Of a stretch of 64,000 nucleotides of DNA, positions 1 to 64,000 are shown piece after piece. Every line of letters begins with the position of its first letter. The first letter of the stretch is position 1. Source of the DNA: Pandoraea oxalativorans (GTDB lineage Bacteria > Pseudomonadota > Gammaproteobacteria > Burkholderiales > Burkholderiaceae). The position numbers and the translations under genes were made by a program. The stretch is from the NCBI RefSeq assembly GCF_000972785.3, contig NZ_CP011253.3, positions 5,084,001 to 5,148,000 of the forward strand, in the 5' to 3' direction. The notes beneath the pieces are model-generated. The model had not been told where the DNA came from. It searched no databases and saw only the letters and a list, made by a program, of their open reading frames with translations.

Positions 1-146
1 TGCGCGAAGGCGGCCGTTACGCGGTCGTGGCGATGGGCACCGAGTTCAAGGATCTGCAGACGGGGCAAAGCCTCGGCCGGTTCGACGACGAAGAAGAAAT
101 CCACGCCATCGGCTGGCGCTCAGGCAGCGCCTGCGCAGGACGATAA
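1..146 (+). CDS. 3' end of an unidentified gene (partial)
   Basis: An open frame enters from the left edge and stops at TAA 144-146, giving the last 47 residues of a protein. It contains the stretch GTEFKDLQTGQSLGRFD and a run of acidic residues (DDEEE), and ends in SACAGR. I do not recognise the family, and no membrane segment or catalytic motif is visible in the part present. It lies upstream of and on the same strand as the creA-like gene, with a gap of about 180 bases. Confidence 0.45.
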   Translation, partial: REGGRYAVVAMGTEFKDLQTGQSLGRFDDEEEIHAIGWRSGSACAGR

Positions 147-326
147 GTGGTAAGACGCCATCCCCGTCGCAGCCGTCCGATGTGATGGCCCGCGACGACG
201 GCTAACGAGCGGTTCCCGTAAGGGCTGAAGCGGCGATGGCGGCCAGTCACGCGAGGCGAGTAAAATCCGCAACGCGCATGGCTGGCGATCGTCGCCGCTT
301 CCGCAGTTTTGACGGGACACACGCTC

Positions 327-791
327 ATGAAGAAAGTAGTCGCGCTCGCGCCGATGCTCGCCGCGAGTTGGGCCCAGGCCGAGAAGATCGGCGATGTCAG
401 CACCGCGTTCAAGTTCCTCGGGCCGGATCACAAGATCGTTGTCGACGCGTATGACGATCCCAAGGTAAAGGGCGTGACGTGCTATGTCTCGCGCGCCAAG
501 ACCGGCGGCCTCAAAGGCATGGTCGGGCTCGCCGAAGACAAGGCCGAAGCATCGATTGCGTGCCGTCCGGTCGGTCCGATCTCCTTCACCGGCCCGCTGC
601 CCAAGGAAGAAGAAGTCTTCTCCGAAGGGCTCTCGCCCCTGTTCAAAAAGCTGCGCATCGTGCGCATGGTCGACAAGACGCGCAATACGCTCGTCTATCT
701 CACCTACTCCGACAAACTCATCGACGGCTCGCCGCAAAACAGCGTCACCGCCGTGCCGGTGGATCGTGCAACGCAGATTCCGATGAAGTGA
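327..791 (+). CDS. creA: CreA family protein, exported
   Basis: This encodes 154 residues. The start at ATG 327 gives a short basic and hydrophobic leader ending in AQA, a plausible signal-peptidase site, so the mature protein begins EKIGDVST and is probably periplasmic. The mature part has the CreA-family core: KIGDVSTAFKFLGPDHKI, then YDDPKVKGVTCYVSRAKTGG, and a conserved Cys pair (CY... and ...IACRPVGPI). CreA (YtfG-type) proteins have no well-established biochemical role. The gene faces the sigma-54 regulator, with only about 45 bases between their stop codons. No strong ribosome-binding site precedes 327; TTG 309 is a less likely alternative start. Confidence 0.85.
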   Translation: MKKVVALAPMLAASWAQAEKIGDVSTAFKFLGPDHKIVVDAYDDPKVKGVTCYVSRAKTGGLKGMVGLAEDKAEASIACRPVGPISFTGPLPKEEEVFSEGLSPLFKKLRIVRMVDKTRNTLVYLTYSDKLIDGSPQNSVTAVPVDRATQIPMK

Positions 792-836
792 TGCTCGCAC
801 GGGCGGACGTTGACGTCGACGCCGGACTGCGCGACG

Positions 837-2798
837 TCACCCGCGCAGCAACCCGAAGCGCCTGAGCTTGCGATACAGCGTGTTGCGGCTCACGCCGAGC
901 CGTCGCGCTGCGGCGCTCACCTGCCCCTGACAGGCGTCGAGCGCCGCTCGCAGCGCCTGACGCTCCGCTGCTTCCAAAGGTGCCTCGGACAATCCGTCGG
1001 CCGGTGAATTGGACGATGACGCAGACGGTGAGGCGTCCGCCATCGCGATGTCCGCTTCGCGCAGTTCGCCCGGCAGATCGTCGACGGTGACGACGCCGTT
1101 CTCGCTGAGCGCCACCAGCGTGCGGATGACGCTGCGTAGCTGACGCACATTCCCCGGCCACGCGTGATGACACAACCGGTCGAGCGCAGCGGGCGTCACA
1201 TGCACGGCAGGACAACGGCCCGACGACTCCGCCTGTGCGAACAGCCGCTGAATCACCTCGACCTTGTCCTCGCGCTCGCGCAACGGCGGCACGGTGACTT
1301 CGAGCCCACTCAGACGATAGAACAGATCCTCGCGAAACAGCCGTTCGCCGATACGTTCGGAGAGATCGCGATGCGTGGCGCTCAGCACGCGAATGCCCAG
1401 CGGCACCGGCTCGCCACCACCCAGCGGCGACACCATCCGGTCCTCCAGCACCCGCAGCAAGCGCGTTTGCATCGCGAACGGCATGTCGCCGATCTCGTCG
1501 AGAAACAACGTGCCGCCGTTCGCCTGCCACAGCTTGCCCGCCATCCCCTCTTTGCGCGCACCGGTGAAGCTGCCGCCCACATAGCCGAACAATTCGCTTT
1601 CGATCAACGACTCGGGAATTGCCGCGCAATTGAGTGCGACGAACGGCCCGCCCGAGCGCGCACTCGCTGCGTGCACCGCGCGCGCGAACACTTCTTTGCC
1701 GCTTCCCGTTTCACCCCGAATCAGCACGGGCACGTCGTGCGCGAAGACGCGGCATGCGCGTGCAAACGCGCGCGCCAGCGTGCGATCGGAGAACGGTTCC
1801 GTGACCACTTCCGGCACAGTGCGCGACACACCGGGCGCACGCCGGAGTGCGCGCGCGGGCGCGCGCAGCATCGCCAGCAGCGACTCGCCCGCGTTCGCAC
1901 CGGTGTTGGCGTGCAACGGCCAGCACGTACTCGGCGACGGATGCGCCTGCGCGAGCAAGGTATCGAGCGTCTGCACGAACCATCGGTCGACGCGAGTGCC
2001 CACCAGCGCGTCGCGCGTCACCCCAAGACAATTCAGTGCGCTTTGATTGGCGGCGAGCACTCGCCCGGCATCGTCGAACGCGAGCAACGCCTGTGCGAAC
2101 CCGCCAAGATGGTCGGCCTGCTCCTGCCATTGCAGCAGCCATTCGTCGCGATAGTGCTGAAAGAAATACTCGCTCTCGACGACCTTAGCCGACAGGTTGA
2201 CCAGCGCCAGCGTATGAAACTGACTCTGACGCGTGAGATCCGTACTGGTGGACGACACATCGATCACCGCCAGCAAATCGCCCTGCGGCGCGAACACCGG
2301 ACTCGCCGTGCAGGTGAGCGGCGTATGCAGTGCGCGAAAGTGGTCTTGCTGACAGATGATGACGGGCGCGCGTTCGACGGCGCACGTCCCGATACCGTTG
2401 GTCCCCTCGCACGATTCGCTCCAGTCCGCGCCCGGCCATAGCCCGGCGCGATGGAAGTCGTCGCGGGTGCCGTCATGCAGACGCGAATCGACGATTACGC
2501 CATCCGGGGCCGTGAGCAACACGGCCTGACGCGGGTTCATCAACTGACGTTGCAGACGTTCCAGCACCGGCATGGACACATTGCGCAGGCGCTCCATTGC
2601 GTTGCGACGCTCGCGCAATTGCGAGGATTCGAGCACGCGCGGCGCCATGCGCGCGCCCGGATCGAGCGCGTGCGTGTCGAGACAGCGCCGCCACGAACTG
2701 GCGATGTTCGGGTCGGTCGCCACCGAGCCCGATGGCAAATGGCCCTGCGCGACGTTCAGCACACGGCGTGCATGTGCGGCTTCCGTACTGGCTGGCAT
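837..2798 (-). CDS. sigma-54-dependent activator, AcoR type
   Basis: This encodes 653 residues. An AcoR-like GAF/sensor region occupies roughly residues 60-330, then an AAA+ sigma-54 interaction domain begins near residue 360 (Walker A GETGSGKE, Walker [12 protein letters not shown]), and a Fis-type helix-turn-helix closes the protein ([18 protein letters not shown]). The loop that contacts sigma-54 reads GSFTGA instead of the usual GAFTGA, as in many AcoR relatives. I chose the ATG at 2798 because a GGGGGAG ribosome-binding site precedes it; the upstream extension lacks conserved features. It is divergent from the aldehyde dehydrogenase, whose promoter has a sigma-54 core, so it very likely activates that gene in response to a small alcohol, acetoin or aldehyde. 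The ligand is inferred from the family. Confidence 0.92.
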
Positions 2799-2940
2799 TG
2801 GTCGTCTCCCCCGTGCCGGATGATCTGATGATCTCGTATCGTTCCCGAAGCATCTCCCATGCGCGAAGCGATTGCAATGCGCTGTGTCAATCGGCAAGCG
2901 CAAGGCGATTGACGCAGGTTCTGACGCTGACGACACGCAG

Positions 2941-2988
2941 TGTCACAGTCCTGACACACCGTGTGCCACACGGCAGGACACAGGTGTC
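2941..2988. promoter_or_regulatory. candidate upstream activator sites for the sigma-54 regulator
   Basis: Three adjacent inverted repeats lie about 70-115 bases upstream of the -24 element. They are TGTCA-N6-TGACA (2941-2956), a perfect CCGTGTG-C-CACACGG (2959-2973) and GACAC-AG-GTGTC (2977-2988). The distance and dyad symmetry fit enhancer sites for a Fis-type bacterial enhancer-binding protein. That the adjacent regulator binds here is inference. Confidence 0.6.
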
Positions 2989-3056
2989 ACAAAATCGGTA
3001 CACACCGCGCCGTCCGGCAGGCCGCCAGGGCGCGCCGTTGTGCGAATTGGGACGTC

Positions 3057-3073
3057 TGGCCCGCGACTTGCTT
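3057..3073 (+). promoter_or_regulatory. sigma-54 (-24/-12) promoter
   Basis: TGGC-CCG-CGAC-TTGCTT matches the sigma-54 consensus TGGCAC-N5-TTGCW with one substitution. There are exactly 10 bases between the GG (3058-3059) and GC (3070-3071) pairs. It is 55 bases upstream of the aldehyde dehydrogenase start and downstream of the inverted repeats, as expected for an AcoR-type regulated promoter. Confidence 0.82.
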
Positions 3074-3127
3074 AGTAGCGTCCTGCGCAGCCAACGTTCG
3101 CGCTACAACGATATCCGGAGACACAAC

Positions 3128-4648
3128 ATGAAATACGCCCCGCCCGGCACGCCCGGTGCCCTGCTGTCCCTGCAACCGCGTTACGAGAACTTCATCGGCG
3201 GTAAATTCGTGCCGCCGGTCGAAGGCCAGTACTTCACCAACACGTCGCCGGTCACCGGCGCGGTCATCGGCGAATTCCCCCGCTCGAACGGCGCCGACAT
3301 CGAGCTGGCGCTCAACGCTGCGCATGCGGCGGCGGCCAGTTGGGGCAAGACGTCCGTACAGGCCCGCTCGCGCATTCTGTTGCAGATCGCCGACCGGCTG
3401 GAATCGCAACTGGAGCGCTTCGCCGTGGCGGAGACGTGGGACAACGGCAAACCCGTGCGCGAGACGCTCGCCGCCGATTTGCCGCTGGCCGTCGATCACT
3501 TCCGCTACTTCGCCGGTTGCATTCGCGCGCAGGAAGGCACCGCCGCCGAGATCGACGAGCACACCGCCGCGTATCACTTTCACGAGCCGCTCGGTGTGGT
3601 CGGGCAGATCATCCCGTGGAATTTCCCGTTGCTGATGGCCGCGTGGAAGCTTGCTCCCGCGCTCGCGGCAGGCAACTGCGTGGTGCTCAAGCCCGCCGAA
3701 CAAACGCCGCTCACGATCACGTTGTTCGCCGAGTTGGTCGGCGATCTGTTGCCGCCCGGCGTCCTCAACGTCGTGCAGGGCTACGGCCGCGAAGCCGGTG
3801 AAGCGCTGGCGACGAGCAGGCGCATCGCCAAGATCGCCTTTACGGGCTCGACGCCCGTCGGCAATCACATCCTGACGCGCGCCGCTGCCAACCTGATCCC
3901 GAGCACGGTCGAGCTAGGCGGCAAATCGCCGAACATCTTCTTCGACGACATCATGCACGGCGAGCCGGAGTTCATCGAGAAGGCCGCAGAAGGCCTCGTG
4001 CTGGGCTTCCTGAATCAGGGTGAGGTCTGCACATGTCCGTCGCGGGCACTCGTCCAGGAGTCGATTTACGAGCCCTTCATGGAAGTCGTCATGAAGCGGG
4101 TCGAGCGCATCAAGCGGGGCGATCCGCTCGATACCGAGACGGCCGTGGGTGCGCAGGCGTCGCAACAGCAGTTCGACAAGATCCTCACCTACCTCGATCT
4201 GGCGCGCAAGGAAGGCGCACAAGTGCTGACGGGCGGCGGCATCGAGATGCTCGACGGTCCGCTGGCGTCGGGCTTCTACATCCAGCCTACGCTGCTCAAG
4301 GGCGAGAACCGCATGCGCGTGTTCCAGGAGGAAATCTTCGGGCCCGTGGTCGGTGTCACGACCTTCAAGAACGAAGCCGACGCCCTCGCCATCGCCAACG
4401 ACACGGAGTTCGGTCTGGGCGCTGGCGTATGGACGCGCGACATCAATCGTGCCTATCGCATGGGCCGTGGCATTCAGGCGGGGCGTGTGTGGACGAACTG
4501 CTATCACCTCTACCCGGCTCACGCGGCATTCGGTGGATACAAGAAGTCTGGCATCGGCCGCGAGACGCACAAGATGATGCTCGGCCACTACCAGCAGACG
4601 AAGAATCTGCTGGTGAGTTACGACGTCAATCCGCTCGGCTTCTTCTGA
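3128..4648 (+). CDS. NAD-dependent aldehyde dehydrogenase (AcoD/ExaC/AldB type)
   Basis: This encodes 506 residues, the usual size for the AldB/ExaC/AcoD branch, and oxidises acetaldehyde or a similar short aldehyde to the acid with NAD+. The NAD-binding segment [10 protein letters not shown] is present. The general base is Glu262 in VELGGKSPN, and the catalytic Cys301 lies in the GEVCTCPSR motif typical of this branch. ATG 3128 follows a GGAG-containing leader (ATATCCGGAGACACAAC). It is preceded by the sigma-54 promoter and followed by an iron alcohol dehydrogenase on the same strand, so together they would carry an alcohol to the carboxylate. The precise substrate cannot be read from sequence. 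Confidence 0.93.
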
Positions 4649-4809
4649 GTAATCCCTCTAGTCGTATGTGACCTTGCATTGGATCAAAGACGCGTCGCGC
4701 AGCGAGTGCGATGCTGTCTTTGATGCATGCAAAAGATGATTCTGGACACCGCCGCGGCGCCATCTGCGCGCGGCGTGTGCCCCTCACAGAACAGATAAGG
4801 AGCATGACG

Positions 4810-5958
4810 ATGAGCACGACTTTCTTCATTCCCGCCGTCAACATGATGGGCGTGGGCAGCCTCGACGAAGCGATTGCCGCCCTGCGCCAATACCATTTCC
4901 GCCGCGCCCTGATCGTGACCGATGCCGGTCTGGCGAAGGCGGGCGTGGCCGAGAAGGTGGCGAAGCTGCTGACGCAGCAGGACATTCAATCGGTCGTCTT
5001 CGACGGTGCGAAGCCGAACCCCACGGTGAGCAACGTTGAAGCGGGCCTGGCAATCCTCAAACAGAACCAGTGCGACTTCGTAATTTCGCTGGGTGGCGGC
5101 TCGCCGCACGACTGCGCGAAAGGGATTGCGCTGTGCGCGACCAACGGCGGTCACATCTCCGAATACGAAGGCGTCGATCAGTCGAAGAAGCCGCAATTGC
5201 CGCTCGTCGCGATCAACACGACGGCGGGCACCGCGAGCGAGATGACGCGCTTTTGCATCATCACGGACGAAAAGCGTCATGTGAAGATGGCCATCGTCGA
5301 TCGCAACGTCACACCGCTGTTGTCCGTCAACGACCCGGCCCTGATGGCGGCGATGCCCAAGGGGTTGACGGCCGCGACCGGCATGGACGCGCTCACACAC
5401 GCGACCGAAGCTTACGTGTCGACCGCTGCCACGCCGATCACCGACGCATGCGCGCTCAAGGCTGTCACGCTGATCTCGCAGAACCTGCGTCGTGCGGTGT
5501 CGCACGGCGACGACATGACGGCGCGCGAGAACATGGCGTATGCACAGTTCTTGGCGGGCATGGCGTTCAACAACGCGTCGCTGGGTTACGTGCACGCGAT
5601 GGCGCACCAGTTGGGCGGGTTCTACGATCTGCCGCACGGTGTGTGCAACGCGGTGCTGCTGCCGCACGTGGAAGAATTCAACGCGAGCACCAGCGCGGCG
5701 CGTCTGAGAGACATCGCGCAGGCGATGGGCGAGAAGGTGGAAGGGTTGAGCGACGAAGAAGGTGCCAGGGTCGCCATCGCCGCGATTCGCCGGTTGTCGA
5801 AGGACATCGGCATTCCGTCCGGGCTGGCCGAACTCGGGGCGAAGAAGGAAGACGTCCCGACGCTCGCGGCCAACGCGATGCAGGACGCCTGCGGGTTCAC
5901 CAACCCGCGTCGCGCTGAGCAAGCGGAAATCGAAGCGATTTTCTTGCGAGCGTTTTAA
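4810..5958 (+). CDS. iron-containing alcohol dehydrogenase
   Basis: This encodes 382 residues of the group III (Fe-type) alcohol dehydrogenase family. The NAD-binding [11 protein letters not shown] segment is present. So are the metal-binding region ([11 protein letters not shown]) and the His-rich segment [11 protein letters not shown] followed by [12 protein letters not shown] 4810 was chosen over ATG 4804 because the AAGGAG at 4797-4802 is seven bases before 4810 but only one base before 4804. It lies about 160 bases after the aldehyde dehydrogenase and probably supplies its aldehyde. A strong hairpin follows the stop codon. Confidence 0.9.
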
Positions 5959-5992
5959 GCGTCAGTTGTTCATCCGGTCAGGTCGGACGAAT

Positions 5993-6018
5993 AGGGCTAC
6001 GTGAGTTCACGTAGCCCT
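5993..6018. terminator. hairpin terminator between convergent genes
   Basis: AGGGCTACGTGA and TCACGTAGCCCT form a perfect 12-base-pair stem with almost no spacer. It sits between the convergent alcohol dehydrogenase and MFS transporter genes. The T-tract is weak on both sides. Confidence 0.6.
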
Positions 6019-6038
6019 TCGCCGTTCTACGCGTCGGA

Positions 6039-7397
6039 TCAGGCGACGGCATGCACCCCCGGTACCCGCTCACGCCGTTTCATCCGCCACCAGATCAGGA
6101 TGGCGACAAACGCTTCGAGTGCCGCGACGATCCAGAGACCGCCATTGAAGCTGCCCGTCGCGTCCTTCACCATGCCCAACAGGTACGGGGAGCCGAACCC
6201 GGCAAGGTTTGCCACCGAGTTGATGAACGCCACGCCCATCGCTGCTGCGCCGCCCGCGAGATAGGCATTCGGCAACTGCCAGAACACCGGGATCGCGCCC
6301 ATCGTGCCGGACACGGCGATCACCAGACACAGGAACGCCGCCACGCCGTTGCTTCCCGCAAACACGCCGACGCCCGCCAGTCCACACGCGCCGATAAAGA
6401 CGGGAATAGCACAATGCATGCGCGCTTCGCGCCGCGTGTCCGCGCTGTAGCCGATGGCGATCTGGAAGATCGCGCCGAAGACGTACATCACACCGACGAG
6501 CAATCCGATGTGCAACGGATTCGTCGGCCCCAACGCGCGCACGATGGTCGGCGCGAAGAACGAGAGCGTCGCGTTGGCCGCCACGATGCCGAAGTAGATG
6601 CCCGTGAGCAGCCACAGCTTCGGGCTGCGCACGGCGAGCATGAAGCTATGCTCGCGCTGTCCCGCGCCCTTGCGGTCGTGGTCCAGATCGGCTTGCAGCA
6701 GACGCTTCTCATGTGCCGACAACCAGCTGGCCTGTTCAGGCTTATCGACGAGGAACCACACGGCCAGCACGCCCGCGAGGACCGTCGGCACACCTTCGAG
6801 CAGGAACAGCCATTGCCACCCCGCCCAGCCGTTCACGCCATGCATGCCGTTCAGGATGGCGCCCGCGAGCGGCGCACCCACGACCGACGACACCGCCGAC
6901 GCCGAAATAAACCATGCAAACGCCTTCGCGCGTCGGTGCGCCGGGAACCAGAACGTCAGATACAGCAGCACGCCCGGCTGGAACCCCGCTTCAAACGCGC
7001 CGAGCAGAAACCGCATGACATAGAAGTACGCGGGCGAGTGTGTGAACATCATCAGCGCGCAGATCGTTCCCCAGCCCAACGTGATGCGCGCGAGCGTGCG
7101 TCGCGCGCCGATGCGCAACAGCAACCAGTTGCTCGGAATTTCCAGGAAGAAGTACCCAAGGAAGAAGATACCCGCGCCGATGCCGTACACCGTCTCGCTG
7201 AAACCGAGATCCTGCTGCATCTGCAACTTCGCGAAGCCCACATTCACCCGATCGATCCACGCAAGCATCCACAGCACGAAGATGAACGGAATGATCCGCC
7301 ACATGATCTTGCGGTAGATGGGATCGAGCATCCGGTCGTGCGGATTGGCGAACGCGTTTGTGCCGTCGCTCGTTTGCGACGTTGGCTGTTGGTTCAT
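6039..7397 (-). CDS. MFS transporter, anion:cation symporter (ACS) type
   Basis: This encodes 452 residues with about 12 hydrophobic segments. The N-terminal half carries the ACS-family signature region (MLAWIDRVNVGFAKLQM), and helices 4-5 hold the RFLLGAFEAGFQPGVL segment. Such proteins take up organic anions such as tartrate, glucarate, phthalate or aromatic acids by proton symport across the inner membrane. It is the last gene of a minus-strand run with a broken racemase and a second MFS transporter, 67 bases from the racemase. The substrate is unknown; the neighbours suggest an amino-acid-like or hydantoin-like carboxylate. Confidence 0.85.
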   Translation of the reverse strand: MNQQPTSQTSDGTNAFANPHDRMLDPIYRKIMWRIIPFIFVLWMLAWIDRVNVGFAKLQMQQDLGFSETVYGIGAGIFFLGYFFLEIPSNWLLLRIGARRTLARITLGWGTICALMMFTHSPAYFYVMRFLLGAFEAGFQPGVLLYLTFWFPAHRRAKAFAWFISASAVSSVVGAPLAGAILNGMHGVNGWAGWQWLFLLEGVPTVLAGVLAVWFLVDKPEQASWLSAHEKRLLQADLDHDRKGAGQREHSFMLAVRSPKLWLLTGIYFGIVAANATLSFFAPTIVRALGPTNPLHIGLLVGVMYVFGAIFQIAIGYSADTRREARMHCAIPVFIGACGLAGVGVFAGSNGVAAFLCLVIAVSGTMGAIPVFWQLPNAYLAGGAAAMGVAFINSVANLAGFGSPYLLGMVKDATGSFNGGLWIVAALEAFVAILIWWRMKRRERVPGVHAVA

Positions 7398-7464
7398 ATC
7401 GGCTCCTGCTTTGTTTTGTATCGACCGTCGACGTTGGGACGAACGACGACTAGGGACGGCTTAA

Positions 7465-8141
7465 TCACGCGGCTTCGTCCAGACGCATTGCCTGAAGCAG
7501 CGCGCGGCATGCCGCCGGTACCGGACCGATCACCGGCAGCGAGAAGCGCTCGCCGAGCGCCTGCGCCGCCTCGCCCAGCGGCCCGCCACCGATCACGACG
7601 GCTTGCGCCCCGTCGAGCCGAATGCACGCGTCGACGGCACCGGCAAGACTGCTTTCCAGTTGCGACGGCACATCCCCAAGCGCAAGTGGATCGCCAGTGG
7701 TGAAACGCGCGCCCGTGAAGCCCGCACCAAGGCCCAGCTTGCGGACGTTCGACGCAATCGAGTCGGCCAGTTGCGGTGTCGTGGTGGCGATGCCGAAACG
7801 ACGTCCGCCCTCGCCCGCCTCACGCACCGATGCCGAGCCGATCCCGACCACCGGCACATCCAGACGCGCGCGCAGTGCCTCGATGCCCGGATCGCCGAAC
7901 GCGCCGACGATCACGCCGTCCGCCTGCGCCGCGAGTGCAACGATTTGCGGATCGTTCACGGCGTCGGCGGCCACCGCGAGGTCCTGCTCGTCGACAATCA
8001 TCGGCGCACCGCGCGTCACCGTCGCCCCACGACCGTCGGCGGCGACTTCATCACGCTGGCGAAATACGAGCGGGCGATATCGACCATCATTTGCGTCGTC
8101 GCCGTCGACGTGTTGGGATTAATGAGCAGGATGTGAGTCAT
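7465..8141 (-). pseudogene. Asp/Glu/hydantoin racemase family, frameshifted
   Basis: The family N-terminus MTHILLINPNTST starts at ATG 8141 and runs to about SYF, after which its frame meets a stop. The rest (GATVTRGAPMIVDEQDL, the Cys-region equivalents, and the C-terminal VIGGGPLGEAAQ) continues in another frame to 7465. One missing base in the AAA run at 8062-8064 (TTT in the sense strand) would join the two into one protein of about 225 residues, the normal family size. The family racemises amino acids or hydantoins through two cysteines; here the second-Cys region VVIGGGPL lacks a Cys, while a CIRLDG lies just upstream. It could be a real mutation or a sequencing error in a short homopolymer. 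Confidence 0.75.
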
Positions 8142-8164
8142 GGCAATCTCGGCGAATCAGGTAT

Positions 8165-9634
8165 TCAGGAAGCATGCGAAGCGGCTGCGGAAGATGCAGA
8201 AGCGGACGCACGGGCGGCCGCTTTCGGGTCGCTGTCGTCCGGCGCGTCCGGGCCGTCGATGGGCTTGCCGAACGTCTCCGGCGCAAAGGTCAGTGCGATA
8301 GCGAACACGGCGTACATCGCGGCCATCATCCCGAACATGCCACCGATGCCGTACTGATCGAACACGCGGCCTGCCACGAGTGGCATCGCGGCACCGGCCA
8401 GCGTGCCCAGTGCCAGAATGAACGCCGTGCCGAAGGCGCGCACTCGCGTGGGATAGAGCTCCGGCGCGTAGATCCAGATGGAGGTATCGAGCAGCAGCAC
8501 GCAGAACTGGAAAGCGGCGCCGAACGCGAGAATCAGGGGCTGCGACTTCGACAAGAACCCGAAGCACAGACCGATCACGCACGCGGCGATAGCACCGAGC
8601 GTCAGCACGCGTTTGCGCGGGAAACGGAAGCCGAAGTACGACGCCGTGATCGCGCCAAGAAGACTGCCCGACTGCATCACGATGGTGAACACGAAGCTCT
8701 TGCTCAGCGTGTAGCCCTGCGCCATCAGAATCGTCGGCATCAGCGTGAGCACCGAAATCTGCGCGCCGTACGTCATGCACACGGCGATACCGACGGCCAC
8801 CGTGCGACGCGCCAGCGGTCCGACGAACACTTCGCTCAGACGCACCTTTTCCGCACGGTGCGCGCCGTTCGACGCTTCGCTCAGGTAGCGCTTCGTGTCG
8901 CCACCGGCGGACTTGCCCAGCTTGCCGGAGGCGAGAATGTTGAGCACCCGGTTGGCCTCTTCCACGCGGCCTTTGGAGAGCAGAAAGCGCGGCGTCTCCG
9001 GGATAAAGCGGCGATAGAGCAGCACAAAGAAGGCCGGGAGGACGAGGCAGCCGAACAACCAGCGCCAGCTATCGGGGCCGGGGAAGAAGGCGAAGACCGC
9101 CAGCCCGAACGCCGGTGCGAGCATGTTGCCCAGTCCGCCGCCTGCGACGTTGATCGCACCCACGGCCACGCCACGGAAACGCGACGAGCAGAATTCCGCG
9201 AGCATGGTCACGGCAATCGAGATCTCGCCGCCGAGGCCGAAGCCGACGATGAAGCGTCCGGCGGCGAGCATCGTGTAGTTCGTCGCCAGTGCGCAGATCA
9301 GCGCGCCGAGCGTGAACAGCATCAGATTGATGCTCAGCATCGTGCGACGCCCGAAGCGGTCGGCGATGTAGCCCGAACCGAGGCGTCCGATGGCGGCGGC
9401 ACCGAACGTCAACGTGTTGAGAAAGCCGATCTGGGCTGCGGAGATGCCCCAGTATTCGCGCAGCAACGGCCCGACGAGGCCGACGGCGTTCTGTTCGAAG
9501 ACATCGAACAGAACCCCGAACAGAATCAGTGCGAGGATCTTCTTGTGTGACGGCGTCACGCCAATGTCGTCGAGCGCCCGTTCGAGCTGCTGCAACCTGG
9601 GTTCCGACGACGATACGACCACTTCTGCGCCCAT
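8165..9634 (-). CDS. MFS transporter, sugar/metabolite:H+ symporter type
   Basis: This encodes 489 residues with 12 predicted membrane helices. Typical MFS motifs are present: DRFGRRTMLSINL after helix 2, RFIVGFGLGGEISIAV in helix 4, and PETPRFLL after helix 6. The C-terminus ends in a long Ala/Ser-rich tail of low complexity. The family resembles the SV2/AAHS-like metabolite transporters for aromatic or organic acids. It is 23 bases upstream of the broken racemase on the same strand, so the two probably share a transcript. An AT-rich operator-like repeat lies about 80 bases upstream of its start. Confidence 0.85.
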   Translation of the reverse strand: MGAEVVVSSSEPRLQQLERALDDIGVTPSHKKILALILFGVLFDVFEQNAVGLVGPLLREYWGISAAQIGFLNTLTFGAAAIGRLGSGYIADRFGRRTMLSINLMLFTLGALICALATNYTMLAAGRFIVGFGLGGEISIAVTMLAEFCSSRFRGVAVGAINVAGGGLGNMLAPAFGLAVFAFFPGPDSWRWLFGCLVLPAFFVLLYRRFIPETPRFLLSKGRVEEANRVLNILASGKLGKSAGGDTKRYLSEASNGAHRAEKVRLSEVFVGPLARRTVAVGIAVCMTYGAQISVLTLMPTILMAQGYTLSKSFVFTIVMQSGSLLGAITASYFGFRFPRKRVLTLGAIAACVIGLCFGFLSKSQPLILAFGAAFQFCVLLLDTSIWIYAPELYPTRVRAFGTAFILALGTLAGAAMPLVAGRVFDQYGIGGMFGMMAAMYAVFAIALTFAPETFGKPIDGPDAPDDSDPKAAARASASASSAAASHAS

Positions 9635-9713
9635 CGTAATACTCCCTGCGCCGCGATTGGCGCCTATGCGACCGAATTGCCTCGCCCTCTGATGAACCTG
9701 TTCGGTTAATATT

Positions 9714-9738
9714 TTTTCAAATTATTTGTTTTTGAAAA
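9714..9738. promoter_or_regulatory. AT-rich inverted repeat, candidate RpiR operator
   Basis: TTTTCAAA and TTTGAAAA are perfect 8-base inverted arms separated by 9 bases, in a strikingly AT-rich patch of an otherwise GC-rich region. The site lies between the RpiR regulator and the transporter start at 9634. RpiR/MurR regulators bind imperfect palindromes of this size, so it is a reasonable operator. The rest of the 9635-9958 gap holds only the short tandem repeat listed separately. Confidence 0.4.
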
Positions 9739-9893
9739 TTATTTTTCATATCAGGGTTTTACCGGACGACGCGGGCGAGCGATGGCCTTGGCGGAAGATG
9801 CCAATGATGGACAGGTGGGAGGCCGCGGGCCATCGGAGGACGGCGGGCGGTAGAGGGCCGGATGGGAGCGGCGCGCTTAACCGCTGCGCCGAA

Positions 9894-9939
9894 ATGCGTC
9901 CAAATGCCTCAGATGCCTCAGATGCCTCAAATGCATCCA
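9894..9939. repeat. 9-base tandem repeat (ATGCCTCAG-like, about 5 units)
   Basis: Three near-perfect units (ATGCCTCAG, ATGCCTCAG, ATGCCTCAA) at 9904-9930 are flanked by degenerate units ATGCGTCCA (9894) and ATGCATCCA (9931). The array lies just downstream of the RpiR gene stop and is non-coding on both strands as far as I can tell. It is a candidate for length variation between strains. Confidence 0.75.
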
Positions 9940-9958
9940 GGACGCGAGAGGGCGCCGG

Positions 9959-10813
9959 TCAGAATTCGTCGAGTGCGTCGTGGAACGCTTCCACGAGACC
10001 GAGATGACGGCGTCCCGGATTGCCCGCAAGCGTCATCACCTGCGTGACGATCAGGTGGCACAGACCCATCACCGCCGTGTGGTTATCGAGTACGCCAGGG
10101 CCCTGCACATCGCACTGCAACGACCACTTTGCGGGTGTCTTCGTGGCGGCATTGCGCTCGGTGATGTAGACGAGATTCGGGCAAGCTTTCGCAAGTTGCG
10201 CGACGACCGTCGGCATCTGGCGCACTCGACGGCGCAGCGCGAAGACGACCACGATGTCGTCTGCACCGATGCCTGCGAGATGTTCGCCAAGTGTCTCGCC
10301 TGCGCCGGGAATGACTTGCGCGGTGGGGACGGTTTGCAGCAACTGCCAGCGGAAATACATCGCGAGCGGCAGGCTGGAGCGAAAGCCCACGACCCAGACT
10401 TTGCGCGCCGACAGGATGGCAGCGGCGATCTGTTCGATTTCGTTGGACGAGAGACGGCGATACGTCGCGTCGATGTTGGCGAGGCTTTGCTGACGATGCG
10501 CACCGACGACGACGTCGGCTACCGCTTCGGTCGCATGCGTGCTTGCGGCCATCGCGAGCGGGGAACCCGCGCGTTGTTCGGAACGGACGTGTTTGCGTGC
10601 GTCGTCGAACGACTCATAGCCCAGACGCCGCACGAAGCGCGTGACGGTGGCATTCGACACCTGAGCCAGTGTGGCCAACTCGGATGCCGAATACCCCGCC
10701 AGATCGCCTGGCAGATCGAGTGCGAATTCGGCCAGACGCCGCTCCGACGGCGAGAGCTGATCGAGCTGATCGCGAATCCGACCGACGAAAGACTTCTTCA
10801 CGTGAGGTGCCAT
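9959..10813 (-). CDS. RpiR/MurR family transcriptional regulator
   Basis: This encodes 284 residues. An N-terminal RpiR helix-turn-helix covers roughly residues 5-80 (LSPSERRLAEFALDLPGD, then SNATVTRFVRRLGYESF). A C-terminal SIS sugar-phosphate-binding fold follows (around AILSARKVWVVGFRSS and DDIVVVFALRRR). RpiR proteins sense phosphosugars or related metabolites and usually repress adjacent catabolic genes. It lies inside the minus-strand cluster, downstream of the DUF2817 peptidase by 45 bases and upstream of a transporter, and probably regulates that cluster. The likely operator is the inverted repeat at 9714-9738. Confidence 0.9.
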   Translation of the reverse strand: MAPHVKKSFVGRIRDQLDQLSPSERRLAEFALDLPGDLAGYSASELATLAQVSNATVTRFVRRLGYESFDDARKHVRSEQRAGSPLAMAASTHATEAVADVVVGAHRQQSLANIDATYRRLSSNEIEQIAAAILSARKVWVVGFRSSLPLAMYFRWQLLQTVPTAQVIPGAGETLGEHLAGIGADDIVVVFALRRRVRQMPTVVAQLAKACPNLVYITERNAATKTPAKWSLQCDVQGPGVLDNHTAVMGLCHLIVTQVMTLAGNPGRRHLGLVEAFHDALDEF

Positions 10814-10858
10814 GAGCGTTTGCTAGGTTGGGGCGGGCTATTGTCGCCCGATTTTGCC

Positions 10859-11956
10859 CTAACCGGTAGCGCCCTGACGACTCAACCCCGTCACCGCCTG
10901 CAAGATGGCCACGCGGGCCTGTCCGAGAATTTGGCCCTGCCATACGCCGTCGTCGAAGCAGAACGCCGCTTGCACCGACGCGCGAATGGCCGACGCTTGT
11001 GCCTGCGTCGCTTCAGGGTGCCGCCGCAACCACGAATCCGCCCGCAGCATGTGCAGCATGTCGATGAGCGGCACTGTGCCGTATTCGATGGCGATAGCGG
11101 TCGCCTGTGCGTGCTTCGCCGTGTTGCGCAGCGTGTCGAGCAGCGGACCACCGACGTTCGACGCCACGGTCATGCCGTCGATGGGGCTTGCCAGGTCGGC
11201 ACCCCACCACGCGCGGGCACGTGCCAACTCCGCTGCGTCGAGACCACCTACGCAGATCTTCTCGCCATGTCCCGGCGGACCGAGGCCGGTGTGGAAGTCG
11301 ATCCATCCGATGGCGTCGCAACGCTGGCCATGCGTTTCGATCAGCGTGCGCATCAGCCGCGTGCTCCACACGGGTTCGCGTCCCCCGTAGAACAGTCCGT
11401 CCGCGAACGCGTACTGTCCGATCGTGAGCGCGCGCTGATACGCCGCTTCGCCGTGCGTCGCGATGTAGTCAGCAATCGCTCGCACGTTATCGTCCGACGG
11501 CGGCCACTCGGGCGGCACGAGCAAATCGTGCAAATCGGCGTAAGCGGCGTTGACGGGCAGCGCCTGCGTGAAGTCGATGCTGTTGCGATTCAGATCGACG
11601 TTATCCTCGTTGGTGCGAGACAGCCACGAGAAGCCATACGGATTGATCGCGTGCACGACGAGAATGGCGACATCTGCCGCCGCGAGGCGCGCCTTCAGTC
11701 CTTCGTCGCCCAGCAGGGCGATCTGCGCCGCGCTGCCGCAGAATCCCTCTACGCCGTGCGTGCCGGAGGTGAGGATGAGCAGGCGTCGCGCCTCGGGTAA
11801 GCCGAGACGCACGACGTCCGTCGCGAGCGTCTCCCCCTCAAGACCGACGATGTCGGGAATGACGTGGCTCGTCACCTCCACACCGGCCTGCCGGGCCGCT
11901 GCCGCGAAGCGCTCGCGTGCCTGACGATAGCTGCCGGAAAACGGGCTCGTGGTCAT
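10859..11956 (-). CDS. DUF2817 (M14-like) zinc carboxypeptidase family protein
   Basis: This encodes 365 residues. The family has a metallocarboxypeptidase fold, and the zinc motif HxxE appears in SGTHGVEGFCG. A substrate/arginine region RTNEDNVDLNRN follows, and the third metal ligand is probably the His in DFHTGLGPPGHGE. No signal peptide is present, so it is cytoplasmic. It is six bases downstream of the M20 amidohydrolase, so the two are almost certainly co-transcribed. Together they suggest breakdown of an imported small peptide or N-acyl amino acid. The exact substrate is unknown. Confidence 0.85.
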   Translation of the reverse strand: MTTSPFSGSYRQARERFAAAARQAGVEVTSHVIPDIVGLEGETLATDVVRLGLPEARRLLILTSGTHGVEGFCGSAAQIALLGDEGLKARLAAADVAILVVHAINPYGFSWLSRTNEDNVDLNRNSIDFTQALPVNAAYADLHDLLVPPEWPPSDDNVRAIADYIATHGEAAYQRALTIGQYAFADGLFYGGREPVWSTRLMRTLIETHGQRCDAIGWIDFHTGLGPPGHGEKICVGGLDAAELARARAWWGADLASPIDGMTVASNVGGPLLDTLRNTAKHAQATAIAIEYGTVPLIDMLHMLRADSWLRRHPEATQAQASAIRASVQAAFCFDDGVWQGQILGQARVAILQAVTGLSRQGATG

Positions 11957-11962
11957 CGCGTC

Positions 11963-13153
11963 TCACTCCGCCAGGAAAGCTTCGGTCAGGCGCACCCAAT
12001 AGGTCGAGCCGAGTGTGAGGACATCGTCGTTGAAATCGTAGCTCGTGTTGTGCAGCATGCACGGACCGAGACCGTGACCATGCGCACGATGGTCGCCGGT
12101 GCCGTTGCCGATGTAGGCGTAGCAACCCGGACGCTCCAGCAGGAAGAACGAGAAGTCTTCGGCCCCCATGGTCGGATCAATGGGATCGACAACGTGATCG
12201 CGCCCCACGATCTCCTTCATGACACCCAGCGCAAACTGCGTCTCGGCAGCGGTGTTGACCGTCGGCGGGTAATTGCGGATAAACCAGAACTCGACCGTGC
12301 AACCGTACGCGGCAGCCGTCGATTCGCAGAACTCGCGCATGCGCGTCTCGACCAGATCGAGCACTTCGAGCGAGAAGGTGCGCACCGTGCCTGCGAGCGT
12401 CGCGGTGTTTGGAATGACGTTGATGGCCTCGCCTGCCTGCATCTGCGTGATGGAGAGGACGGCGGCGTCGATGGGACGCTTGTTGCGCGTCATGATGCTT
12501 TGCAGGCCGGTGCCGATCTGCATGGCTGTGAGGACGGGATCGATGCCGTCGTGCGGCATGGCGGCGTGTGCGCCCGTGCCTTTGACGACGATGCGGAATT
12601 CATTGCTCGACGCCTGCGTCGCGCCTACACGCGCGCCGAAGCTGCCCGCCGCGAGTCCGGGCCAGTTGTGCAGAGCGAACACCGCATCGACCGGAAACTT
12701 CTCGAACAGGCCGTCCTCGAGCATCGCCTTCGCGCCGCCGCCACCCTCTTCCGCCGGTTGGAAGATGAAGACGATGGTGCCGTCGAAATTGCGATGTGCG
12801 GCCAGGTGTTGCGCGGCACCGAGCAGCATGGCGGTGTGGCCGTCGTGACCGCAGGCGTGCATCTTGCCCGCGTATTGCGACGCATGCTCGAACGTGTTGA
12901 GTTCCTGAATCGGCAGCGCGTCCATGTCCGCGCGCAGGCCGATGACCTTCTTGCCCGTCCCGTTGCGCAGCACGCCGACGACGCCCGTCTTGCCTAGCCC
13001 GCGCGTGACTTCGATCCCCCACGATTCGAGCAGCTTCGCTACGATATCCGACGTGCGCGCCTCTTCATAGCGGAGTTCGGGGTGGGCGTGGATGTCACGT
13101 CGGATAGCTTGCAGTTCGGCCGATCGCTCGGCGATTTCCGGAATGATGGACAT
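11963..13153 (-). CDS. M20 family amidohydrolase (hippurate hydrolase/aminoacylase type)
   Basis: This encodes 396 residues. Conserved M20D features are GLRADMDALPI, the metal-binding MHACGHDGHTAMLLG, the catalytic/metal QPAEEGGGGA, the dimerisation-domain His in GTGAHAAMPH, and the C-terminal MGAEDFSFF. It hydrolyses N-acyl or benzoyl amino acids using two metal ions in the cytoplasm. ATG 13153 gives the standard family N-terminus (MSIIPEIAERSAELQAIRRDIHAHPEL). It sits between the MHS transporter, which could import the substrate, and the DUF2817 peptidase. A 165-base gap separates it from the transporter gene. Confidence 0.93.
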   Translation of the reverse strand: MSIIPEIAERSAELQAIRRDIHAHPELRYEEARTSDIVAKLLESWGIEVTRGLGKTGVVGVLRNGTGKKVIGLRADMDALPIQELNTFEHASQYAGKMHACGHDGHTAMLLGAAQHLAAHRNFDGTIVFIFQPAEEGGGGAKAMLEDGLFEKFPVDAVFALHNWPGLAAGSFGARVGATQASSNEFRIVVKGTGAHAAMPHDGIDPVLTAMQIGTGLQSIMTRNKRPIDAAVLSITQMQAGEAINVIPNTATLAGTVRTFSLEVLDLVETRMREFCESTAAAYGCTVEFWFIRNYPPTVNTAAETQFALGVMKEIVGRDHVVDPIDPTMGAEDFSFFLLERPGCYAYIGNGTGDHRAHGHGLGPCMLHNTSYDFNDDVLTLGSTYWVRLTEAFLAE

Positions 13154-13318
13154 GAGATGGGTCTCTTGATGGTGCCCCGAAAGGCGCGACGCTCGCCGAC
13201 GATGTCGACGGGTCGCGCGCAATGGACAGGGGCAGGTTTGGGGATTTGGGGAGGCAGTGCGGTGGTGCGCCAGCGCGCCATCGAAATGGCCGCGCCGGGC
13301 ACCGTGATCGTTGGTGTC

Positions 13319-14653
13319 TTAGAGCAGGGGTTGCCGCGAGCGGTCCTTGAGCATCAGGATCGTGACGAGGCCGACGGCTGCGCCGAACAGGCCGTAGTAG
13401 ACGACGGCAAGCTTGTCGCCCGTCCAGCCGATGAGCAGCGTTGCGATGGCACCGGCGAAGCCGCCGAAGATCATCACCGCGAAGTTGTAGCCGATGGCCA
13501 TCGACGTGGCACGCACGCGCGACGGGAACAGTTCGCACACGAAGGCGCAATACGATCCCTGGAACAGCCCGAGCGAGAGCATCAGGCAGCACTGCACGAA
13601 GATCAGCATCGGGAGCGTCGGCACGTGGCTGACGGCGAGGAACAGCGGATACGCGATGATCAGGCTGATGAGTGCAGAGGCGGTCATCGGCTTTTTGCGG
13701 CCGATGGCGTCGGAGATGCGCCCCGAGGCGAACGTCCCCACGATGTAGGCGACGGCTGCGCACAACGACGCGATCACGCTGCTCTTGAACGGGATGCCCA
13801 GCGACTTCGTCGCGTAGCTCGGCATGTAGTAGTAGAAGATGTACGTGCCGATGGTGCCGTACACCGTGAGGCCGAAGCCCGCCAGCACCTGCCGCCAATG
13901 CTGCGTGACCGATTCGATGAACGGCGAGCGCTTTTCGACGTCTTGCTTGCGAGCGTCCTTGAAGACCGGCGACTCGTCCAGCCGCGAGCGCACGTAGAGA
14001 CCGACCGGCACGTTCAGCAGACCGATGACGAATGGAATGCGCCAGCCGAACGCGTCGATCTGTTCCGGCGTGAGGGTTTGCGTGATGCCGACGGAGACGA
14101 TGGCACCGAGCAGCATGCTGCAGGCCTGCGCGATCATCTGGAAGCTGCCGTACACGCCACGGCGCTCGACCGGTGCGTGCTCGACGAGGAATGCCGTTGC
14201 GCTGCCCACTTCGCCGCCTGCGGAGAAGCCTTGAAGGAAGCGGCCGATGAGCATGAGCACTGGTGCGGCCATGCCGATTTGTGCGTACGTCGGCGCGAAG
14301 GCGATGACGGCGACGCCCAGCGCCATGACGGTGATCGTCAGAAGTAGTGCTGCTTTTCGTCCGTGCTTATCGGCGTAAGCGCCGAGCACGATGCCACCGA
14401 GCGGACGTGTGAGGAAGCCAACGCCGAAGGTCGTCCATGCCGCGAGCAGTGCGGCGGTGGGGTTATCGCTGGGGAAGAACTGGCGCGCGATGTTCGCGGC
14501 GAAGAAGGTAAAGACGGTGAAGTCGAACCATTCGAGCGCATTCCCGACGGTGGACACCGCAATGACCTTGACGTCGATACGCTTGCCCGATCGCTCGGTT
14601 GGCGCGGTATTAGCGGTATTCGTGGCGCTGTCGCGCCCGACCGAAACTTCCAT
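13319..14653 (-). CDS. MFS transporter, metabolite:H+ symporter (MHS/ProP-like)
   Basis: This encodes 444 residues with 12 membrane helices. MHS-family marks are GNALEWFDFTVFTFFA in helix 1, RPLGGIVLGAYADKHGRK after helix 2, and GRFLQGFSAGGEVGSATAF in helix 4. Homologues carry compatible solutes, citrate, shikimate, dicarboxylates or amino-acid derivatives. It is the first gene of the minus-strand M20/DUF2817 group and likely brings in the amide substrate. A LysR gene starts about 200 bases away on the other strand, an arrangement that often means the LysR protein controls this transcript. Confidence 0.9.
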   Translation of the reverse strand: MEVSVGRDSATNTANTAPTERSGKRIDVKVIAVSTVGNALEWFDFTVFTFFAANIARQFFPSDNPTAALLAAWTTFGVGFLTRPLGGIVLGAYADKHGRKAALLLTITVMALGVAVIAFAPTYAQIGMAAPVLMLIGRFLQGFSAGGEVGSATAFLVEHAPVERRGVYGSFQMIAQACSMLLGAIVSVGITQTLTPEQIDAFGWRIPFVIGLLNVPVGLYVRSRLDESPVFKDARKQDVEKRSPFIESVTQHWRQVLAGFGLTVYGTIGTYIFYYYMPSYATKSLGIPFKSSVIASLCAAVAYIVGTFASGRISDAIGRKKPMTASALISLIIAYPLFLAVSHVPTLPMLIFVQCCLMLSLGLFQGSYCAFVCELFPSRVRATSMAIGYNFAVMIFGGFAGAIATLLIGWTGDKLAVVYYGLFGAAVGLVTILMLKDRSRQPLL

Positions 14654-14853
14654 GGGGATACTCCTCTTCTATGAAGTGTGTTCGTGGCAAGCCGACCGCA
14701 CTCGCTTCGCCCCATTCTGCTTGTGCCAAAAAACCAATAAAAGCTAGAATTTGTGATTCGTCATCGCAAGTTTTTTGATGAATCGGCGGTCGTTTTCATC
14801 GGTTCATCCCGAGGTTTTCTTCCGACAATTCATAGGTTTAGTGCGAGTCAGAC

Positions 14854-15726
14854 ATGAGCAATCTGCGATTTATGCGGACGTTTGCAGCGGTCGCGAGATA
14901 CGGTTCGTTTGCTTCGGCAGCCGAACACCTCGCCATGACCCAATCGGCGGTGAGCATGCAAATGCGCGCGCTGGAGGAGGAGTTCGACCATCCGCTGTTC
15001 GACCGCGTGGGACGCTCCGTCGCCCTCAATGCGATGGGACGCCTTCTGCTGCCTCACGCGGAACAACTGCTCGCGCAGTATCAGACGATGCGCACGCTGG
15101 CCGCTGGCATCGAATCGACCGCCGGGCCGGTGACGATTGGCGCGGTGGAGTCAGCGGTGAGTGCGTTGGCGCGGGCGGTGTCGCAGATCAAGCACGCGCA
15201 GCCGCATCTGGAGATATTGATTCAGACGGCACGGTCGATTGAGTTGACCGCGAAGCTCGACGCCGGGGAGATCGATTGCGCGGTGCTGGTGGAGCCATCG
15301 GGGCGACGTCCGGCAGGGGTGCGGTGGACGCCGTTGTATCGGGAGCCGTTGGTGCTGCTGGCATCGTCGGCGTTGAAGTCTTCGTCGGTGGCGAAGCTGC
15401 TGGAGACCGAACGGTTTCTGCGGTTTGATCGGACGCAGCGCACAGGGGCGTTGATCGATCGTGCGGTGCGACGTCAGCACGTGAAGGTCAGCGACTTTCT
15501 GGAGTTGTCGTCCATCGAAGGGATCGTGGCGCTGGTGCGGCAACGGGTCGGTGTGGCAGTAGTGCCGATGCTGAGAAGCGCATCATGGGCGCATGAAGAT
15601 GCGTTGCGCGTGATTCCTTTACCCGGGGTAACGGAACAACGAAGTATCGGACTGCTTGAGCGGACGCGACACGATAACGCTGGGATTACGACGGCGATTG
15701 CGCAGCAGGTGATGGCGCAGGGGTGA
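14854..15726 (+). CDS. LysR family transcriptional regulator
   Basis: This encodes 290 residues. The N-terminal winged helix is clear (FAAVARYGSFASAAEHLAMTQSAVS, then LEEEFDHPLFDR). A periplasmic-binding-like effector domain follows (residues about 90-285). It is divergent from the MHS transporter, with a 200-base shared promoter region (14654-14853), so it is the likely regulator of the transporter-amidohydrolase operon. Its 3' end is 25 bases from the convergent end of tssE, so it also marks the left border of the T6SS locus. Confidence 0.9.
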   Translation: MSNLRFMRTFAAVARYGSFASAAEHLAMTQSAVSMQMRALEEEFDHPLFDRVGRSVALNAMGRLLLPHAEQLLAQYQTMRTLAAGIESTAGPVTIGAVESAVSALARAVSQIKHAQPHLEILIQTARSIELTAKLDAGEIDCAVLVEPSGRRPAGVRWTPLYREPLVLLASSALKSSSVAKLLETERFLRFDRTQRTGALIDRAVRRQHVKVSDFLELSSIEGIVALVRQRVGVAVVPMLRSASWAHEDALRVIPLPGVTEQRSIGLLERTRHDNAGITTAIAQQVMAQG

Positions 15727-15751
15727 GGGGCGCCCCCCGGTGCCCAAGACC

Positions 15752-16171
15752 TCATAGGCCATCGGGCCGCTTCACCAGTCGAACGCCGCGTGGCTCAAAG
15801 TAGGTGCCGAAACGCACCAGCCCCGCCTTTCTGAGATGAACCGTCATCTCGAAACTCATGAGTATTCCGGGGTCGGCATCGGTCACGGGTGCGACTTCGA
15901 CCCTGCCGATGCGCGGCTCATAAACCAGCAGCGTCTTTTCCAACTGCGCCTGAAGCTCGCTCGCGGATGCGGGTAAGGCGCGATAAATCATGCTCAGGTC
16001 CGGCAGTCCGTAGTCGGGCAGATGCTTGAGCGCGCCTGCGCGAGTGTTCAGAATGCGCTGCACGTTGCGCTGAACGCTCAGGATCTCGAGCGTCCTATCG
16101 TCGTGCAGATGGATGGATTCTCCGTCGATATGGCCTAGCAGGACGTCATAAAGGGACGGGCCAGCCGTCAT
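15752..16171 (-). CDS. tssE: TssE, T6SS baseplate protein (gp25-like)
   Basis: This encodes 139 residues. TssE is the gp25-like wedge protein of the T6SS baseplate, assembled in the cytoplasm with TssF, TssG and TssK. The conserved signature is present: SVQRNVQRILNTRAGALKHLPDYGLPDL, followed by the YEPRIGRVEV segment with the EPR motif. ATG 16171 was chosen because it overlaps the tssH stop by four bases (ATGA), a translational coupling seen repeatedly in this arm. It is the last gene of the left T6SS arm. Confidence 0.95.
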   Translation of the reverse strand: MTAGPSLYDVLLGHIDGESIHLHDDRTLEILSVQRNVQRILNTRAGALKHLPDYGLPDLSMIYRALPASASELQAQLEKTLLVYEPRIGRVEVAPVTDADPGILMSFEMTVHLRKAGLVRFGTYFEPRGVRLVKRPDGL

Positions 16172-18930
16172 TCGCTCACCTCGGACTGCGCCACTGGCGC
16201 ATTGTGACCGCCGCAATTTCTCAGAAAGTCGATATCGAGCTGACCGTCGGTAGTCACCGAGAGCGCGACGCCTTCCGGCAAATTGTCCGATGCAAGACAG
16301 GCAAGCAACTCGTCCGAAATGGCAGGCAATATCTGCTGATCGATGAACGCGTCGATGCCGCGGGCACCCGATGCTCGGCTCAGGCATCCGTCTGCCAGCA
16401 TCGTGACCAATGCATCGTCGACCGTGAGCGATACGTTATGTCGCACAGCAAGCCGGTCCGCGACGCGAGCCAGCTTCATGGCCACGATGGAACGCAACGC
16501 ATCGGTGCCGAGGGGCCGGTACAACAAGGTCTCGAATCGTGCAAACAGCGCAGGTTGAAAATGCGCGACTAGTGCTGGACGAACGGTATCGAGCAATGCC
16601 GCTTGCGACATCTCCGGGTTCTCTTGCGTCAGCACGTCGATCTCGTCGCTGGCAAGGTTGGACGTCATCAAGATCACGCAATTGCGGAAGTCGATCTCCC
16701 TCCCTTCCCCGTCGCGCATGGCGCCTCGATCAAACACCTGATAGAACATGTCGAGAACGTCGCGGTGCGCCTTTTCCACTTCGTCGAGCAACACAATGCC
16801 GTAAGGACGTTGCCGTACGGCTTCCGTGAGCACGCCGCCACGGCCATACCCCACGTAACCCGGCGGAGCGCCTTTTAACTGAGAAACACTATGGGCTTCC
16901 TGATATTCCGACATATTGATGGTCGTCAGCGCCGCCGCGCCACCAAAGAGCGCGTCGGCCAGCGCGAGTGCGGTCTCGGTCTTGCCCACGCCCGACGGTC
17001 CTGCCAGCAGGAATACGCCCAGTGGCGCATGATCGGACGCCAGCCCCGCCTTCGCCATTCGAAGACGCCGCGTCAATGCGCGCACCGCGTCGTCCTGCCC
17101 GACTACGCGAGAGGTCAGTTTCGTTTCCAATGAAAGCAGGCTGCGCAGCTCATCGGACACCAGATTGCCTACGGGCACGCCAGTCCACTCCGACACGACA
17201 CGTGCGACCGCCCCGGCGTCGACTTCGGCACTCACAAGCGGGACGGAACCTTGCGCGTCGCTCAATGCCGCCCATGCGCGCGACATCGCCGGGCCGTCGC
17301 ACGTTTCACCCGCTGCCTGCCGAAGCGTCAGCACGGTCGTCGCGAGTGCTCGCTCATGTTCATAGCGTGTTCGTAGCGAAACGGCATGCGCGCGTGCGGT
17401 CATCACTTCGGACGCGATTTCCTCAAGTCGCGCCGCCGTCCCGGGGATCCCTTGCCGCGCGTCACCATCGAGCGTCTCACGCTCATTCTCCAGTGCAACG
17501 ATGGCCGCGTCGGCTCTCTGCAGTTCGACCGGCGCGGCGTCCAGTCCCATGCGAACGCGCGCGCAAGCCGTGTCGATGAGATCGACGGCCTTGTCCGGTA
17601 ACTGTCGCCCCGGAATATAACGCCGCGAGAGCTTCACGGCCGCCACCAGCGCCTCGTCCCGAATGTGCACGCGATGGAACGATGCATAGCGCTTCTGAAG
17701 ACCGCGCAACATCAAACATGCAGCGGCATCGTCCGGTTCATCGACCTTGATCAGTTGAAAGCGCCGCTCAAGTGCGGCGTCACGTTCGAAGTACTCCTTG
17801 TACTCGGCCCACGTGGTTGCCGCAATCGTGCGCAACTCTCCGCGCGCCAGCGCGGGCTTGAGGAGATTGGCAGCGTCTGCACCGCCTGCCGCATTACCCG
17901 CGCCGATGAGCGTATGTGCTTCGTCGATGAACAACAGCACCGGAACGCTCGATGCCTGTACCTCTTGGATGACGGTCTTAAGCCGCTGTTCGAATTCGCC
18001 CTTCACCCCCGCACCTGCTTGCAACAGGCCGAGGTCGAGCGTCAGCACCCGCACATCGCGCACGGCTGCCGGCACGTCGCCGCTCACCACGCGCAACGCC
18101 AGCCCCTCGACCAGCGCCGTCTTGCCCACGCCCGGCTCGCCCACCAGGATCGGGTTGTTTTTTCGTCGGCGTGCCAGCACGTCGACCATTTGCTGGACCT
18201 CGCGGTCACGTCCGAAGACCGGGTCGATATCGCCGCGACGTGCCTTGTCCGTGAGGTCGATCGCGTAACGCGCCAGTGCGTCTTGCTGTGCGGGTCCGCC
18301 GTTGACCCGCGCAGCGGTGGGATGCTTCGATTCGGCGTGCGTCTTCGCTGCAGTCTCCGGACTCGCACCCGACATCGACGTTCCCGATCCCTCGCGAGCC
18401 GGTGCGTCGCCTGGCGACGATGCCGCTACGTCTCGCCAAACTTCCGGTAGGTCTTCCGTCTCGCACGACTGCGCGCCGAGTCTGGGAAGCAATCTCCCGA
18501 TCTGCGCGCTGCTCAGACTCAGCAGCGGCCATGCGTCGCGAGTTCGCATAACGTGAGGTGCATCCACGATGGCCTGCAAGAGATTGGCCGAGCGAACGGG
18601 CTGACGGATACCGTCCTGACAGGCATGCCCCCACGCATCCGAGAGGACCGTGGCGAGTTGGAGCGACAGCGCGGGCTTGCCGCGCAGATGACGGGGCTGC
18701 CGGTCGATAACGGACATCAGGGCATCCCAGACAGCGTTGGCGTCGATACCGTAGTGACGCAGGATCGCAGGAATATCACCATCCCCGGCCTCCAGCAGCT
18801 TGAGCATCCAGTGTTCGACCGTGATCTCGTCGGACAGCCGGGATCCGCACAGGCTCGCTGCGGCTTCGAGGGCTACCGCGCAGTGGGAATTGAGATGTTG
18901 CAGAAGGAGAGTGGTGTCGCGAGAGGTCAT
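16168..18930 (-). CDS. tssH: TssH/ClpV, T6SS sheath-recycling ATPase
   Basis: This encodes 920 residues. ClpV is the hexameric AAA+ ATPase that disassembles the contracted TssB/TssC sheath. An N-terminal ClpN domain covers residues about 1-150, with a low-complexity linker around residue 190. The first AAA+ domain has GEPGVGKTALVEG and LFIDEAHTLIG; the second has GPSGVGKTETALALAD and VLLDEVEKAH. A C-terminal D2-small domain closes the protein. ATG 18930 gives the expected MTSRDTTLLLQHLNS N-terminus. It overlaps tssE by four bases and follows hcp after 101 bases that hold a strong hairpin. Confidence 0.96.
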   Translation of the reverse strand: MTSRDTTLLLQHLNSHCAVALEAAASLCGSRLSDEITVEHWMLKLLEAGDGDIPAILRHYGIDANAVWDALMSVIDRQPRHLRGKPALSLQLATVLSDAWGHACQDGIRQPVRSANLLQAIVDAPHVMRTRDAWPLLSLSSAQIGRLLPRLGAQSCETEDLPEVWRDVAASSPGDAPAREGSGTSMSGASPETAAKTHAESKHPTAARVNGGPAQQDALARYAIDLTDKARRGDIDPVFGRDREVQQMVDVLARRRKNNPILVGEPGVGKTALVEGLALRVVSGDVPAAVRDVRVLTLDLGLLQAGAGVKGEFEQRLKTVIQEVQASSVPVLLFIDEAHTLIGAGNAAGGADAANLLKPALARGELRTIAATTWAEYKEYFERDAALERRFQLIKVDEPDDAAACLMLRGLQKRYASFHRVHIRDEALVAAVKLSRRYIPGRQLPDKAVDLIDTACARVRMGLDAAPVELQRADAAIVALENERETLDGDARQGIPGTAARLEEIASEVMTARAHAVSLRTRYEHERALATTVLTLRQAAGETCDGPAMSRAWAALSDAQGSVPLVSAEVDAGAVARVVSEWTGVPVGNLVSDELRSLLSLETKLTSRVVGQDDAVRALTRRLRMAKAGLASDHAPLGVFLLAGPSGVGKTETALALADALFGGAAALTTINMSEYQEAHSVSQLKGAPPGYVGYGRGGVLTEAVRQRPYGIVLLDEVEKAHRDVLDMFYQVFDRGAMRDGEGREIDFRNCVILMTSNLASDEIDVLTQENPEMSQAALLDTVRPALVAHFQPALFARFETLLYRPLGTDALRSIVAMKLARVADRLAVRHNVSLTVDDALVTMLADGCLSRASGARGIDAFIDQQILPAISDELLACLASDNLPEGVALSVTTDGQLDIDFLRNCGGHNAPVAQSEVSE

Positions 18931-18971
18931 GACGGGCAAGCAGGCAGTCCGGGGGACGGTGTCGGGAATGA

Positions 18972-19011
18972 CAATCGGCACCGGCCGCTTCCGGGCGTCC
19001 GGTGCCGATTG
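18972..19011 (-). terminator. hairpin between hcp and tssH (possible attenuator)
   Basis: CAATCGGCACCGG and CCGGTGCCGATTG form a perfect 13-base-pair stem with a 14-base loop, placed 20 bases after the hcp stop on the minus strand. There is only a weak T-tract downstream. Partial termination here would give more Hcp than ClpV from the same transcript, or the stem could protect the hcp message. Confidence 0.6.
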
Positions 19012-19031
19012 CGGTAGAGAATCGCCGTGCG

Positions 19032-19529
19032 TCAGGCGGCCTTGCCGCCGCGTTCGTTCCACGAATCCATGTGCTGGATGTTGCCGTTGGCAAACTTCCA
19101 CTGAATGGTTTCGTAGCGCAGCTCCACCTCTTCCAGGTGATTGTGCTTCTCGAATGCGGGGTCCTTGATGTCGAGCATCTTGGCCTTGATGCTCACGACC
19201 TTCACGTTCTCCATCACGGTCGTGAAATACTCCTCTTCCTTACCCGCGCCGTCGATCTCGTACTCGCGGATCGTCACGGTCTGAAGCGTCTTGCCCGAGG
19301 TCAGTGCCTTGTAGAGCTCCGGCGTGGAGCGGTCCTTGGCCTTGGTCAGACGATACGACCGGTGCACGCGCGTACCGGTCAGCTTGCCCGTGTTTCCGTC
19401 CGTCGGAATATAGACTTCGTGGTCGTAAGCCACGAGCTCTACGCTACCCTCGCGGCCCTTGACGGTCACCGAGCCGTCGATCTTCTTACCCGCGTCGTCA
19501 GACAGAAACATATAGCCGGGAATTGCCAT
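19032..19529 (-). CDS. hcp: Hcp (TssD), T6SS inner-tube protein
   Basis: This encodes 165 residues. Hcp hexamers stack to form the tube expelled by the T6SS and can carry effectors. The fold is recognisable from MAIPGYMFLSDDAGKKIDGS at the start, the HEVYIPTDGNTGKLTG extended loop, HRSYRLTKAKDRSTPELYKAL, and the C-terminal YETIQWKFANGNIQHMDSW. No extension that would indicate a fused effector is present. It lies between the OmpA-like gene (88 bases upstream) and tssH, in the left T6SS arm. Confidence 0.96.
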   Translation of the reverse strand: MAIPGYMFLSDDAGKKIDGSVTVKGREGSVELVAYDHEVYIPTDGNTGKLTGTRVHRSYRLTKAKDRSTPELYKALTSGKTLQTVTIREYEIDGAGKEEEYFTTVMENVKVVSIKAKMLDIKDPAFEKHNHLEEVELRYETIQWKFANGNIQHMDSWNERGGKAA

Positions 19530-19617
19530 GCATTGCTCCTAAATTGCTATTACACCAATGGCCCGCTAATGGCAGCGGGCGAGAAATCCCGAAGTGTCGG
19601 CTTCGGGGACATACCAT

Positions 19618-21306
19618 TCAGGTCGGTGACGGAAAACCCGTGTCGGGCACGAGCGTGATTTCCACGCGGCGGTTTTTGGCGCGTCCTTCGGCATCGTCGT
19701 TCCCGGCAATCGGGCGAGTCTCCCCATACCCCTGAATTGCGAACTGCGTGCGCGGCAGACCCGACGCTTCGACGAGCCAGTCGCGCACCGCCTCGGCACG
19801 CGCTGTCGAGAGTTTCAGGTTGAAGGCGGGGCTGCCGACGTCGTCCGTGTAGCCTGCGATCAACACGCGCTTGCCGGCATGCGACTTGATCATCTCCACA
19901 GCCTCGACCATCACGCGCGTCGAACCCGGTTTGAGGGTGGCCTTGCCTGTTTCGAAGAGCGCCATGCTGTCGAGCGAGACGATGGACGGAAGGGGCGGAG
20001 GCGGAACGTACGAGGCAATCGCCCGATTCAACGTCGGCAACAGCAGTGCGCCACGGTGCAAGCCGAACGAGAGTTCAAGCGGCACGCCCAAACGCAAATG
20101 GCGCTCCAGCGTGTTTCTATCGTCGATCACGCGCTGAAGTGCATCTCGTTTGGCCGCGTCGCTCTCGGGCGCCACCGCAGCATATGCGGCCAGATGACGC
20201 TCCACTTGCGCAAGCAGCGCCGCATTGTTATGACCCGCGGCCCAGAAAGCCAGCGCGCAGGCGCACGCCATCGACGCCCCCCCATGCACCAACGCTCGCA
20301 CGAGCGAAGACACGCCGCGACGGCGACGCAGACCACCGATCAACGGATGCCCAAACGGCCATGGCTGCGGCAACGCCGTCGCGCTCGCAGGATGCACGCC
20401 CGTGCGATGGGCAACCTCACGCTCCCACAGCCCGTGTGCGTCGCCCGCCGGTCCAGCGTCGACCCAGGCGAGACCCGTGACAACGACCGGCGCACTCGGC
20501 AGGCTAACGGTCGTGAATGCGTCGTCAATGAACCGGCGTGACCATGGCATCAGCGCGCTCAGCGTGGCCGCCCGTTCTGGACTGTGCGCATCCGCACCCG
20601 CCCTCCCCTGCTGCATGGCAGCGCGCATCACCGAAGAGAAGTGCTCGTCCCGAATGGGACCACCGTCCGAGACAACACCGAACCAATCCGGCACAGGACT
20701 CGCTTCGCCACGCGTGAGGCGCTGGTATATGGCGACGTATACGGGCAAGCGCAGACCCATCACGCGCGATGTGTCCGCCACCGACTGCCGAAGCGCGCCC
20801 AGCCGCGCTCTGAAGTCCTCAACGTCCTCGGCCATCGACGGCGCCACACTGACCAGAACCGCATCGGGTAACACCCCGCCTCGACACCGCTGCACCACGA
20901 GGGCCAGCACAGCAAGATCTCCCGTTCGGTCTACCCGCACCCAGATGGCACCGTGCGCCACATTCAGAAGTCGTCTCTCGTCGTAGCGGTCGAAGAGCGC
21001 AGGCAGTCCATCGCCGACGACCAGCACCAGCGGCAGCTTCTCGCTGTCATACGACGCCATCCTCCCGAGGGCTTCTCGAAGCGCACTCAGGTCGCCGTCG
21101 TCTGCCTCGTGCCGGACAGCGCCCCATCGCCCCGTCACGACGAAGATCGCGACGGCCACCGCGACGATCACCGTCGTGAGCAGCCACGACACCCCCGTCT
21201 CGAACGGACTCACAAGCCATAGCACGGCCAATGTCAACACTGCGGCGAACGCGAGCGTCGCACCGCGTAGATTCACCCGTCGGCGCGCGTAGCGAAGACC
21301 CGTCAC
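19618..21306 (-). CDS. T6SS-associated inner-membrane protein with C-terminal OmpA domain (TagL-like)
   Basis: This encodes 562 residues. Two membrane segments lie near residues 15-60 and a further one near residues 335-355. The C-terminal ~120 residues are an OmpA-like peptidoglycan-binding domain (SMALFETGKATLKPGS, then AGYTDDVGSPAFNLKLSTARAEAVRDWL). The cytoplasmic part between the membrane segments contains VLVVGDGLPALF followed by a charged stretch, reminiscent of the equivalent region of the TssM encoded in this locus. The protein likely anchors the TssJLM membrane complex to the cell wall, as TagL does elsewhere. It overlaps tssL by four bases. Confidence 0.88.
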   Translation of the reverse strand: MTGLRYARRRVNLRGATLAFAAVLTLAVLWLVSPFETGVSWLLTTVIVAVAVAIFVVTGRWGAVRHEADDGDLSALREALGRMASYDSEKLPLVLVVGDGLPALFDRYDERRLLNVAHGAIWVRVDRTGDLAVLALVVQRCRGGVLPDAVLVSVAPSMAEDVEDFRARLGALRQSVADTSRVMGLRLPVYVAIYQRLTRGEASPVPDWFGVVSDGGPIRDEHFSSVMRAAMQQGRAGADAHSPERAATLSALMPWSRRFIDDAFTTVSLPSAPVVVTGLAWVDAGPAGDAHGLWEREVAHRTGVHPASATALPQPWPFGHPLIGGLRRRRGVSSLVRALVHGGASMACACALAFWAAGHNNAALLAQVERHLAAYAAVAPESDAAKRDALQRVIDDRNTLERHLRLGVPLELSFGLHRGALLLPTLNRAIASYVPPPPLPSIVSLDSMALFETGKATLKPGSTRVMVEAVEMIKSHAGKRVLIAGYTDDVGSPAFNLKLSTARAEAVRDWLVEASGLPRTQFAIQGYGETRPIAGNDDAEGRAKNRRVEITLVPDTGFPSPT

Positions 21307-22094
21307 TGATGCGACACCTTAACGGCGGGAGTGGAAACCGAGGTCCCGGACGCGGGTGGCGTCATCCCGCTCATCGCCTCGATACGTTGAAGCTCCAGCG
21401 TCAGTGCCCGATCCCACGCCCCCCATACGAGAACAGCAACGACGCAGGTCAGTCCGGCAATCGTCCATGGGGAGATGCGATGCCATATGTCGGAAAAGCG
21501 ACGTGCGGATTGCTGGACGACGAACGACGGTTCGACCGTCGGGCCGAGCGCTTCGATGCGGGCGTCGAGTGACTTAATCAGGTCGCGGCGGCGCGCGTCT
21601 CCAAGCAACGCGTAGCGCCCAACGAATCCCAGTCGAAGCAATGCCTGATAGAACTCGAGAACACCAGCACTCGTGCCGTCGGCCTGCATATAGACGTCCA
21701 GCCGCTCGAAGACGCGCTCTCCTGCATCATGGATGCCGAAGCGGGTGACCTGAAGCGGCGCCAGCTCCCACGCCTCGCGATCATGCGCTTTGAGGTGATG
21801 CAGCACCGTCTCGTCGAGCAAGGCGCACTGGGCGACTCGCACGTCGTCGTAATGTTGCCCTTCGACGCCGTGCGTCGCGAGTTTTGCGTCGAGCGAATCC
21901 AGCAACGCCTCACATCGCTCGCGCAACACCGCTGCATTCGTCACGACGCCACCCGCCGATATCGTGGTGACAAGCAACGCGGTATCGCACAGCAGCGCGC
22001 GCAACGACACCGACGCCGCATCGTCGATACCGGCGTTCGACTTCGCGCGGCCACCGGCGACCGGATCGCGAGACTCTTTGAGCACTGCGTTCAT
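21303..22094 (-). CDS. tssL: TssL (DotU/IcmH family), T6SS membrane complex
   Basis: This encodes 263 residues. A cytoplasmic DotU domain (AQCALLDETVLHHLKAHDREAWE, VFERLDVYM) is followed by one C-terminal membrane helix (WTIAGLTCVVAVLVWGAWD) and a short periplasmic tail. TssL links the TssM complex to the baseplate. It has no peptidoglycan-binding extension, which explains the separate OmpA-domain gene immediately downstream. Start and stop codons overlap by four bases with both tssK and the OmpA-like gene. Confidence 0.95.
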   Translation of the reverse strand: MNAVLKESRDPVAGGRAKSNAGIDDAASVSLRALLCDTALLVTTISAGGVVTNAAVLRERCEALLDSLDAKLATHGVEGQHYDDVRVAQCALLDETVLHHLKAHDREAWELAPLQVTRFGIHDAGERVFERLDVYMQADGTSAGVLEFYQALLRLGFVGRYALLGDARRRDLIKSLDARIEALGPTVEPSFVVQQSARRFSDIWHRISPWTIAGLTCVVAVLVWGAWDRALTLELQRIEAMSGMTPPASGTSVSTPAVKVSHQ

Positions 22095-23443
22095 GAGCGA
22101 AGCACCGCATAAAGTTCGACCGACGCCTCAGTGAGCGACGCCGGTAAGTAAATCTGGCACGCACGCGCGGCGAGCATGCGCGCGAGTGCAGGACTGGCAC
22201 CGTCGAGGGCGAAGTATTGGTTACCCAGACGCACGGGAATCGCGGCTGGCACGCGTTGCACAGGCATCACAGGAATGCCCGAGAGCGCCGAGTTGACGAT
22301 GCGTTCGACGTCGTCCGGCGCGCCGATCTTGCACAGGCGAGGAAACTGCTCCACCAAAGCCGTAGCCGGTACTGGCGCGCTCACGGACACATACCAATCC
22401 ACCGCTTCGTCGATAAGGCGGTCGTCGAGAATCTGCCCTGTCCACGTGTTCGCCGACTTGCGAACGAGCCCGATGGGTACGACACGCGACGGAATAATGG
22501 CGTCGAGCAAGTTCCTGATCGACGTCTCAAGCGACGCAAACACTTCATCGGCACGTTCGTGGTCGTACTCGGGGATGTCGGTGAGATTCGTTTGTGTAGA
22601 GAACGTCGTCAGCGTGCACATGAGTTGCGCGAGCACGCCATATAGCGATTCGGTCGGACGATTCGGATAGGCAGCGAAATGTCGCAGTTGCGGCCAGGCT
22701 TGATGGATGCAGTGCAGCAGCCAGAAGAGCTGTACATCTGCCACGCCGTACTCGGTGACGTGGTCGACGCGCTCGCTGCGGCGTGCACCTAGCGCGAGGC
22801 TTTTGGCATGCAGGATATCGGCGATGCGAACCGCGCGTTCCACGTGACGCGGGTGTCCCGACAACGCCAGACAAGGCGGTACGAATTCGGGATCTGCGCG
22901 AAAGCGCCCTTGAGGGGTCCGCTTGAGTCGCGCGACGACGCATACGGTGTCGTCGGCGTGCGGCTCGAAATCGAACAGCAGACGCACCGCATGCCGTTCC
23001 GTCGCAATTTCCGTCGCCTCGGTGCCGTTCATGTCGACCGTCTTCACGTACTCACGAAACGTTCTGCGCGGTCGGGCACTGGCGGTCTCATCCATCCGGC
23101 AATTGGCGCCATTGGCGTCGGGCAGTGCCAGCGCGGCAAGCACGGTGAGCGACTGAGCCTCGGACGAAAGGCCCTGAGTGAGATCGCGTGCGGGGGGAAG
23201 TGCGTCTGCCAGCGTAGTGTCGATCGGCGTGCCATCCGCAAACCGAAGTTTGAGACGGCTGAGCTTCAGGCGCCCTGCGTCCAGTGCCTGCTCGTCGACT
23301 GCGACCTCCAGCGTTCCCCAAGGCGCTGCCACGACCCCGGATGCCATTTGCTGGAGCGAGAAGGCCGCCCAGCGGTCCTGCTGCTGGAAGTGCTGCGGTG
23401 AGAGGATCAGCCCTTCCTGCCACAGTGGCTTATCGATCCGCAT
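22091..23443 (-). CDS. tssK: TssK, T6SS baseplate protein
   Basis: This encodes 450 residues of normal length. The start MRIDKPLWQEGLILSPQHFQ is the standard TssK opening. TssK trimers connect the baseplate to the TssJLM membrane complex by binding TssL and TssM in the cytoplasm. It is the first gene of the left T6SS arm, transcribed away from tssB across an AT-rich intergenic region, and it overlaps tssL by four bases. Confidence 0.95.
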   Translation of the reverse strand: MRIDKPLWQEGLILSPQHFQQQDRWAAFSLQQMASGVVAAPWGTLEVAVDEQALDAGRLKLSRLKLRFADGTPIDTTLADALPPARDLTQGLSSEAQSLTVLAALALPDANGANCRMDETASARPRRTFREYVKTVDMNGTEATEIATERHAVRLLFDFEPHADDTVCVVARLKRTPQGRFRADPEFVPPCLALSGHPRHVERAVRIADILHAKSLALGARRSERVDHVTEYGVADVQLFWLLHCIHQAWPQLRHFAAYPNRPTESLYGVLAQLMCTLTTFSTQTNLTDIPEYDHERADEVFASLETSIRNLLDAIIPSRVVPIGLVRKSANTWTGQILDDRLIDEAVDWYVSVSAPVPATALVEQFPRLCKIGAPDDVERIVNSALSGIPVMPVQRVPAAIPVRLGNQYFALDGASPALARMLAARACQIYLPASLTEASVELYAVLRS

Positions 23444-23859
23444 TCGAGTGTCGCTCCATCCGGGAATTCAAAGGTCGTGAATTCTAGCGATGGAAATGGC
23501 GATGCCGAAAGAAAAATTCAGAGGCACAACGACCGCAAAAATATTTCAAAAAAAGGTTTTTCCCGAACCTATATCCTCGCAAATCCGCTATACGGACGAT
23601 TTGGGAAAATTCCGATAAAACTTTTCTCAGATCATTGTTTTCATTCACACTTATTAATAATTAACATCAACAATAAACAATTCGATCACCACATCATTCA
23701 ACGAGACAAATCCCAAAAATCAGCATTTAGAATTTTCCCTCTATCGGAAGTGGCTTTTGACTTCACAAAAAGCGCCGTGCTAAAAACCCACGCTTTCCGG
23801 CATTCGCGTCGCTTCGATCATGGCGACAACCCGGACTGTGTTATCTGATAGGGGTTTTA
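23444..23859. promoter_or_regulatory. AT-rich divergent promoter region of the T6SS
   Basis: This 416-base gap separates the starts of tssK (minus) and tssB (plus), so it must hold the promoters of both arms. Its central part, about 23480-23790, is visibly AT-rich (runs such as TTATTAATAATTAAC) against very GC-rich neighbours. Open frames can be drawn through it, but none resembles a protein. No sigma-54 site of good quality is present. The base composition is what H-NS-like silencers bind, which would be a plausible control. Confidence 0.6.
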
Positions 23860-24372
23860 ATGGACAGCTTTCAACGTGAAATTCCGAAGTCCAGAGTCAG
23901 CATTACCTTGGATCTTCATACGGGCGGGGCGCAAAAGAAGGTCGAGCTGCCGCTCAAGCTGCTGGTGGCTGGCGACTTCAGCGCCGGTCGCGAGCAAGCG
24001 CCTCTCGCCGAGCGCGCCAAAGTCAGCATCGAGAAAAATAACTTCGACGCCGTGCTCGCCGACTACGCGCCGGATCTGAAATTCGCCGCAACCAATACGC
24101 TCGCCGGTGACGGTTCGGACCTACCGGTGAACCTCTCCTTTCGTTCGATGAAGGACTTTGAACCCGAGCAGGTCGCGCGTCAGATCCCTGAACTGCAGGC
24201 GTTGCTCGCGACACGCAATCTGCTGCGCGATCTCAAATCGAACCTGCTCGACAACACCGGATTCCGTCGTGAGCTTGAGAAAGTACTCAAGGACAAACGC
24301 CTGTCCGACAAGTTGCGTGCCGAACTTGCCCAGATCGCGACGGCCGCGACGCATCCCGAAGGACACGCCTGA
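23860..24372 (+). CDS. tssB: TssB (VipA), T6SS contractile sheath small subunit
   Basis: This encodes 170 residues. TssB pairs with TssC to build the contractile sheath in the cytoplasm. Conserved segments are RVSITLDLHTGGAQKKVELP, LKLLVAGDF, and LSFRSMKDFEPEQVARQIPEL, followed by a C-terminal helix that ClpV would act on. It is complete and of normal length. It is followed after 64 bases by tssC, of which only the start survives, so this TssB has no sheath partner from this locus. Confidence 0.96.
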   Translation: MDSFQREIPKSRVSITLDLHTGGAQKKVELPLKLLVAGDFSAGREQAPLAERAKVSIEKNNFDAVLADYAPDLKFAATNTLAGDGSDLPVNLSFRSMKDFEPEQVARQIPELQALLATRNLLRDLKSNLLDNTGFRRELEKVLKDKRLSDKLRAELAQIATAATHPEGHA

Positions 24373-24436
24373 ATTTGTATGACTCAGGCGAGATCAGGTC
24401 GCCCTTGTCATCCCACGAACACTGACGGAACCCGAC

Positions 24437-24602
24437 ATGAAGTCGAAAGAATCGCAACAAGGGTCTGCGAAGGCCATCGTGCTGGACGCACATGACGCGT
24501 CGCAAGCCACCCAGAACAGTGTCTACGCTTCACTGTGCAGCAAGATCAACCTTCAACCTGTGTCCGAGGCACGTCCGATCGAAGCGTTTCGCGACAACGA
24601 CA
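24437..24602 (+). pseudogene. tssC: TssC (VipB) N-terminal fragment, truncated by an IS element
   Basis: Only the first 55 codons remain. The segment NSVYASLCSKINLQPVSEARPIEAFRDND matches the conserved TssC opening, after which the reading frame runs into the terminal repeat of an IS3-family element at 24603. Full-length TssC is about 490-500 residues. I searched the far side of the element (from 28527) and the rest of the window and found no sequence resembling the missing part. It was therefore deleted, not merely split. Confidence 0.92.
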
Positions 24603-24641
24603 TGAACCGCCCCGGATTTTGTGGAGATACCGTCTTGCCCG

Positions 24642-25625
24642 TCAAGCGATTGCGACGTAGTTCGCCCGATAAGGCTGTCGTGTCTTCAGAACGCCGAAAC
24701 ACAGATGCACAAGCTTACGCATTGCAGCGCCGAGTATAGACATGGTGGATTTGCCACGCGCTGCCAAGCGTTCACACAATGCCTTGATGTGGGGGTTATA
24801 GCGTTTAGCGACGACGGCCGCCATGTAGAGAGTTGCCCGTACCTTGGGCGGCCCGGCCTTCGATAAACGTGAAGGGCCCTGGATCGACGATCCCGACTGC
24901 CTCTGCACCGGCACCAGGCCGAGATACGCCGCAAGTTGTTCTGCAGAATCGAAGTGGCGCGCGTGCATGATGGCAAGCAGCGTGCGGCCTACCTGAGGGC
25001 CAACTGCCGGGATACTTTGCAGCAGCATCAAGTTTGCTTTAAGGCCCGGATGGGCAGCAATGTGATCATCGATCTCGCGTTGCAGGCTGGCTAAATGGCG
25101 CTCCAAAAACTCGATCGTCTCGAGAATCGAATGCAGGACTAGCGCCGTTGGAGCCGTGATTTCCGCTTTCTCATGCCGGTTGCGCTCACGCTGAAGATCT
25201 TGTGCAAGCGCTTCACGGCGCGCCATCAGTGCTTGAAGTATGCGAGCCTCGGGCGCTGGAGGACTCCAGCGCATTGGCTGTGCGTGCATCGCAAAGCGCG
25301 CTAACACGTGGCTGTCTACCATGTCGTTCTTCGTGCGCACGCCCATTCCCGTCGCAAAAGCACGCACCTGCGCAGGATTAACGACAGACACGGAGAGCCC
25401 GGCATCGTGCAGGCCACACGCGGCCATCTCGTGATAGACGCCGGTACCTTCGAGCGCGACATGTACGTGGCTCGGCTCGGTGTGTCTCTTGCCCAACCAG
25501 CCCAACAGATCGGTTAGGCCGGCGCGGCTATTGGCAACAACCTTCGTACTATGCTTGCCGTTTGTCATGTCCAGCAGGCAGCAATCCAGCTTGGCTTTGG
25601 CAACATCAATACCGAGGTAGAACAT
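24642..25625 (-). CDS. IS110-family transposase (element A)
   Basis: This encodes 327 residues. An N-terminal DEDD RuvC-like domain (MFYLGIDVAKAKLDCCLLD, VALEGTGVYHEMA, KNDMVDSHVLARF) is followed by a coiled region. A C-terminal Tnp domain carries the catalytic Ser region (IPAVGPQVGRTLLAI, AAYLGLVPVQRQSGSS, and KVRATLYMAAVVA). ATG 25625 gives the normal N-terminus. IS110 recombinases act as dimers or tetramers guided by a bridge RNA. The coding region ends only about ten bases from the left boundary of the element. Confidence 0.93.
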   Translation of the reverse strand: MFYLGIDVAKAKLDCCLLDMTNGKHSTKVVANSRAGLTDLLGWLGKRHTEPSHVHVALEGTGVYHEMAACGLHDAGLSVSVVNPAQVRAFATGMGVRTKNDMVDSHVLARFAMHAQPMRWSPPAPEARILQALMARREALAQDLQRERNRHEKAEITAPTALVLHSILETIEFLERHLASLQREIDDHIAAHPGLKANLMLLQSIPAVGPQVGRTLLAIMHARHFDSAEQLAAYLGLVPVQRQSGSSIQGPSRLSKAGPPKVRATLYMAAVVAKRYNPHIKALCERLAARGKSTMSILGAAMRKLVHLCFGVLKTRQPYRANYVAIA

Positions 25626-25832
25626 CAATTTGATCCTTAATCGAGGAATCAATACCAACTCACCCACTTGCCTTGTACATACAGGGTCCACGCCCTTGGC
25701 TACCGTTCAGTGTCTGTGCTGGTGAGGGCGAGGCGAAGGGCATTATCTCCACAGCAAGGTCCAAGCCTTCAGGCTCCAAACATGCTCACTTCACCTCATG
25801 TGACGGTAGCTAACCATCACGAAGACGAAGAT
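25626..25832 (-). ncRNA. candidate bridge RNA region of IS110 element A
   Basis: This is the non-coding end upstream of the transposase, where IS110-group elements encode the bridge RNA. Read on the minus strand, TTGGAGCCT (25779-25771) is identical to the left side of the target in the element's orientation (complement of 25836-25844). Seventeen bases later, TGTGGAGATA (25753-25744) is complementary to the right side of the target (it equals the plus-strand flank 24620-24629). This is the order and polarity of left and right target guides in a bridge-RNA target loop. The donor loop and exact RNA ends were not resolved. Confidence 0.7.
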
Positions 25833-25863
25833 ACAAGGCTCCAACTCTTGAGAGAATGGAGCC

Positions 25864-26190
25864 ATGAACAAGAGATCGAGCAAGTTTTCCCCGGAAGTCC
25901 GGGAGCGCGCAGTGCGCCTGGTGCGCGAGCAGCGTAGCGAGCATCCGTCGCTGTGGGCGGCGGTCGAGTCGATTGCGCCGATGATCGGCTGCACGCCGCA
26001 AACGCTGAACGATTGGGTCAAGCGCGACGAGATCGATAACGGCGAACGTGCCGGCCTGAGCGCGAGCGAGCGTGATCGCCTGAAGGCGCTGGAGCGCGAG
26101 AACAAGGAATTGCGCAAGACCAACGAGATTCTCAAACTGGCCAGCGCGTTTTTCGCCCAGGCGGAGCTCGACCGCCGTATCAAGTCCTGA
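25864..26190 (+). CDS. IS3-family OrfA
   Basis: This encodes 108 residues. The N-terminal helix-turn-helix ([37 protein letters not shown]) is followed by a leucine-zipper-like C-terminus ([21 protein letters not shown]). It is preceded by a GGAG ribosome-binding site at 25858. OrfA normally joins OrfB by a -1 frameshift near the GTTTTTC run at 26148-26154. It is intact, but its partner is interrupted. Confidence 0.92.
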
Positions 26191-26785
26191 AAGCCTTCAT
26201 CGATCAGCATCGCGACACCTTCGGGGTCGAGTCGATCTGCAAGGTTTTGCGGATTGCCCCGTCGGGTTACTGGCGCCATGCTGCCCAGCTTCGCGATCCA
26301 TCCAAGCGCTGCGCCCGAGTCAAGCGTGACGACGTGCTGTGCCCGGAAATCCAGCGTGTCTGGCACGCCAACATGCGGGTCTACGGCGCAGACAAGGTCT
26401 GGAGGCAGATGAACCGGGAGCAAATTCGGGTGGCCCGCTGCACGGTCGAGCGACTGATGCAGCGGCTGGGATTGCAAGGCGCGGTGCGCGGCAAACGGGT
26501 TCGCACAACGATTCCCGATGTCTCGGCACCTCGCCCGCTGGACCGGGTCAATCGCCAATTCAAAGCCGACCGGCCGAATCAGCTCTGGGTTTCCGATTTC
26601 ACCTACGTTTCGACGTGGCAGGGCTGGCTGTACGTGGCGTTCGTCATCGACGTGTTTGCACGACGCATCGTTGGCTGGCGGGTGAGTCGTACCATGCGCA
26701 CCGACTTCGTACTCGATGCGCTTGAACAAGCGCTGTATGCCCGCCAACCGGGCGACGACGGGACGCTGATCCATCACTCCGACAG

Positions 26786-27072
26786 TAAGAATACGGGTAT
26801 CAGATGTTTCCGGGCTTCTCGCGGCTTTCAATGAGGGCTGTCCGGCGACTTTTGGTGCCGTAAAGCGTTCCGGGCGACCTGACCCACATTCCGATCGACG
26901 TAGTGTCTTTCCCCTGACCTGTCGATCGTCCGGAACCGCCGAGCGGCGAGGTTTCGCCTCGTCGATACGTGTGACTCAAGAAGGGCCTGACGCTCTGTCG
27001 CTTTACTGTCTTGTCCAGGTACTCGATGCCGGTGAAATCGCCTCAATCTCATCGGCAACCGGAGCAAGGCTC
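26786..27072 (+). ncRNA. candidate bridge RNA region of IS110 element B
   Basis: This is the non-coding end upstream of the transposase. CATTCCGAT at 26887-26895 matches the left target CACTCCGAC (26775-26783) at seven of nine positions, and both mismatches would be G:U pairs with the opposite strand. TCCCCTG at 26910-26916 is the exact complement of CAGGGGA across the insertion point. Order and polarity equal those found for element A. A strong stem (GCGAGG...CCTCGT, near 26946-26965) could be part of the RNA scaffold. The match is shorter than for A, so confidence is moderate. Confidence 0.5.
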
Positions 27073-28158
27073 ATGAAAGAAGAACCGGCTATTTCTGGAT
27101 ATCGCAACGTTGTGGGCGGCGTGGATACCCATAAGGACGTGCATGTTGCAGCTGTCGTTGACGAACACGATCGTCTGCTCGGCAGTGAATGCTTCCCTAC
27201 CACGCGGCATGGCTACAAACAGATGCTGCTCTGGATGCGCTCATTCGGAGAGCTTGCCCGGGTTGGCGTCGAATGCACCGGCTCCTACGGAGCGGGCTTG
27301 CTTCGCTACCTTCAACTGGCCCACGTAACGGTGCTTGAGGTCACGGCACCCGACAGGAGCGACCGGCGCAAACGCGGCAAGGACGACACGCTGGACGCTT
27401 GCAACGCGGCGCATGCTGCCTTTGCTGGTGTGCGTACAGTCACGCCCAAGACACGCGACGGCATGATTGAATCGCTGCGCGTTCTGAAAGTCTGCCGGAA
27501 GACCGCCATCTCCGCGAGGCGCGTTGCATTGCAACTAATTCACAGTACCATCATCAGCGCGCCTGACGAGTTACGCGAATCGCTGCGCAAGATGACACGG
27601 ATGCAGCTTATTCGAACATTGGCCGCGTGGCGTCCCGATCTGTCTGACTATCGGAGCCTGATCTCTGCCAACCGGATTGCATTAAAATCACTGGGGCGTC
27701 GGTATCTCGAGTTGCACGACGAGATCGCCGACCTCGATGTCATGATCGCGGCTCTGGTCGATGAACTCGCCCCCGATCTGGTCTCCCGGTATTCAATTGG
27801 CTATGAGTCCGCTTCGCAACTGCTACTGACCGCTGGCGACAACAGCGACCGGCTTCAGTCAGAGGCCAGCTTCGCCGCCCTCTGTGGAGTGAGTCCCGTC
27901 CCGGCGTCTTCTGGCAAGGTGACACGACATCGACTGAATCGCGGTGGAGATCGCGCGGCCAACAGCGCCCTGCACATTATCGCCATCGGTCGATTGCGAA
28001 CCGACGATCGCACAAAAGCCTATGTCGCCAAACGCGTCAGCGAGGGCCACTCAAAGCTTGAAGCGATTCGATGCCTCAAGCGCTATATCGCACGAGAGGT
28101 CTTCTACGCCATCCGGCAACGTTACCGCCAGATCGCGCAGACCCAATTTACCTCTTGA
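27073..28158 (+). CDS. IS110-family transposase (element B)
   Basis: This encodes 361 residues. The DEDD domain is visible as GGVDTHKDVHVAAVVDEHD, VECTGSYGAGLLRYL and GKDDTLDACNAAHAA. The C-terminal domain has IGYESASQLLLTAGDN, AALCGVSPVPASSGKV, and HRLNRGGDRAANSALHII. ATG 27073 gives the proper start; the upstream extension runs through the non-coding end and is not protein-like. It is intact and so potentially active. Confidence 0.92.
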   Translation: MKEEPAISGYRNVVGGVDTHKDVHVAAVVDEHDRLLGSECFPTTRHGYKQMLLWMRSFGELARVGVECTGSYGAGLLRYLQLAHVTVLEVTAPDRSDRRKRGKDDTLDACNAAHAAFAGVRTVTPKTRDGMIESLRVLKVCRKTAISARRVALQLIHSTIISAPDELRESLRKMTRMQLIRTLAAWRPDLSDYRSLISANRIALKSLGRRYLELHDEIADLDVMIAALVDELAPDLVSRYSIGYESASQLLLTAGDNSDRLQSEASFAALCGVSPVPASSGKVTRHRLNRGGDRAANSALHIIAIGRLRTDDRTKAYVAKRVSEGHSKLEAIRCLKRYIAREVFYAIRQRYRQIAQTQFTS

Positions 28159-28631
28159 CCTTTAGAAGGGCGTCAGGGGATCGCAATATGTTTCCATTCG
28201 GTACACCGAGCGACTTGCCCAAGCGGGCATTGAGCCATCGGTCGGCAGCCGCGGCGACAGCTATGACAACGCCCTGGCGGAAACGATCAACGGTCTATAC
28301 AAAACGGAACTGATTCACCGGCGAGCGCCTTGGAAAACGAAGGAATCCGTCGAGCTCGCCACCCTGGAATGGGTAGCCTGGTACAACCATCATCGGCTGA
28401 TGGAACCGCTGGGCTATATCCCGCCAGCCGAGGCTGAGGCAAACTACTACAGGCAACTCAGAAATACTGCTGAAGCGCCTGCGTTAACTTAAACCAACCG
28501 GCCTCCTCGAAAGCCGGGGCGATTCAAGGATCAACCCGGGGCTTTTGGCATCGCTATGCAAAAGCTCCCAGCGTCCGTGATCACTGAAATTAAGAGCGGT
28601 CATTTTGACCACGCGAAGGAAGGCGCGAAGC

Positions 28632-30647
28632 ATGACTGAGAGGACGACTCATCTCCATCCCGAAGACCAGACACCGCTTGATGTATTAACTGCGTTAGGG
28701 GAGCAACTAGGCGCCTTCCCCAAGGATGCCTGCATCCCGTGCGGCGCCGTCATTCACATCGGGTTCTTCTTCGACGGGTTTGGCCGTCATCGCGATCAGG
28801 ACGATCCTTCGACGTCTCGCTATTCGAACATCTGTCGCTTGTGGGAAGCCCATCGGGAAAATGCTGACAGGCGCAGGGAGAAGACTCCAAACCAATTCTG
28901 GTATCGATTCTACTATTCGGGCCTCGGCACAGCATTGAATGAGGACGCCAGCAGAGGTCTGGTGACATCCGCCCTGACCAAAGTCGCCCTGGCAGGCGCG
29001 AGCGCGGCGGGCGCAAAAGCAACACACATCGTCAAGAAGACAACGGGCACCGACCGCCTTTTCATTGACCCGAAGAGCACCCTGACCGATGGATTCAAAA
29101 ACGGGCTCAAGGAGTTCTCATATCGTCCGGTCGTCCACGCCTACAACGATCTGTTGAGCGACATTAAGGCAGTGCCGAAAAACGTACGCAGGGTCTTGCG
29201 TATTGTGGAAGGTGAAGGGGATCGCGCATTGCGACGCGGAAAAGCTGCGGGCCGAGCAATCCTCTACGATCTCAAGAAAAATCCGGTCAAATCGGGTTAT
29301 GACGTCGCCAAGCATCTGTTTGGCGACGTCGCCTTTGACTCGATACCCTGGCTCAGAGATAACCGCGCAGTAGCCATGCTTCTTGGCACCGGCGTTAACG
29401 ACCGACTAGCTTCTGCTATGAGTCAGTTTGAGAAAGCCGTCGAAGACACAAAGTTGGCGATGTCCAAAATCCAACGGATACAGGTCTCCATCTTCGGTGC
29501 CGACCGCGGTGGCGTACTGGCACGAGCGCTTGCCAACGAACTGACAAAAAGGTATCGGCATTCGAGTCCGACTAAGCTCGCCTTTGTCGACACGCAGAAT
29601 CCCAATCGGCCGGCTATCGAAATCCGGATCAAGTTTCTCGGTCTGCTCGACGCTGTGTCTTCGCTGGTTCAACAGAACGAGTTGCTGAACTTCGTGCCGG
29701 TGCTGAACATGGTCAAGCAGGACTACAGCGACGCACAACTTTCCGTTCCTGGGACGGTCGCGCGATGTGTGCATTTTGCCGCTGCGCATGAGCTGCGCTT
29801 TTACCAGCGCCTCGACAGTCTTGAGAAGACCAGGGGAGTTCAGTATCTCTACCCCGGCACGAGCGAGGACATTACCGGTGGTGCACCACCGGGCACACTT
29901 GGCGCCCGGACAGAGATGCAACGTGTAGTGCTTCGAGACATGCTCAACGAGGCCATAGCGGCCGGAGCGACGCTCGACACGATGGAGGATTTGCGTATCT
30001 ACAAACAGCGGACCTTCGGGAAGTTCACCCTCGCCAACACCATCACCGACGGCCAGTCGACGTACCGCATGAGCGAACTGATGGAAGCTTATCGCGAGAT
30101 TGTCCCCCGGGTATCGCGATTGAATTTCTCCGAGCACATGCAAGTCTTCCTGCGGTGGATGGCGGTGCGTTACCGCGCGCAGCCTTCTCACCCGCCTCTG
30201 CCCAATCAACTCGAAACGCTTATGGCGAATCAACCTGGGCTCCTTCAGGAGCGTCAGGACGCGGAAGCCGCCTACCACGCCCTTAGGCGACAGTCACCCG
30301 CGCCGGACGGCGCAACGCTCGGTAAAGCGCTCGCGCGATGGGAGAGCGCGAAGATCCAATTGTTGGAAGCAACACGCGACATCGCTCTCGAGAAAAATCG
30401 CCCAACGCAGTGCGTTTGGGACCGTATCGAGCAAGAAGCGAAAACGATGATCGACCGTGACGATGAGCTAGTGGGCCTTCAAGCCGCTGAAACCCGGTTA
30501 AAGAAAATGGAGCAACGCGGCGAGCTCGCAGGGGATCTGAACGTCGCGTTTCGCCACCGCACAATCAGGTCATTCATGCTCTCACCGGAGCAGCAGACGT
30601 TAGCCCCCGGCGTCATACTAGTTGTCGCCTCTGAACTTCCTTATTAA
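28632..30647 (+). CDS. T6SS Tle1-like (DUF2235) protein, 3' end altered by an IS element
   Basis: This encodes 671 residues from ATG 28632, which has AAGGAAGG eight bases upstream. It has the Tle1/DUF2235 layout: HIGFFFDGFG near residue 45, FYYSGLGT near 90, then the nucleophile-elbow position and FLGLLDAVSS. The expected GxSxG (GFSRGA) reads GADRGG, with Asp291 in place of the Ser, and the expected PGVHSDVGGG reads PGTSEDITGG, so the catalytic His is absent. Tle1 proteins are phospholipase effectors delivered by VgrG or PAAR; this one looks catalytically dead. The last eight residues come from the IS at 30622. About 105 bases between the IS3 element and this start (28527-28631) hold nothing recognisable. 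Confidence 0.8.
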   Translation: MTERTTHLHPEDQTPLDVLTALGEQLGAFPKDACIPCGAVIHIGFFFDGFGRHRDQDDPSTSRYSNICRLWEAHRENADRRREKTPNQFWYRFYYSGLGTALNEDASRGLVTSALTKVALAGASAAGAKATHIVKKTTGTDRLFIDPKSTLTDGFKNGLKEFSYRPVVHAYNDLLSDIKAVPKNVRRVLRIVEGEGDRALRRGKAAGRAILYDLKKNPVKSGYDVAKHLFGDVAFDSIPWLRDNRAVAMLLGTGVNDRLASAMSQFEKAVEDTKLAMSKIQRIQVSIFGADRGGVLARALANELTKRYRHSSPTKLAFVDTQNPNRPAIEIRIKFLGLLDAVSSLVQQNELLNFVPVLNMVKQDYSDAQLSVPGTVARCVHFAAAHELRFYQRLDSLEKTRGVQYLYPGTSEDITGGAPPGTLGARTEMQRVVLRDMLNEAIAAGATLDTMEDLRIYKQRTFGKFTLANTITDGQSTYRMSELMEAYREIVPRVSRLNFSEHMQVFLRWMAVRYRAQPSHPPLPNQLETLMANQPGLLQERQDAEAAYHALRRQSPAPDGATLGKALARWESAKIQLLEATRDIALEKNRPTQCVWDRIEQEAKTMIDRDDELVGLQAAETRLKKMEQRGELAGDLNVAFRHRTIRSFMLSPEQQTLAPGVILVVASELPY

Positions 30648-30666
30648 GTAGCGTCAGAGGTGTAAG

Positions 30667-31170
30667 TTGAAAGTGAAACAAACGTATTCTGTCGAGTTCA
30701 AGGAGCAAGCGCTGTCGAAGGTCCTGCGGCGTGGGAGCCGCACGGTTGGCGCGGTGGCCGACGAATTGAACGTGAACGTACTGACATTGAGGAAATGGAT
30801 GAGAGGCGCCGCTGCCGCGAATCGGAGCTCGGGCTCTGCACACGCAAAACGACCGGAAGATTGGTCGCTGGAGGAACGGCTAATGGCCTTGCAGGAGAGC
30901 CATGGTCTGGTCGACGAAGCCTTGCATGGCTGGTGCCGGGAGCGCGGCTTGTTTGCGCATCATCTCGCGCAGTGGCGAGCGCAGTTCTGTGCCGCGGGCA
31001 GAAACGGTGATAGCCGGCGCGAAAGCGCCCAAGAGGTGCGGGTTCTGAAGCAGGCCAATGTTGAACTGCAGCGCGAGTTGAAGCGCAAGGAGAAGGCGCT
31101 GGCTGAGGCTGCGGCGCTACTGGTGCTGCAAAAAAAGTACCGTGCGCTGCTCGGGGACGAGGCCGAATGA
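30667..31170 (+). CDS. IS3-family OrfA
   Basis: This encodes 167 residues from TTG 30667 (GTG 30673 is possible). An N-terminal helix-turn-helix (YSVEFKEQALSKVLRRGSRTV, LNVNVLTLRKWMRG) is followed by a long basic coiled coil (VRVLKQANVELQRELKRKEK), as expected for the DNA-binding partner of an IS3 transposase. Its stop overlaps the OrfB ATG by four bases, suggesting coupling rather than, or in addition to, frameshifting. Confidence 0.88.
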   Translation: MKVKQTYSVEFKEQALSKVLRRGSRTVGAVADELNVNVLTLRKWMRGAAAANRSSGSAHAKRPEDWSLEERLMALQESHGLVDEALHGWCRERGLFAHHLAQWRAQFCAAGRNGDSRRESAQEVRVLKQANVELQRELKRKEKALAEAAALLVLQKKYRALLGDEAE

Positions 31171-32246
31171 CGTCGTCTGAGCAGCGCAAAGTATTGATTG
31201 GTCTGATCACCGAGGCGACTCGGGCCGGGGCTCGCCAAGCACGCGCGTGCGTCATTCTGGGGCTCAGTGCCCGCACCGTTCAGCGCTGGCAGCGCGGCGA
31301 ACCTGACGCAGTGGACCGGCGCACATTACGACACCACGAGCCGCGCCATAAGCTTAGCGCCGAGGAGCGCGCCGAGCTTCTGGCGGTGGCGAACTCGGCC
31401 GAATTGGGTCATCTGCCGCCCAGCCAGATCGTGCCGCGCTTGGCAGATCAGCAACGCTATATTGCCTCGGAATCGACTTTCTACCGGGTCCTGAAGGCCG
31501 AGAAGCAACTCGCCCACCGGCGCAGCGAACGGCCGGCCCAGGCCCATAGCAAGCCCCGTGCGGTGTGCGCGCGTGCGCCGAACCAGTTGTACAGCTGGGA
31601 CATCACCTATCTGCCGAGCACGGTTCGCGGGCAGTATTTTTATCTGTACCTGTTTCTGGACGTGTTCAGCCGAAAGATCGTTGGTTGGCAGGTCTATGCG
31701 CAGGAAAGCAGCGCACTGGCCAGTGAAGTGCTCAAGGACCTGTGTGCGCGCGAAGCGATACCACCCGACCAGGTGATTCTGCATTCGGATAACGGCGGCC
31801 CGATGAAAGGTGCGACGATGCTCGCCACCCTCCAGACGCTGGGCGTCATGCACTCGCTCAGCCGCCCGGGCGTGAGCAACGACAACCCTTATTCTGAATC
31901 GTTGTTCAAGACCCTAAAGTACCGGCCGACTTACCCGCTGAGGGCATTTGACACCCTGCTCGCCGCACGCACCTGGGTGGGCGCGCTGGTGCGCTGGTAT
32001 AACGAAGAGCACCGTCACAGCGCGATCCGGTTCGTGACGCCGGCGCAGCGCCATGCCAATCTCGACCAGACCATTTTGGATCGACGAGCAGCGCTTTATG
32101 AGGCCGCCCGGCAACGCCACCCGCTGCGCTGGAAAGGCCGCACGCGCAACTGGCAGCGCGTCGATGCTGTGCACCTGAACCCGGATCGCATCGACCACCA
32201 GGACGTCGCCGCACAGCGCCGTAGTCAGGAGAGAAAGGCCGCCTGA
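31167..32246 (+). CDS. IS3-family OrfB (DDE integrase)
   Basis: This encodes 359 residues. The DDE catalytic core is complete: Asp in YSWDITYLPS, Asp in VILHSDNGGPMKG, and Glu in SNDNPYSESLFKTLKYRP. It is preceded by HTH regions (GLSARTVQRWQRG). The stop lies 22 bases from the right terminal repeat. It appears intact. Confidence 0.93.
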   Translation: MTSSEQRKVLIGLITEATRAGARQARACVILGLSARTVQRWQRGEPDAVDRRTLRHHEPRHKLSAEERAELLAVANSAELGHLPPSQIVPRLADQQRYIASESTFYRVLKAEKQLAHRRSERPAQAHSKPRAVCARAPNQLYSWDITYLPSTVRGQYFYLYLFLDVFSRKIVGWQVYAQESSALASEVLKDLCAREAIPPDQVILHSDNGGPMKGATMLATLQTLGVMHSLSRPGVSNDNPYSESLFKTLKYRPTYPLRAFDTLLAARTWVGALVRWYNEEHRHSAIRFVTPAQRHANLDQTILDRRAALYEAARQRHPLRWKGRTRNWQRVDAVHLNPDRIDHQDVAAQRRSQERKAA

Positions 32247-32277
32247 AATTTATTCGTGGAGGCGACAACTAGCTTGA

Positions 32278-32631
32278 AAATTTCCGTTAGTGCAGGCATG
32301 GAAACGAGGACTCAGCGGAAACGATCCTCTCCCTCCCAAAGTCATGGCCCTGTTCGACTTTCTGGTACGCGACACGATGCTCACCAGTTGGCACGACCAT
32401 CTGCTCTCATCCAATCTCTACTTCCGCACGCGGGAGATCGACACCTTTGGCGCGAGCGACTTCGTCGCGGAGGACAAGGAAGTGGAGATCGCAGCGCGAA
32501 CAGAGCAGCGCCTCCGGCAAATCGGCGAGCTAATGCAAACGGCGCGCCTATCAAGAGCCTTCGCTAATCTCCTTTCGATGGCGAGCGTCCTCCTTCAAGG
32601 CGTTGTCGAACGTCACCCCTCAGGAAAGTGA
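32278..32631 (+). pseudogene. displaced C-terminal part of the Tle1-like protein
   Basis: This is an open stretch of 117 codons ending at TGA 32629-32631, with segments such as MALFDFLVRDTML and SSNLYFRTREIDTFG. I read these as the C-terminal tail usual in this effector family. If the IS and one CTAG copy are removed, this stretch is in the same frame as the gene at 28632, but a TGA (32275-32277) stands at the joint. That means either a separate nonsense change or decay after insertion. Translation from GTG 32290 is possible but would give only a fragment. Confidence 0.55.
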
Positions 32632-32633
32632 AC

Positions 32634-32891
32634 ATGACAGGCATTATTCGCGTGGGCGACCAGCACACCGGCGGCGGAACCGTCTTGGCCGGCTCACAAA
32701 CACGATTCTTCTTAGGCACTGCAATTGCGAGACTTTTCGACCCCGTGTCATGCCCTAAACATGGCGACAACCGGATCGCTACCGCCACGTCCCGTGCTTT
32801 CGACGACGGCGTGCAAGTTGCTCAGCACGGTGACCTGTGCGACTGCGGTTGCCAGTTGATCTCCTCGCTGCCCAATAGTGGACGTCGCTAA
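32634..32891 (+). CDS. PAAR-domain protein, T6SS spike tip
   Basis: This encodes 85 residues. The PAAR fold is seen from IIRVGDQHTGGGTVLAGS, the Cys/His ligands in FDPVSCPKHGDN, and the C-terminal VAQHGDLCDCGCQLISS. PAAR proteins bind zinc and sharpen the VgrG spike. ATG 32634 follows AGGA by nine bases, and the gene starts two bases after the upstream stop. There is no effector extension. Its natural partner VgrG is not encoded in this window. Confidence 0.92.
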   Translation: MTGIIRVGDQHTGGGTVLAGSQTRFFLGTAIARLFDPVSCPKHGDNRIATATSRAFDDGVQVAQHGDLCDCGCQLISSLPNSGRR

Positions 32892-32894
32892 CCG

Positions 32895-34160
32895 ATGGCG
32901 CTGGATTTCGACACGCTCCCCCCGGAAGTCCAGGTTCCCGATGCATCGCCATCACGCATTCTCTGGATAGGAATCTTCACGGTGCTTTTGCTCGTCGGCA
33001 TTGTGGCCGTGCTGATGTTATGGCCTGCTGGAGAATCGACGCGGACCCCGTGGTTTTGGCTGTGCGTTGCGATCTATCCCGCGGGGATCGCTATGTTTTT
33101 CGTGTCTCGCGTATTCAGCGTCTCTGAAGGACGCCGTCTGGACGCGTTGGCGTGGAACGAGGCATGTAAGAAATTCACGCGCGATGCATTTTCGCGTGAA
33201 AGCGTACCGCTACGAATTCTTGGCGCAGCATTTCGTTCGACCGAGATTGACGCCGACAACGACGTTCAGCGCATCGCCAACCGAACTGTGACACTTGACG
33301 CAAAACCGTCCGCTCACGTCGAAGGTACGTCGGTGACTGCTCGATGGCTACAGCCGCTCGATGCGCATCTTGCCCTTGACGAAGCCGAGCGTCACAAGTT
33401 GGTTATCGAATGGCTCTATGACAAGCTACTGTCGGATCTATCCTCGTCACTGCGCGCGGTGCCGGAAAAGGCGCGACTGGAGGTCCTGCTGGATGTGTCG
33501 GGCTACATAGGCACGTCCGACATCGTCGGACTCTGGCAAGCCCGATGGCAACAACGTGGTTTCAGAGAAGTGGCCGTTAAGAATGCCGCAGGCAAGCTCG
33601 ATCTGATGACGGTTGATTCGTGGCTCGACGGGCAAGCCGGTTCCCCGTCTTTCGATCACTCCGTTGTGCTTCTCGTGTCCGTTTCTCTGAGTAAGGTCGT
33701 CGAACAAGACCCACCCCATGGCACGGCGGAAAGTGGCGTTGCAATTCTCCTGACGTCCCCCGCGATGTCGGACCGGCATTCGATGTCTTCCGTCGCATCC
33801 ATGCATCGTCCGTTGCGATCGGAAAGCCACGACCTCCGCCACGCGCTGACATACGCCCTGAAATGGGGAAACGCTTCCCCGACATCGCTCGGCGGCGTCT
33901 GGCTAACGGGGTTAAACGGCAAGTCCGTCGGACCCCTTCACGCCGCGCTTAGCGAAATCGGCGCAAGCGGCGGTGCAAACGACTCTCTCCCCGAATTCGA
34001 CCTCGACAGCACCATCGGGCGTGCAGGCCGCTCTGCCGGATGGCTTGCTGCAACATGCGCCAGCCTCTGCGTGCAAACGTCCGGCGCACCTCACCTTATC
34101 GCTCAGCGTTGCGGCGATCAAACCTTCGTAGCGGTAGTGACGACTGGCGATCACGAATGA
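32895..34160 (+). CDS. T6SS-linked inner-membrane protein of unknown function
   Basis: This encodes 421 residues. Two membrane helices near the N-terminus (about residues 22-44 and 53-71) are followed by a soluble domain of about 350 residues with alternating hydrophobic strands and no motif I recognise. It starts three bases after the PAAR gene and overlaps the tssM start by four bases, so it belongs to the T6SS operon. Position suggests a PAAR/effector accessory or a TssM partner; this is inference from context only. Confidence 0.75.
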   Translation: MALDFDTLPPEVQVPDASPSRILWIGIFTVLLLVGIVAVLMLWPAGESTRTPWFWLCVAIYPAGIAMFFVSRVFSVSEGRRLDALAWNEACKKFTRDAFSRESVPLRILGAAFRSTEIDADNDVQRIANRTVTLDAKPSAHVEGTSVTARWLQPLDAHLALDEAERHKLVIEWLYDKLLSDLSSSLRAVPEKARLEVLLDVSGYIGTSDIVGLWQARWQQRGFREVAVKNAAGKLDLMTVDSWLDGQAGSPSFDHSVVLLVSVSLSKVVEQDPPHGTAESGVAILLTSPAMSDRHSMSSVASMHRPLRSESHDLRHALTYALKWGNASPTSLGGVWLTGLNGKSVGPLHAALSEIGASGGANDSLPEFDLDSTIGRAGRSAGWLAATCASLCVQTSGAPHLIAQRCGDQTFVAVVTTGDHE

Positions 34161-34294
34161 AACAACATAGAAATATCGGCATGAACAGGAAATTCGCACT
34201 CGACCTCTTTGGGGCCATTGTGTTTGTCGTTCTGCCAGGCCTGCTTGTCTGGCTACGGCCCGATGGAGTTGACCCTGTAAAACCGGACACACCA

Positions 34295-35182
34295 TCACAC
34301 TAAGGTTGCTGAATCCATCGAGCGCCGGAACTCGCGAGGCGAGCGGTATTTCAGCGCGCTATGGGGGTGCTTCTCGTTGTAATGCTCAAATGCAATGGCC
34401 AGATTGTGAGCAGCGGTTGCAGCATCCGGCTTCGGCATGAAGGCGACGTAGTCGCGCTTCATCGTTTTCACGAAGCTCTCGGCCATGCCGTTACTTTGCG
34501 GACTGCACACGGGCGTGGTCAATGGCTTTAGTCCGATGTTCATCGCAAACCGGCGCGTATCGTCAGCCGTATAGCCCGAACCATTGTCGCTCAGCCACTC
34601 GATTTCGGACGGCGTATGCACCTCGTTGCCGAACCGATTTTCCACTGCGGCCAGCATCACGTCGCGCACAATGTCGCCGCTGTGGCCTGCTGTCGTCGCC
34701 GCCCAGCTCATCGCTTCTCGGTCGCAGCAATCCAGCGCAAACGTCACACGCAGCGGCTCGCCGTTGTCGCAGCGGAACTCGAAGCCGTCCGAGCACCATC
34801 GCTGATTGCTGCGCGCGACGGCCACTTTGCCATCATGTCGACGGTGGGCTCGCGGCGCAATCGGTCGGCGCTGCGTCAGCAGCCCATGCGTTCGCATGAT
34901 GCGATAAATGCGCTTGGCATTGAACGGCGCCAGTCCAACTGCAACGCGCTCGTTGCGCAACGTGCCCCAAACCCGCCGGTAGCCATAGCTGGGCAAATCG
35001 CCGACGACACGGCGGATTTCCTCGACTACAGTTTCGTCGTCGGTCGGCCTTGATTGCCGGCCATCGCGCCACGTCGCCGGACGCGACAGTCGTGCCGATA
35101 CGTTCGAGCGCGACACGCCGAGAACTTCACAGACCAGTTTCACTGGCCGTCCTCCGGCAGCAAGGGCGAGTGCGCTATCCAT
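34295..35182 (-). CDS. IS2-group OrfB (DDE integrase)
   Basis: This encodes 295 residues. The HTH_21 part ([16 protein letters not shown]) precedes the DDE core, with Asp in [16 protein letters not shown], Asp in [15 protein letters not shown] and Glu in [17 protein letters not shown]. It overlaps OrfA in another frame. The A7 run at the overlap (35184-35190 on this strand) is a typical -1 slippery site for producing the OrfAB fusion. Confidence 0.93.
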
Positions 35183-35505
35183 TTTTTTGCTCGGCTGTAT
35201 TCAACTGCTTCCCGGAGAATCTCGTTCTCCATTGTTTTTTTGCCGAGCATCCGTTGCAGCTCGCGAATCTGCTTGAGCGCATCAGCCAACTCCGATGCCG
35301 GAACCACTTCTTCGCCAGCCTTGACCGCTGACAGGCTACCGTCCTGGTACAGCTTGCGCCAGTGGAATAGCTGGTTCGGGTTCACGCCGTAATGGCGCGC
35401 GACCATTGAAACCGATTTTCCCGGTTCGAAACTCTCGCGAACCATCGACAGTTTCTGCTCCGCCGTCCAGCGACGCCGGCGCTCTGGGCCCGTCAACACT
35501 TCCAT
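35140..35505 (-). CDS. IS2-group OrfA
   Basis: This encodes 121 residues from ATG 35505 ([18 protein letters not shown]). It has a helix-turn-helix ([20 protein letters not shown]) and a C-terminal coiled segment ([20 protein letters not shown]). It is the DNA-binding subunit and fuses with OrfB by frameshifting. A longer start at 35535 is possible but lacks conserved sequence. Confidence 0.9.
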
Positions 35506-38500
35506 CACTTCCTGCTTGGTGTTAGTCAAAAACACAGTCTTATGCCTACCCGTTATTGTAAGTGGGTCGCTGTGTCCGGTGTTTCATGGGGCCGCTCCAC
35601 CCGAGTCCATCGGGCTCTCCACGGAGGAGCGAGGTCCCGCGATTGCTTTCCTATGTGTCGCGTTTGTGGTGATTCTGCTCATCTTCAGCTTCGCTGACGG
35701 CTCGCGTATCTCGAACGCTTGGCGAGCAGTCAAGCAAGCCGCGCAAGATCGAGGGTTCGGCCGTCATTTGGCGTCAACGTCCGAAGACGTTAGCTCCGCC
35801 AGATTGCGTTCCAGCTCTCTCCAAAACGCGCTCCGCAACCGCCACGGCCGTCGCTGGCGATATCGCGAACGCTGGATCCTCGTCACTGGGGACGAGCAGC
35901 TCGTAAAGCGTCTCTCGCCCGCGTCGGTCTCGACGGGGTTCCTGCTAACGACCGATTCCGTCTTGCTCTATGTCCCAGACGAGCTTGCTGCCAACGATCG
36001 CGAATGGCTCACGCAGATTCGGCGTCTGCGACGTCGTCGCCCAATCGACGCCGTCGTCGCACTCACCGCCCATGCCGCTGACGGGTCAGCGCATACCCTG
36101 CTCCCGCCCGAGACCCTCGCATCCCACATCTCCCGGTTCGCGCGTGCGCTTCGCTGGGCGGCGCCCGTCTATCTGCTCGATGTCACCGATCAGGGCGATG
36201 ACGAGCAGCACGCCGACGACGCCATCGGCCTGACCTGGACCGCCGAGCGCGTTCGGGCTGACGGCGCGAAGGGAATTGAAGCGTCGCTAACCGCGCTGTC
36301 CGGACGACTTGCCGACGCCGGCGTGGCTCGCCTGAGCACCGACGCTACCCGACGCACCGCGGCGGGCCTCGCTCAGCACATTGCGCGTATGCACAGTGCG
36401 TTGTCCGCGTTGGTCTCCCAAACTGCCGCATCGCGATTCTGGCGTCATTCCGTTCACGGCCTGTTGTTTGCGCCGCTCGGCCCCGCGAACGCCCACTTGG
36501 CAACCTCGATACCTGAAACGCAGGCGTCGCAACATCGCTCGACAACCTCGGCCGTTAATCATCGAAAGCTCTGGGACCTGATCGGTACGCATAGCCGCAA
36601 AGTGCGCGGACGACGCGTCGGTCTCTCACTCTCGAGCATCGTCGCGTGGACAGTCACAGCCGTATTGTTCGTCTGGATTCTGGGTGTCAACCTGTCCGGC
36701 CTGCACAACCGCGCCGCCAACAAGGCGACACAAGACGCCCTCGCCCTATGGCATCGCGCGTCGGACCAGACGCAGCAGATGCAGGCGTTAGACAACCTCG
36801 GCCGCCAGATGGATACGTTCGAAGTCCGTGAACGCGAGGGTGCCCCCTGGTCGACTCGTTTCGGATTGAATCAAGATAGCGCCCTGCTCAACGCCATGTG
36901 GCCGCAGTACGTCAGCGCCGCACGAACAGTGGTCCTGTTACCGGTCAAACGCGAGCTCGAAACTCGCCTGATGCGCCTGACGTCGCTGTCGGACGCCGAA
37001 ATTGCGGACAGCGACAACGTGCAAGCCGACGCCGCGCACAACACGCTGGAAGCCTACTTGATGCTGGCCAACACCGCCCACGCCAACGCGGACCTCCTCA
37101 AGCCACTGTTGCTGGGAACGCAGGTACCGCTTCAACCGCATCTCCCCGGTATGTCCCCGGGAGCGTGGAGCGATCTACGTTCGCAAACGCTCGCCTTCAT
37201 GGCGTCTCATCTCGGCACGACACGCAACGGCATTTCGCTCGCCACGCCCGTCGACCAGGGTCTCGTCGACGCCACGCGACAGACGATCATCAGCGTGCGC
37301 GGGATCCAGAATTCCGCCGACATGCTCTACGACAAGATCGTCGAAGACGCACAGGCGAAGTACCCGCCCGTCACGCTCGCCAGTTTGCTCGGCGACACCA
37401 GCAGCCGCGGGCTCTTCACAACTACGCATACCCTCCCCGGCGTATTCACCCGCGCAGCGTACGAAGAGCGTATTTCGCGAGCGATCGACGACGCCAGCAG
37501 GCGACAGGATGTCACCGGCGATTGGGTGCTGTCGGATGTCGAGCGCGATGTGCCGAATACGTCGGCGCTCGAGATCGCTCTGCGTCAACGTTACTTCGAC
37601 GATTTCGCCCGCGCGTGGGCAGACTTTCTCAACAGCTTGCGCTGGCAACACGCGTCGTCGCTCACGGGCACCGTCGACCAATTGCTTCTGCTCGGCGATC
37701 CGCAGCGCTCGCCGATGGTTGCGCTCATGGAGGCGATCAACTATCAGGCAAACACCGGCGTCACCAAACAGTCGCTCGCAGACGGCCTGCTCGATAAAGC
37801 CCACCAGCTCGTGGGCCGCGATGTCGATCCGTCACTGCGCGAGCCCGCGTCGGTCGTTCCGCTCGCCAATGCGTTCGGCCCGATCCTGCGACTCACCGGG
37901 AGAGATTTAACGAGTGCGGGCAGCGCGCCGGGAACGTCGGCTTTGGCTGGCACGAGCGATCTCACCCTCGCTCGCTATCTCGAACGAACCACCGCAATGC
38001 GCTTGAGGTTGCAGCAGATGGCCTCGGCGCCGGATCCCGACGCCATGGCCCGCATCGCCGCGCAGGCGGTGTTGCAGGGCAAGACGTCGGAGATCGCGGA
38101 CAGTCGCGACTACGCCACACGCGTGGCTGCAAGTCTCGGCGGGCAATGGGCGGGCTTCGGCGCGGTACTCCAAGCCCCGCTCGATCAGGCATGGCAAGTG
38201 GTAGTGCAACCCGCCGCTGCGAACCTGAACGAGATTTGGCGCAACGCCGTCGTGGCCGATTGGCAGGCGACCTTCGGCGGACGCTATCCGTTCGCCGACT
38301 CGGACAACGACGCTTCACTGCCGGAAATGGCGCGCTTCATGCGACCGGACGGCGGTGTCGTCGCGCAGTTCGTCGCGACACAACTGGCAGGCGTAATCGA
38401 GCGGCAAGGCGATCGCTGGGTCGCGACGCAGGGGCCGAATCAGGGTGGCCTGTCGCTGGACCCTCAGTATCTCGTCGCGCTGAACAGGCTTACGCGCGCG

Positions 38501-38997
38501 GCGACCGTCATGTTCCCCTCGGGCGACGGCCATGTGCGCTTCGAGTTGCGCGGCGTTCCCGCGCCGGGCATCACCGACGTGCGGTTCGTCCTCTCCGGCC
38601 GGAACCTCCACTACTTCAATCAGAAGGAAGCGTGGATGCCCTTCGAATGGCCCGGCCAGACGCTGGAGAACGTCACGCGCGTGGAGTGGCAAACCGCTCG
38701 AAGCGGGTTGCAGTCGTCGCTGGACGCGCAAGGCCGCTTCGGGCTCATCCGGCTACTTGAACGCGCTCGCGTCGACCAGCAGGACAGCGCGCGCTATCTA
38801 CTCACCTGGACGCCGGACCAGACCTCGGGCGTCCCTTTGCGCGTGCAGATGCGAAGCGAAGCCGGTTCGGGTCCGCTTGAAGTCCTTCAACTGAGGCACT
38901 TCACCCTTCCGCCCCGTATTTTCGCGACGGGGTCGACGAGACCTTCCAATTCGCCGCGCAGGGTGAATGCGCGTACGTCCGGTGCGGGAGTCAATTG

Positions 38998-40596
38998 ATG
39001 CTCGCAGGCCTCTTGAATCGACTGATTCCGTCCATCCGCCACGCAGAACAATTTGCGCGTGCGCGGCTGGATACCTGGAACGCATGGTTACGCCCCATCT
39101 CCGAGACTGCCCCCGCCGGGCGCGATCCTGGCTATGAGGATGCCTTCTTCATCATCAAGGACGAGTCGGGCAAGCTCGGCGGCATCGACGACACGGTGAT
39201 CGTCGACCATTGCGAGCGCCTCGTCGTGGAGATCGGCAAGGATTTGCGCGTGGCGGGCTATTACGCACTCGCACGAATGCGGCGGGACGGCACCGGCGGG
39301 TTCACCGACGGGCTGGAACTGATCGCGGCACTCGTCGACCGGTTCGGTGAAACGGTGCTGCCCGCACGCGTGGAAGCCCGCAAAGGTGCGCTTGAGATGC
39401 TGGTGACACCGCGGACCTTCGAATGCCTGTCGACGTTTGACCGCTTCGCCGATGAGGACCGCGAGAGAGCGCTCGCCGCCCTCGATGTGCTTCTCGGGCA
39501 CGTAGGAAAGTGGTCGGAGAACGTGCGCCCGAATTTGCAGCCGCTCGTGGCGTTGCTGGAAAGCAAAGATGTCGGCGATACGCCGCACGCCGCGAAACGC
39601 GCGGCACCGGCGACAACCGAAGCGGCGCCGATTTCATCCGCCATGCGCGCCGTCAAAGCCATCGCCTCGTCACACGATCTGCTCGATCAGGCGCGTGCCA
39701 TGGCCAACTGGCTCCGCGATCGGGAGGGCGGCTATCTGAGCGCCGCACGGTTGGTGCGCAGCGTTCGTTGGGACACATTGCAGGAGCTTCCTCCTGCCGA
39801 CAACAATGGCCGGACGCGTCTGCCGCCACCCCGCGCCGAACTCCGTCAGCATCTCAAACGTCTGGTGTTGCAGCGTCAATGGACGGAGATTCTCGAGCGC
39901 GTGGAGGACGCCTATGTGCAGGATGCCAACCACTTCTGGTTCGACCTCCAGTATTTCCAGCACCTCGCGCTTGAGCATGCAGGGCATCCCTATGGCGGAT
40001 GGCGTGACATTTTGCGTACCGACGTCGCATTGCTTCTGGAGCGACTCCCGGATATCGAGCGCCTGACGTTCGATGACCGTACGCCGTTTGCCGACGACGC
40101 GACGCTCGACTGGCTCGCCACGCACGCCGTCGTTCGCAATCTCGCCGCTGGGGAAAGTCCTGCGCCGTTACCCGTCTCGTTGAGCAGCTCGGGGGAGAGT
40201 ACCGGCGACTGGTCCGAGATCGAAGCTCAGGCGCACGAAAAAGCGAACGCCGAAGGCCTTGACGCAGCGATCGCCTGGCTCGACGCCTTGCCCGGCGTGA
40301 CATCACAACGGCATCGTTTCTTGCAGCGGCTATTGATGGCGAGTGTGGCTGAGCAGGCTGGCCGCGCCGACGCCACCGTCGCATTGCTCACCGAACTGGA
40401 TGCGAGCGCGCGTGCCGTCTCGGTAACGCAATGGGAGCCCTATCTCGCCTTTCATGTCAAGCAGCAACTGGTGCGCGGTCTCAAGACCGCGGCGGCGCGT
40501 AAAGATGCCGACCACATCGCACTGGCGCGCCGCATCGCCGAACTGCAGGCAGAAATGACCGTGCTCGATCCCGCTCGTGCACTGACTAACGCTTAA
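38998..40596 (+). CDS. tssA: TssA, T6SS assembly cap protein
   Basis: This encodes 532 residues. An N-terminal ImpA domain (WLRPISETAPAGRDPGYEDAF, then FGETVLPARVEARKGALEML) is followed by a linker near residue 210 and a VasJ-type C-terminal domain (FWFDLQYFQHLALEHAG). TssA primes the baseplate and caps the growing sheath. ATG 38998 overlaps the tssM stop (TGATG); the TTG at 38995 is a poorer choice. It is intact. Confidence 0.93.
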   Translation: MLAGLLNRLIPSIRHAEQFARARLDTWNAWLRPISETAPAGRDPGYEDAFFIIKDESGKLGGIDDTVIVDHCERLVVEIGKDLRVAGYYALARMRRDGTGGFTDGLELIAALVDRFGETVLPARVEARKGALEMLVTPRTFECLSTFDRFADEDRERALAALDVLLGHVGKWSENVRPNLQPLVALLESKDVGDTPHAAKRAAPATTEAAPISSAMRAVKAIASSHDLLDQARAMANWLRDREGGYLSAARLVRSVRWDTLQELPPADNNGRTRLPPPRAELRQHLKRLVLQRQWTEILERVEDAYVQDANHFWFDLQYFQHLALEHAGHPYGGWRDILRTDVALLLERLPDIERLTFDDRTPFADDATLDWLATHAVVRNLAAGESPAPLPVSLSSSGESTGDWSEIEAQAHEKANAEGLDAAIAWLDALPGVTSQRHRFLQRLLMASVAEQAGRADATVALLTELDASARAVSVTQWEPYLAFHVKQQLVRGLKTAAARKDADHIALARRIAELQAEMTVLDPARALTNA

Positions 40597-40607
40597 CGCC
40601 CCTTCTC

Positions 40608-42425
40608 ATGACGAAAGACGATCCCACCCTGCGTTACTACGAAGCGGAAATGCGCTACCTCCGCGAGGCAGGTAAGGAATTTTCCCGCGCCCATCCGGAC
40701 CGCGCCCGTATGCTCAACATGGACCGCGTGGGTGCGCTGGACCCCTACGTCGAGCGACTCTATGAAGGCTTTGCCTTCCTGACCGGACGACTGCGTCAGA
40801 AGCTCGACGACGAACTCCCCGAACTCACGGAAGGACTGGTGAGCCTGCTATGGCCTCACTACTTGCGCATGATCCCGTCTCTGTCCGTCGTGGCGCTTCA
40901 GCCCTCGACAGGAAAGGTGCAGGGCACCGAAGTCATCGAGCCGGGTGTCGTGATTCGCTCATCGCCCATCGCGATACCGGGCGCGCAGGAGGGCGAAGTG
41001 CAGCGACGGATGCAATGCGAGTACCGGACGACACAACCCGTCGCGCTTCATCCGATCCAGATCAGCCATGCGAAGCCGGAGGTACGGTATGACGGCCGCT
41101 CGGTCATTCGCCTGGGTTTCGTCATCGACACTGCGGCGCGGCGCGACGAGACAGATCTGTCGCGATTGCGTTTGTTCCTCAGCGCCGACTCTCCCACGGC
41201 CTTCGCGACGCATCTTGCGCTCACGCGTCAGGTCGACACGGTGCTGTGCCGTGTCCCCGAAATTCGTCAAGGAGAAGCAGTGCCGATCGCTGGCATTGCA
41301 GTGAAGCTGGCAGGATTCTCTGCCGACGAGAGACTCTGGCCGAAGGCGGAGAATGCGTTCTCCGGATATCAGTTGCTCTTGGAGTACTTCTCATTTCGGG
41401 AGAAGTTCCTGTTCGTGGAGCTTTGCGGCTTCGATATCGCCAGCCTGCCCGCGGCGTCCGACCGTTTCGAGCTTGAGTTCGTGCTATCTGAGCCGTATCC
41501 CGCCGATCAGCCATTCGACGCCCAGAATGTGCGCCTGTTTTGCACACCGGCGATCAATCTGTTTTCGCTCGATGCCGAGCCCATCGACATCAATCACCAC
41601 GACGCCGAATACCGTGTGCGACCGGCGGGGCAATTCGGCGCGCACACCGAAATCTACTCGGTGGATTCCGTCGAAGCGTTTGATCAGACATCTGCGATGC
41701 GGTACCGGCATGTCCCGTTCTCGACGTTCAGGCACCGCGGCGGCATGCTTCGCCACGAAGCGCCGGAGCGCTATTTCCATACGCGCGTGCGCGCCGGTGT
41801 CTCGGGCCATCAGGAAACCTGGCTTGTGCTGGGCGGACACGCGTGGGACACGATGGAGACCTTGCCGGAAGAGAGTTTGTCATTACAACTGACGGGGACC
41901 AACGGAATGGTCCCGCGCAAGTCGCTACGCTCGGCCAGTTTGTGCGAGTTGGTATCGAACACCCCGAACGTCGCAGGCGTGCAGAATCTCGTCGCCCCCA
42001 CGGCACCGTTGTATCCCCCGACCAGCGACCGGTTTCAGTGGCGCGTGCTCTCGCATCTGGCACCGAACTTTCTTTCGCTCATGGACGCGGAAGTGCTGCG
42101 CGGCGCACTCGCGCTGTATGACTGGACGGACACGGAGCACAGCGCGTTGAACCGGCGACGGCTCGATGGCATTCGCCACGTTTCTCAATCGCTGGTCGAA
42201 GAAGTGTCGGGCGGGGCGGTCGAGCGGGGTGCGCATATCGAAGTGACGCTCGACGCTCACGCGTTTACCGGCGAAGGCGATCTGATGCTATTTGGCGAGC
42301 TGCTGCACCGCTTCTTCGAGATGTACGCCGAGATCAATCTGTTTACCCGACTCACGCTGATCAGTCTTCCGTCGCAAACACGCATCGACTGGCCACGCAG
42401 CAAGACGTATCGGAATCCACTGTGA
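40608..42425 (+). CDS. tssF: TssF, T6SS baseplate wedge protein
   Basis: This encodes 605 residues, the usual size. The N-terminus LRYYEAEMRYLREAGKEFSR and the DPYVERLYEGFAFLTGRLRQ segment are highly conserved in TssF (VasA). TssF and TssG form the wedge of the baseplate together with TssE and TssK. It starts 11 bases after tssA and overlaps tssG by four bases. Confidence 0.96.
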   Translation: MTKDDPTLRYYEAEMRYLREAGKEFSRAHPDRARMLNMDRVGALDPYVERLYEGFAFLTGRLRQKLDDELPELTEGLVSLLWPHYLRMIPSLSVVALQPSTGKVQGTEVIEPGVVIRSSPIAIPGAQEGEVQRRMQCEYRTTQPVALHPIQISHAKPEVRYDGRSVIRLGFVIDTAARRDETDLSRLRLFLSADSPTAFATHLALTRQVDTVLCRVPEIRQGEAVPIAGIAVKLAGFSADERLWPKAENAFSGYQLLLEYFSFREKFLFVELCGFDIASLPAASDRFELEFVLSEPYPADQPFDAQNVRLFCTPAINLFSLDAEPIDINHHDAEYRVRPAGQFGAHTEIYSVDSVEAFDQTSAMRYRHVPFSTFRHRGGMLRHEAPERYFHTRVRAGVSGHQETWLVLGGHAWDTMETLPEESLSLQLTGTNGMVPRKSLRSASLCELVSNTPNVAGVQNLVAPTAPLYPPTSDRFQWRVLSHLAPNFLSLMDAEVLRGALALYDWTDTEHSALNRRRLDGIRHVSQSLVEEVSGGAVERGAHIEVTLDAHAFTGEGDLMLFGELLHRFFEMYAEINLFTRLTLISLPSQTRIDWPRSKTYRNPL

Positions 42426-43507
42426 CGGCACGAGACATGCCCGCAAAAGACGCGTGGATGAAAGCGTTGTTACAGCGCGCGCCGCGCATGAACTTTATGC
42501 AACTGTGCCGTCTGCTGGAGCTTCGCGCACCATGGGCGCCGGGCATCGGCACGCAGAACTCGCCAGCCCATGAGGCCGCACGCTTCCTTCCGTGGCCGCG
42601 TATGGGGTTTCCCGCAGCGGAGGTCGTGAGCGTCGAGCAGGACGAGGACCTGCCCAATTCGCCGCCCGTGCTGCGCACGACGTTCATGGGGCTATATGGC
42701 GTGGATGCGTTCGTCCCATCGCACATGATCGATGACATCGCGCTGCGCGAGGAAGGGCATGAAGCCGCGGCCGCTTTCCTCGATCAGTTCAATCATCGTG
42801 CCGTCACCCTGCTCTACCGGGGGTGGAAGAAGTACCGCTACGCCGAGAGCTTTCGCGCCGGGGGCGACGATGAGCACTCGCGCAACCTGCTGTGTATGGC
42901 CGGGTTTCCGGACGGCGACAAGCCCCGACGAGCCGGGTTGCCCGGGGTGCGCATGCTCGCGATTCTCGGGCTGCTCATTCAGCGCTCACGCACGGCCGAA
43001 GGATTGGCCGGGGCAATGGCAGTCACTGTGCCGGGTATGGACGTCAAGGTCAGAGAGTTTTTCCCGAAGACCATCGGAGCGGGTAGACCAAAGCCGCTTA
43101 CGTCGGCCCGTCCCGGCGACATCGCCGGATCGCGCGGCCTGGGCTCGGACTATGTGCTGGGGAGGCGTCTGACTTATCGCCATGGCGCGGTGGAGGCACT
43201 GATACACATAGGCGACGCGTCGCAGGTCGAACCGCTTTTACCTGGTTCGGTGTTACATGCCGAACTCATGGCAATGATCGCGCTTTACGTGGGGACAACG
43301 GATGACGTCTACGTACGTCTGGTCATGTCTTCCACGATGGTGCCCGCGCTGCGTCTCGGAGGTGAGGATGCGACGCACGCGCCACGTCTCGGATGGACAT
43401 GCGTGCTGCCGAGTCATACATGCCGCGAGATCCGAATCACCTTGGGTGTGCATCGCGCCATTCCGGCCGCAAAACCCAATCCACTGCTCACTTACACCAA
43501 CGCATGA
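42422..43507 (+). CDS. tssG: TssG, T6SS baseplate wedge protein
   Basis: This encodes 361 residues starting with GTG 42422, which overlaps the tssF stop. Family marks are MNFMQLCRLLELRAP, FLPWPRMGFPAAEV, the TTFMGLYGVDAFVPSH motif (the P-shaped FGL-GP region in other TssG proteins), and LDQFNHRAVTLLYRGWKKYRY. It is of normal length and overlaps tssJ by four bases. Confidence 0.95.
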   Translation: MTARDMPAKDAWMKALLQRAPRMNFMQLCRLLELRAPWAPGIGTQNSPAHEAARFLPWPRMGFPAAEVVSVEQDEDLPNSPPVLRTTFMGLYGVDAFVPSHMIDDIALREEGHEAAAAFLDQFNHRAVTLLYRGWKKYRYAESFRAGGDDEHSRNLLCMAGFPDGDKPRRAGLPGVRMLAILGLLIQRSRTAEGLAGAMAVTVPGMDVKVREFFPKTIGAGRPKPLTSARPGDIAGSRGLGSDYVLGRRLTYRHGAVEALIHIGDASQVEPLLPGSVLHAELMAMIALYVGTTDDVYVRLVMSSTMVPALRLGGEDATHAPRLGWTCVLPSHTCREIRITLGVHRAIPAAKPNPLLTYTNA

Positions 43508-44055
43508 ATCATCGAAATTTGACGAAATTCGCACCGCTCGCCCGCAAGTCGATTGCGCTCCTGTTGCCCGTGCTTCTGCTATCGGCCTGCGGGCTCTGGC
43601 AAAGTGCTTCCAACGGGACGGTGAACGCGTTTAACGCCGTGTTTAACAAGCGCGTGGAGTCCGTCGACATCGACGTTCAGGCAAGAGATGCTTTAAATTT
43701 TGATGAGGCGGGCAGGCCCACGTCGGTGGTGGTTCGTGTCTATCAGTTAAAGGATGGGAAAGCGTTCGACGCGGCGTCGTATGACGAATTGCTCAGGCAG
43801 GATCGCGAAGTGCTTGGAAGAGAGCGTCTGGCGAGCACGGCGGGCGTGGTGGTGCCGGGCGGCGCCCTAAGTTTCTCCCGGCCGATTGAGGACGATACGA
43901 AGTACGTTGCCGTGGTGGCGTTCTTTCGCCAACCCGACACTGAAGGCAAATGGAAATTTATGATTACCGCCAAGAAGCTCGACGCCGACGCACCGCTCAA
44001 ACTCCGGCTGGATGCTCGGCGCATTGAGTGGGTTGGGGGGAAGGATCGGGATTGA
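43504..44055 (+). CDS. tssJ: TssJ, T6SS outer-membrane lipoprotein
   Basis: This encodes 183 residues. The N-terminal signal ends in the lipobox LLSAC, with Cys29 as the lipidated residue, and a TssJ beta-sandwich follows (VRVYQLKDGKAFDAASYDELL, ending KLRLDARRIEW). TssJ anchors TssM to the outer membrane. ATG 43504 overlaps the tssG stop. It is the last T6SS gene; IS debris begins directly after its stop codon. Confidence 0.95.
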   Translation: MNHRNLTKFAPLARKSIALLLPVLLLSACGLWQSASNGTVNAFNAVFNKRVESVDIDVQARDALNFDEAGRPTSVVVRVYQLKDGKAFDAASYDELLRQDREVLGRERLASTAGVVVPGGALSFSRPIEDDTKYVAVVAFFRQPDTEGKWKFMITAKKLDADAPLKLRLDARRIEWVGGKDRD

Positions 44056-44059
44056 TCTG

Positions 44060-44312
44060 CATCGAGGATTCTGCTTCAGTCGCCCAGCGAAGCCTACGGA
44101 CAATTGCCACATTGAGACGCTTAACGAATCATTCCGTGATAGGTGTTTGAACTTGCATTGGTTCGAGACGCTGGACGAAGCGAAAGCGATCATCGAGGCA
44201 TGGCACGGGGACTACAACGAGAGTCGGCGTCACACAGATCCCAAGGCCCGGGTGCCGGCCGAATTCGCCCAACAATTGGTGTCTGTTGATGTGCACCAAG
44301 AACTGACCCTTT
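44060..44312 (+). pseudogene. IS3-family OrfB remnant (C-terminal part)
   Basis: The translated segment FSRPAKPTDNCHIETLNESF, followed by RDRCLNLHWFETLDEAKAIIEAWHGDYNE, is the third catalytic region and tail of an IS3 transposase, ending around PAEFAQQL. The rest of the element is absent. It is bordered on the left by tssJ and on the right by a second, complete IS element that appears to have landed in or next to it. Confidence 0.85.
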
Positions 44313-44353
44313 GGGGATGCGGACAAAATCTTGGACTACTTTGAAGGTAGTCC

Positions 44354-44990
44354 ATGTATTCATACCAAGAACGCGTTCGGGCGGTCGAGCTGTACCTGAA
44401 ACTCGGGAAGCGCAGCAAAGCGACCATTCGCCAGTTGGGTTACCCGACGAAGAATTCTCTCAAGGCGTGGTGTAACGAATTCGAGAAGATTGGCGATCTG
44501 CAGAGGGGGTATGTTCGCGTAAAGCCGAAGTACTCAGAAGAACAGAAGAACGTAGCACTCGAGCATTACGTCAACCACGGGCGCTGCTTCGCCTTCACCC
44601 TCAGGACATTGGGCTATCCCTGTCGCCAGATACTAACGGAGTGGGTTCGCGAGCGCTATCCGGAAACCAGGAAATGCGTGGTTGGCAAGGCCGGTCGACC
44701 AACTGCTTCATTGGTGTCCAAGCAGGCTGCGGTGTACGAACTGTGCACACGGGAAGGAAGTGCAGAGGCGGTGGCCCGAAAGCTGGACGTCGACAGGGTG
44801 ACGCTGTACAACTGGAAGAACCAGTTACTCGGCCGAGAGGCTCCTGCATCCATGAAACGCGACAAAGGCTCGCCCGCAGAGACAGATCGGGACGAACTGG
44901 AACGGCAGGTCGAAGCGCTCCAGCGCAAAATTCGCAATCTGCAGCTTGAACAGGACCTGTTGAAGAAGGCGAATGAACTCCTAAAAAAAG
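44354..44990 (+). pseudogene. IS150-type OrfA, cut at its frameshift site by ISL3
   Basis: About 212 residues of native sequence include two tandem HTH regions (YQERVRAVELYLKLGKRSKAT, AAVYELCTREGSAEAVARKL) and a leucine-zipper segment ending EQDLLKKANELLKK. The reading frame then enters the ISL3 end and adds about a dozen foreign residues. The insertion is exactly at the A7 run that directs the -1 shift into OrfB. Confidence 0.88.
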
Positions 44991-46297
44991 GGTTCATTGA
45001 GCATTACCGGGGAAGGCGGCGCGGATTTTGAGGAAGAAGTATTCCTGGTCTCGGTAGCCGTAGGCGCGCCGCTTAATGACCTTGATAGTGTTGTTAATGC
45101 CCTCAACGATGCTGGTGTTTAGACGATGTCGGCATCTGGCCAGGATGCCATGCAGATAGCCTTTCAGACGCTGAGCGAAGGTGTTCAAGGGGGCTATTCC
45201 GCTTTGCTCGGCCTGCTCGCACCAGTGGTGCCAGGCTTGTTTTGCCCAGGCAGGTCTTCGGTAGAACCAGAGCCGCTTGAGTTCGTCCCTCAGGACATAG
45301 ACCGTCAGCAGCGGCTGGTTGGCTTGCAGCAATTCGTCGAGCCGGACGGCCTGCTGCCGGTCTAGCTTGTCGCGGTTGCGCAATAACAGCCAGCGGCTCG
45401 ATTTGATGACCCGGCGCGCGGGACGGTCCTGGCGCAGTTGGTTGGCCTGATCCACGCGCACCCGATCAATGACCTCTCGTCCGTACTTGGCCACGACATG
45501 GAACAAGTCATAGACGATCTCCGCCCGTGGGCAGTGGGCCTGGATTTCTAACTCGTAGGCCGTAGTCATGTCGATGGCTACGGCCTTGATGCGTTGGGCG
45601 ACCCCACGCGGCAATTGCTCGAAGAACGCCCGAGCCGTCTCGCGTGAGCGTCCTGGGCCGATCCACAGCACCTGCCTGCTGATCGGATCGACGACTACCG
45701 TCGCGTACCGATGCCCTTTATGCAGGGCGAACTCGTCCATCGCTAAATACTCGATCCTGGACCAATCCGGTTCGCGCACTGACGCTCGGAGCCGGGCCTT
45801 GTCCAGCGTCTTGACGGTATGCCAACCCAGCTCGAAGAACCTCGCCACCGCCTGCACGTTGCTCGATTGCAGCAATTGGCTGCAGGCCGCCGCAAGCCGA
45901 TCCGTCACCCGCTGGTAGCGACCCAGCCAAGTAAGCCGCTCCAGGCGCGGGCCACCGCATTGCTCACACAACAAGCGCCGGCGTGGAACATGAAGAACAA
46001 CCCGGTACTCAAATAACGGCAGATCTCGCACCCGGCGCACCGTGGTCTCATGGACCTGGCGACATCGTGCGCCGCACTGCTCGCACAGCATCACCTTGGC
46101 GGTTGGCTTCAAATAGATCGACAGCGTGCGCCCTGTGCCCTCGGGCCACTCCACGCGTTCGACGGCATAGCCCTGCCAGCCTCCCAGCGACTCCAGCAGC
46201 TTGCGATCCAGCATCTCCACGCACTCCTGATGGCAAATTCCTGCCATCAAGAGTACGAAAACTTGTCAAATCCCTCCACGCTATTGCGCGATGAACC
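44990..46297 (-). mobile_element. ISL3-family element
   Basis: This element of about 1.3 kb has ends GGGTTCATTGAGCATTA (44990) and, read inward from 46297, GGTTCATCGCGCAATA. The octamer TAAAAAAA is present on both sides (44982-44989 and 46298-46305), the eight-base target duplication expected for ISL3. It encodes one transposase on the minus strand and shows no damage. Confidence 0.92.
44994..46214 (-). CDS. ISL3-family transposase
   Basis: This encodes 406 residues from ATG 46214 (ATG 46250 is possible). An N-terminal zinc-finger region has CEQCGARCRQVHET and CEQCGGPRLE. The DDE domain (DEFALHKGHRYATVVVD, VAIDMTTAYELEIQAHCP, VYDLFHVVAKYGREVIDRVR) is followed by the C-terminal RLNTSIVEGINNTIKVIKRRAYGYRD, which holds the catalytic Glu. 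It appears intact. Confidence 0.94.
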   Translation of the reverse strand: MLDRKLLESLGGWQGYAVERVEWPEGTGRTLSIYLKPTAKVMLCEQCGARCRQVHETTVRRVRDLPLFEYRVVLHVPRRRLLCEQCGGPRLERLTWLGRYQRVTDRLAAACSQLLQSSNVQAVARFFELGWHTVKTLDKARLRASVREPDWSRIEYLAMDEFALHKGHRYATVVVDPISRQVLWIGPGRSRETARAFFEQLPRGVAQRIKAVAIDMTTAYELEIQAHCPRAEIVYDLFHVVAKYGREVIDRVRVDQANQLRQDRPARRVIKSSRWLLLRNRDKLDRQQAVRLDELLQANQPLLTVYVLRDELKRLWFYRRPAWAKQAWHHWCEQAEQSGIAPLNTFAQRLKGYLHGILARCRHRLNTSIVEGINNTIKVIKRRAYGYRDQEYFFLKIRAAFPGNAQ

Positions 46298-47208
46298 TAA
46301 AAAAAGACCTGGGCGTCGACCTGCAACTCCTGAGCAACCGGGAGAAGACGACGCTGGTTGACGCCCTGAGAGAGCAGTACGTTTTGGCTGAGCTGCTTGA
46401 GCAGCTGGACTTGGCGCGCAGCTCCTATTTCTACCATCGGTCGCCCATGCGGGTTGCCGACAAATATGCCGAAGTTCGTCGTACCGTTGCGGAAATCTTC
46501 GAGGACAATCACCGATCCTACGGCTATCGTCGGGTGCAGGCAGCGCTCAGCAGACAACGCGTGTTTCTATCGGAGAAAGTCGTGCGTCGCCTCATGAAAC
46601 AAGGCGGCCTCTACGCGGCGAGGCCCAAGCGGCGCCGATATCGTTCTTATGTCGGGGAAATTAGCCCTGCCCCAGATAACATCATCAATCGCGATTTCCA
46701 CGCTACCGCCCCCAACGAAAAGTGGCTGACGGATATCTCCGAGTTCCAGATCCCGGCCGGGAAGGTATATCTATCGCCGATGATCGACTGCTTCGATGGC
46801 ATGGTAGTCAGTTGGTCGATTGGCACAAGCCCCGACGCCGAGCTCGTGAATACCATGTTAGATGCGGCTATCGAGACCGTGACCGAGGACGATGAGAAGC
46901 CGATCGTACATTCCGATCGGGGTGGCCACTACCGTTGGCCTGGCTGGCTATCGCGAGTTGCAAAGGCTAATCTGATCCGATCCATGTCGCGTAAAGCCTG
47001 CTCACCAGACAATGCGGCCTGTGAGGGATTCTTCGGAAGGCTGAAGACCGAAATGTTCTATCCAGGGGACTGGCGTTCGACGACCATCGTGCAATTCGTA
47101 GAGGCACTGAACGCCTACATTCGCTGGTACAACGAAAAGCGGATCAAGGGCTCCCTTGGCTATCTCAGCCCCATCGAGTACCGTGAAAGCCTCGGGTTAA
47201 CGACGTAA
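46291..47208 (+). CDS. IS150-type OrfB (DDE integrase), 5' end fused to the ISL3 terminus
   Basis: This encodes 305 residues. The DDE core is complete: Asp in EKWLTDISEFQIP, Asp in PIVHSDRGGHYRW and Glu in PDNAACEGFFGRLKTEMFY. The natural protein is made by a -1 frameshift from OrfA at the A7 run. Here the ISL3 terminus (ATGAACC, 46291-46297) happens to supply an in-frame ATG just before the duplicated A7 run, so OrfB could be translated alone. Confidence 0.88.
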   Translation: MNLKKDLGVDLQLLSNREKTTLVDALREQYVLAELLEQLDLARSSYFYHRSPMRVADKYAEVRRTVAEIFEDNHRSYGYRRVQAALSRQRVFLSEKVVRRLMKQGGLYAARPKRRRYRSYVGEISPAPDNIINRDFHATAPNEKWLTDISEFQIPAGKVYLSPMIDCFDGMVVSWSIGTSPDAELVNTMLDAAIETVTEDDEKPIVHSDRGGHYRWPGWLSRVAKANLIRSMSRKACSPDNAACEGFFGRLKTEMFYPGDWRSTTIVQFVEALNAYIRWYNEKRIKGSLGYLSPIEYRESLGLTT

Positions 47209-47236
47209 AACAGTCCAAGAAAATAGCCGCATCCCC

Positions 47237-48349
47237 CCCGGGTCAACATTTGCTGAAAATCAACAGATCCGTTGTCGACGATATTGTTGTAGTACTGCGT
47301 GGGGTTCTTACCCACTTCCCGCGTTTTGGTAGTCGACTGACATTGACCGTGGTCATCGCAAGGCCCCTGCCCCGCGGTCGTGAGGTCTTGGTACGACTCT
47401 TCGAGCGGCGTCGTCAAACTAAACGTCTGGGCGGTCGCGTTCAGGTTCGTCACTTGTGACTTCGGCACCTCGACGGTGATTGGCGCAGCAAGGTGTTGCA
47501 GCAGCGCCGATGAGATAGGCGCCGCGCCCGCCCCCCAGTTCCACTCTTTGAAAGTCAGGCTGGTGTGCGCTTGCGTTTCCGTTCCACCGATCAGCCCGGC
47601 GGTGTACAAGCTATAACTCTTCGTCGTGGTTTCCGGCGTTCCCGGCTGTGTCACGATGCTGGTGCGCGTGTTGTTCACCACACGCGCCGCAATATCGAGA
47701 TTGCCGTCGGCGATGATGTTCGCCGAACGGTTGTTCAGCACCGCAATCTGATTGGCAAGCAGGCCTGCGCCGTCACGTGTGCCGTCACGCCCGATTTCGA
47801 TATCGCCCATGCTGTACATCAGCGCGCCGTCGTAGTTCGACACGGCGTTCGTCCCATACAGCGCGAGCCGTTGCGCACCGCCCATAACGGCAGCCGCGCC
47901 GTTGTTCTCGATATCGTTGGCGGTAATCTGTACGTCGTTGCCCAACACAGCATTGGTGTTGACGAAGCTTCCCGCCTGAAGCCGAACGGTGTCACCGCCA
48001 ATGCTGCCCGCGTTGGAGAAAAGGCCGTCTGCGCTCAGGCGTGTCGTCGCAGCATTGAAGCCGCCATTTGCTGCGTTGACGATCTCGGCAGCGTGAATGT
48101 CCAGTGTCCCGGGGGCGCTGAATGCCCCGGTGTTGGTCAACCGGCCCGTGGACGTCAGTTTCAGCACACCGTCAGCGCGTAGGAGGTTGGCCGAAGAGTT
48201 AACGTAGTCGCCAATCGCCGCCAACGTCAGATTGCGCCCTGCCGTCGTCTGGCCAGCGCCGTTCATCACACCGCCGAGCCCGACATCCTGATTGGAACGG
48301 ATGACGCCGCCAGCATTATTCAACGAAGCGACCTGAAGGGCGACGTCCC
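47237..48349 (-). pseudogene. internal fragment of a filamentous haemagglutinin/CdiA-like exoprotein
   Basis: About 370 codons of repeat-rich beta-helix sequence run from LQVASLNNAGGVIRSNQDVG through TRLSADGLFSNAGSIGGDTV and IENNGAAAVMGG to SYSLYTAGLIGGTETQAHTS. This is characteristic of the haemagglutinin-repeat part of two-partner-secreted proteins. Neither the TPS secretion domain nor a C-terminal toxin is present. The 5' side is cut at about 48350 against an unrelated restriction gene fragment, and the 3' side is cut by the IS150-type element at 47236. No ShlB-type transporter is in the window. Confidence 0.88.
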
Positions 48350-48694
48350 CCGCACATGGTCACCAAGAAATTGGAGCAGAGCGCGGCCTACTGCCTCGAT
48401 ACGCACCGGCAGGTTCGAGCCTGGGTCAAGAACGACCATCTCGGCTTCGTCGTGCCATATCGGAAAGACGGAACCAAGCGGAACTACTTGCCGGATTTCA
48501 TCGTCGAGCTGGTGTCGGGTGAAAAGCTCGTTGTCGAAATCAAGGGGCAAGTGATTGACGACGCTCTCGTAAAAGAAGCAGCAGCCAAGCGGTGGTGCGA
48601 GGCCGTGAACCGCGACAGCCGATACGGTCGCTGGAGCTATTACCTGATGAAGCACCCCGCCGACTTGATGCAGATGCTTGACCAGGCAAATTGA
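48350..48694 (+). pseudogene. C-terminal fragment of a type III-like restriction endonuclease
   Basis: About 113 codons end at TGA 48692-48694. The sequence WVKNDHLGFVVPYRKDGTK, then YLPDFIVELVSGEKLVVEIKG, is a PD-(D/E)xK nuclease core (the PDF Asp and the ExK motif) as found at the C-terminus of type III restriction subunits. The helicase part is missing: the frame simply begins at the junction with the haemagglutinin fragment. An ATG at 48356 could start a short product, but this is most likely a remnant. Confidence 0.7.
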
Positions 48695-48733
48695 CAGGTT
48701 TCCCGGTCTAGCTGGTCAGTCTGGTCAATTGGA

Positions 48734-48759
48734 GAAGCCACCGCTAACGCGGTGGCTTC
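48734..48759. terminator. hairpin between convergent genes
   Basis: GAAGCCACCGC and GCGGTGGCTTC form a perfect 11-base-pair stem with the loop TAAC. It sits between the ends of the restriction fragment and the convergent unknown gene. The T-tract is weak. Confidence 0.6.
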
Positions 48760-48768
48760 AGCCCGCAC

Positions 48769-49281
48769 TTAGCCCAGCATCGAGACGTGGACATCGGCCC
48801 ACCAGCTTTTGGCAGCTTCGCGCGATTCGGCCTGCAACTCCTTCACGACATCCTTGTAGAGCCCGCCACGGAGGTCGGCGACCAGGTAGCCGATGCGGCG
48901 AGCACCCTTCGCCGTCACGACGAACGGTACGTTTCCGAGGCCCCAGACATTTTCATCCCTCGCATTGAGTGCTGTTTCAGCTCTTTTCGAAGCGAGCCGC
49001 AGGTATCCGCGCTGCACCAGGCCGAGAATGCCGACTTCGGTGAAGATTCCGCATTCCCGTGGGCTGAACGAGCGGTACTTAAAGCGAAGACGATTGGGAA
49101 AATGTTCGCTGTTGTACGTCCGCTCCAGGCACATCAACCCGAGCACCATTGTTTCCATCGGCGGGAGCGCTTCGACTTCTTTTCGACCGGAGTAAGGTGT
49201 GACCTCGTCAGTGAAAAAGAGGCTCATCATGGTTTGCATGAAGGATGCGCTCGGGTCGGTCAGTTTTTCTTGCGTCAGCAT
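48769..49281 (-). CDS. unrecognised protein of 170 residues
   Basis: I do not recognise this family. The sequence is soluble and balanced in composition, with a segment RTYNSEHFPNRLRFKYRSFSPRECGIF, then VPFVVTAKGARRIGYLVADL, which could be a winged-helix-like fold, and an aromatic C-terminus KSWWADVHVSMLG. I chose ATG 49281 because AGGGG lies about nine bases upstream; ATG 49287 would be too close to it. It has its own short intergenic regions and lies between a degraded restriction gene and tRNA-Thr, in an accessory segment. Confidence 0.6.
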   Translation of the reverse strand: MLTQEKLTDPSASFMQTMMSLFFTDEVTPYSGRKEVEALPPMETMVLGLMCLERTYNSEHFPNRLRFKYRSFSPRECGIFTEVGILGLVQRGYLRLASKRAETALNARDENVWGLGNVPFVVTAKGARRIGYLVADLRGGLYKDVVKELQAESREAAKSWWADVHVSMLG

Positions 49282-49778
49282 AATCATTTCCCCTGTGGTC
49301 GTTTGCTGAAATTGCCTTTGTGTTCCTGAGCATTTCGCCTTCGTGGCGCGCTCAGAACACAGCCATCTTCAGGTGGGGTGCCACTGGGGGCGCAAGACTG
49401 GGGTGGTGGGGTATTTGTGCCCGACTACCGAGAGAGAACCGCATGATGGTGCGCGACCGCCATGACCAGGCTGACCAAGCTTTCGCGGAAAAGCGTCGTA
49501 AGTGTGCTGCCGTCGTGGAGGGAAGCGACGACAAAAATCAAGCTGTCGCGCGCACGGTCGTCAAAGTGAACAGTCGCATACGCCTGACACTTATTGGGGC
49601 ACCGACATTGGGGTATTAGAGATTTGGCTGGCCAGGTGGAACGGCGAGACCGCCGCAATTGAGAAAACACCCGGTCAAGCTGGTCAGCTCGGTCGATGCC
49701 CGCCCTGACGGCAGCCGTGAAGCGCGGCCAAGACGGCACGAATTGCCTACATGATGCCTACACGGCTTTGAAAATGAA
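49282..49778. other. intergenic region with one long hairpin, no convincing gene
   Basis: About 500 bases lie between the unknown gene and the tRNA terminator. An imperfect stem, GTGTTCCTGAGC with GCTCAGAACAC (49320-49360, one bulge, inner CGCC/GGCG), stands upstream of the unknown gene. A second copy of a 25-base sequence found at 48702-48726 lies at 49670-49694 (21 of 25 identical). Open frames here have no protein-like features. Confidence 0.5.
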
Positions 49779-49812
49779 CAAGGGGTTACAAGATAAATCT
49801 TGTAACCCCTTG
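49779..49812 (-). terminator. intrinsic terminator of tRNA-Thr
   Basis: CAAGGGGTTACAAGAT and ATCTTGTAACCCCTTG form a perfect 16-base-pair stem with a two-base spacer. On the minus strand it follows the tRNA 3' end by eight bases and is itself followed by TTCATTTT. Confidence 0.85.
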
Positions 49813-49819
49813 ATTTTAT

Positions 49820-49895
<76 letters not shown>

Positions 49896-50014
49896 GAAGT
49901 CGTGTATTGTAACCGATTCGTCGGTCACTGCGACTACCTGTCGGTGCGAAATCGCACGTTATTTCGCAGCGCGACGCGACACTCGAAAGTCTCGCGTCTC
50001 ACCGCCGTGACGTA

Positions 50015-50473
50015 TTACTTCACGACCTTCAGATGCGCACGTCCGGCATTGCTGCCAGCCGCGCCATTGCCACCGGGACGCGTAGGATCCGGGTCGTCGC
50101 CATCCGGCTCCTGCGCCGTCGGCACCGCTTCCAGCTCGGGGCTCTCGTCCGCAGACGCCTGCTTGTCGACCGGGAACGCCATGCCCTGACCGTTCTCGCG
50201 GGCATAAATCGCGAGCACGTTCGGCACCTGCACTTCCACCTTCTGCGAGATGCCGCCAAAGCGGGCGCTGAATTCAATCCAGTCGTTGCCCATCTGCAAT
50301 CCGCTCGTGGCGTCGAAGCTGATGTTCAGCACGATCTCGCCATCTTTCACAAACTCGCGCGGAACACGCGTTCTGGCATCGACATGCACGGCCAGATACG
50401 GCGTGTACCCATTGTCGGTACACCACTCGTACAGCGCGCGCAGTAAATAAGGCTTGGTAGACGTTTCAGGCAT
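50015..50473 (-). CDS. sspB: SspB, ClpXP specificity-enhancing factor
   Basis: This encodes 152 residues. SspB tethers ssrA-tagged proteins to ClpXP. The substrate-binding domain (KPYLLRALYEWCTDNGYTPYL, IVLNISFDATSGLQMGNDWIEFSARFGG) covers residues 6-95. A long disordered acidic linker follows, and the C-terminal ClpX-binding tail HLKVVK closes the protein. It follows sspA on the same strand after 77 bases, the usual pair. Confidence 0.95.
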   Translation of the reverse strand: MPETSTKPYLLRALYEWCTDNGYTPYLAVHVDARTRVPREFVKDGEIVLNISFDATSGLQMGNDWIEFSARFGGISQKVEVQVPNVLAIYARENGQGMAFPVDKQASADESPELEAVPTAQEPDGDDPDPTRPGGNGAAGSNAGRAHLKVVK

Positions 50474-50550
50474 ATAACCAACTTATCCCGCCGCGAAACC
50501 CGTTCGCCATTCCCCGGCAAACCAGCCTCGCCAGCGGGCATATCGACACA

Positions 50551-51162
50551 TTAGCGACGCATGACCTTTTCGGACGGCGTCAGTGCTTCAATGTACGCCG
50601 GACGGCTGAAAATCCGCTCGGCATACTTCATCAACGGCGCAGCATTCTTCGACAGTTCGATGCCGTAGTGATCCAGACGCCACAGCAGCGGCGCAATCGC
50701 CACGTCGAGCATCGAGAACTCCTCACCCAGCATGTACTTGTTCTTCACGAAAATCGGCGCAAGCTGCGTCAGACGATCACGAATCGACAAACGTGCCTTC
50801 TCGTGATTCTTCTCCGCTGCCTTGCCCTTCTCGTTCTCGAGCGCGCTCACATGCACGAACAGCTCTTTCTCGAAGTTGAACAGGAACAGACGCGCACGTG
50901 CACGCTGCACCGGATCGGCCGGCATTAGTTGCGGATGCGGGAAACGTTCGTCAATGTACTCATTGATGATGTTCGATTCGTACAGAATCAGGTCGCGCTC
51001 GACAAGAATCGGCACCTGACCGTACGGGTTCATCACCGCAATGTCTTCCGGCTTGTTGAACAGATCGACGTCACGGATTTCGAAATCCATGCCCTTTTCG
51101 AACAGAACCAGCCGGCAACGCTGGGAGAAGGGGCACGTCGTGCCCGAGTACAAAACCATCAT
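50551..51162 (-). CDS. sspA: SspA, stringent starvation protein A
   Basis: This encodes 203 residues with a glutathione-S-transferase fold that binds RNA polymerase and does not act as an enzyme. The N-terminal thioredoxin-like half (MMVLYSGTTCPFSQRCRLVLFEKGM) and the ESNIINEYIDERFPHPQLMP segment are typical of SspA. It lies between the petC terminator and sspB, the arrangement seen across beta- and gamma-proteobacteria. Confidence 0.94.
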   Translation of the reverse strand: MMVLYSGTTCPFSQRCRLVLFEKGMDFEIRDVDLFNKPEDIAVMNPYGQVPILVERDLILYESNIINEYIDERFPHPQLMPADPVQRARARLFLFNFEKELFVHVSALENEKGKAAEKNHEKARLSIRDRLTQLAPIFVKNKYMLGEEFSMLDVAIAPLLWRLDHYGIELSKNAAPLMKYAERIFSRPAYIEALTPSEKVMRR

Positions 51163-51184
51163 AGCGCGTCTTCCTTAAAAACCA

Positions 51185-51229
51185 ACGGGGCCGGGGCGGG
51201 AAACCGAGCTTCCCAAACCCTGGCCCCGT
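51185..51229 (-). terminator. intrinsic terminator of the petABC operon
   Basis: On the minus strand ACGGGGCC pairs with GGCCCCGT, with an inner GGGAA/TTCCC stem, and is followed by GTTGGTTTTT. It stands 16 bases after the petC stop codon. Confidence 0.8.
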
Positions 51230-51244
51230 CGTACAGACGTTATT

Positions 51245-51964
51245 TTACTTCACGTCCTTCCAATAGGCCGAATTCAGGCGCCAGGCAAGTACCGTAAAGA
51301 GTCCCAGGAACAACAGAACCCAGACACCCAACTGCCGACGCGTTCGCTGCGCCGGTTCCGACATCCAATCCAGATAAGATACCAAATCCGCCATAGCAGA
51401 ATCAAATTCCACCGGCTTCATCGTCCCTTGAGTGATTTGCACGAACTGCGCCGGACCATGCTCCGCCCCCTGCGCATGCTTGATTCCACGCTGGCCCTGC
51501 AACTGCCAGAACGGGTTCGGCATGCCCACATTCGGGAACGCGACGTTATTCCAACCGGTCGGACGCGAATCGTCCCGGTAGAACGTACGCAGGTAGGTGT
51601 ACAGCCAGTCCGTTCCCCGGGCGCGGGCCTCGACCGACAGGTCTGGCGGGGCCGAGCCGAACCACTCCTTGGCATCCGCCGTGCGCATGGCGACGGTCAT
51701 CGTCTCGCCGATCTTGTCGGTGGTGAAGAGCAGATTGTTCTTGATCTCCACCTCCGATAAGCCCAGATCCTTGAGCCGCGAATACCGCATCGACGCCGCC
51801 GAGTGGCAGTTCAGGCAGTAGTTCACAAACAACTTGGCGCCCCGCTGCAGCGACGCCAGATCGTCGATCCGGTTGGGCGCCGTGTCCAGCGCCCCACCCT
51901 CTTCAGCCAAAGCCGGCGCCGTGAAGCCACTCAGGAGCGCCAGGATAAGCAACAGTTTTCTCAT
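51245..51964 (-). CDS. petC: cytochrome c1 of the bc1 complex
   Basis: This encodes 239 residues. The signal peptide (MRKLLLILALLSGFTAPALA) leads to a periplasmic haem domain with the CxxCH site FVNYCLNCHSA near residue 55. The methionine-ligand region is near NVGMPNPFW, and one C-terminal membrane anchor is present (LGVWVLLFLGLFTVLAWRL). It transfers electrons from the Rieske protein to cytochrome c. It is the third gene of petABC and ends at a strong terminator. Confidence 0.96.
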   Translation of the reverse strand: MRKLLLILALLSGFTAPALAEEGGALDTAPNRIDDLASLQRGAKLFVNYCLNCHSAASMRYSRLKDLGLSEVEIKNNLLFTTDKIGETMTVAMRTADAKEWFGSAPPDLSVEARARGTDWLYTYLRTFYRDDSRPTGWNNVAFPNVGMPNPFWQLQGQRGIKHAQGAEHGPAQFVQITQGTMKPVEFDSAMADLVSYLDWMSEPAQRTRRQLGVWVLLFLGLFTVLAWRLNSAYWKDVK

Positions 51965-51995
51965 CTTGATATCCCTAGTCGTCGTTTGAGTGCGC

Positions 51996-53381
51996 TCAAT
52001 GCGCCGCGAAGGTCACGCGCTCCGGCACCGGCTTAAAGGTGCCGCGCTTGCTCCACAGCGGCATCAGCCAGAAGAATCCGAAGTAATACAGCGCGCCAAT
52101 CTGCGAGATGGCAGTCTTCACGGGCGTCGGCTCCTGGATCCCCAGATACCCCAGCACCGCAAAAACAACGACGAGAATACCCAGCAACACCTTATGGAAT
52201 CCCGGACGGTAACGAATCGACTTCACCGGGCTATGGTCGAGCCACGGCAGGAAGAACAGCGTCACCACCGCGCCGCCCATCACCACCACGCCCCAGAACT
52301 TCGCCTCGGTCAGGTACATCGCCAGCAGCAGCAACACCACACCGCCCGACGCCGCAACCTTGGTCGTGACGGCCGCGCGGCCCTTGATCCACCAGACCGC
52401 CGTGACCAGCACCGCAATGCCCATCAGCAGATGCTTGAAGTCATCGGTGGTGGCGCGCAGCATCGAATAGAACGGCGTGAAATACCACACCGGTGCGATG
52501 TGCGGCGGCGTCTTGAGAGGGTCCGACGGGATGAAGTTGTTCGCTTCCAGGAAGTAGCCACCCATCGTCGGCGCGAAGAACACGATCGCCGAGAAGACCA
52601 TCAGAAACACGCCCACGCCCATGATGTCGTGAACCGTGTAGTACGGATGGAACGGAATCCCGTCGAGCGGACGGCCGTTGGCGTCCTTCTTGTCCTTGAT
52701 CTCGACGCCGTCCGGGTTGTTCGACCCGACTTCGTGCAGCGCAATGATGTGCGCGACGATCAGCCCGATGAGCACCAGCGGGATCGCAATCACGTGGAAC
52801 GCGAAGAAGCGGTTGAGCGTGGCGTCCGACACCACGTAGTCGCCGCGAATCCACAGCGACAGGTCCGGGCCGATGAACGGAATCGCCGAGAACAGGTTCA
52901 CGATCACCTGCGCGCCCCAGTAGGACATCTGACCCCAAGGCAGCAGATAGCCCATGAACGCTTCGGCCATCAGGCACAGGAAGATCAGGCAACCGAACAC
53001 CCACACCAGTTCGCGCGGCTTACGGTACGAGCCGTAGAGCAGCCCGCGGAACATGTGCAGATACACCACGACGAAGAACATCGAGGCGCCCGTCGAGTGC
53101 ATGTAGCGGATGAGCCAGCCCCACGGCACCTCGCGCATGATGTACTCGACCGACGCGAACGCAAGGTTGGCGTCGGGCTTGTAGTTCATCACCAGAAAGA
53201 TGCCGGTGAGAATCTGGATCACCAGCACCAGCATGGCCAGCGAGCCGAAGAAGTACCAGAAATTGAAGTTCTTGGGCGCGTAATACTCGGATGCGTGGTC
53301 TTTCCAGAGCTGCGTGAGCGGAAACCGGCGGTCGATCCAGCCCAGCAAGCCCGTCGTGTCGACTTGTTTGTCGGCGGCCAT
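51996..53381 (-). CDS. petB: cytochrome b of the bc1 complex
   Basis: This encodes 461 residues with eight main membrane helices plus an additional C-terminal part. It has haem-ligand His residues in STGASMFFVVVYLHMFRGL and in LNRFFAFHVIAIPLVLIGL, and the Qo-site motif PVWY in IAPVWYFTPFYS, the version normal for beta-proteobacteria. It abuts petA with a single base between the two genes' coordinates and precedes petC by 31 bases. Confidence 0.97.
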   Translation of the reverse strand: MAADKQVDTTGLLGWIDRRFPLTQLWKDHASEYYAPKNFNFWYFFGSLAMLVLVIQILTGIFLVMNYKPDANLAFASVEYIMREVPWGWLIRYMHSTGASMFFVVVYLHMFRGLLYGSYRKPRELVWVFGCLIFLCLMAEAFMGYLLPWGQMSYWGAQVIVNLFSAIPFIGPDLSLWIRGDYVVSDATLNRFFAFHVIAIPLVLIGLIVAHIIALHEVGSNNPDGVEIKDKKDANGRPLDGIPFHPYYTVHDIMGVGVFLMVFSAIVFFAPTMGGYFLEANNFIPSDPLKTPPHIAPVWYFTPFYSMLRATTDDFKHLLMGIAVLVTAVWWIKGRAAVTTKVAASGGVVLLLLAMYLTEAKFWGVVVMGGAVVTLFFLPWLDHSPVKSIRYRPGFHKVLLGILVVVFAVLGYLGIQEPTPVKTAISQIGALYYFGFFWLMPLWSKRGTFKPVPERVTFAAH

Positions 53382-53996
53382 TTACGCTTCTCCTTTTTCG
53401 TCTTTACCGATCACGATCTTGGTGTCGCTCAGGAACATGAAACGAGGAACGTCGAGATTCTTTGGCGCCGGCTTGTTCTTGAAAACACGCCCCGACATAT
53501 CGTAGGTCGAACCATGGCACGGGCACAGGAAGCCCGGATCCTGACCCAGGGCCGGGAGGCTGTTCGCCTGATAGGGACCGGAAGGGATGCAGCCGAGGTG
53601 TGTACAAACCCCGACGACCACGAGCAGATCCTTATGCTCGACACGCGTGCGGAATTCGTTCTTGGCGTAGTCGGGCATCGGAAAGGAAAACGTTTCCTTG
53701 GAGTCCGGATCGGCCAATGCGGCGGTCACTTTGGACAGCGAAGCCATTTCGTCCGGCGTGCGGCGTACGATCCACACGGGAAGGCCGCGCCAGGAGACCG
53801 TCATCTTCTCGCCAGGCCGTAGCCCGCCGATGTCGGCTTCAACGGGCGCTCCGCCAGCCTTGGCGCGCTCCGAAGGTTCGAGGGAACTGACGAAAGGAAC
53901 CAGTGTTGCAACGCCGCCTACGCCTCCAGCTACGGACGTTGCAATCAAAAGGTTCCGGCGGTTGCTGTCGACGGCACGATTCTGATTGTTACTCAT
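53382..53996 (-). CDS. petA: Rieske iron-sulfur protein of the bc1 complex
   Basis: This encodes 204 residues. The N-terminus NRRNLLIATSVAGGVGGVA is a Tat-type signal anchor, consistent with Tat genes nearby. The 2Fe-2S ligands lie in VCTHLGCIP and LCPCHGSTYD. ATG 53996 was chosen over the upstream alternative because it gives the usual short N-terminus. It is the first gene of the operon; the 440-base gap upstream (53997-54435) holds its promoter and that of mscL, and I see no gene in it. Confidence 0.96.
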   Translation of the reverse strand: MSNNQNRAVDSNRRNLLIATSVAGGVGGVATLVPFVSSLEPSERAKAGGAPVEADIGGLRPGEKMTVSWRGLPVWIVRRTPDEMASLSKVTAALADPDSKETFSFPMPDYAKNEFRTRVEHKDLLVVVGVCTHLGCIPSGPYQANSLPALGQDPGFLCPCHGSTYDMSGRVFKNKPAPKNLDVPRFMFLSDTKIVIGKDEKGEA

Positions 53997-54435
53997 CACA
54001 AGCCCCACACGGTTGAATTTGTATTTCCGTCAACCTTAAATCATACGCGAGCGTAAATGCCTGCAACAACGGCAAAACGCCCCTGTCTCCTAGTGGTTTT
54101 CGCGTATTTTCAAAGGATTAACGTACCCTGCGGGTGGCTACCGCCCACCCGGGGTTTCGCTTTTGGGATGCTGCTCGAGAACCGCTATGATCGCCGCTTT
54201 CGTTGACGCGTGCACGACATTTAGTCATCATTTTCCTTGTCTCACCCCGGTGACGTCATGCGCGGCCTGTGGCAATCGCGTGACATCGATCGGCATCAAT
54301 CGACCGACCGATCAACGTTATGCGTGCCGTCATCCCGAGACCCGCATGAGATTACCGGTCAATCAATGCCAATTCACGAGGGCTGGTACAGCGATGCTCC
54401 CCCAGGCCCCTCATTAAAAACAGCGGAGGAATGGC
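53997..54435. other. intergenic region between petA and mscL (promoters only)
   Basis: These 439 bases between divergent genes contain no protein-like frame or RNA that I recognise. The end near mscL carries a GGAGGA ribosome-binding site at 54423-54428. The petABC promoter must lie in the left part, where the composition is more AT-rich (54020-54110). Confidence 0.6.
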
Positions 54436-54882
54436 ATGAGCTTCATGTCGGAATTCAAGGAATTTGCCGTCAAAGGCAATGTGATCGATCTGGCCGTCGG
54501 TGTGATCATCGGCGGGGCCTTTGGCAAGATCGTCGATTCGGTCGTCAAAGACCTGATCATGCCGATTGTCGGCGCCATCTTCGGCGGGCTTGACTTCTCG
54601 AGCAAATTCATCCTGCTCGGCGCCATCCCGCCGGACTTCAAAGGCAACCCCACGTCCTACGCCGACCTGACCAAGGCCGGTGTTGCCGTGTTCGGCTACG
54701 GCAACTTCATCACCGTCGCCCTGAACTTCCTGATTCTGGCGTTCATCATCTTCATGATGGTCAAGCAGATCAACCGCCTGAAGCGCCCGGAGCCGGAAGC
54801 CCCGGCCGCCCCGGCGCCCACCCCGGAAGACATTGTTTTGCTGCGCGAAATCCGCGACAGCCTCAAGAAGCAGAACGGCTGA
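54436..54882 (+). CDS. mscL: MscL, large-conductance mechanosensitive channel
   Basis: This encodes 148 residues. MscL opens under membrane tension during osmotic downshock. The amphipathic N-terminus and TM1 ([24 protein letters not shown]), the periplasmic loop, TM2 ([21 protein letters not shown]) and a Pro/Ala-rich linker before the C-terminal helix ([18 protein letters not shown]) are all present. A terminator follows. Confidence 0.97.
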
Positions 54883-54904
54883 GGCAGTCGCCAGCGCCGT
54901 TTGA

Positions 54905-54933
54905 AGCCGCCGCCCCTCGGGTGGCGGCTTTTA
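54905..54933 (+). terminator. intrinsic terminator after mscL
   Basis: AAGCCGCC pairs with GGCGGCTT, with an inner CCC/GGG step, followed by TTTTATT. It lies 23 bases after the mscL stop and before the convergent NIF3 gene. Confidence 0.85.
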
Positions 54934-54962
54934 TTACCCTGCCTTTATTGCTCTGCCCAACC

Positions 54963-55712
54963 TCAGGCCGGGTTCGGCATATCGAAGAATCGATGTTCGA
55001 GTCCGAAGCGTTCCGCGACATGCTCGCCGAGCGCCCGGGCACCGCCGCGCTCGGTCGCGTGATGCCCTGCCGCCAGATACCCCGCACCGCTTTCCATCGC
55101 GAGGTGCTGTGTCGGCTCGGACACCTCACCGCTGATGTACACGTCCGCCCCGGCGGCAATCGCCGCTTCGAAGAAGCCCTGCGCCCCGCCGGTACACCAC
55201 GCCACCCGGTTCACCTGACGGCTGGGGTCACCCAGCACCAGAGGTTGGCGTCCCAGTTGCGCTTCGACGTGGGCTGCGAGGGCGGCGAGCGTCATCGGTT
55301 GCGCGGGTGCACCGAGCCATCCGAGCTGATCGGGGCCGAAACGGCCACCATCGTCGGCGAACCCCAACAGCTTGCCGAGTTGGGCGTTGTTGCCCAGTTC
55401 GGGATGTGCGTCGAGCGGCAGATGGTAGGCGAAGAGGTTGATATCGTTGCCGATCAGCAGCCCGAGACGCTTGCGCTTCATTCCGGTAATGCGGGCCTCT
55501 TCGTTCTTCCAGAAATAACCGTGATGGACGAGCACGGCATCCGCACCCCAGTCGCGGGCAGCCTCGAGAAACGCCAGGCTGGCGGTCACACCGCTGGCGA
55601 TTTTCCTGATCTCGCTGCGTCCCTCGACTTGTAGGCCGTTCGGGCAGTAATCGCGAAATTGCGCGGTTTGCAGGGTATCGTTCAGATACAATTCGAGTTC
55701 AACACGATTCAT
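54963..55712 (-). CDS. NIF3/YbgI family dinuclear metal protein
   Basis: This encodes 249 residues. The family forms a hexameric ring with two metal ions per subunit, and its function is still debated. Metal ligands are visible in [12 protein letters not shown], in [16 protein letters not shown] and in the C-terminal GHHATERGG with its Glu. It is divergent from the DegS-like protease, with 18 bases between the start codons. Confidence 0.93.
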
Positions 55713-55730
55713 ATAAGGCCTCGCTTCTTC

Positions 55731-56948
55731 ATGCTCAGACGCTTCTGGCTACTGTTCGCGCAAGCGGTCACCGTGCTGCTTGCGTTGCTCTTCATCATCG
55801 CCACTCTCAAGCCTCAGTGGCTGCAACGCCAGGGTTCGTTCGGCAAGCAACTCGCCAATCCGATCATCGCCTTGCAGGAAGTCGCGCCGAGTCTGTCCGA
55901 CAAACCGGCAGCAGGCTCCTATGCGGATGGCGCACAAAAGGCCATGCCCGCGGTCGTCAGCATTTTTTCCAGCAAGGAACAAAAGCAGAATCGCGACCCG
56001 CGCCTCGATGATCCGCTGTTCCGCTATTTCTTCGGAGATGGCGGCGGCACGGTGCGTCAGGACCCGGTGTCGAGCCTCGGTTCTGGCGTGATCGTGAGCA
56101 GCGAAGGCTATATTCTCACGAATCATCACGTGGTGGACGGCGCCGACGAGATCGAAGTCGCCCTCGCCGACGGCCGCAAAGCCCGCGCCAAGCTGGTCGG
56201 CAGCGACCCGGAAACCGATCTGGCCGTGCTCAAGATCACGCTCGACAATCTGCCCGCCATCACCCTCGGGCGCATGGAACAGGTGCGCGTGGGCGACGTG
56301 GTACTCGCCATCGGCAACCCGTTCGGCGTCGGCCAGACGGTCACCATGGGCATCATCAGCGCGCTGGGCCGCAACCACCTCGACATCAGCACGTTCGAGA
56401 ATTTCATCCAGACCGATGCCGCCATCAACCCCGGTAACTCGGGCGGCGCACTGGTCGACGTGAACGGCAATCTGCTGGGCATCAACACGGCAATTTACTC
56501 GCGCAGCGGCGGCAATATGGGCATCGGCTTCGCGATTCCCGTGTCGACGACGCGCTCGGTGCTCGAGAGCATCATCACGACCGGCGGCGTCACGCGCGGC
56601 TGGGTTGGTGTCGAACCGCAGGACATCACCTCGGACATCGCCGAGTCTTTCGGGCTGCAACAGGATTCCGGCGTCATCATCGCGGGCGTCGTGCAGGGTG
56701 GTCCGGCCGATAAGGCAGGCGTCCAGCCGGGCGACATCCTGACGAAGGTGAACGACGAGTCGATTCGCGACACGACCGAGTTGCTCAACGTCATCGCCCA
56801 GATCAAGCCGGGCACGCAGGCCAAGCTGCATGTCACGCGCAAGAAGAAGGAACTGGATCTGACGGCGACGATCGGCAAGCGTCCCCCGCCGCCCAAGCGC
56901 GCCGTGCAGGACGAAGACGACGGCAGCGACGAGAACAACGCCGACTGA
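55731..56948 (+). CDS. HtrA/DegS-type trypsin-like serine protease, membrane-anchored
   Basis: This encodes 405 residues from ATG 55731. One N-terminal membrane anchor ([22 protein letters not shown]) leads to a periplasmic protease domain with the triad His in [10 protein letters not shown], Asp in [10 protein letters not shown] and Ser in [12 protein letters not shown] single PDZ domain follows ([22 protein letters not shown]). The single PDZ and the anchor point to the DegS-like branch, which starts the sigma-E envelope-stress response, rather than DegP with two PDZ domains. The C-terminus is acidic. A terminator follows. Confidence 0.92.
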
Positions 56949-57009
56949 AGTCCCGGCGCCCGCCCGATGGCGGGGATCAACGGGTGGAAACACCCCTGAG
57001 TAACAAGAT

Positions 57010-57037
57010 AACGGCTGCGCTTCGGCGCGGCCGTTTT
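57010..57037 (+). terminator. intrinsic terminator after the HtrA/DegS-like gene
   Basis: AACGGCTGCGC and GCGCGGCCGTT form an 11-base-pair stem (one T-G pair) closed by the stable TTCG loop and followed by TT. It lies about 60 bases after the stop codon. Confidence 0.85.
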
Positions 57038-57141
57038 CGTTTGGGCATCCGAGCCGCGCAGGCATTCGATCGATACGTACGACCGACGGCAGTCGTCGAC
57101 GCGCGATCACACGCAACCGACGCGCGCCGGGCTCAACCAAC

Positions 57142-57169
57142 AAAAAAGCACGGGACGAAACCCGTGCTT
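57142..57169 (-). terminator. intrinsic terminator after tatC
   Basis: On the minus strand AAGCACGGG pairs with CCCGTGCTT around a six-base loop and is followed by a run of T. It ends the transcript of the his-tat cluster. Confidence 0.88.
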
Positions 57170-57195
57170 CCTTGTGTAGACCCGGCAGGCGGCGA

Positions 57196-57990
57196 TCAGG
57201 ACGTCGCCTTGCCGTCCTCTTCGGTGTTCTCGCCGTCGGGGGCCTGCCCCTGTTTGACGAAGATCCGTGCGGCGATCAGGCCCAGCTCGTAGAGGATACA
57301 GAGCGGCACGGCCAGCAGCAGTTGCGAGAGGATGTCCGGCGGCGTGACGACAGCCGCCAGCACGAACGCTCCGACCACCACATACGGACGAATCTGCTTG
57401 AGCTTGGCGATGCTCACGACGCCCATGCGGGCAAGCACCACGACCACCACCGGCACCTCGAACGTCACGCCAAACGCCATGAACATCGTCAGCACGAAGC
57501 TCAGGTAATTGTCGATATCGGTGTTCATCTCCGCGCCAAGGGGCGCGTTATAGTGCGCGATGAAGTGGAACACCGTCGGGAAGACGAGGAAATACGCGAA
57601 CGCCATACCGATCAGGAACAGCGAGTAGCTGCTCACGACCAGCGGCATGACCAACTTCTTCTCGTGCTGATACAGCCCTGGCGCGATAAACGCCCACACC
57701 TGATACAGCACGATGGGCAGCGCAATCACGAACGCGACCATCAACGTGACCTTCATCGGGACGAAGAACGAGCCGGTGATGTCGGTGACGATCAGCTTGC
57801 CGTCGGCGGGCAGCGATTGGGTGAGCGGGCGGGCGAGCAGCCGGAAGATGTCCGGGGCCCAGTAGACCAGCGACAGGAAGACCACGATCACGGACGTGCC
57901 CGCACGAATGATGCGGTTGCGCAGCTCGACCAGATGCGAGATGAAGGTCTCTTCGGTGCCCCCTTCGGGGATTTGTTTCTCGTCGCTCAC
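57196..57990 (-). CDS. tatC: TatC, twin-arginine translocase core subunit
   Basis: This encodes 264 residues with six membrane helices. TatC binds twin-arginine signal peptides. The N-terminal SHLVELRNRIIRA, the FVPMKVTLMVAFVIALPIVLYQ segment and the conserved FGVTFEVPVVVVVL with its Glu are present. It is the last gene of tatA-tatB-tatC, downstream of the his genes; the Rieske protein encoded nearby is an expected substrate. Confidence 0.97.
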   Translation of the reverse strand: MSDEKQIPEGGTEETFISHLVELRNRIIRAGTSVIVVFLSLVYWAPDIFRLLARPLTQSLPADGKLIVTDITGSFFVPMKVTLMVAFVIALPIVLYQVWAFIAPGLYQHEKKLVMPLVVSSYSLFLIGMAFAYFLVFPTVFHFIAHYNAPLGAEMNTDIDNYLSFVLTMFMAFGVTFEVPVVVVVLARMGVVSIAKLKQIRPYVVVGAFVLAAVVTPPDILSQLLLAVPLCILYELGLIAARIFVKQGQAPDGENTEEDGKATS

Positions 57991-58065
57991 GTCGACTTAT
58001 CCAGGAATGAAGCCAGCACAGTGCCTGATGGCGGGAAGTTCGGCGCGATTATGCCTCGAAAGGCG

Positions 58066-58608
58066 TCAGAAGAACTTGATGGGCCGGCGCAGCTTGGCCG
58101 GCGTGTGACGCGCCACGCGCGCCGCACCCGACTGCACCTGCGTGCGCGTCGTGCTGGCCTGCTTGAACCACATGGGCGTTGCAGCCCGGCGCACACGCCA
58201 GTTGCGACGCTTGGGCTTCGCGCGCAGGCTCGACGTCACCACCGGCTCGGACAGGTAGCTATCGGAGTACCCGGTCGCAGCATCGGTACCGCCCCCGGCG
58301 ATCTCGTTCGACGACGTGCCGGTGGCGCTCGCCCAGGCATCGTTGAGCGATGCCTCCTGCTCATGCAACTGCTTCTGAACGGTGTTCTGCGCGCTGCGGG
58401 CCGCGTCCTCGAACTGGCTGCGCATGTTGCGCAACTCGTCGAGTTCCATCTCGCGGCTCACTTCGGCCTTCACGTCGTTGATATAGCGTTGGGCGCGGCC
58501 AAACAGCGCGCCCGCCGTGCGCGCCACTTTGGGCAGGCGTTCGGGACCGATCACGACCAGCGCAACCACGCCGATCAACATCAGTTTGGAAAGGCCGAGA
58601 TCGATCAT
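58066..58608 (-). CDS. tatB: TatB, twin-arginine translocase subunit
   Basis: This encodes 180 residues. A single N-terminal helix (SKLMLIGVVALVVIGPERLPKVART) with the conserved GPERLP hinge is followed by an amphipathic helix and a long basic, low-complexity tail. It partners with TatC in signal-peptide recognition. It starts 12 bases after tatA. Confidence 0.95.
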   Translation of the reverse strand: MIDLGLSKLMLIGVVALVVIGPERLPKVARTAGALFGRAQRYINDVKAEVSREMELDELRNMRSQFEDAARSAQNTVQKQLHEQEASLNDAWASATGTSSNEIAGGGTDAATGYSDSYLSEPVVTSSLRAKPKRRNWRVRRAATPMWFKQASTTRTQVQSGAARVARHTPAKLRRPIKFF

Positions 58609-58620
58609 GTCGACGCCGGC

Positions 58621-58863
58621 TTAGCCTTGCTTGTGATTGCTCGCGTCCTTGGCCTGCACGTCGATGGTGGTCGAATCGCGCAGTTCCTTGGCAGCCGCCG
58701 GATCTTCCTTGGACGGGGAGGCTTCGCCTTCCTTCATGCCGTCCTTGAAGCCCTTGACCGCACCACCCAGATCGCTACCCATGTTGCGCAGCTTCTTGGT
58801 GCCGAAAACCATCATCACGATCACCAGCACGATCAGCCAGTGCCAAATACTCAACGAACCCAT
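58621..58863 (-). CDS. tatA: TatA, twin-arginine translocase pore subunit
   Basis: This encodes 80 residues. The helix [25 protein letters not shown] carries the FGTKKLR hinge, then the amphipathic [17 protein letters not shown] and an acidic tail. ATG 58863 was chosen because AAGGAG lies seven bases upstream. Confidence 0.95.
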
Positions 58864-59155
58864 GACCACTCTCCTTGCGTTTACCTACCTCTGCCGCGTC
58901 GCGACGAGGTTTTATCGAGCCCCACTGCGCAGGCCCTCCGGCCTTTGGCGTAGTGCGCTATGTTTGCCCCGTGTTACGCAACCATGTGCCCCATTGTGGC
59001 ACATTGCGCGTCACGTCCAGCATCGTAACCGGGCGCGACGCCGGGTAGAAATAAATGTTTCGTGAAACCTTTCCCGACGCGCGAGTGCTGCACCGTTCCA
59101 TCCGATAACGCGGCAAACCGTCGCGATATTCCCGGACTTCGCTGTCACGCCGACT

Positions 59156-59530
59156 CTACATGCGCTTCCACGGCCGCGGTCCGGCCAGAATGTGCATGTG
59201 AAGATGATAAACCTCCTGCCCGCCGCCCGGCCCGGTGTTCATCACCACGCGAAACCCGTTGCCGTCGATGTTCGTTGCGTCGCCATCGAAAGCGTAACCC
59301 TGCTCGCGGGCCAGTTTCGGCGCGAGCAGCATCATCTTGCCGAGCAGCGCCTGATCTTCGGGCTGGCAGTCCTGCAACGTGGCGATATGCTTGCGCGGGA
59401 CCATGAGCAGGTGCAGGTCGGCGGCCGGATTGATGTCCTTGAACACCACGACGTCGTCGTCGCTATAGACCTGCGCGCTCGGGATCTGCCCGGCGACGAT
59501 TTTGCAGAAGATACAGTTGTCGTGCGTCAT
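59156..59530 (-). CDS. HIT family nucleotide-binding protein (HinT type)
   Basis: This encodes 124 residues. The histidine triad is present as EVYHLHMHILAGPRPW, near the C-terminus, with the N-terminal zinc-associated NCIFCKIVAGQIPS. HinT proteins hydrolyse AMP-lysine-type phosphoramidates. It sits between the DUF4870-like membrane protein and tatA in the his-tat cluster, its usual place in Burkholderiales. The 292 bases before tatA (58864-59155) contain no gene. Confidence 0.93.
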   Translation of the reverse strand: MTHDNCIFCKIVAGQIPSAQVYSDDDVVVFKDINPAADLHLLMVPRKHIATLQDCQPEDQALLGKMMLLAPKLAREQGYAFDGDATNIDGNGFRVVMNTGPGGGQEVYHLHMHILAGPRPWKRM

Positions 59531-59584
59531 GCTTGTGTCTTCCTCTCGAATGCTCTGATGAACCGAAGCGCCCCCCTGCGTCCG

Positions 59585-59998
59585 TCAGGCGCGCGCCGCG
59601 TACATGGGTTTGTTGTCGTTCAGATACAGCCAGCCCTTGACGATCCGGTACAGCGTCCAGATGCCCAGCACCCAGAGAATCGCGAACCCGACCACCACGA
59701 CGGCAAGCGCCACGCCCAGTACCGCCCAGACCACCGACCACCAGAAGGTGCGGATTTGCCAGGTGAAATGCGACGCGTACAGCGTGCCGGCCGCGTCGTC
59801 GCGCTTGATGTAGTTGACGATGATGGCCACGATGGCGGTCACACCGCCAGTGAGCCAGAACAGCGCATACAGCGCGTAGAGCACGTGCGTGAGCTTGCGC
59901 ATCGCGCGCTCCTGCTCCTCGCTTGGCGCGTTCGTGACCGTCGTCGTATTGACGGTATAGGGATGGCCCGGGCCGCCGGATTGTTGCGGATAGTTCAT
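59585..59998 (-). CDS. small DUF4870-like membrane protein
   Basis: This encodes 137 residues from ATG 59998. A hydrophilic N-terminus is followed by three membrane segments (YALYALFWLTGGVTAIVAIIVNYI, TFWWSVVWAVLGVALAVVVVG, and AILWVLGIWTLYRIVKGWLYL). The pattern fits the DUF4870 family of unknown function. It lies between hisE and the HIT gene, a position conserved in the order and consistent with co-transcription. Confidence 0.85.
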   Translation of the reverse strand: MNYPQQSGGPGHPYTVNTTTVTNAPSEEQERAMRKLTHVLYALYALFWLTGGVTAIVAIIVNYIKRDDAAGTLYASHFTWQIRTFWWSVVWAVLGVALAVVVVGFAILWVLGIWTLYRIVKGWLYLNDNKPMYAARA

Positions 59999-60131
59999 GA
60001 AGCGTCTCCTCTTGAGAGCCTGCGAGATGTCTCGGAATGTCTCGGGATGACTCGGCAGTGTCGGACAAATGGAGTGCAGGGAGCAAAGTGGGCTGGGGGT
60101 GCTGCCACAGAAACAGCAGCAGACGCCGATG

Positions 60132-60488
60132 TCAGTCCGCGTGTTCGCCGCGCGTGCCGCGCTGTGCCTTCTCGACAAGGCCCGACAGCCCTTCGCGACG
60201 CGCCAGCTCGGCGAGCACTTCGTTCGGGCTCAGGTCGTGGTGGGCCAGCAGCACCATGCAGTGAAACCACAGATCGGCCGTCTCGTTGACGAGCTTCTGA
60301 CGCAGATCGTCCGCCCCGCCAATGCGAATGTCCTTGGCCGCGAGCACGACTTCGGTCGCTTCTTCGCCGATCTTCTTGCAAATGGCGTCGTCGCCCTTGT
60401 GAAACAGACGGGCAACGTACGACTTGTCGGGATCGCCGCCCTTACGCGACGCGATCACTTCGGCAACACGCTCGAGCGTATCGTTCAT
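60132..60488 (-). CDS. hisE: phosphoribosyl-ATP pyrophosphatase
   Basis: This encodes 118 residues. It performs the second step of histidine synthesis, hydrolysing phosphoribosyl-ATP to phosphoribosyl-AMP. The MazG-like metal site is visible in [15 protein letters not shown] and [15 protein letters not shown]. It is a stand-alone HisE, not fused to HisI as in enterobacteria. It starts five bases after hisI. Confidence 0.96.
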
Positions 60489-60493
60489 GGCAA

Positions 60494-60892
60494 TCACTTG
60501 TAGATCTTGTTCGGGTCCTTGAGCACCGGCTCGACGGTGGTCCACTGACCTTCCGCGGCGTTGCCCTCGAACTTCTGGAAGAAGCAGGAATGACGGCCCG
60601 TGTGGCAGGCGATGCCATCGTTCTGCGTCACCTTGAGCAGCACGACGTCTTCGTCGCAATCGAGACGGATCTCATGCACCTTCTGCACGTGCCCCGACTC
60701 CTCGCCCTTATGCCATAGACGCTTGCGCGAACGCGAGTAATAGACGGCCTCGCCGATTTCCACGGTGCGCGCGAGCGCTTCGCGGTTCATCCAGGCGAAC
60801 ATCAGCACGTCGTTGCTGCCGACTTCCTGCGCGATCACGGGCACGAGGCCCTGCTCGTCCCAACTTACTTTGTCCAGCCAGTCTTGCGTCAT
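60494..60892 (-). CDS. hisI: phosphoribosyl-AMP cyclohydrolase
   Basis: This encodes 132 residues and performs the third step of histidine synthesis. Metal ligands are in [13 protein letters not shown] (Asp residues) and [13 protein letters not shown] (Cys). It lies between hisF (26 bases) and hisE (five bases). Confidence 0.96.
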
Positions 60893-60918
60893 GATGCGTC
60901 GAGTCCCGTTCAGAGGGC

Positions 60919-61692
60919 TTACAGACGTACGGAAATGCCCTTATCGGCCATGAAGCGCTTCGCTTCGCCGACGGTGTGCTCGCCGTAGTGGAAGATGCTC
61001 GCGGCCAGCACGGCATCCGCATGGCCTTCGGTCACGCCGTTGGCCAGATCGGCCAGCGAACCCACGCCGCCCGAGGCGATCACGGGAATGCTCACGGCGT
61101 CGGACACGGCACGCGTGAGCGCCAGATCGAAGCCGCTCTTGGTGCCGTCGCGGTCCATGCTCGTGAGCAGGATTTCACCCGCCCCCAGCGCCTCGATCTG
61201 TTTGGCCCAGGCCACCGCGTCGAGACCGGTGTTCTTACGACCGCCGTGCGTGAAGACTTCCCAGCGCGGCGCTTCGCCGTCGGCCGAGACACGCTTGGCA
61301 TCGATGGCCACGACGATGCATTGCGAGCCGTACTTGGCCGCCGCGTCGGCGACCAGTTGCGGATTCGCGACTGCCGACGAGTTCATGCTGACCTTGTCCG
61401 CACCGGCATTGAGCAGACGGCGAACGTCTGCCACTTCGCGCACGCCGCCACCCACCGTGAGGGGGATGAAGACCTGCGCGGCCACCGCTTCGATGATCGG
61501 CAAAATGAGATCGCGCCCGTCGGAGGTCGCGGTGATGTCGAGGAACGTCAGTTCGTCCGCGCCCTGCTCGTCATAGCGGCGGGCGATCTCGACGGGGTCG
61601 CCCGCGTCGCGAAGTTCGACGAAGTTGACGCCCTTGACCACGCGGCCGGCCGTCACGTCCAGACACGGGATGATGCGTTTAGCGAGAGCCAT
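60919..61692 (-). CDS. hisF: imidazole glycerol phosphate synthase cyclase subunit
   Basis: This encodes 257 residues forming a TIM barrel. The catalytic Asp residues are in [19 protein letters not shown] and [11 protein letters not shown], and the phosphate-binding loops TVGGGVRE and VIASGGVG are present. It takes ammonia from HisH, which is encoded two genes upstream. ATG 61692 gives the standard [13 protein letters not shown] start. Confidence 0.97.
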
Positions 61693-61730
61693 GATGTTGG
61701 CACGCGAGACGGCCGCAGCCGTAGTCCCGC

Positions 61731-62480
61731 TTATGCCGCTCCTTCGGAAAGCTCGTCGGCACGCGTTTGCGCCGACGCGAAATTCAGATCGCCCGAGTAG
61801 ATGGCACGACCGCAGATGACGCCTTCGACGCCCTCGCCTTCGACCTTGCACAGCGCATCGATATCGCCCAGATTCGACAGTCCGCCGCTGGCGATCACCG
61901 GCACGGTCACCGCCTGCGCGAGGCGCACCGTCGCTTCGATGTTGATGCCCTGGAGCATGCCGTCGCGACCGATGTCGGTGTAGATGATCGACTCGACGCC
62001 GTAGTCCTCGAACTTGCGCGCCAGATCCACGACTTCGTGGCCGGTGAGCTTGCTCCAGCCGTCGGTGGCCACTTTGCCATCCTTGGCGTCGAGGCCGACG
62101 ATGATGTGGCCGCCGAACGCGCTGCAGGCATCGCGCAGGAAACCGGGGTTCTTCACGGCCGCCGTACCGATGATGACGTACGACAGACCGGCGTCGAGAA
62201 AGCGCTCGATGGTGCCCAGGTCGCGAATACCGCCGCCCAGTTGCACGGGGATGTCGGCGCCGACTTCCTCGATGATGGCGTGGATGGCCGCTTCGTTACG
62301 CGGCTTGCCAGCAAATGCACCGTTCAAGTCCACCAGATGGAGGCGGCGCGCACCTTGCTCGACCCAATGTCGAGCCATGGCGGCGGGGTCCTCCGAGAAT
62401 ACGGTGGCTTGATCCATGTCGCCTTGTTTAAGGCGAACACATTGACCGTCTTTAAGGTCGATGGCCGGGATGAGCAGCAT
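61731..62480 (-). CDS. hisA: ProFAR isomerase
   Basis: This encodes 249 residues forming a TIM barrel related to HisF. The catalytic Asp residues are in [16 protein letters not shown] and [15 protein letters not shown] 62480 is used; the TTG two codons upstream is less likely. It precedes hisF by 38 bases. The 191 bases before it (62481-62671) contain no gene. Confidence 0.97.
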
Positions 62481-62671
62481 AGGCAATCGTGAAACGTCGC
62501 TAGTGGGAAGTAAAAGGAATTCGCAAGTTACGCGGACAACATGAAACCGACCCCGGTCTTGCCGGACTTCGGCGCATCGGGATCGGTTTCGTCAACATGG
62601 CACAGTATAAGCCGTGATGGAGGGCACGCTCGGGAAGGAAACCGGATACCGGCGTGTCGCACGGGGCGTCA

Positions 62672-63313
62672 TCAGGGCTTCCATTGTGCAAAATTGCGGT
62701 AAAGCGCAAGCCCCGCCTGGGCGCTCTTTTCCGGGTGAAACTGAGTGGCGAAGATATTGTCTTGGGCCACTGCACAGGTAAAGGGCACGCCGTAGACCGT
62801 CTCGCCGGCCGTCAGTTCGGGCTTCGCGGGCACAACGTAGTAGCTGTGCACGAAGTAAAAATAGCTGTCGTCGGGCACACCGGCCCAGATCGGGTGAGCG
62901 CCCTGCGTCTGACACACGCGGTTCCAGCCCATCTGCGGCACCTTGAAGCGCGACCCGTCGTCCTGCACCTGACCTTCGAGATCGAAGCGCACCACGCGGC
63001 CCGGCAGCAGGCCCAGCGCAGGGGTGTTGCCTTCGTCCGACATATCGAACAGCATCTGCTCGCCCACGCACACGCCGAACATCGGCTTGGTGGCGGCGGC
63101 TTCGACGACGGCCTCGCGCAGGCCCGACTCGTTCAGGCAGCCCATGCAGTCGCGCATCGCGCCCTGACCCGGCAGCACCACGCGGTCGGCGGCGCGAATC
63201 TCGGCGGCGTCGCTGCTGATGCTCACGTCGGCCTCCGGGGCTGCGGCACGCAGCGCCTGATAGACCGAGCGCAGGTTGCCCATTCCGTAGTCGACAATCG
63301 CAATCTTATTCAT
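62672..63313 (-). CDS. hisH: imidazole glycerol phosphate synthase glutaminase subunit
   Basis: This encodes 213 residues, a class I glutamine amidotransferase. The nucleophile Cys is in [13 protein letters not shown], where the usual GICLG reads GVCVG, and the His/Glu pair is in ATQFHPEKS. It overlaps the end of marC by four bases, so the two genes are coupled. Confidence 0.96.
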
Positions 63314-63936
63314 CTCAAACCCGGCAGCAGTATTTTCAAACCATCGATAATGAATTCCACGGCCAGCGCCGAGAGGATCAACCCCATCAGGCGCGTGCCG
63401 ATGTTGATGCCGGTGCGCCCGAGCCAGCCTTCGATACGTCCGGCACTGCGCAACGCCACCCAGCACACTGCACCCACCCCCACGCCAATCGCCATGAGCG
63501 CCAGAATCTGCGCCCAGCCGTGCGCGCGGCCGGAGTAGATGATCACGGTACTGATCGTTCCCGGCCCGGTGAGCAGAGGAATCGCCAGCGGCACCACGGC
63601 GATGTTCGGCCGCTCCTCCGCTTCGTGACGCTCTTCCGCCGTCGCCCGCGTGTTCCCGGTCTGCGCGTTGATCATGTTCACCGCCATGAGCAGCATGATC
63701 ACGCCGCCACCGACTTCCAGCGACGCAATCGAGATGCCGAAGAAGCGGATGATGGCCTCACCGAACAGTCCCGACCCCGCCACCACCAGTGCCACGGCAA
63801 TCGCCGCAACGTTGATCGTGTGGCGCTTCTCTTCCCGCGTCTGCGTCGACGTCAGGCTGATGAACAGCGGAATCGCCCCGAGCGGATTGATCAGGGCCAG
63901 CAACGAAATGAAGAACTTGAAGGCGTCGAGCGTCAT
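63310..63936 (-). CDS. MarC family integral membrane protein
   Basis: This encodes 208 residues with six membrane helices. It has the family signature [18 protein letters not shown] at the start and [17 protein letters not shown] midway. The role is unknown, although MarC was once linked to multiple antibiotic resistance. ATG 63936 is used (GTG 63945 is possible). It is inserted in the his cluster just before hisH, an arrangement common in Burkholderiales. Confidence 0.92.
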
Positions 63937-64000
63937 AAGGGGCACGCGGCGCCGGCGTTCGGCCGGTCGATGAATCTTCGCAGGGGCGCCGGACTCGCGT

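Follow-up and report, generated by a model that had tools for sequence, protein, structure and literature searches.

An insertion sequence of Pandoraea oxalativorans, here called element A, is very probably a member of the IS110 group, with a left-end bridge RNA that matches its own insertion site. It lies in a window of 64,000 nucleotides (the whole stretch of DNA that was analysed), which is part of a genome of 6.5 Mb. The basis of this reading is formed by the sequences, the element boundaries, empty sites, the co-change of guides and targets, a conserved RNA structure, and conserved catalytic residues. RNA production, a circular form, and catalysis are proposed by analogy to IS621 and ISEc21. 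In the mechanism that we envisage, the left end of element A would encode the bridge RNA, whose donor-binding loop would recognise ACGGTAT-CT-TGTAT, the sequence formed where the ends of the element are joined in the circular form. Strand exchange by the DEDD/serine recombinase would then take place at the shared CT, nothing else being duplicated or lost. The perfect target in this genome is the terminal inverted repeat (TIR) at the left end of an IS3 element.

Element A and its transposase

Without the core dinucleotides, element A comprises 1209 bp (24627–25835, minus strand) and reads TGTATC...GGTAT; its ends were deduced from relatives and from the gap-free empty sites of other copies. A core CT, assigned by sequence comparison, adjoins it at the left end (25836–25837, minus strand) and at the right end (24625–24626, minus strand). 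The transposase (recombinase) gene at 24642–25625 on the minus strand codes for 327 amino acids and was identified by means of Pfam (PF01548 and PF02371) and by its homology to IS621 (8wt6). Inside the element, 210 non-coding bases precede the gene and 15 bases follow it.

Several traits of the IS110 group are present. The protein combines a DEDD RuvC-like domain with a Transposase_20 domain containing the catalytic serine (Pfam). A long non-coding left end lies before the gene and the right end is short. Insertion occurs at the core dinucleotide CT without any other duplication or loss, as deduced from gap-free empty sites at the three sites tested. Assignment to the IS1111 group was rejected, because the non-coding region is located upstream of the gene and not downstream.

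At a threshold of E≤0.001, IS621 (8wt6, E 6.8e-64) and ISCro4 (9t56, E 3e-59) are the only two distinct sequences of solved structure that match the transposase; the likeness to ISCro4 refers to the transposase alone. Residues D11, E60, D102, D105, and S241 of IS621 align with D7, E59, D101, D104, and S244 of element A (counted by hand) and are conserved. In the protein database, the nearest transposase is 98% identical and is annotated as Burkholderia gladioli. A search of the open-licence literature found nothing on element A, nor on IS110 in connection with Burkholderia gladioli.

The insertion site and its core

The host of element A is an IS3-family element of length 3924 (24603–28526, plus strand), which was identified by its Pfam domains HTH_Tnp_1, HTH_21, and rve and by its ends. 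It is interrupted twice, namely by element A (minus strand) in its left end and by a second IS110-type element in its integrase-core gene. On the transposase strand, the empty target in the left end of IS3 is TTGGAGC-CT-CCACA. Its left part TTGGAGC (25838–25844, minus strand) and its right part CCACA (24620–24624, minus strand) are IS3 DNA according to relatives and empty IS3 copies.

Uninterrupted IS3 copies of relatives read CCGGATTTTGTGGAGGCTCCAAC, which corresponds to TTGGAGC-CT-CCACA on the transposase strand. Among 32 genomes scanned, this 14-mer was found uninterrupted at IS3 left ends in five: exactly in the same-genus genomes G005 (three copies) and G012 (one copy), and with one mismatch in four copies from G013 (two), G018, and G019. 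The genome of element A itself contains none. No transposase match was detected in G005 at E≤0.001. About 898 bases of each of its three IS3 copies align with the IS3 element of the window (84%, 84%, and 95%); the G012 copy aligns only briefly.

The original prediction had rejoined the site differently, as TTGGAGCCTT-GT-ATCTCCACA with GT as the core and a right guide of ten bases. Since GTATCT is common to both junctions, the copies of element A are ambiguous and cannot place the core by themselves. Left ends were therefore compared in 13 relatives with unrelated flanks, leaving out L053, which is the same element as A. Twelve of them begin with (C/T)T-TGTAT and one (L051) with CT-CGTAT; the right ends recognised among these relatives read GGTAT-CT or GGTAG-CT. 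The blocks TGTAT/CGTAT and GGTAT/GGTAG are thus kept despite the unrelated flanks, and the empty IS3 copies lack TGTATCT. It follows that the core is CT and that TGTATCT is not target DNA. Moreover, when the flanks are joined with one CT between them, they align gap-free to empty sites, which refutes GT as the core; we give this version practically no credence. The predicted element boundary was wrong as well, as TGTATC...GGTAT belongs to element A. The guide had been read correctly from the raw sequence, with the core misplaced.

Guides for target and donor

Both predicted segments are located where they had been placed, on the minus strand upstream of the IS110 transposase gene: TTGGAGCCT at 25779–25771 and TGTGGAGATA at 25753–25744. 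As judged from the match to the target, the left target guide consists of UUGGAGC plus CU (25771–25779, minus strand) and fits in nine of nine bases, core included. A hairpin AAGG/CCUU, deduced from the alignment of relatives (25756–25769, minus strand), separates it from the right target guide UGUGG plus AG (25747–25753, minus strand). For the latter, the claimed match of ten bases had to be corrected to seven of seven, again including the core: the dinucleotide AU following the right guide (25745–25746, minus strand) fits the AT that precedes the core at the element's right end, and the longer match had therefore mixed target with element DNA. By analogy to IS621, where passages of PMC11208158 assign this place to it, AU may be the handshake guide of the target loop. 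With these corrections, the central claim holds that the target loop matches its own site, the left guide being identical to the top strand and the right guide being complementary to it.

The donor guides match the ends of element A. The left donor guide ACGGUAGC (25699–25706, minus strand) fits ACGGTAT-C in seven of eight positions, with one mismatch. The right donor guide AU-GU-ACAAG (25672–25680, minus strand) fits CT-TGTAT discontiguously, in the manner of IS621. The adjoining GC (25670–25671, minus strand) is a candidate handshake guide of the donor loop and fits target positions 6–7 (GC). Position 7 of this handshake is a Watson-Crick pair in 11 of the 14 closest elements (153 of 10,000 permutations as good) and in 21 elements of a wider set of 28 (43 of 10,000 as good). 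The wider set contains those of the 32 elements with an anchor motif, which L062, L063, L096, and L108 lack. At position 6, no excess was observed in either set (5/14 versus 3.7 expected, and 6/28 versus 5.3).

Structure of the RNA

A covariance model (R1) was built from an alignment of 13 relatives from which element A had been left out. Its sole match in the window at E≤10 is the segment 25655–25798 on the minus strand (127.8 bits, E 5.5e-31), which contains both target guides. The model places them in one internal loop, as the prediction had implied. The conserved fold of the alignment consists of a stem around both target guides and the hairpin, followed by a second such loop, so that the two internal loops of an IS621-type bridge RNA are present. 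On the 5' side of the target-binding loop, there is a further stem-loop (25800–25820, minus strand), each of whose seven pairs is formed in 12–14 of 14 sequences.

In the 13-relative alignment, 94.6% of the cells are paired, and changes on both sides occur in 21 of the 26 pairs. None of 500 shuffles of the alignment reached the observed value on four of five measures; the fifth, the pair-type count, was not above the shuffles (279/500 as high). Sliding the pairing partners by one to three columns reduced the paired fraction from 94.6% to 34–52%, a control that leans towards the structure because the structure counted was drawn on the same sequences. When the model was applied to 20 more distant or damaged loci, 19 were matched at E≤1 and L063 was missed. 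The model did not match the other IS110-type element of the window.

The structure was judged from alignments because the minimum-energy fold of the single sequence was no better than shuffles (z −0.95) and did not contain the target loop. RNAalifold additionally paired the start of the left end with the right donor guide; these pairs were read as donor recognition and not as RNA structure. Rfam reported no bridge-RNA family in the window at the gathering score, and at E≤1 the segment 25600–25870 gave nothing but one microRNA family below its cut-off.

Agreement between guides and targets in relatives

A collection of 38 loci was used to compare guides and targets. L099, L100, and L101 were excluded because their left end is unrecognisable, and the left-target test also dispensed with L057, L065, and L106, which were redundant or had no flank. 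The remaining 32 elements have a recognisable left end and transposases that are about 34–100% identical. The right-target test comprised 24 elements, namely 23 of these 32 plus L106; the others have no recognised right end. A transposase scan of the genome contigs yielded two relatives only.

The best left match had a mean of 7.5 of nine bases for the 32 relatives, compared to 5.95 for permuted pairings, and none of 100,000 permutations reached the observed value; the rows are not fully independent, since guides such as GCCCACCCT are partly shared. Eight or nine bases matched in 18 relatives and fewer than eight in 14, with L074 and L098 matching in five. If the core bases are excluded, the left target matches in seven of seven positions in 14/32 relatives, compared to 2.2% of mismatched pairings. 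For the right target, a seven-of-seven match was found in 17/24 relatives, compared to 7.4% of mismatched pairings.

One might argue that the protein or a DNA symmetry (GGAG...CTCC) chooses the site and that the match in the left end is a coincidence or a relic. The two targets of element A, left and right, do form partial inverted repeats, and the distance between GGAG and CTCC varies by a single base at three of the ten sites. However, the same loop also agrees with the target in relatives whose targets are very different and not palindromic. In 20,000 dinucleotide-shuffled versions of the left end (210 bases), the 9-mer occurred in 42 and the 7-mer in 1,119, but never both in order within 60 bases. 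The prediction had called a chance match unlikely, and the shuffles confirm this for the corrected segments. We therefore consider site choice by the protein or by symmetry very improbable and prefer a guiding RNA.

In L057 (G068), inspection by eye revealed that a duplicated stretch of 65 bases from the left end separates the target flank from the left guide. Flank and guide have ten bases in common; guide-target identity therefore makes short direct repeats. L098 (G450) has the left flank ACGGTAT, which means that the right end of a like element lies directly before its left end. This end-to-end arrangement bears on a circular intermediate with joined ends, for which it is only suggestive. 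L074, from an E. coli plasmid, is inserted in the donor-like site ACAGTAT.

Copies of element A and their sites

The genome contains 15 copies of element A, eight of which are intact (L001–L008) and seven split by other insertions, plus a remnant of 95 bases (86%). Ten of the 15 copies are located in an IS3 left end (nine full IS3 elements and the IS3 remnant of L002) and five elsewhere. An element with a 99% identical transposase was found in the same-genus genomes G011 (three copies) and G020 (one copy). The IS3 site was counted once because the IS3 copies suggest, though they do not prove, that IS3 and its load moved together, which results in ten distinct sites. All ten read CT followed by CC.

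In register, the left guide matches nine of nine bases at the IS3 site, eight at L054 and L055, and seven at L006, L007, L012/19, and L013/14. Its in-register scores at L008, L053, and L056 are 4, 5, and 4, and they rise to 9, 8, and 8 once a single additional base is admitted in the target. The right guide matches seven of seven bases at the IS3 site and L006, six at L007, L008, and L054, five at L012/19, L053, L055, and L056, and four at L013/14. Thus, the other copies occupy sites that fit the same guides and are not unrelated to them, with the reservation that three of the ten sites require a one-base bulge on the left and that five fit in just 4–5 of the seven bases on the right. If the bulge is allowed, the fraction of the 5,845 CT positions of the window that score as well as the sites of element A ranges from 0 to 0.047. 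The upper value belongs to the weakest site L013/14, which is hardly above chance. Without the bulge, 0.137 of the CT positions score as well as L056.

Flanks joined with a single CT align gap-free to same-genus genomes at the three sites tested (L008, L055, and L053). For L008, 26 other genomes gave a match, and 10/10 loci fetched were empty and gap-free; the same holds for 10/10 loci fetched for L053 and for the one full-length match of L055 (G030). The empty site in G030 reads the L008 target exactly, including the extra base, which therefore belongs to the target. At the core position of L053, ten relatives have GT (4), TT (5), or GG (1), and the relative of L055 has CG; as these dinucleotides differ from CT, the original core is uncertain at both sites.

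A scan of the genome of element A found no unoccupied exact 14-mer, one site with one mismatch, and ten with two. These 11 near-target sites are fewer than the 20 obtained with a reversed-pattern control.

Relation to known systems

Bridge RNAs, their guides, the CT core, natural covariation, and the tolerance of target insertions have already been described (passages of PMC11208160, PMC11208158, and PMC11187229). Element A is close to IS621 and ISEc21 and represents a known type of mechanism, not a new type of system. With IS621, as portrayed in parts of PMC11208160 and PMC11208158, it shares a homologous recombinase, a left-end bridge RNA with two loops, a nine-base left guide including the core, a CT core, a discontiguous right donor guide, and handshake bases. 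In contrast, the target of element A is an IS3 TIR, whereas IS621 targets REP elements, and the right guide fits seven bases, whereas IS621 uses four. Lengthening the right guide of IS621 from four to seven bases improved specificity, as stated in a section of PMC11208160. Given this gain and the seven-base fit, the recombinase of element A might be a useful ortholog.

ISEc21 resembles element A in having its non-coding region upstream and its target within IS3-family members (passages of PMC11187229). There, it is the second-D codons of IS3-family transposase genes that are targeted, whereas element A aims at the left TIR; the place typical of ISEc21 targets is taken by the window's second IS110-type element. 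Like element A, IS4321 and IS5075 of the IS1111 group insert in the TIRs of a different mobile element; according to a title cited in PMC11187229, these are the TIRs of Tn21-family transposons. They differ in their host, a Tn21-family transposon, and their group has a downstream non-coding region and sub-terminal inverted repeats of 7–17 bp.

Element A provides a natural test of the bridge-RNA model beyond the published examples, with guide, donor, and occupied as well as empty sites readable in one clade. An IS110 element that aims at an IS3 TIR may allow one mobile element to be carried by another. The IS3 TIR as target, the presence of two IS110-type elements on one IS3, and the three targets that are longer by one base add to the interest.

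The host IS3 and the second IS110-type element

The second IS110-type element (about 26786–28175, plus strand) interrupts IS3 at codons that read H-H-S-D, a type of site known from ISEc21. Of its 16 copies in the genome, eight lie in this IS3 and eight have left flanks like CATTC(C/G)GATAG. In all nine full IS3 copies, element A is inserted at the same base; eight of them additionally contain the second element, and the outer flanks differ. Two diverged IS3-like matches (76% and 70%) were left out of this check.

It is somewhat more plausible than not that the ten IS3-borne copies descend from one insertion spread by the loaded IS3 and do not represent repeated guided insertions, a question that concerns the copy number and not the guide. 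The common position of both elements despite differing outer flanks is in line with such a spread, as are the further insertion that L009 and L010 share at the same place in element A and the equal 3-bp outer flanks seen by eye in three of the seven copies with a right end found. However, strict guiding would also yield an identical position, and equal outer flanks could predate the entry of element A. Moreover, four of these seven copies have no equal flanks, and the IS3 gene is interrupted in eight of the nine copies, so that IS3 movement would need a transposase from elsewhere.

As a tentative and rather doubtful extension, two differently guided IS110-type elements may have specialised on one IS3, one on the left TIR and the other on the catalytic-codon region, with IS3 serving as vehicle for both and with the guide of element A accepting one extra target base as a regular mode and not by occasional mistake.

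Of the nine full IS3 copies, only L177 (G000:C1:3653000-3658100) lacks the second element at the H-H-S-D codons, and a further insertion splits its copy of element A. The IS3 right end reads AACCGGC-CT-CCTCG at the corresponding position, a sequence that fits the guides in 2/7 and 3/5 positions. Rfam identified an ALIL pseudoknot (RF01497, 114.3 bits; 26145–26261, plus strand) where the two IS3 reading frames meet.
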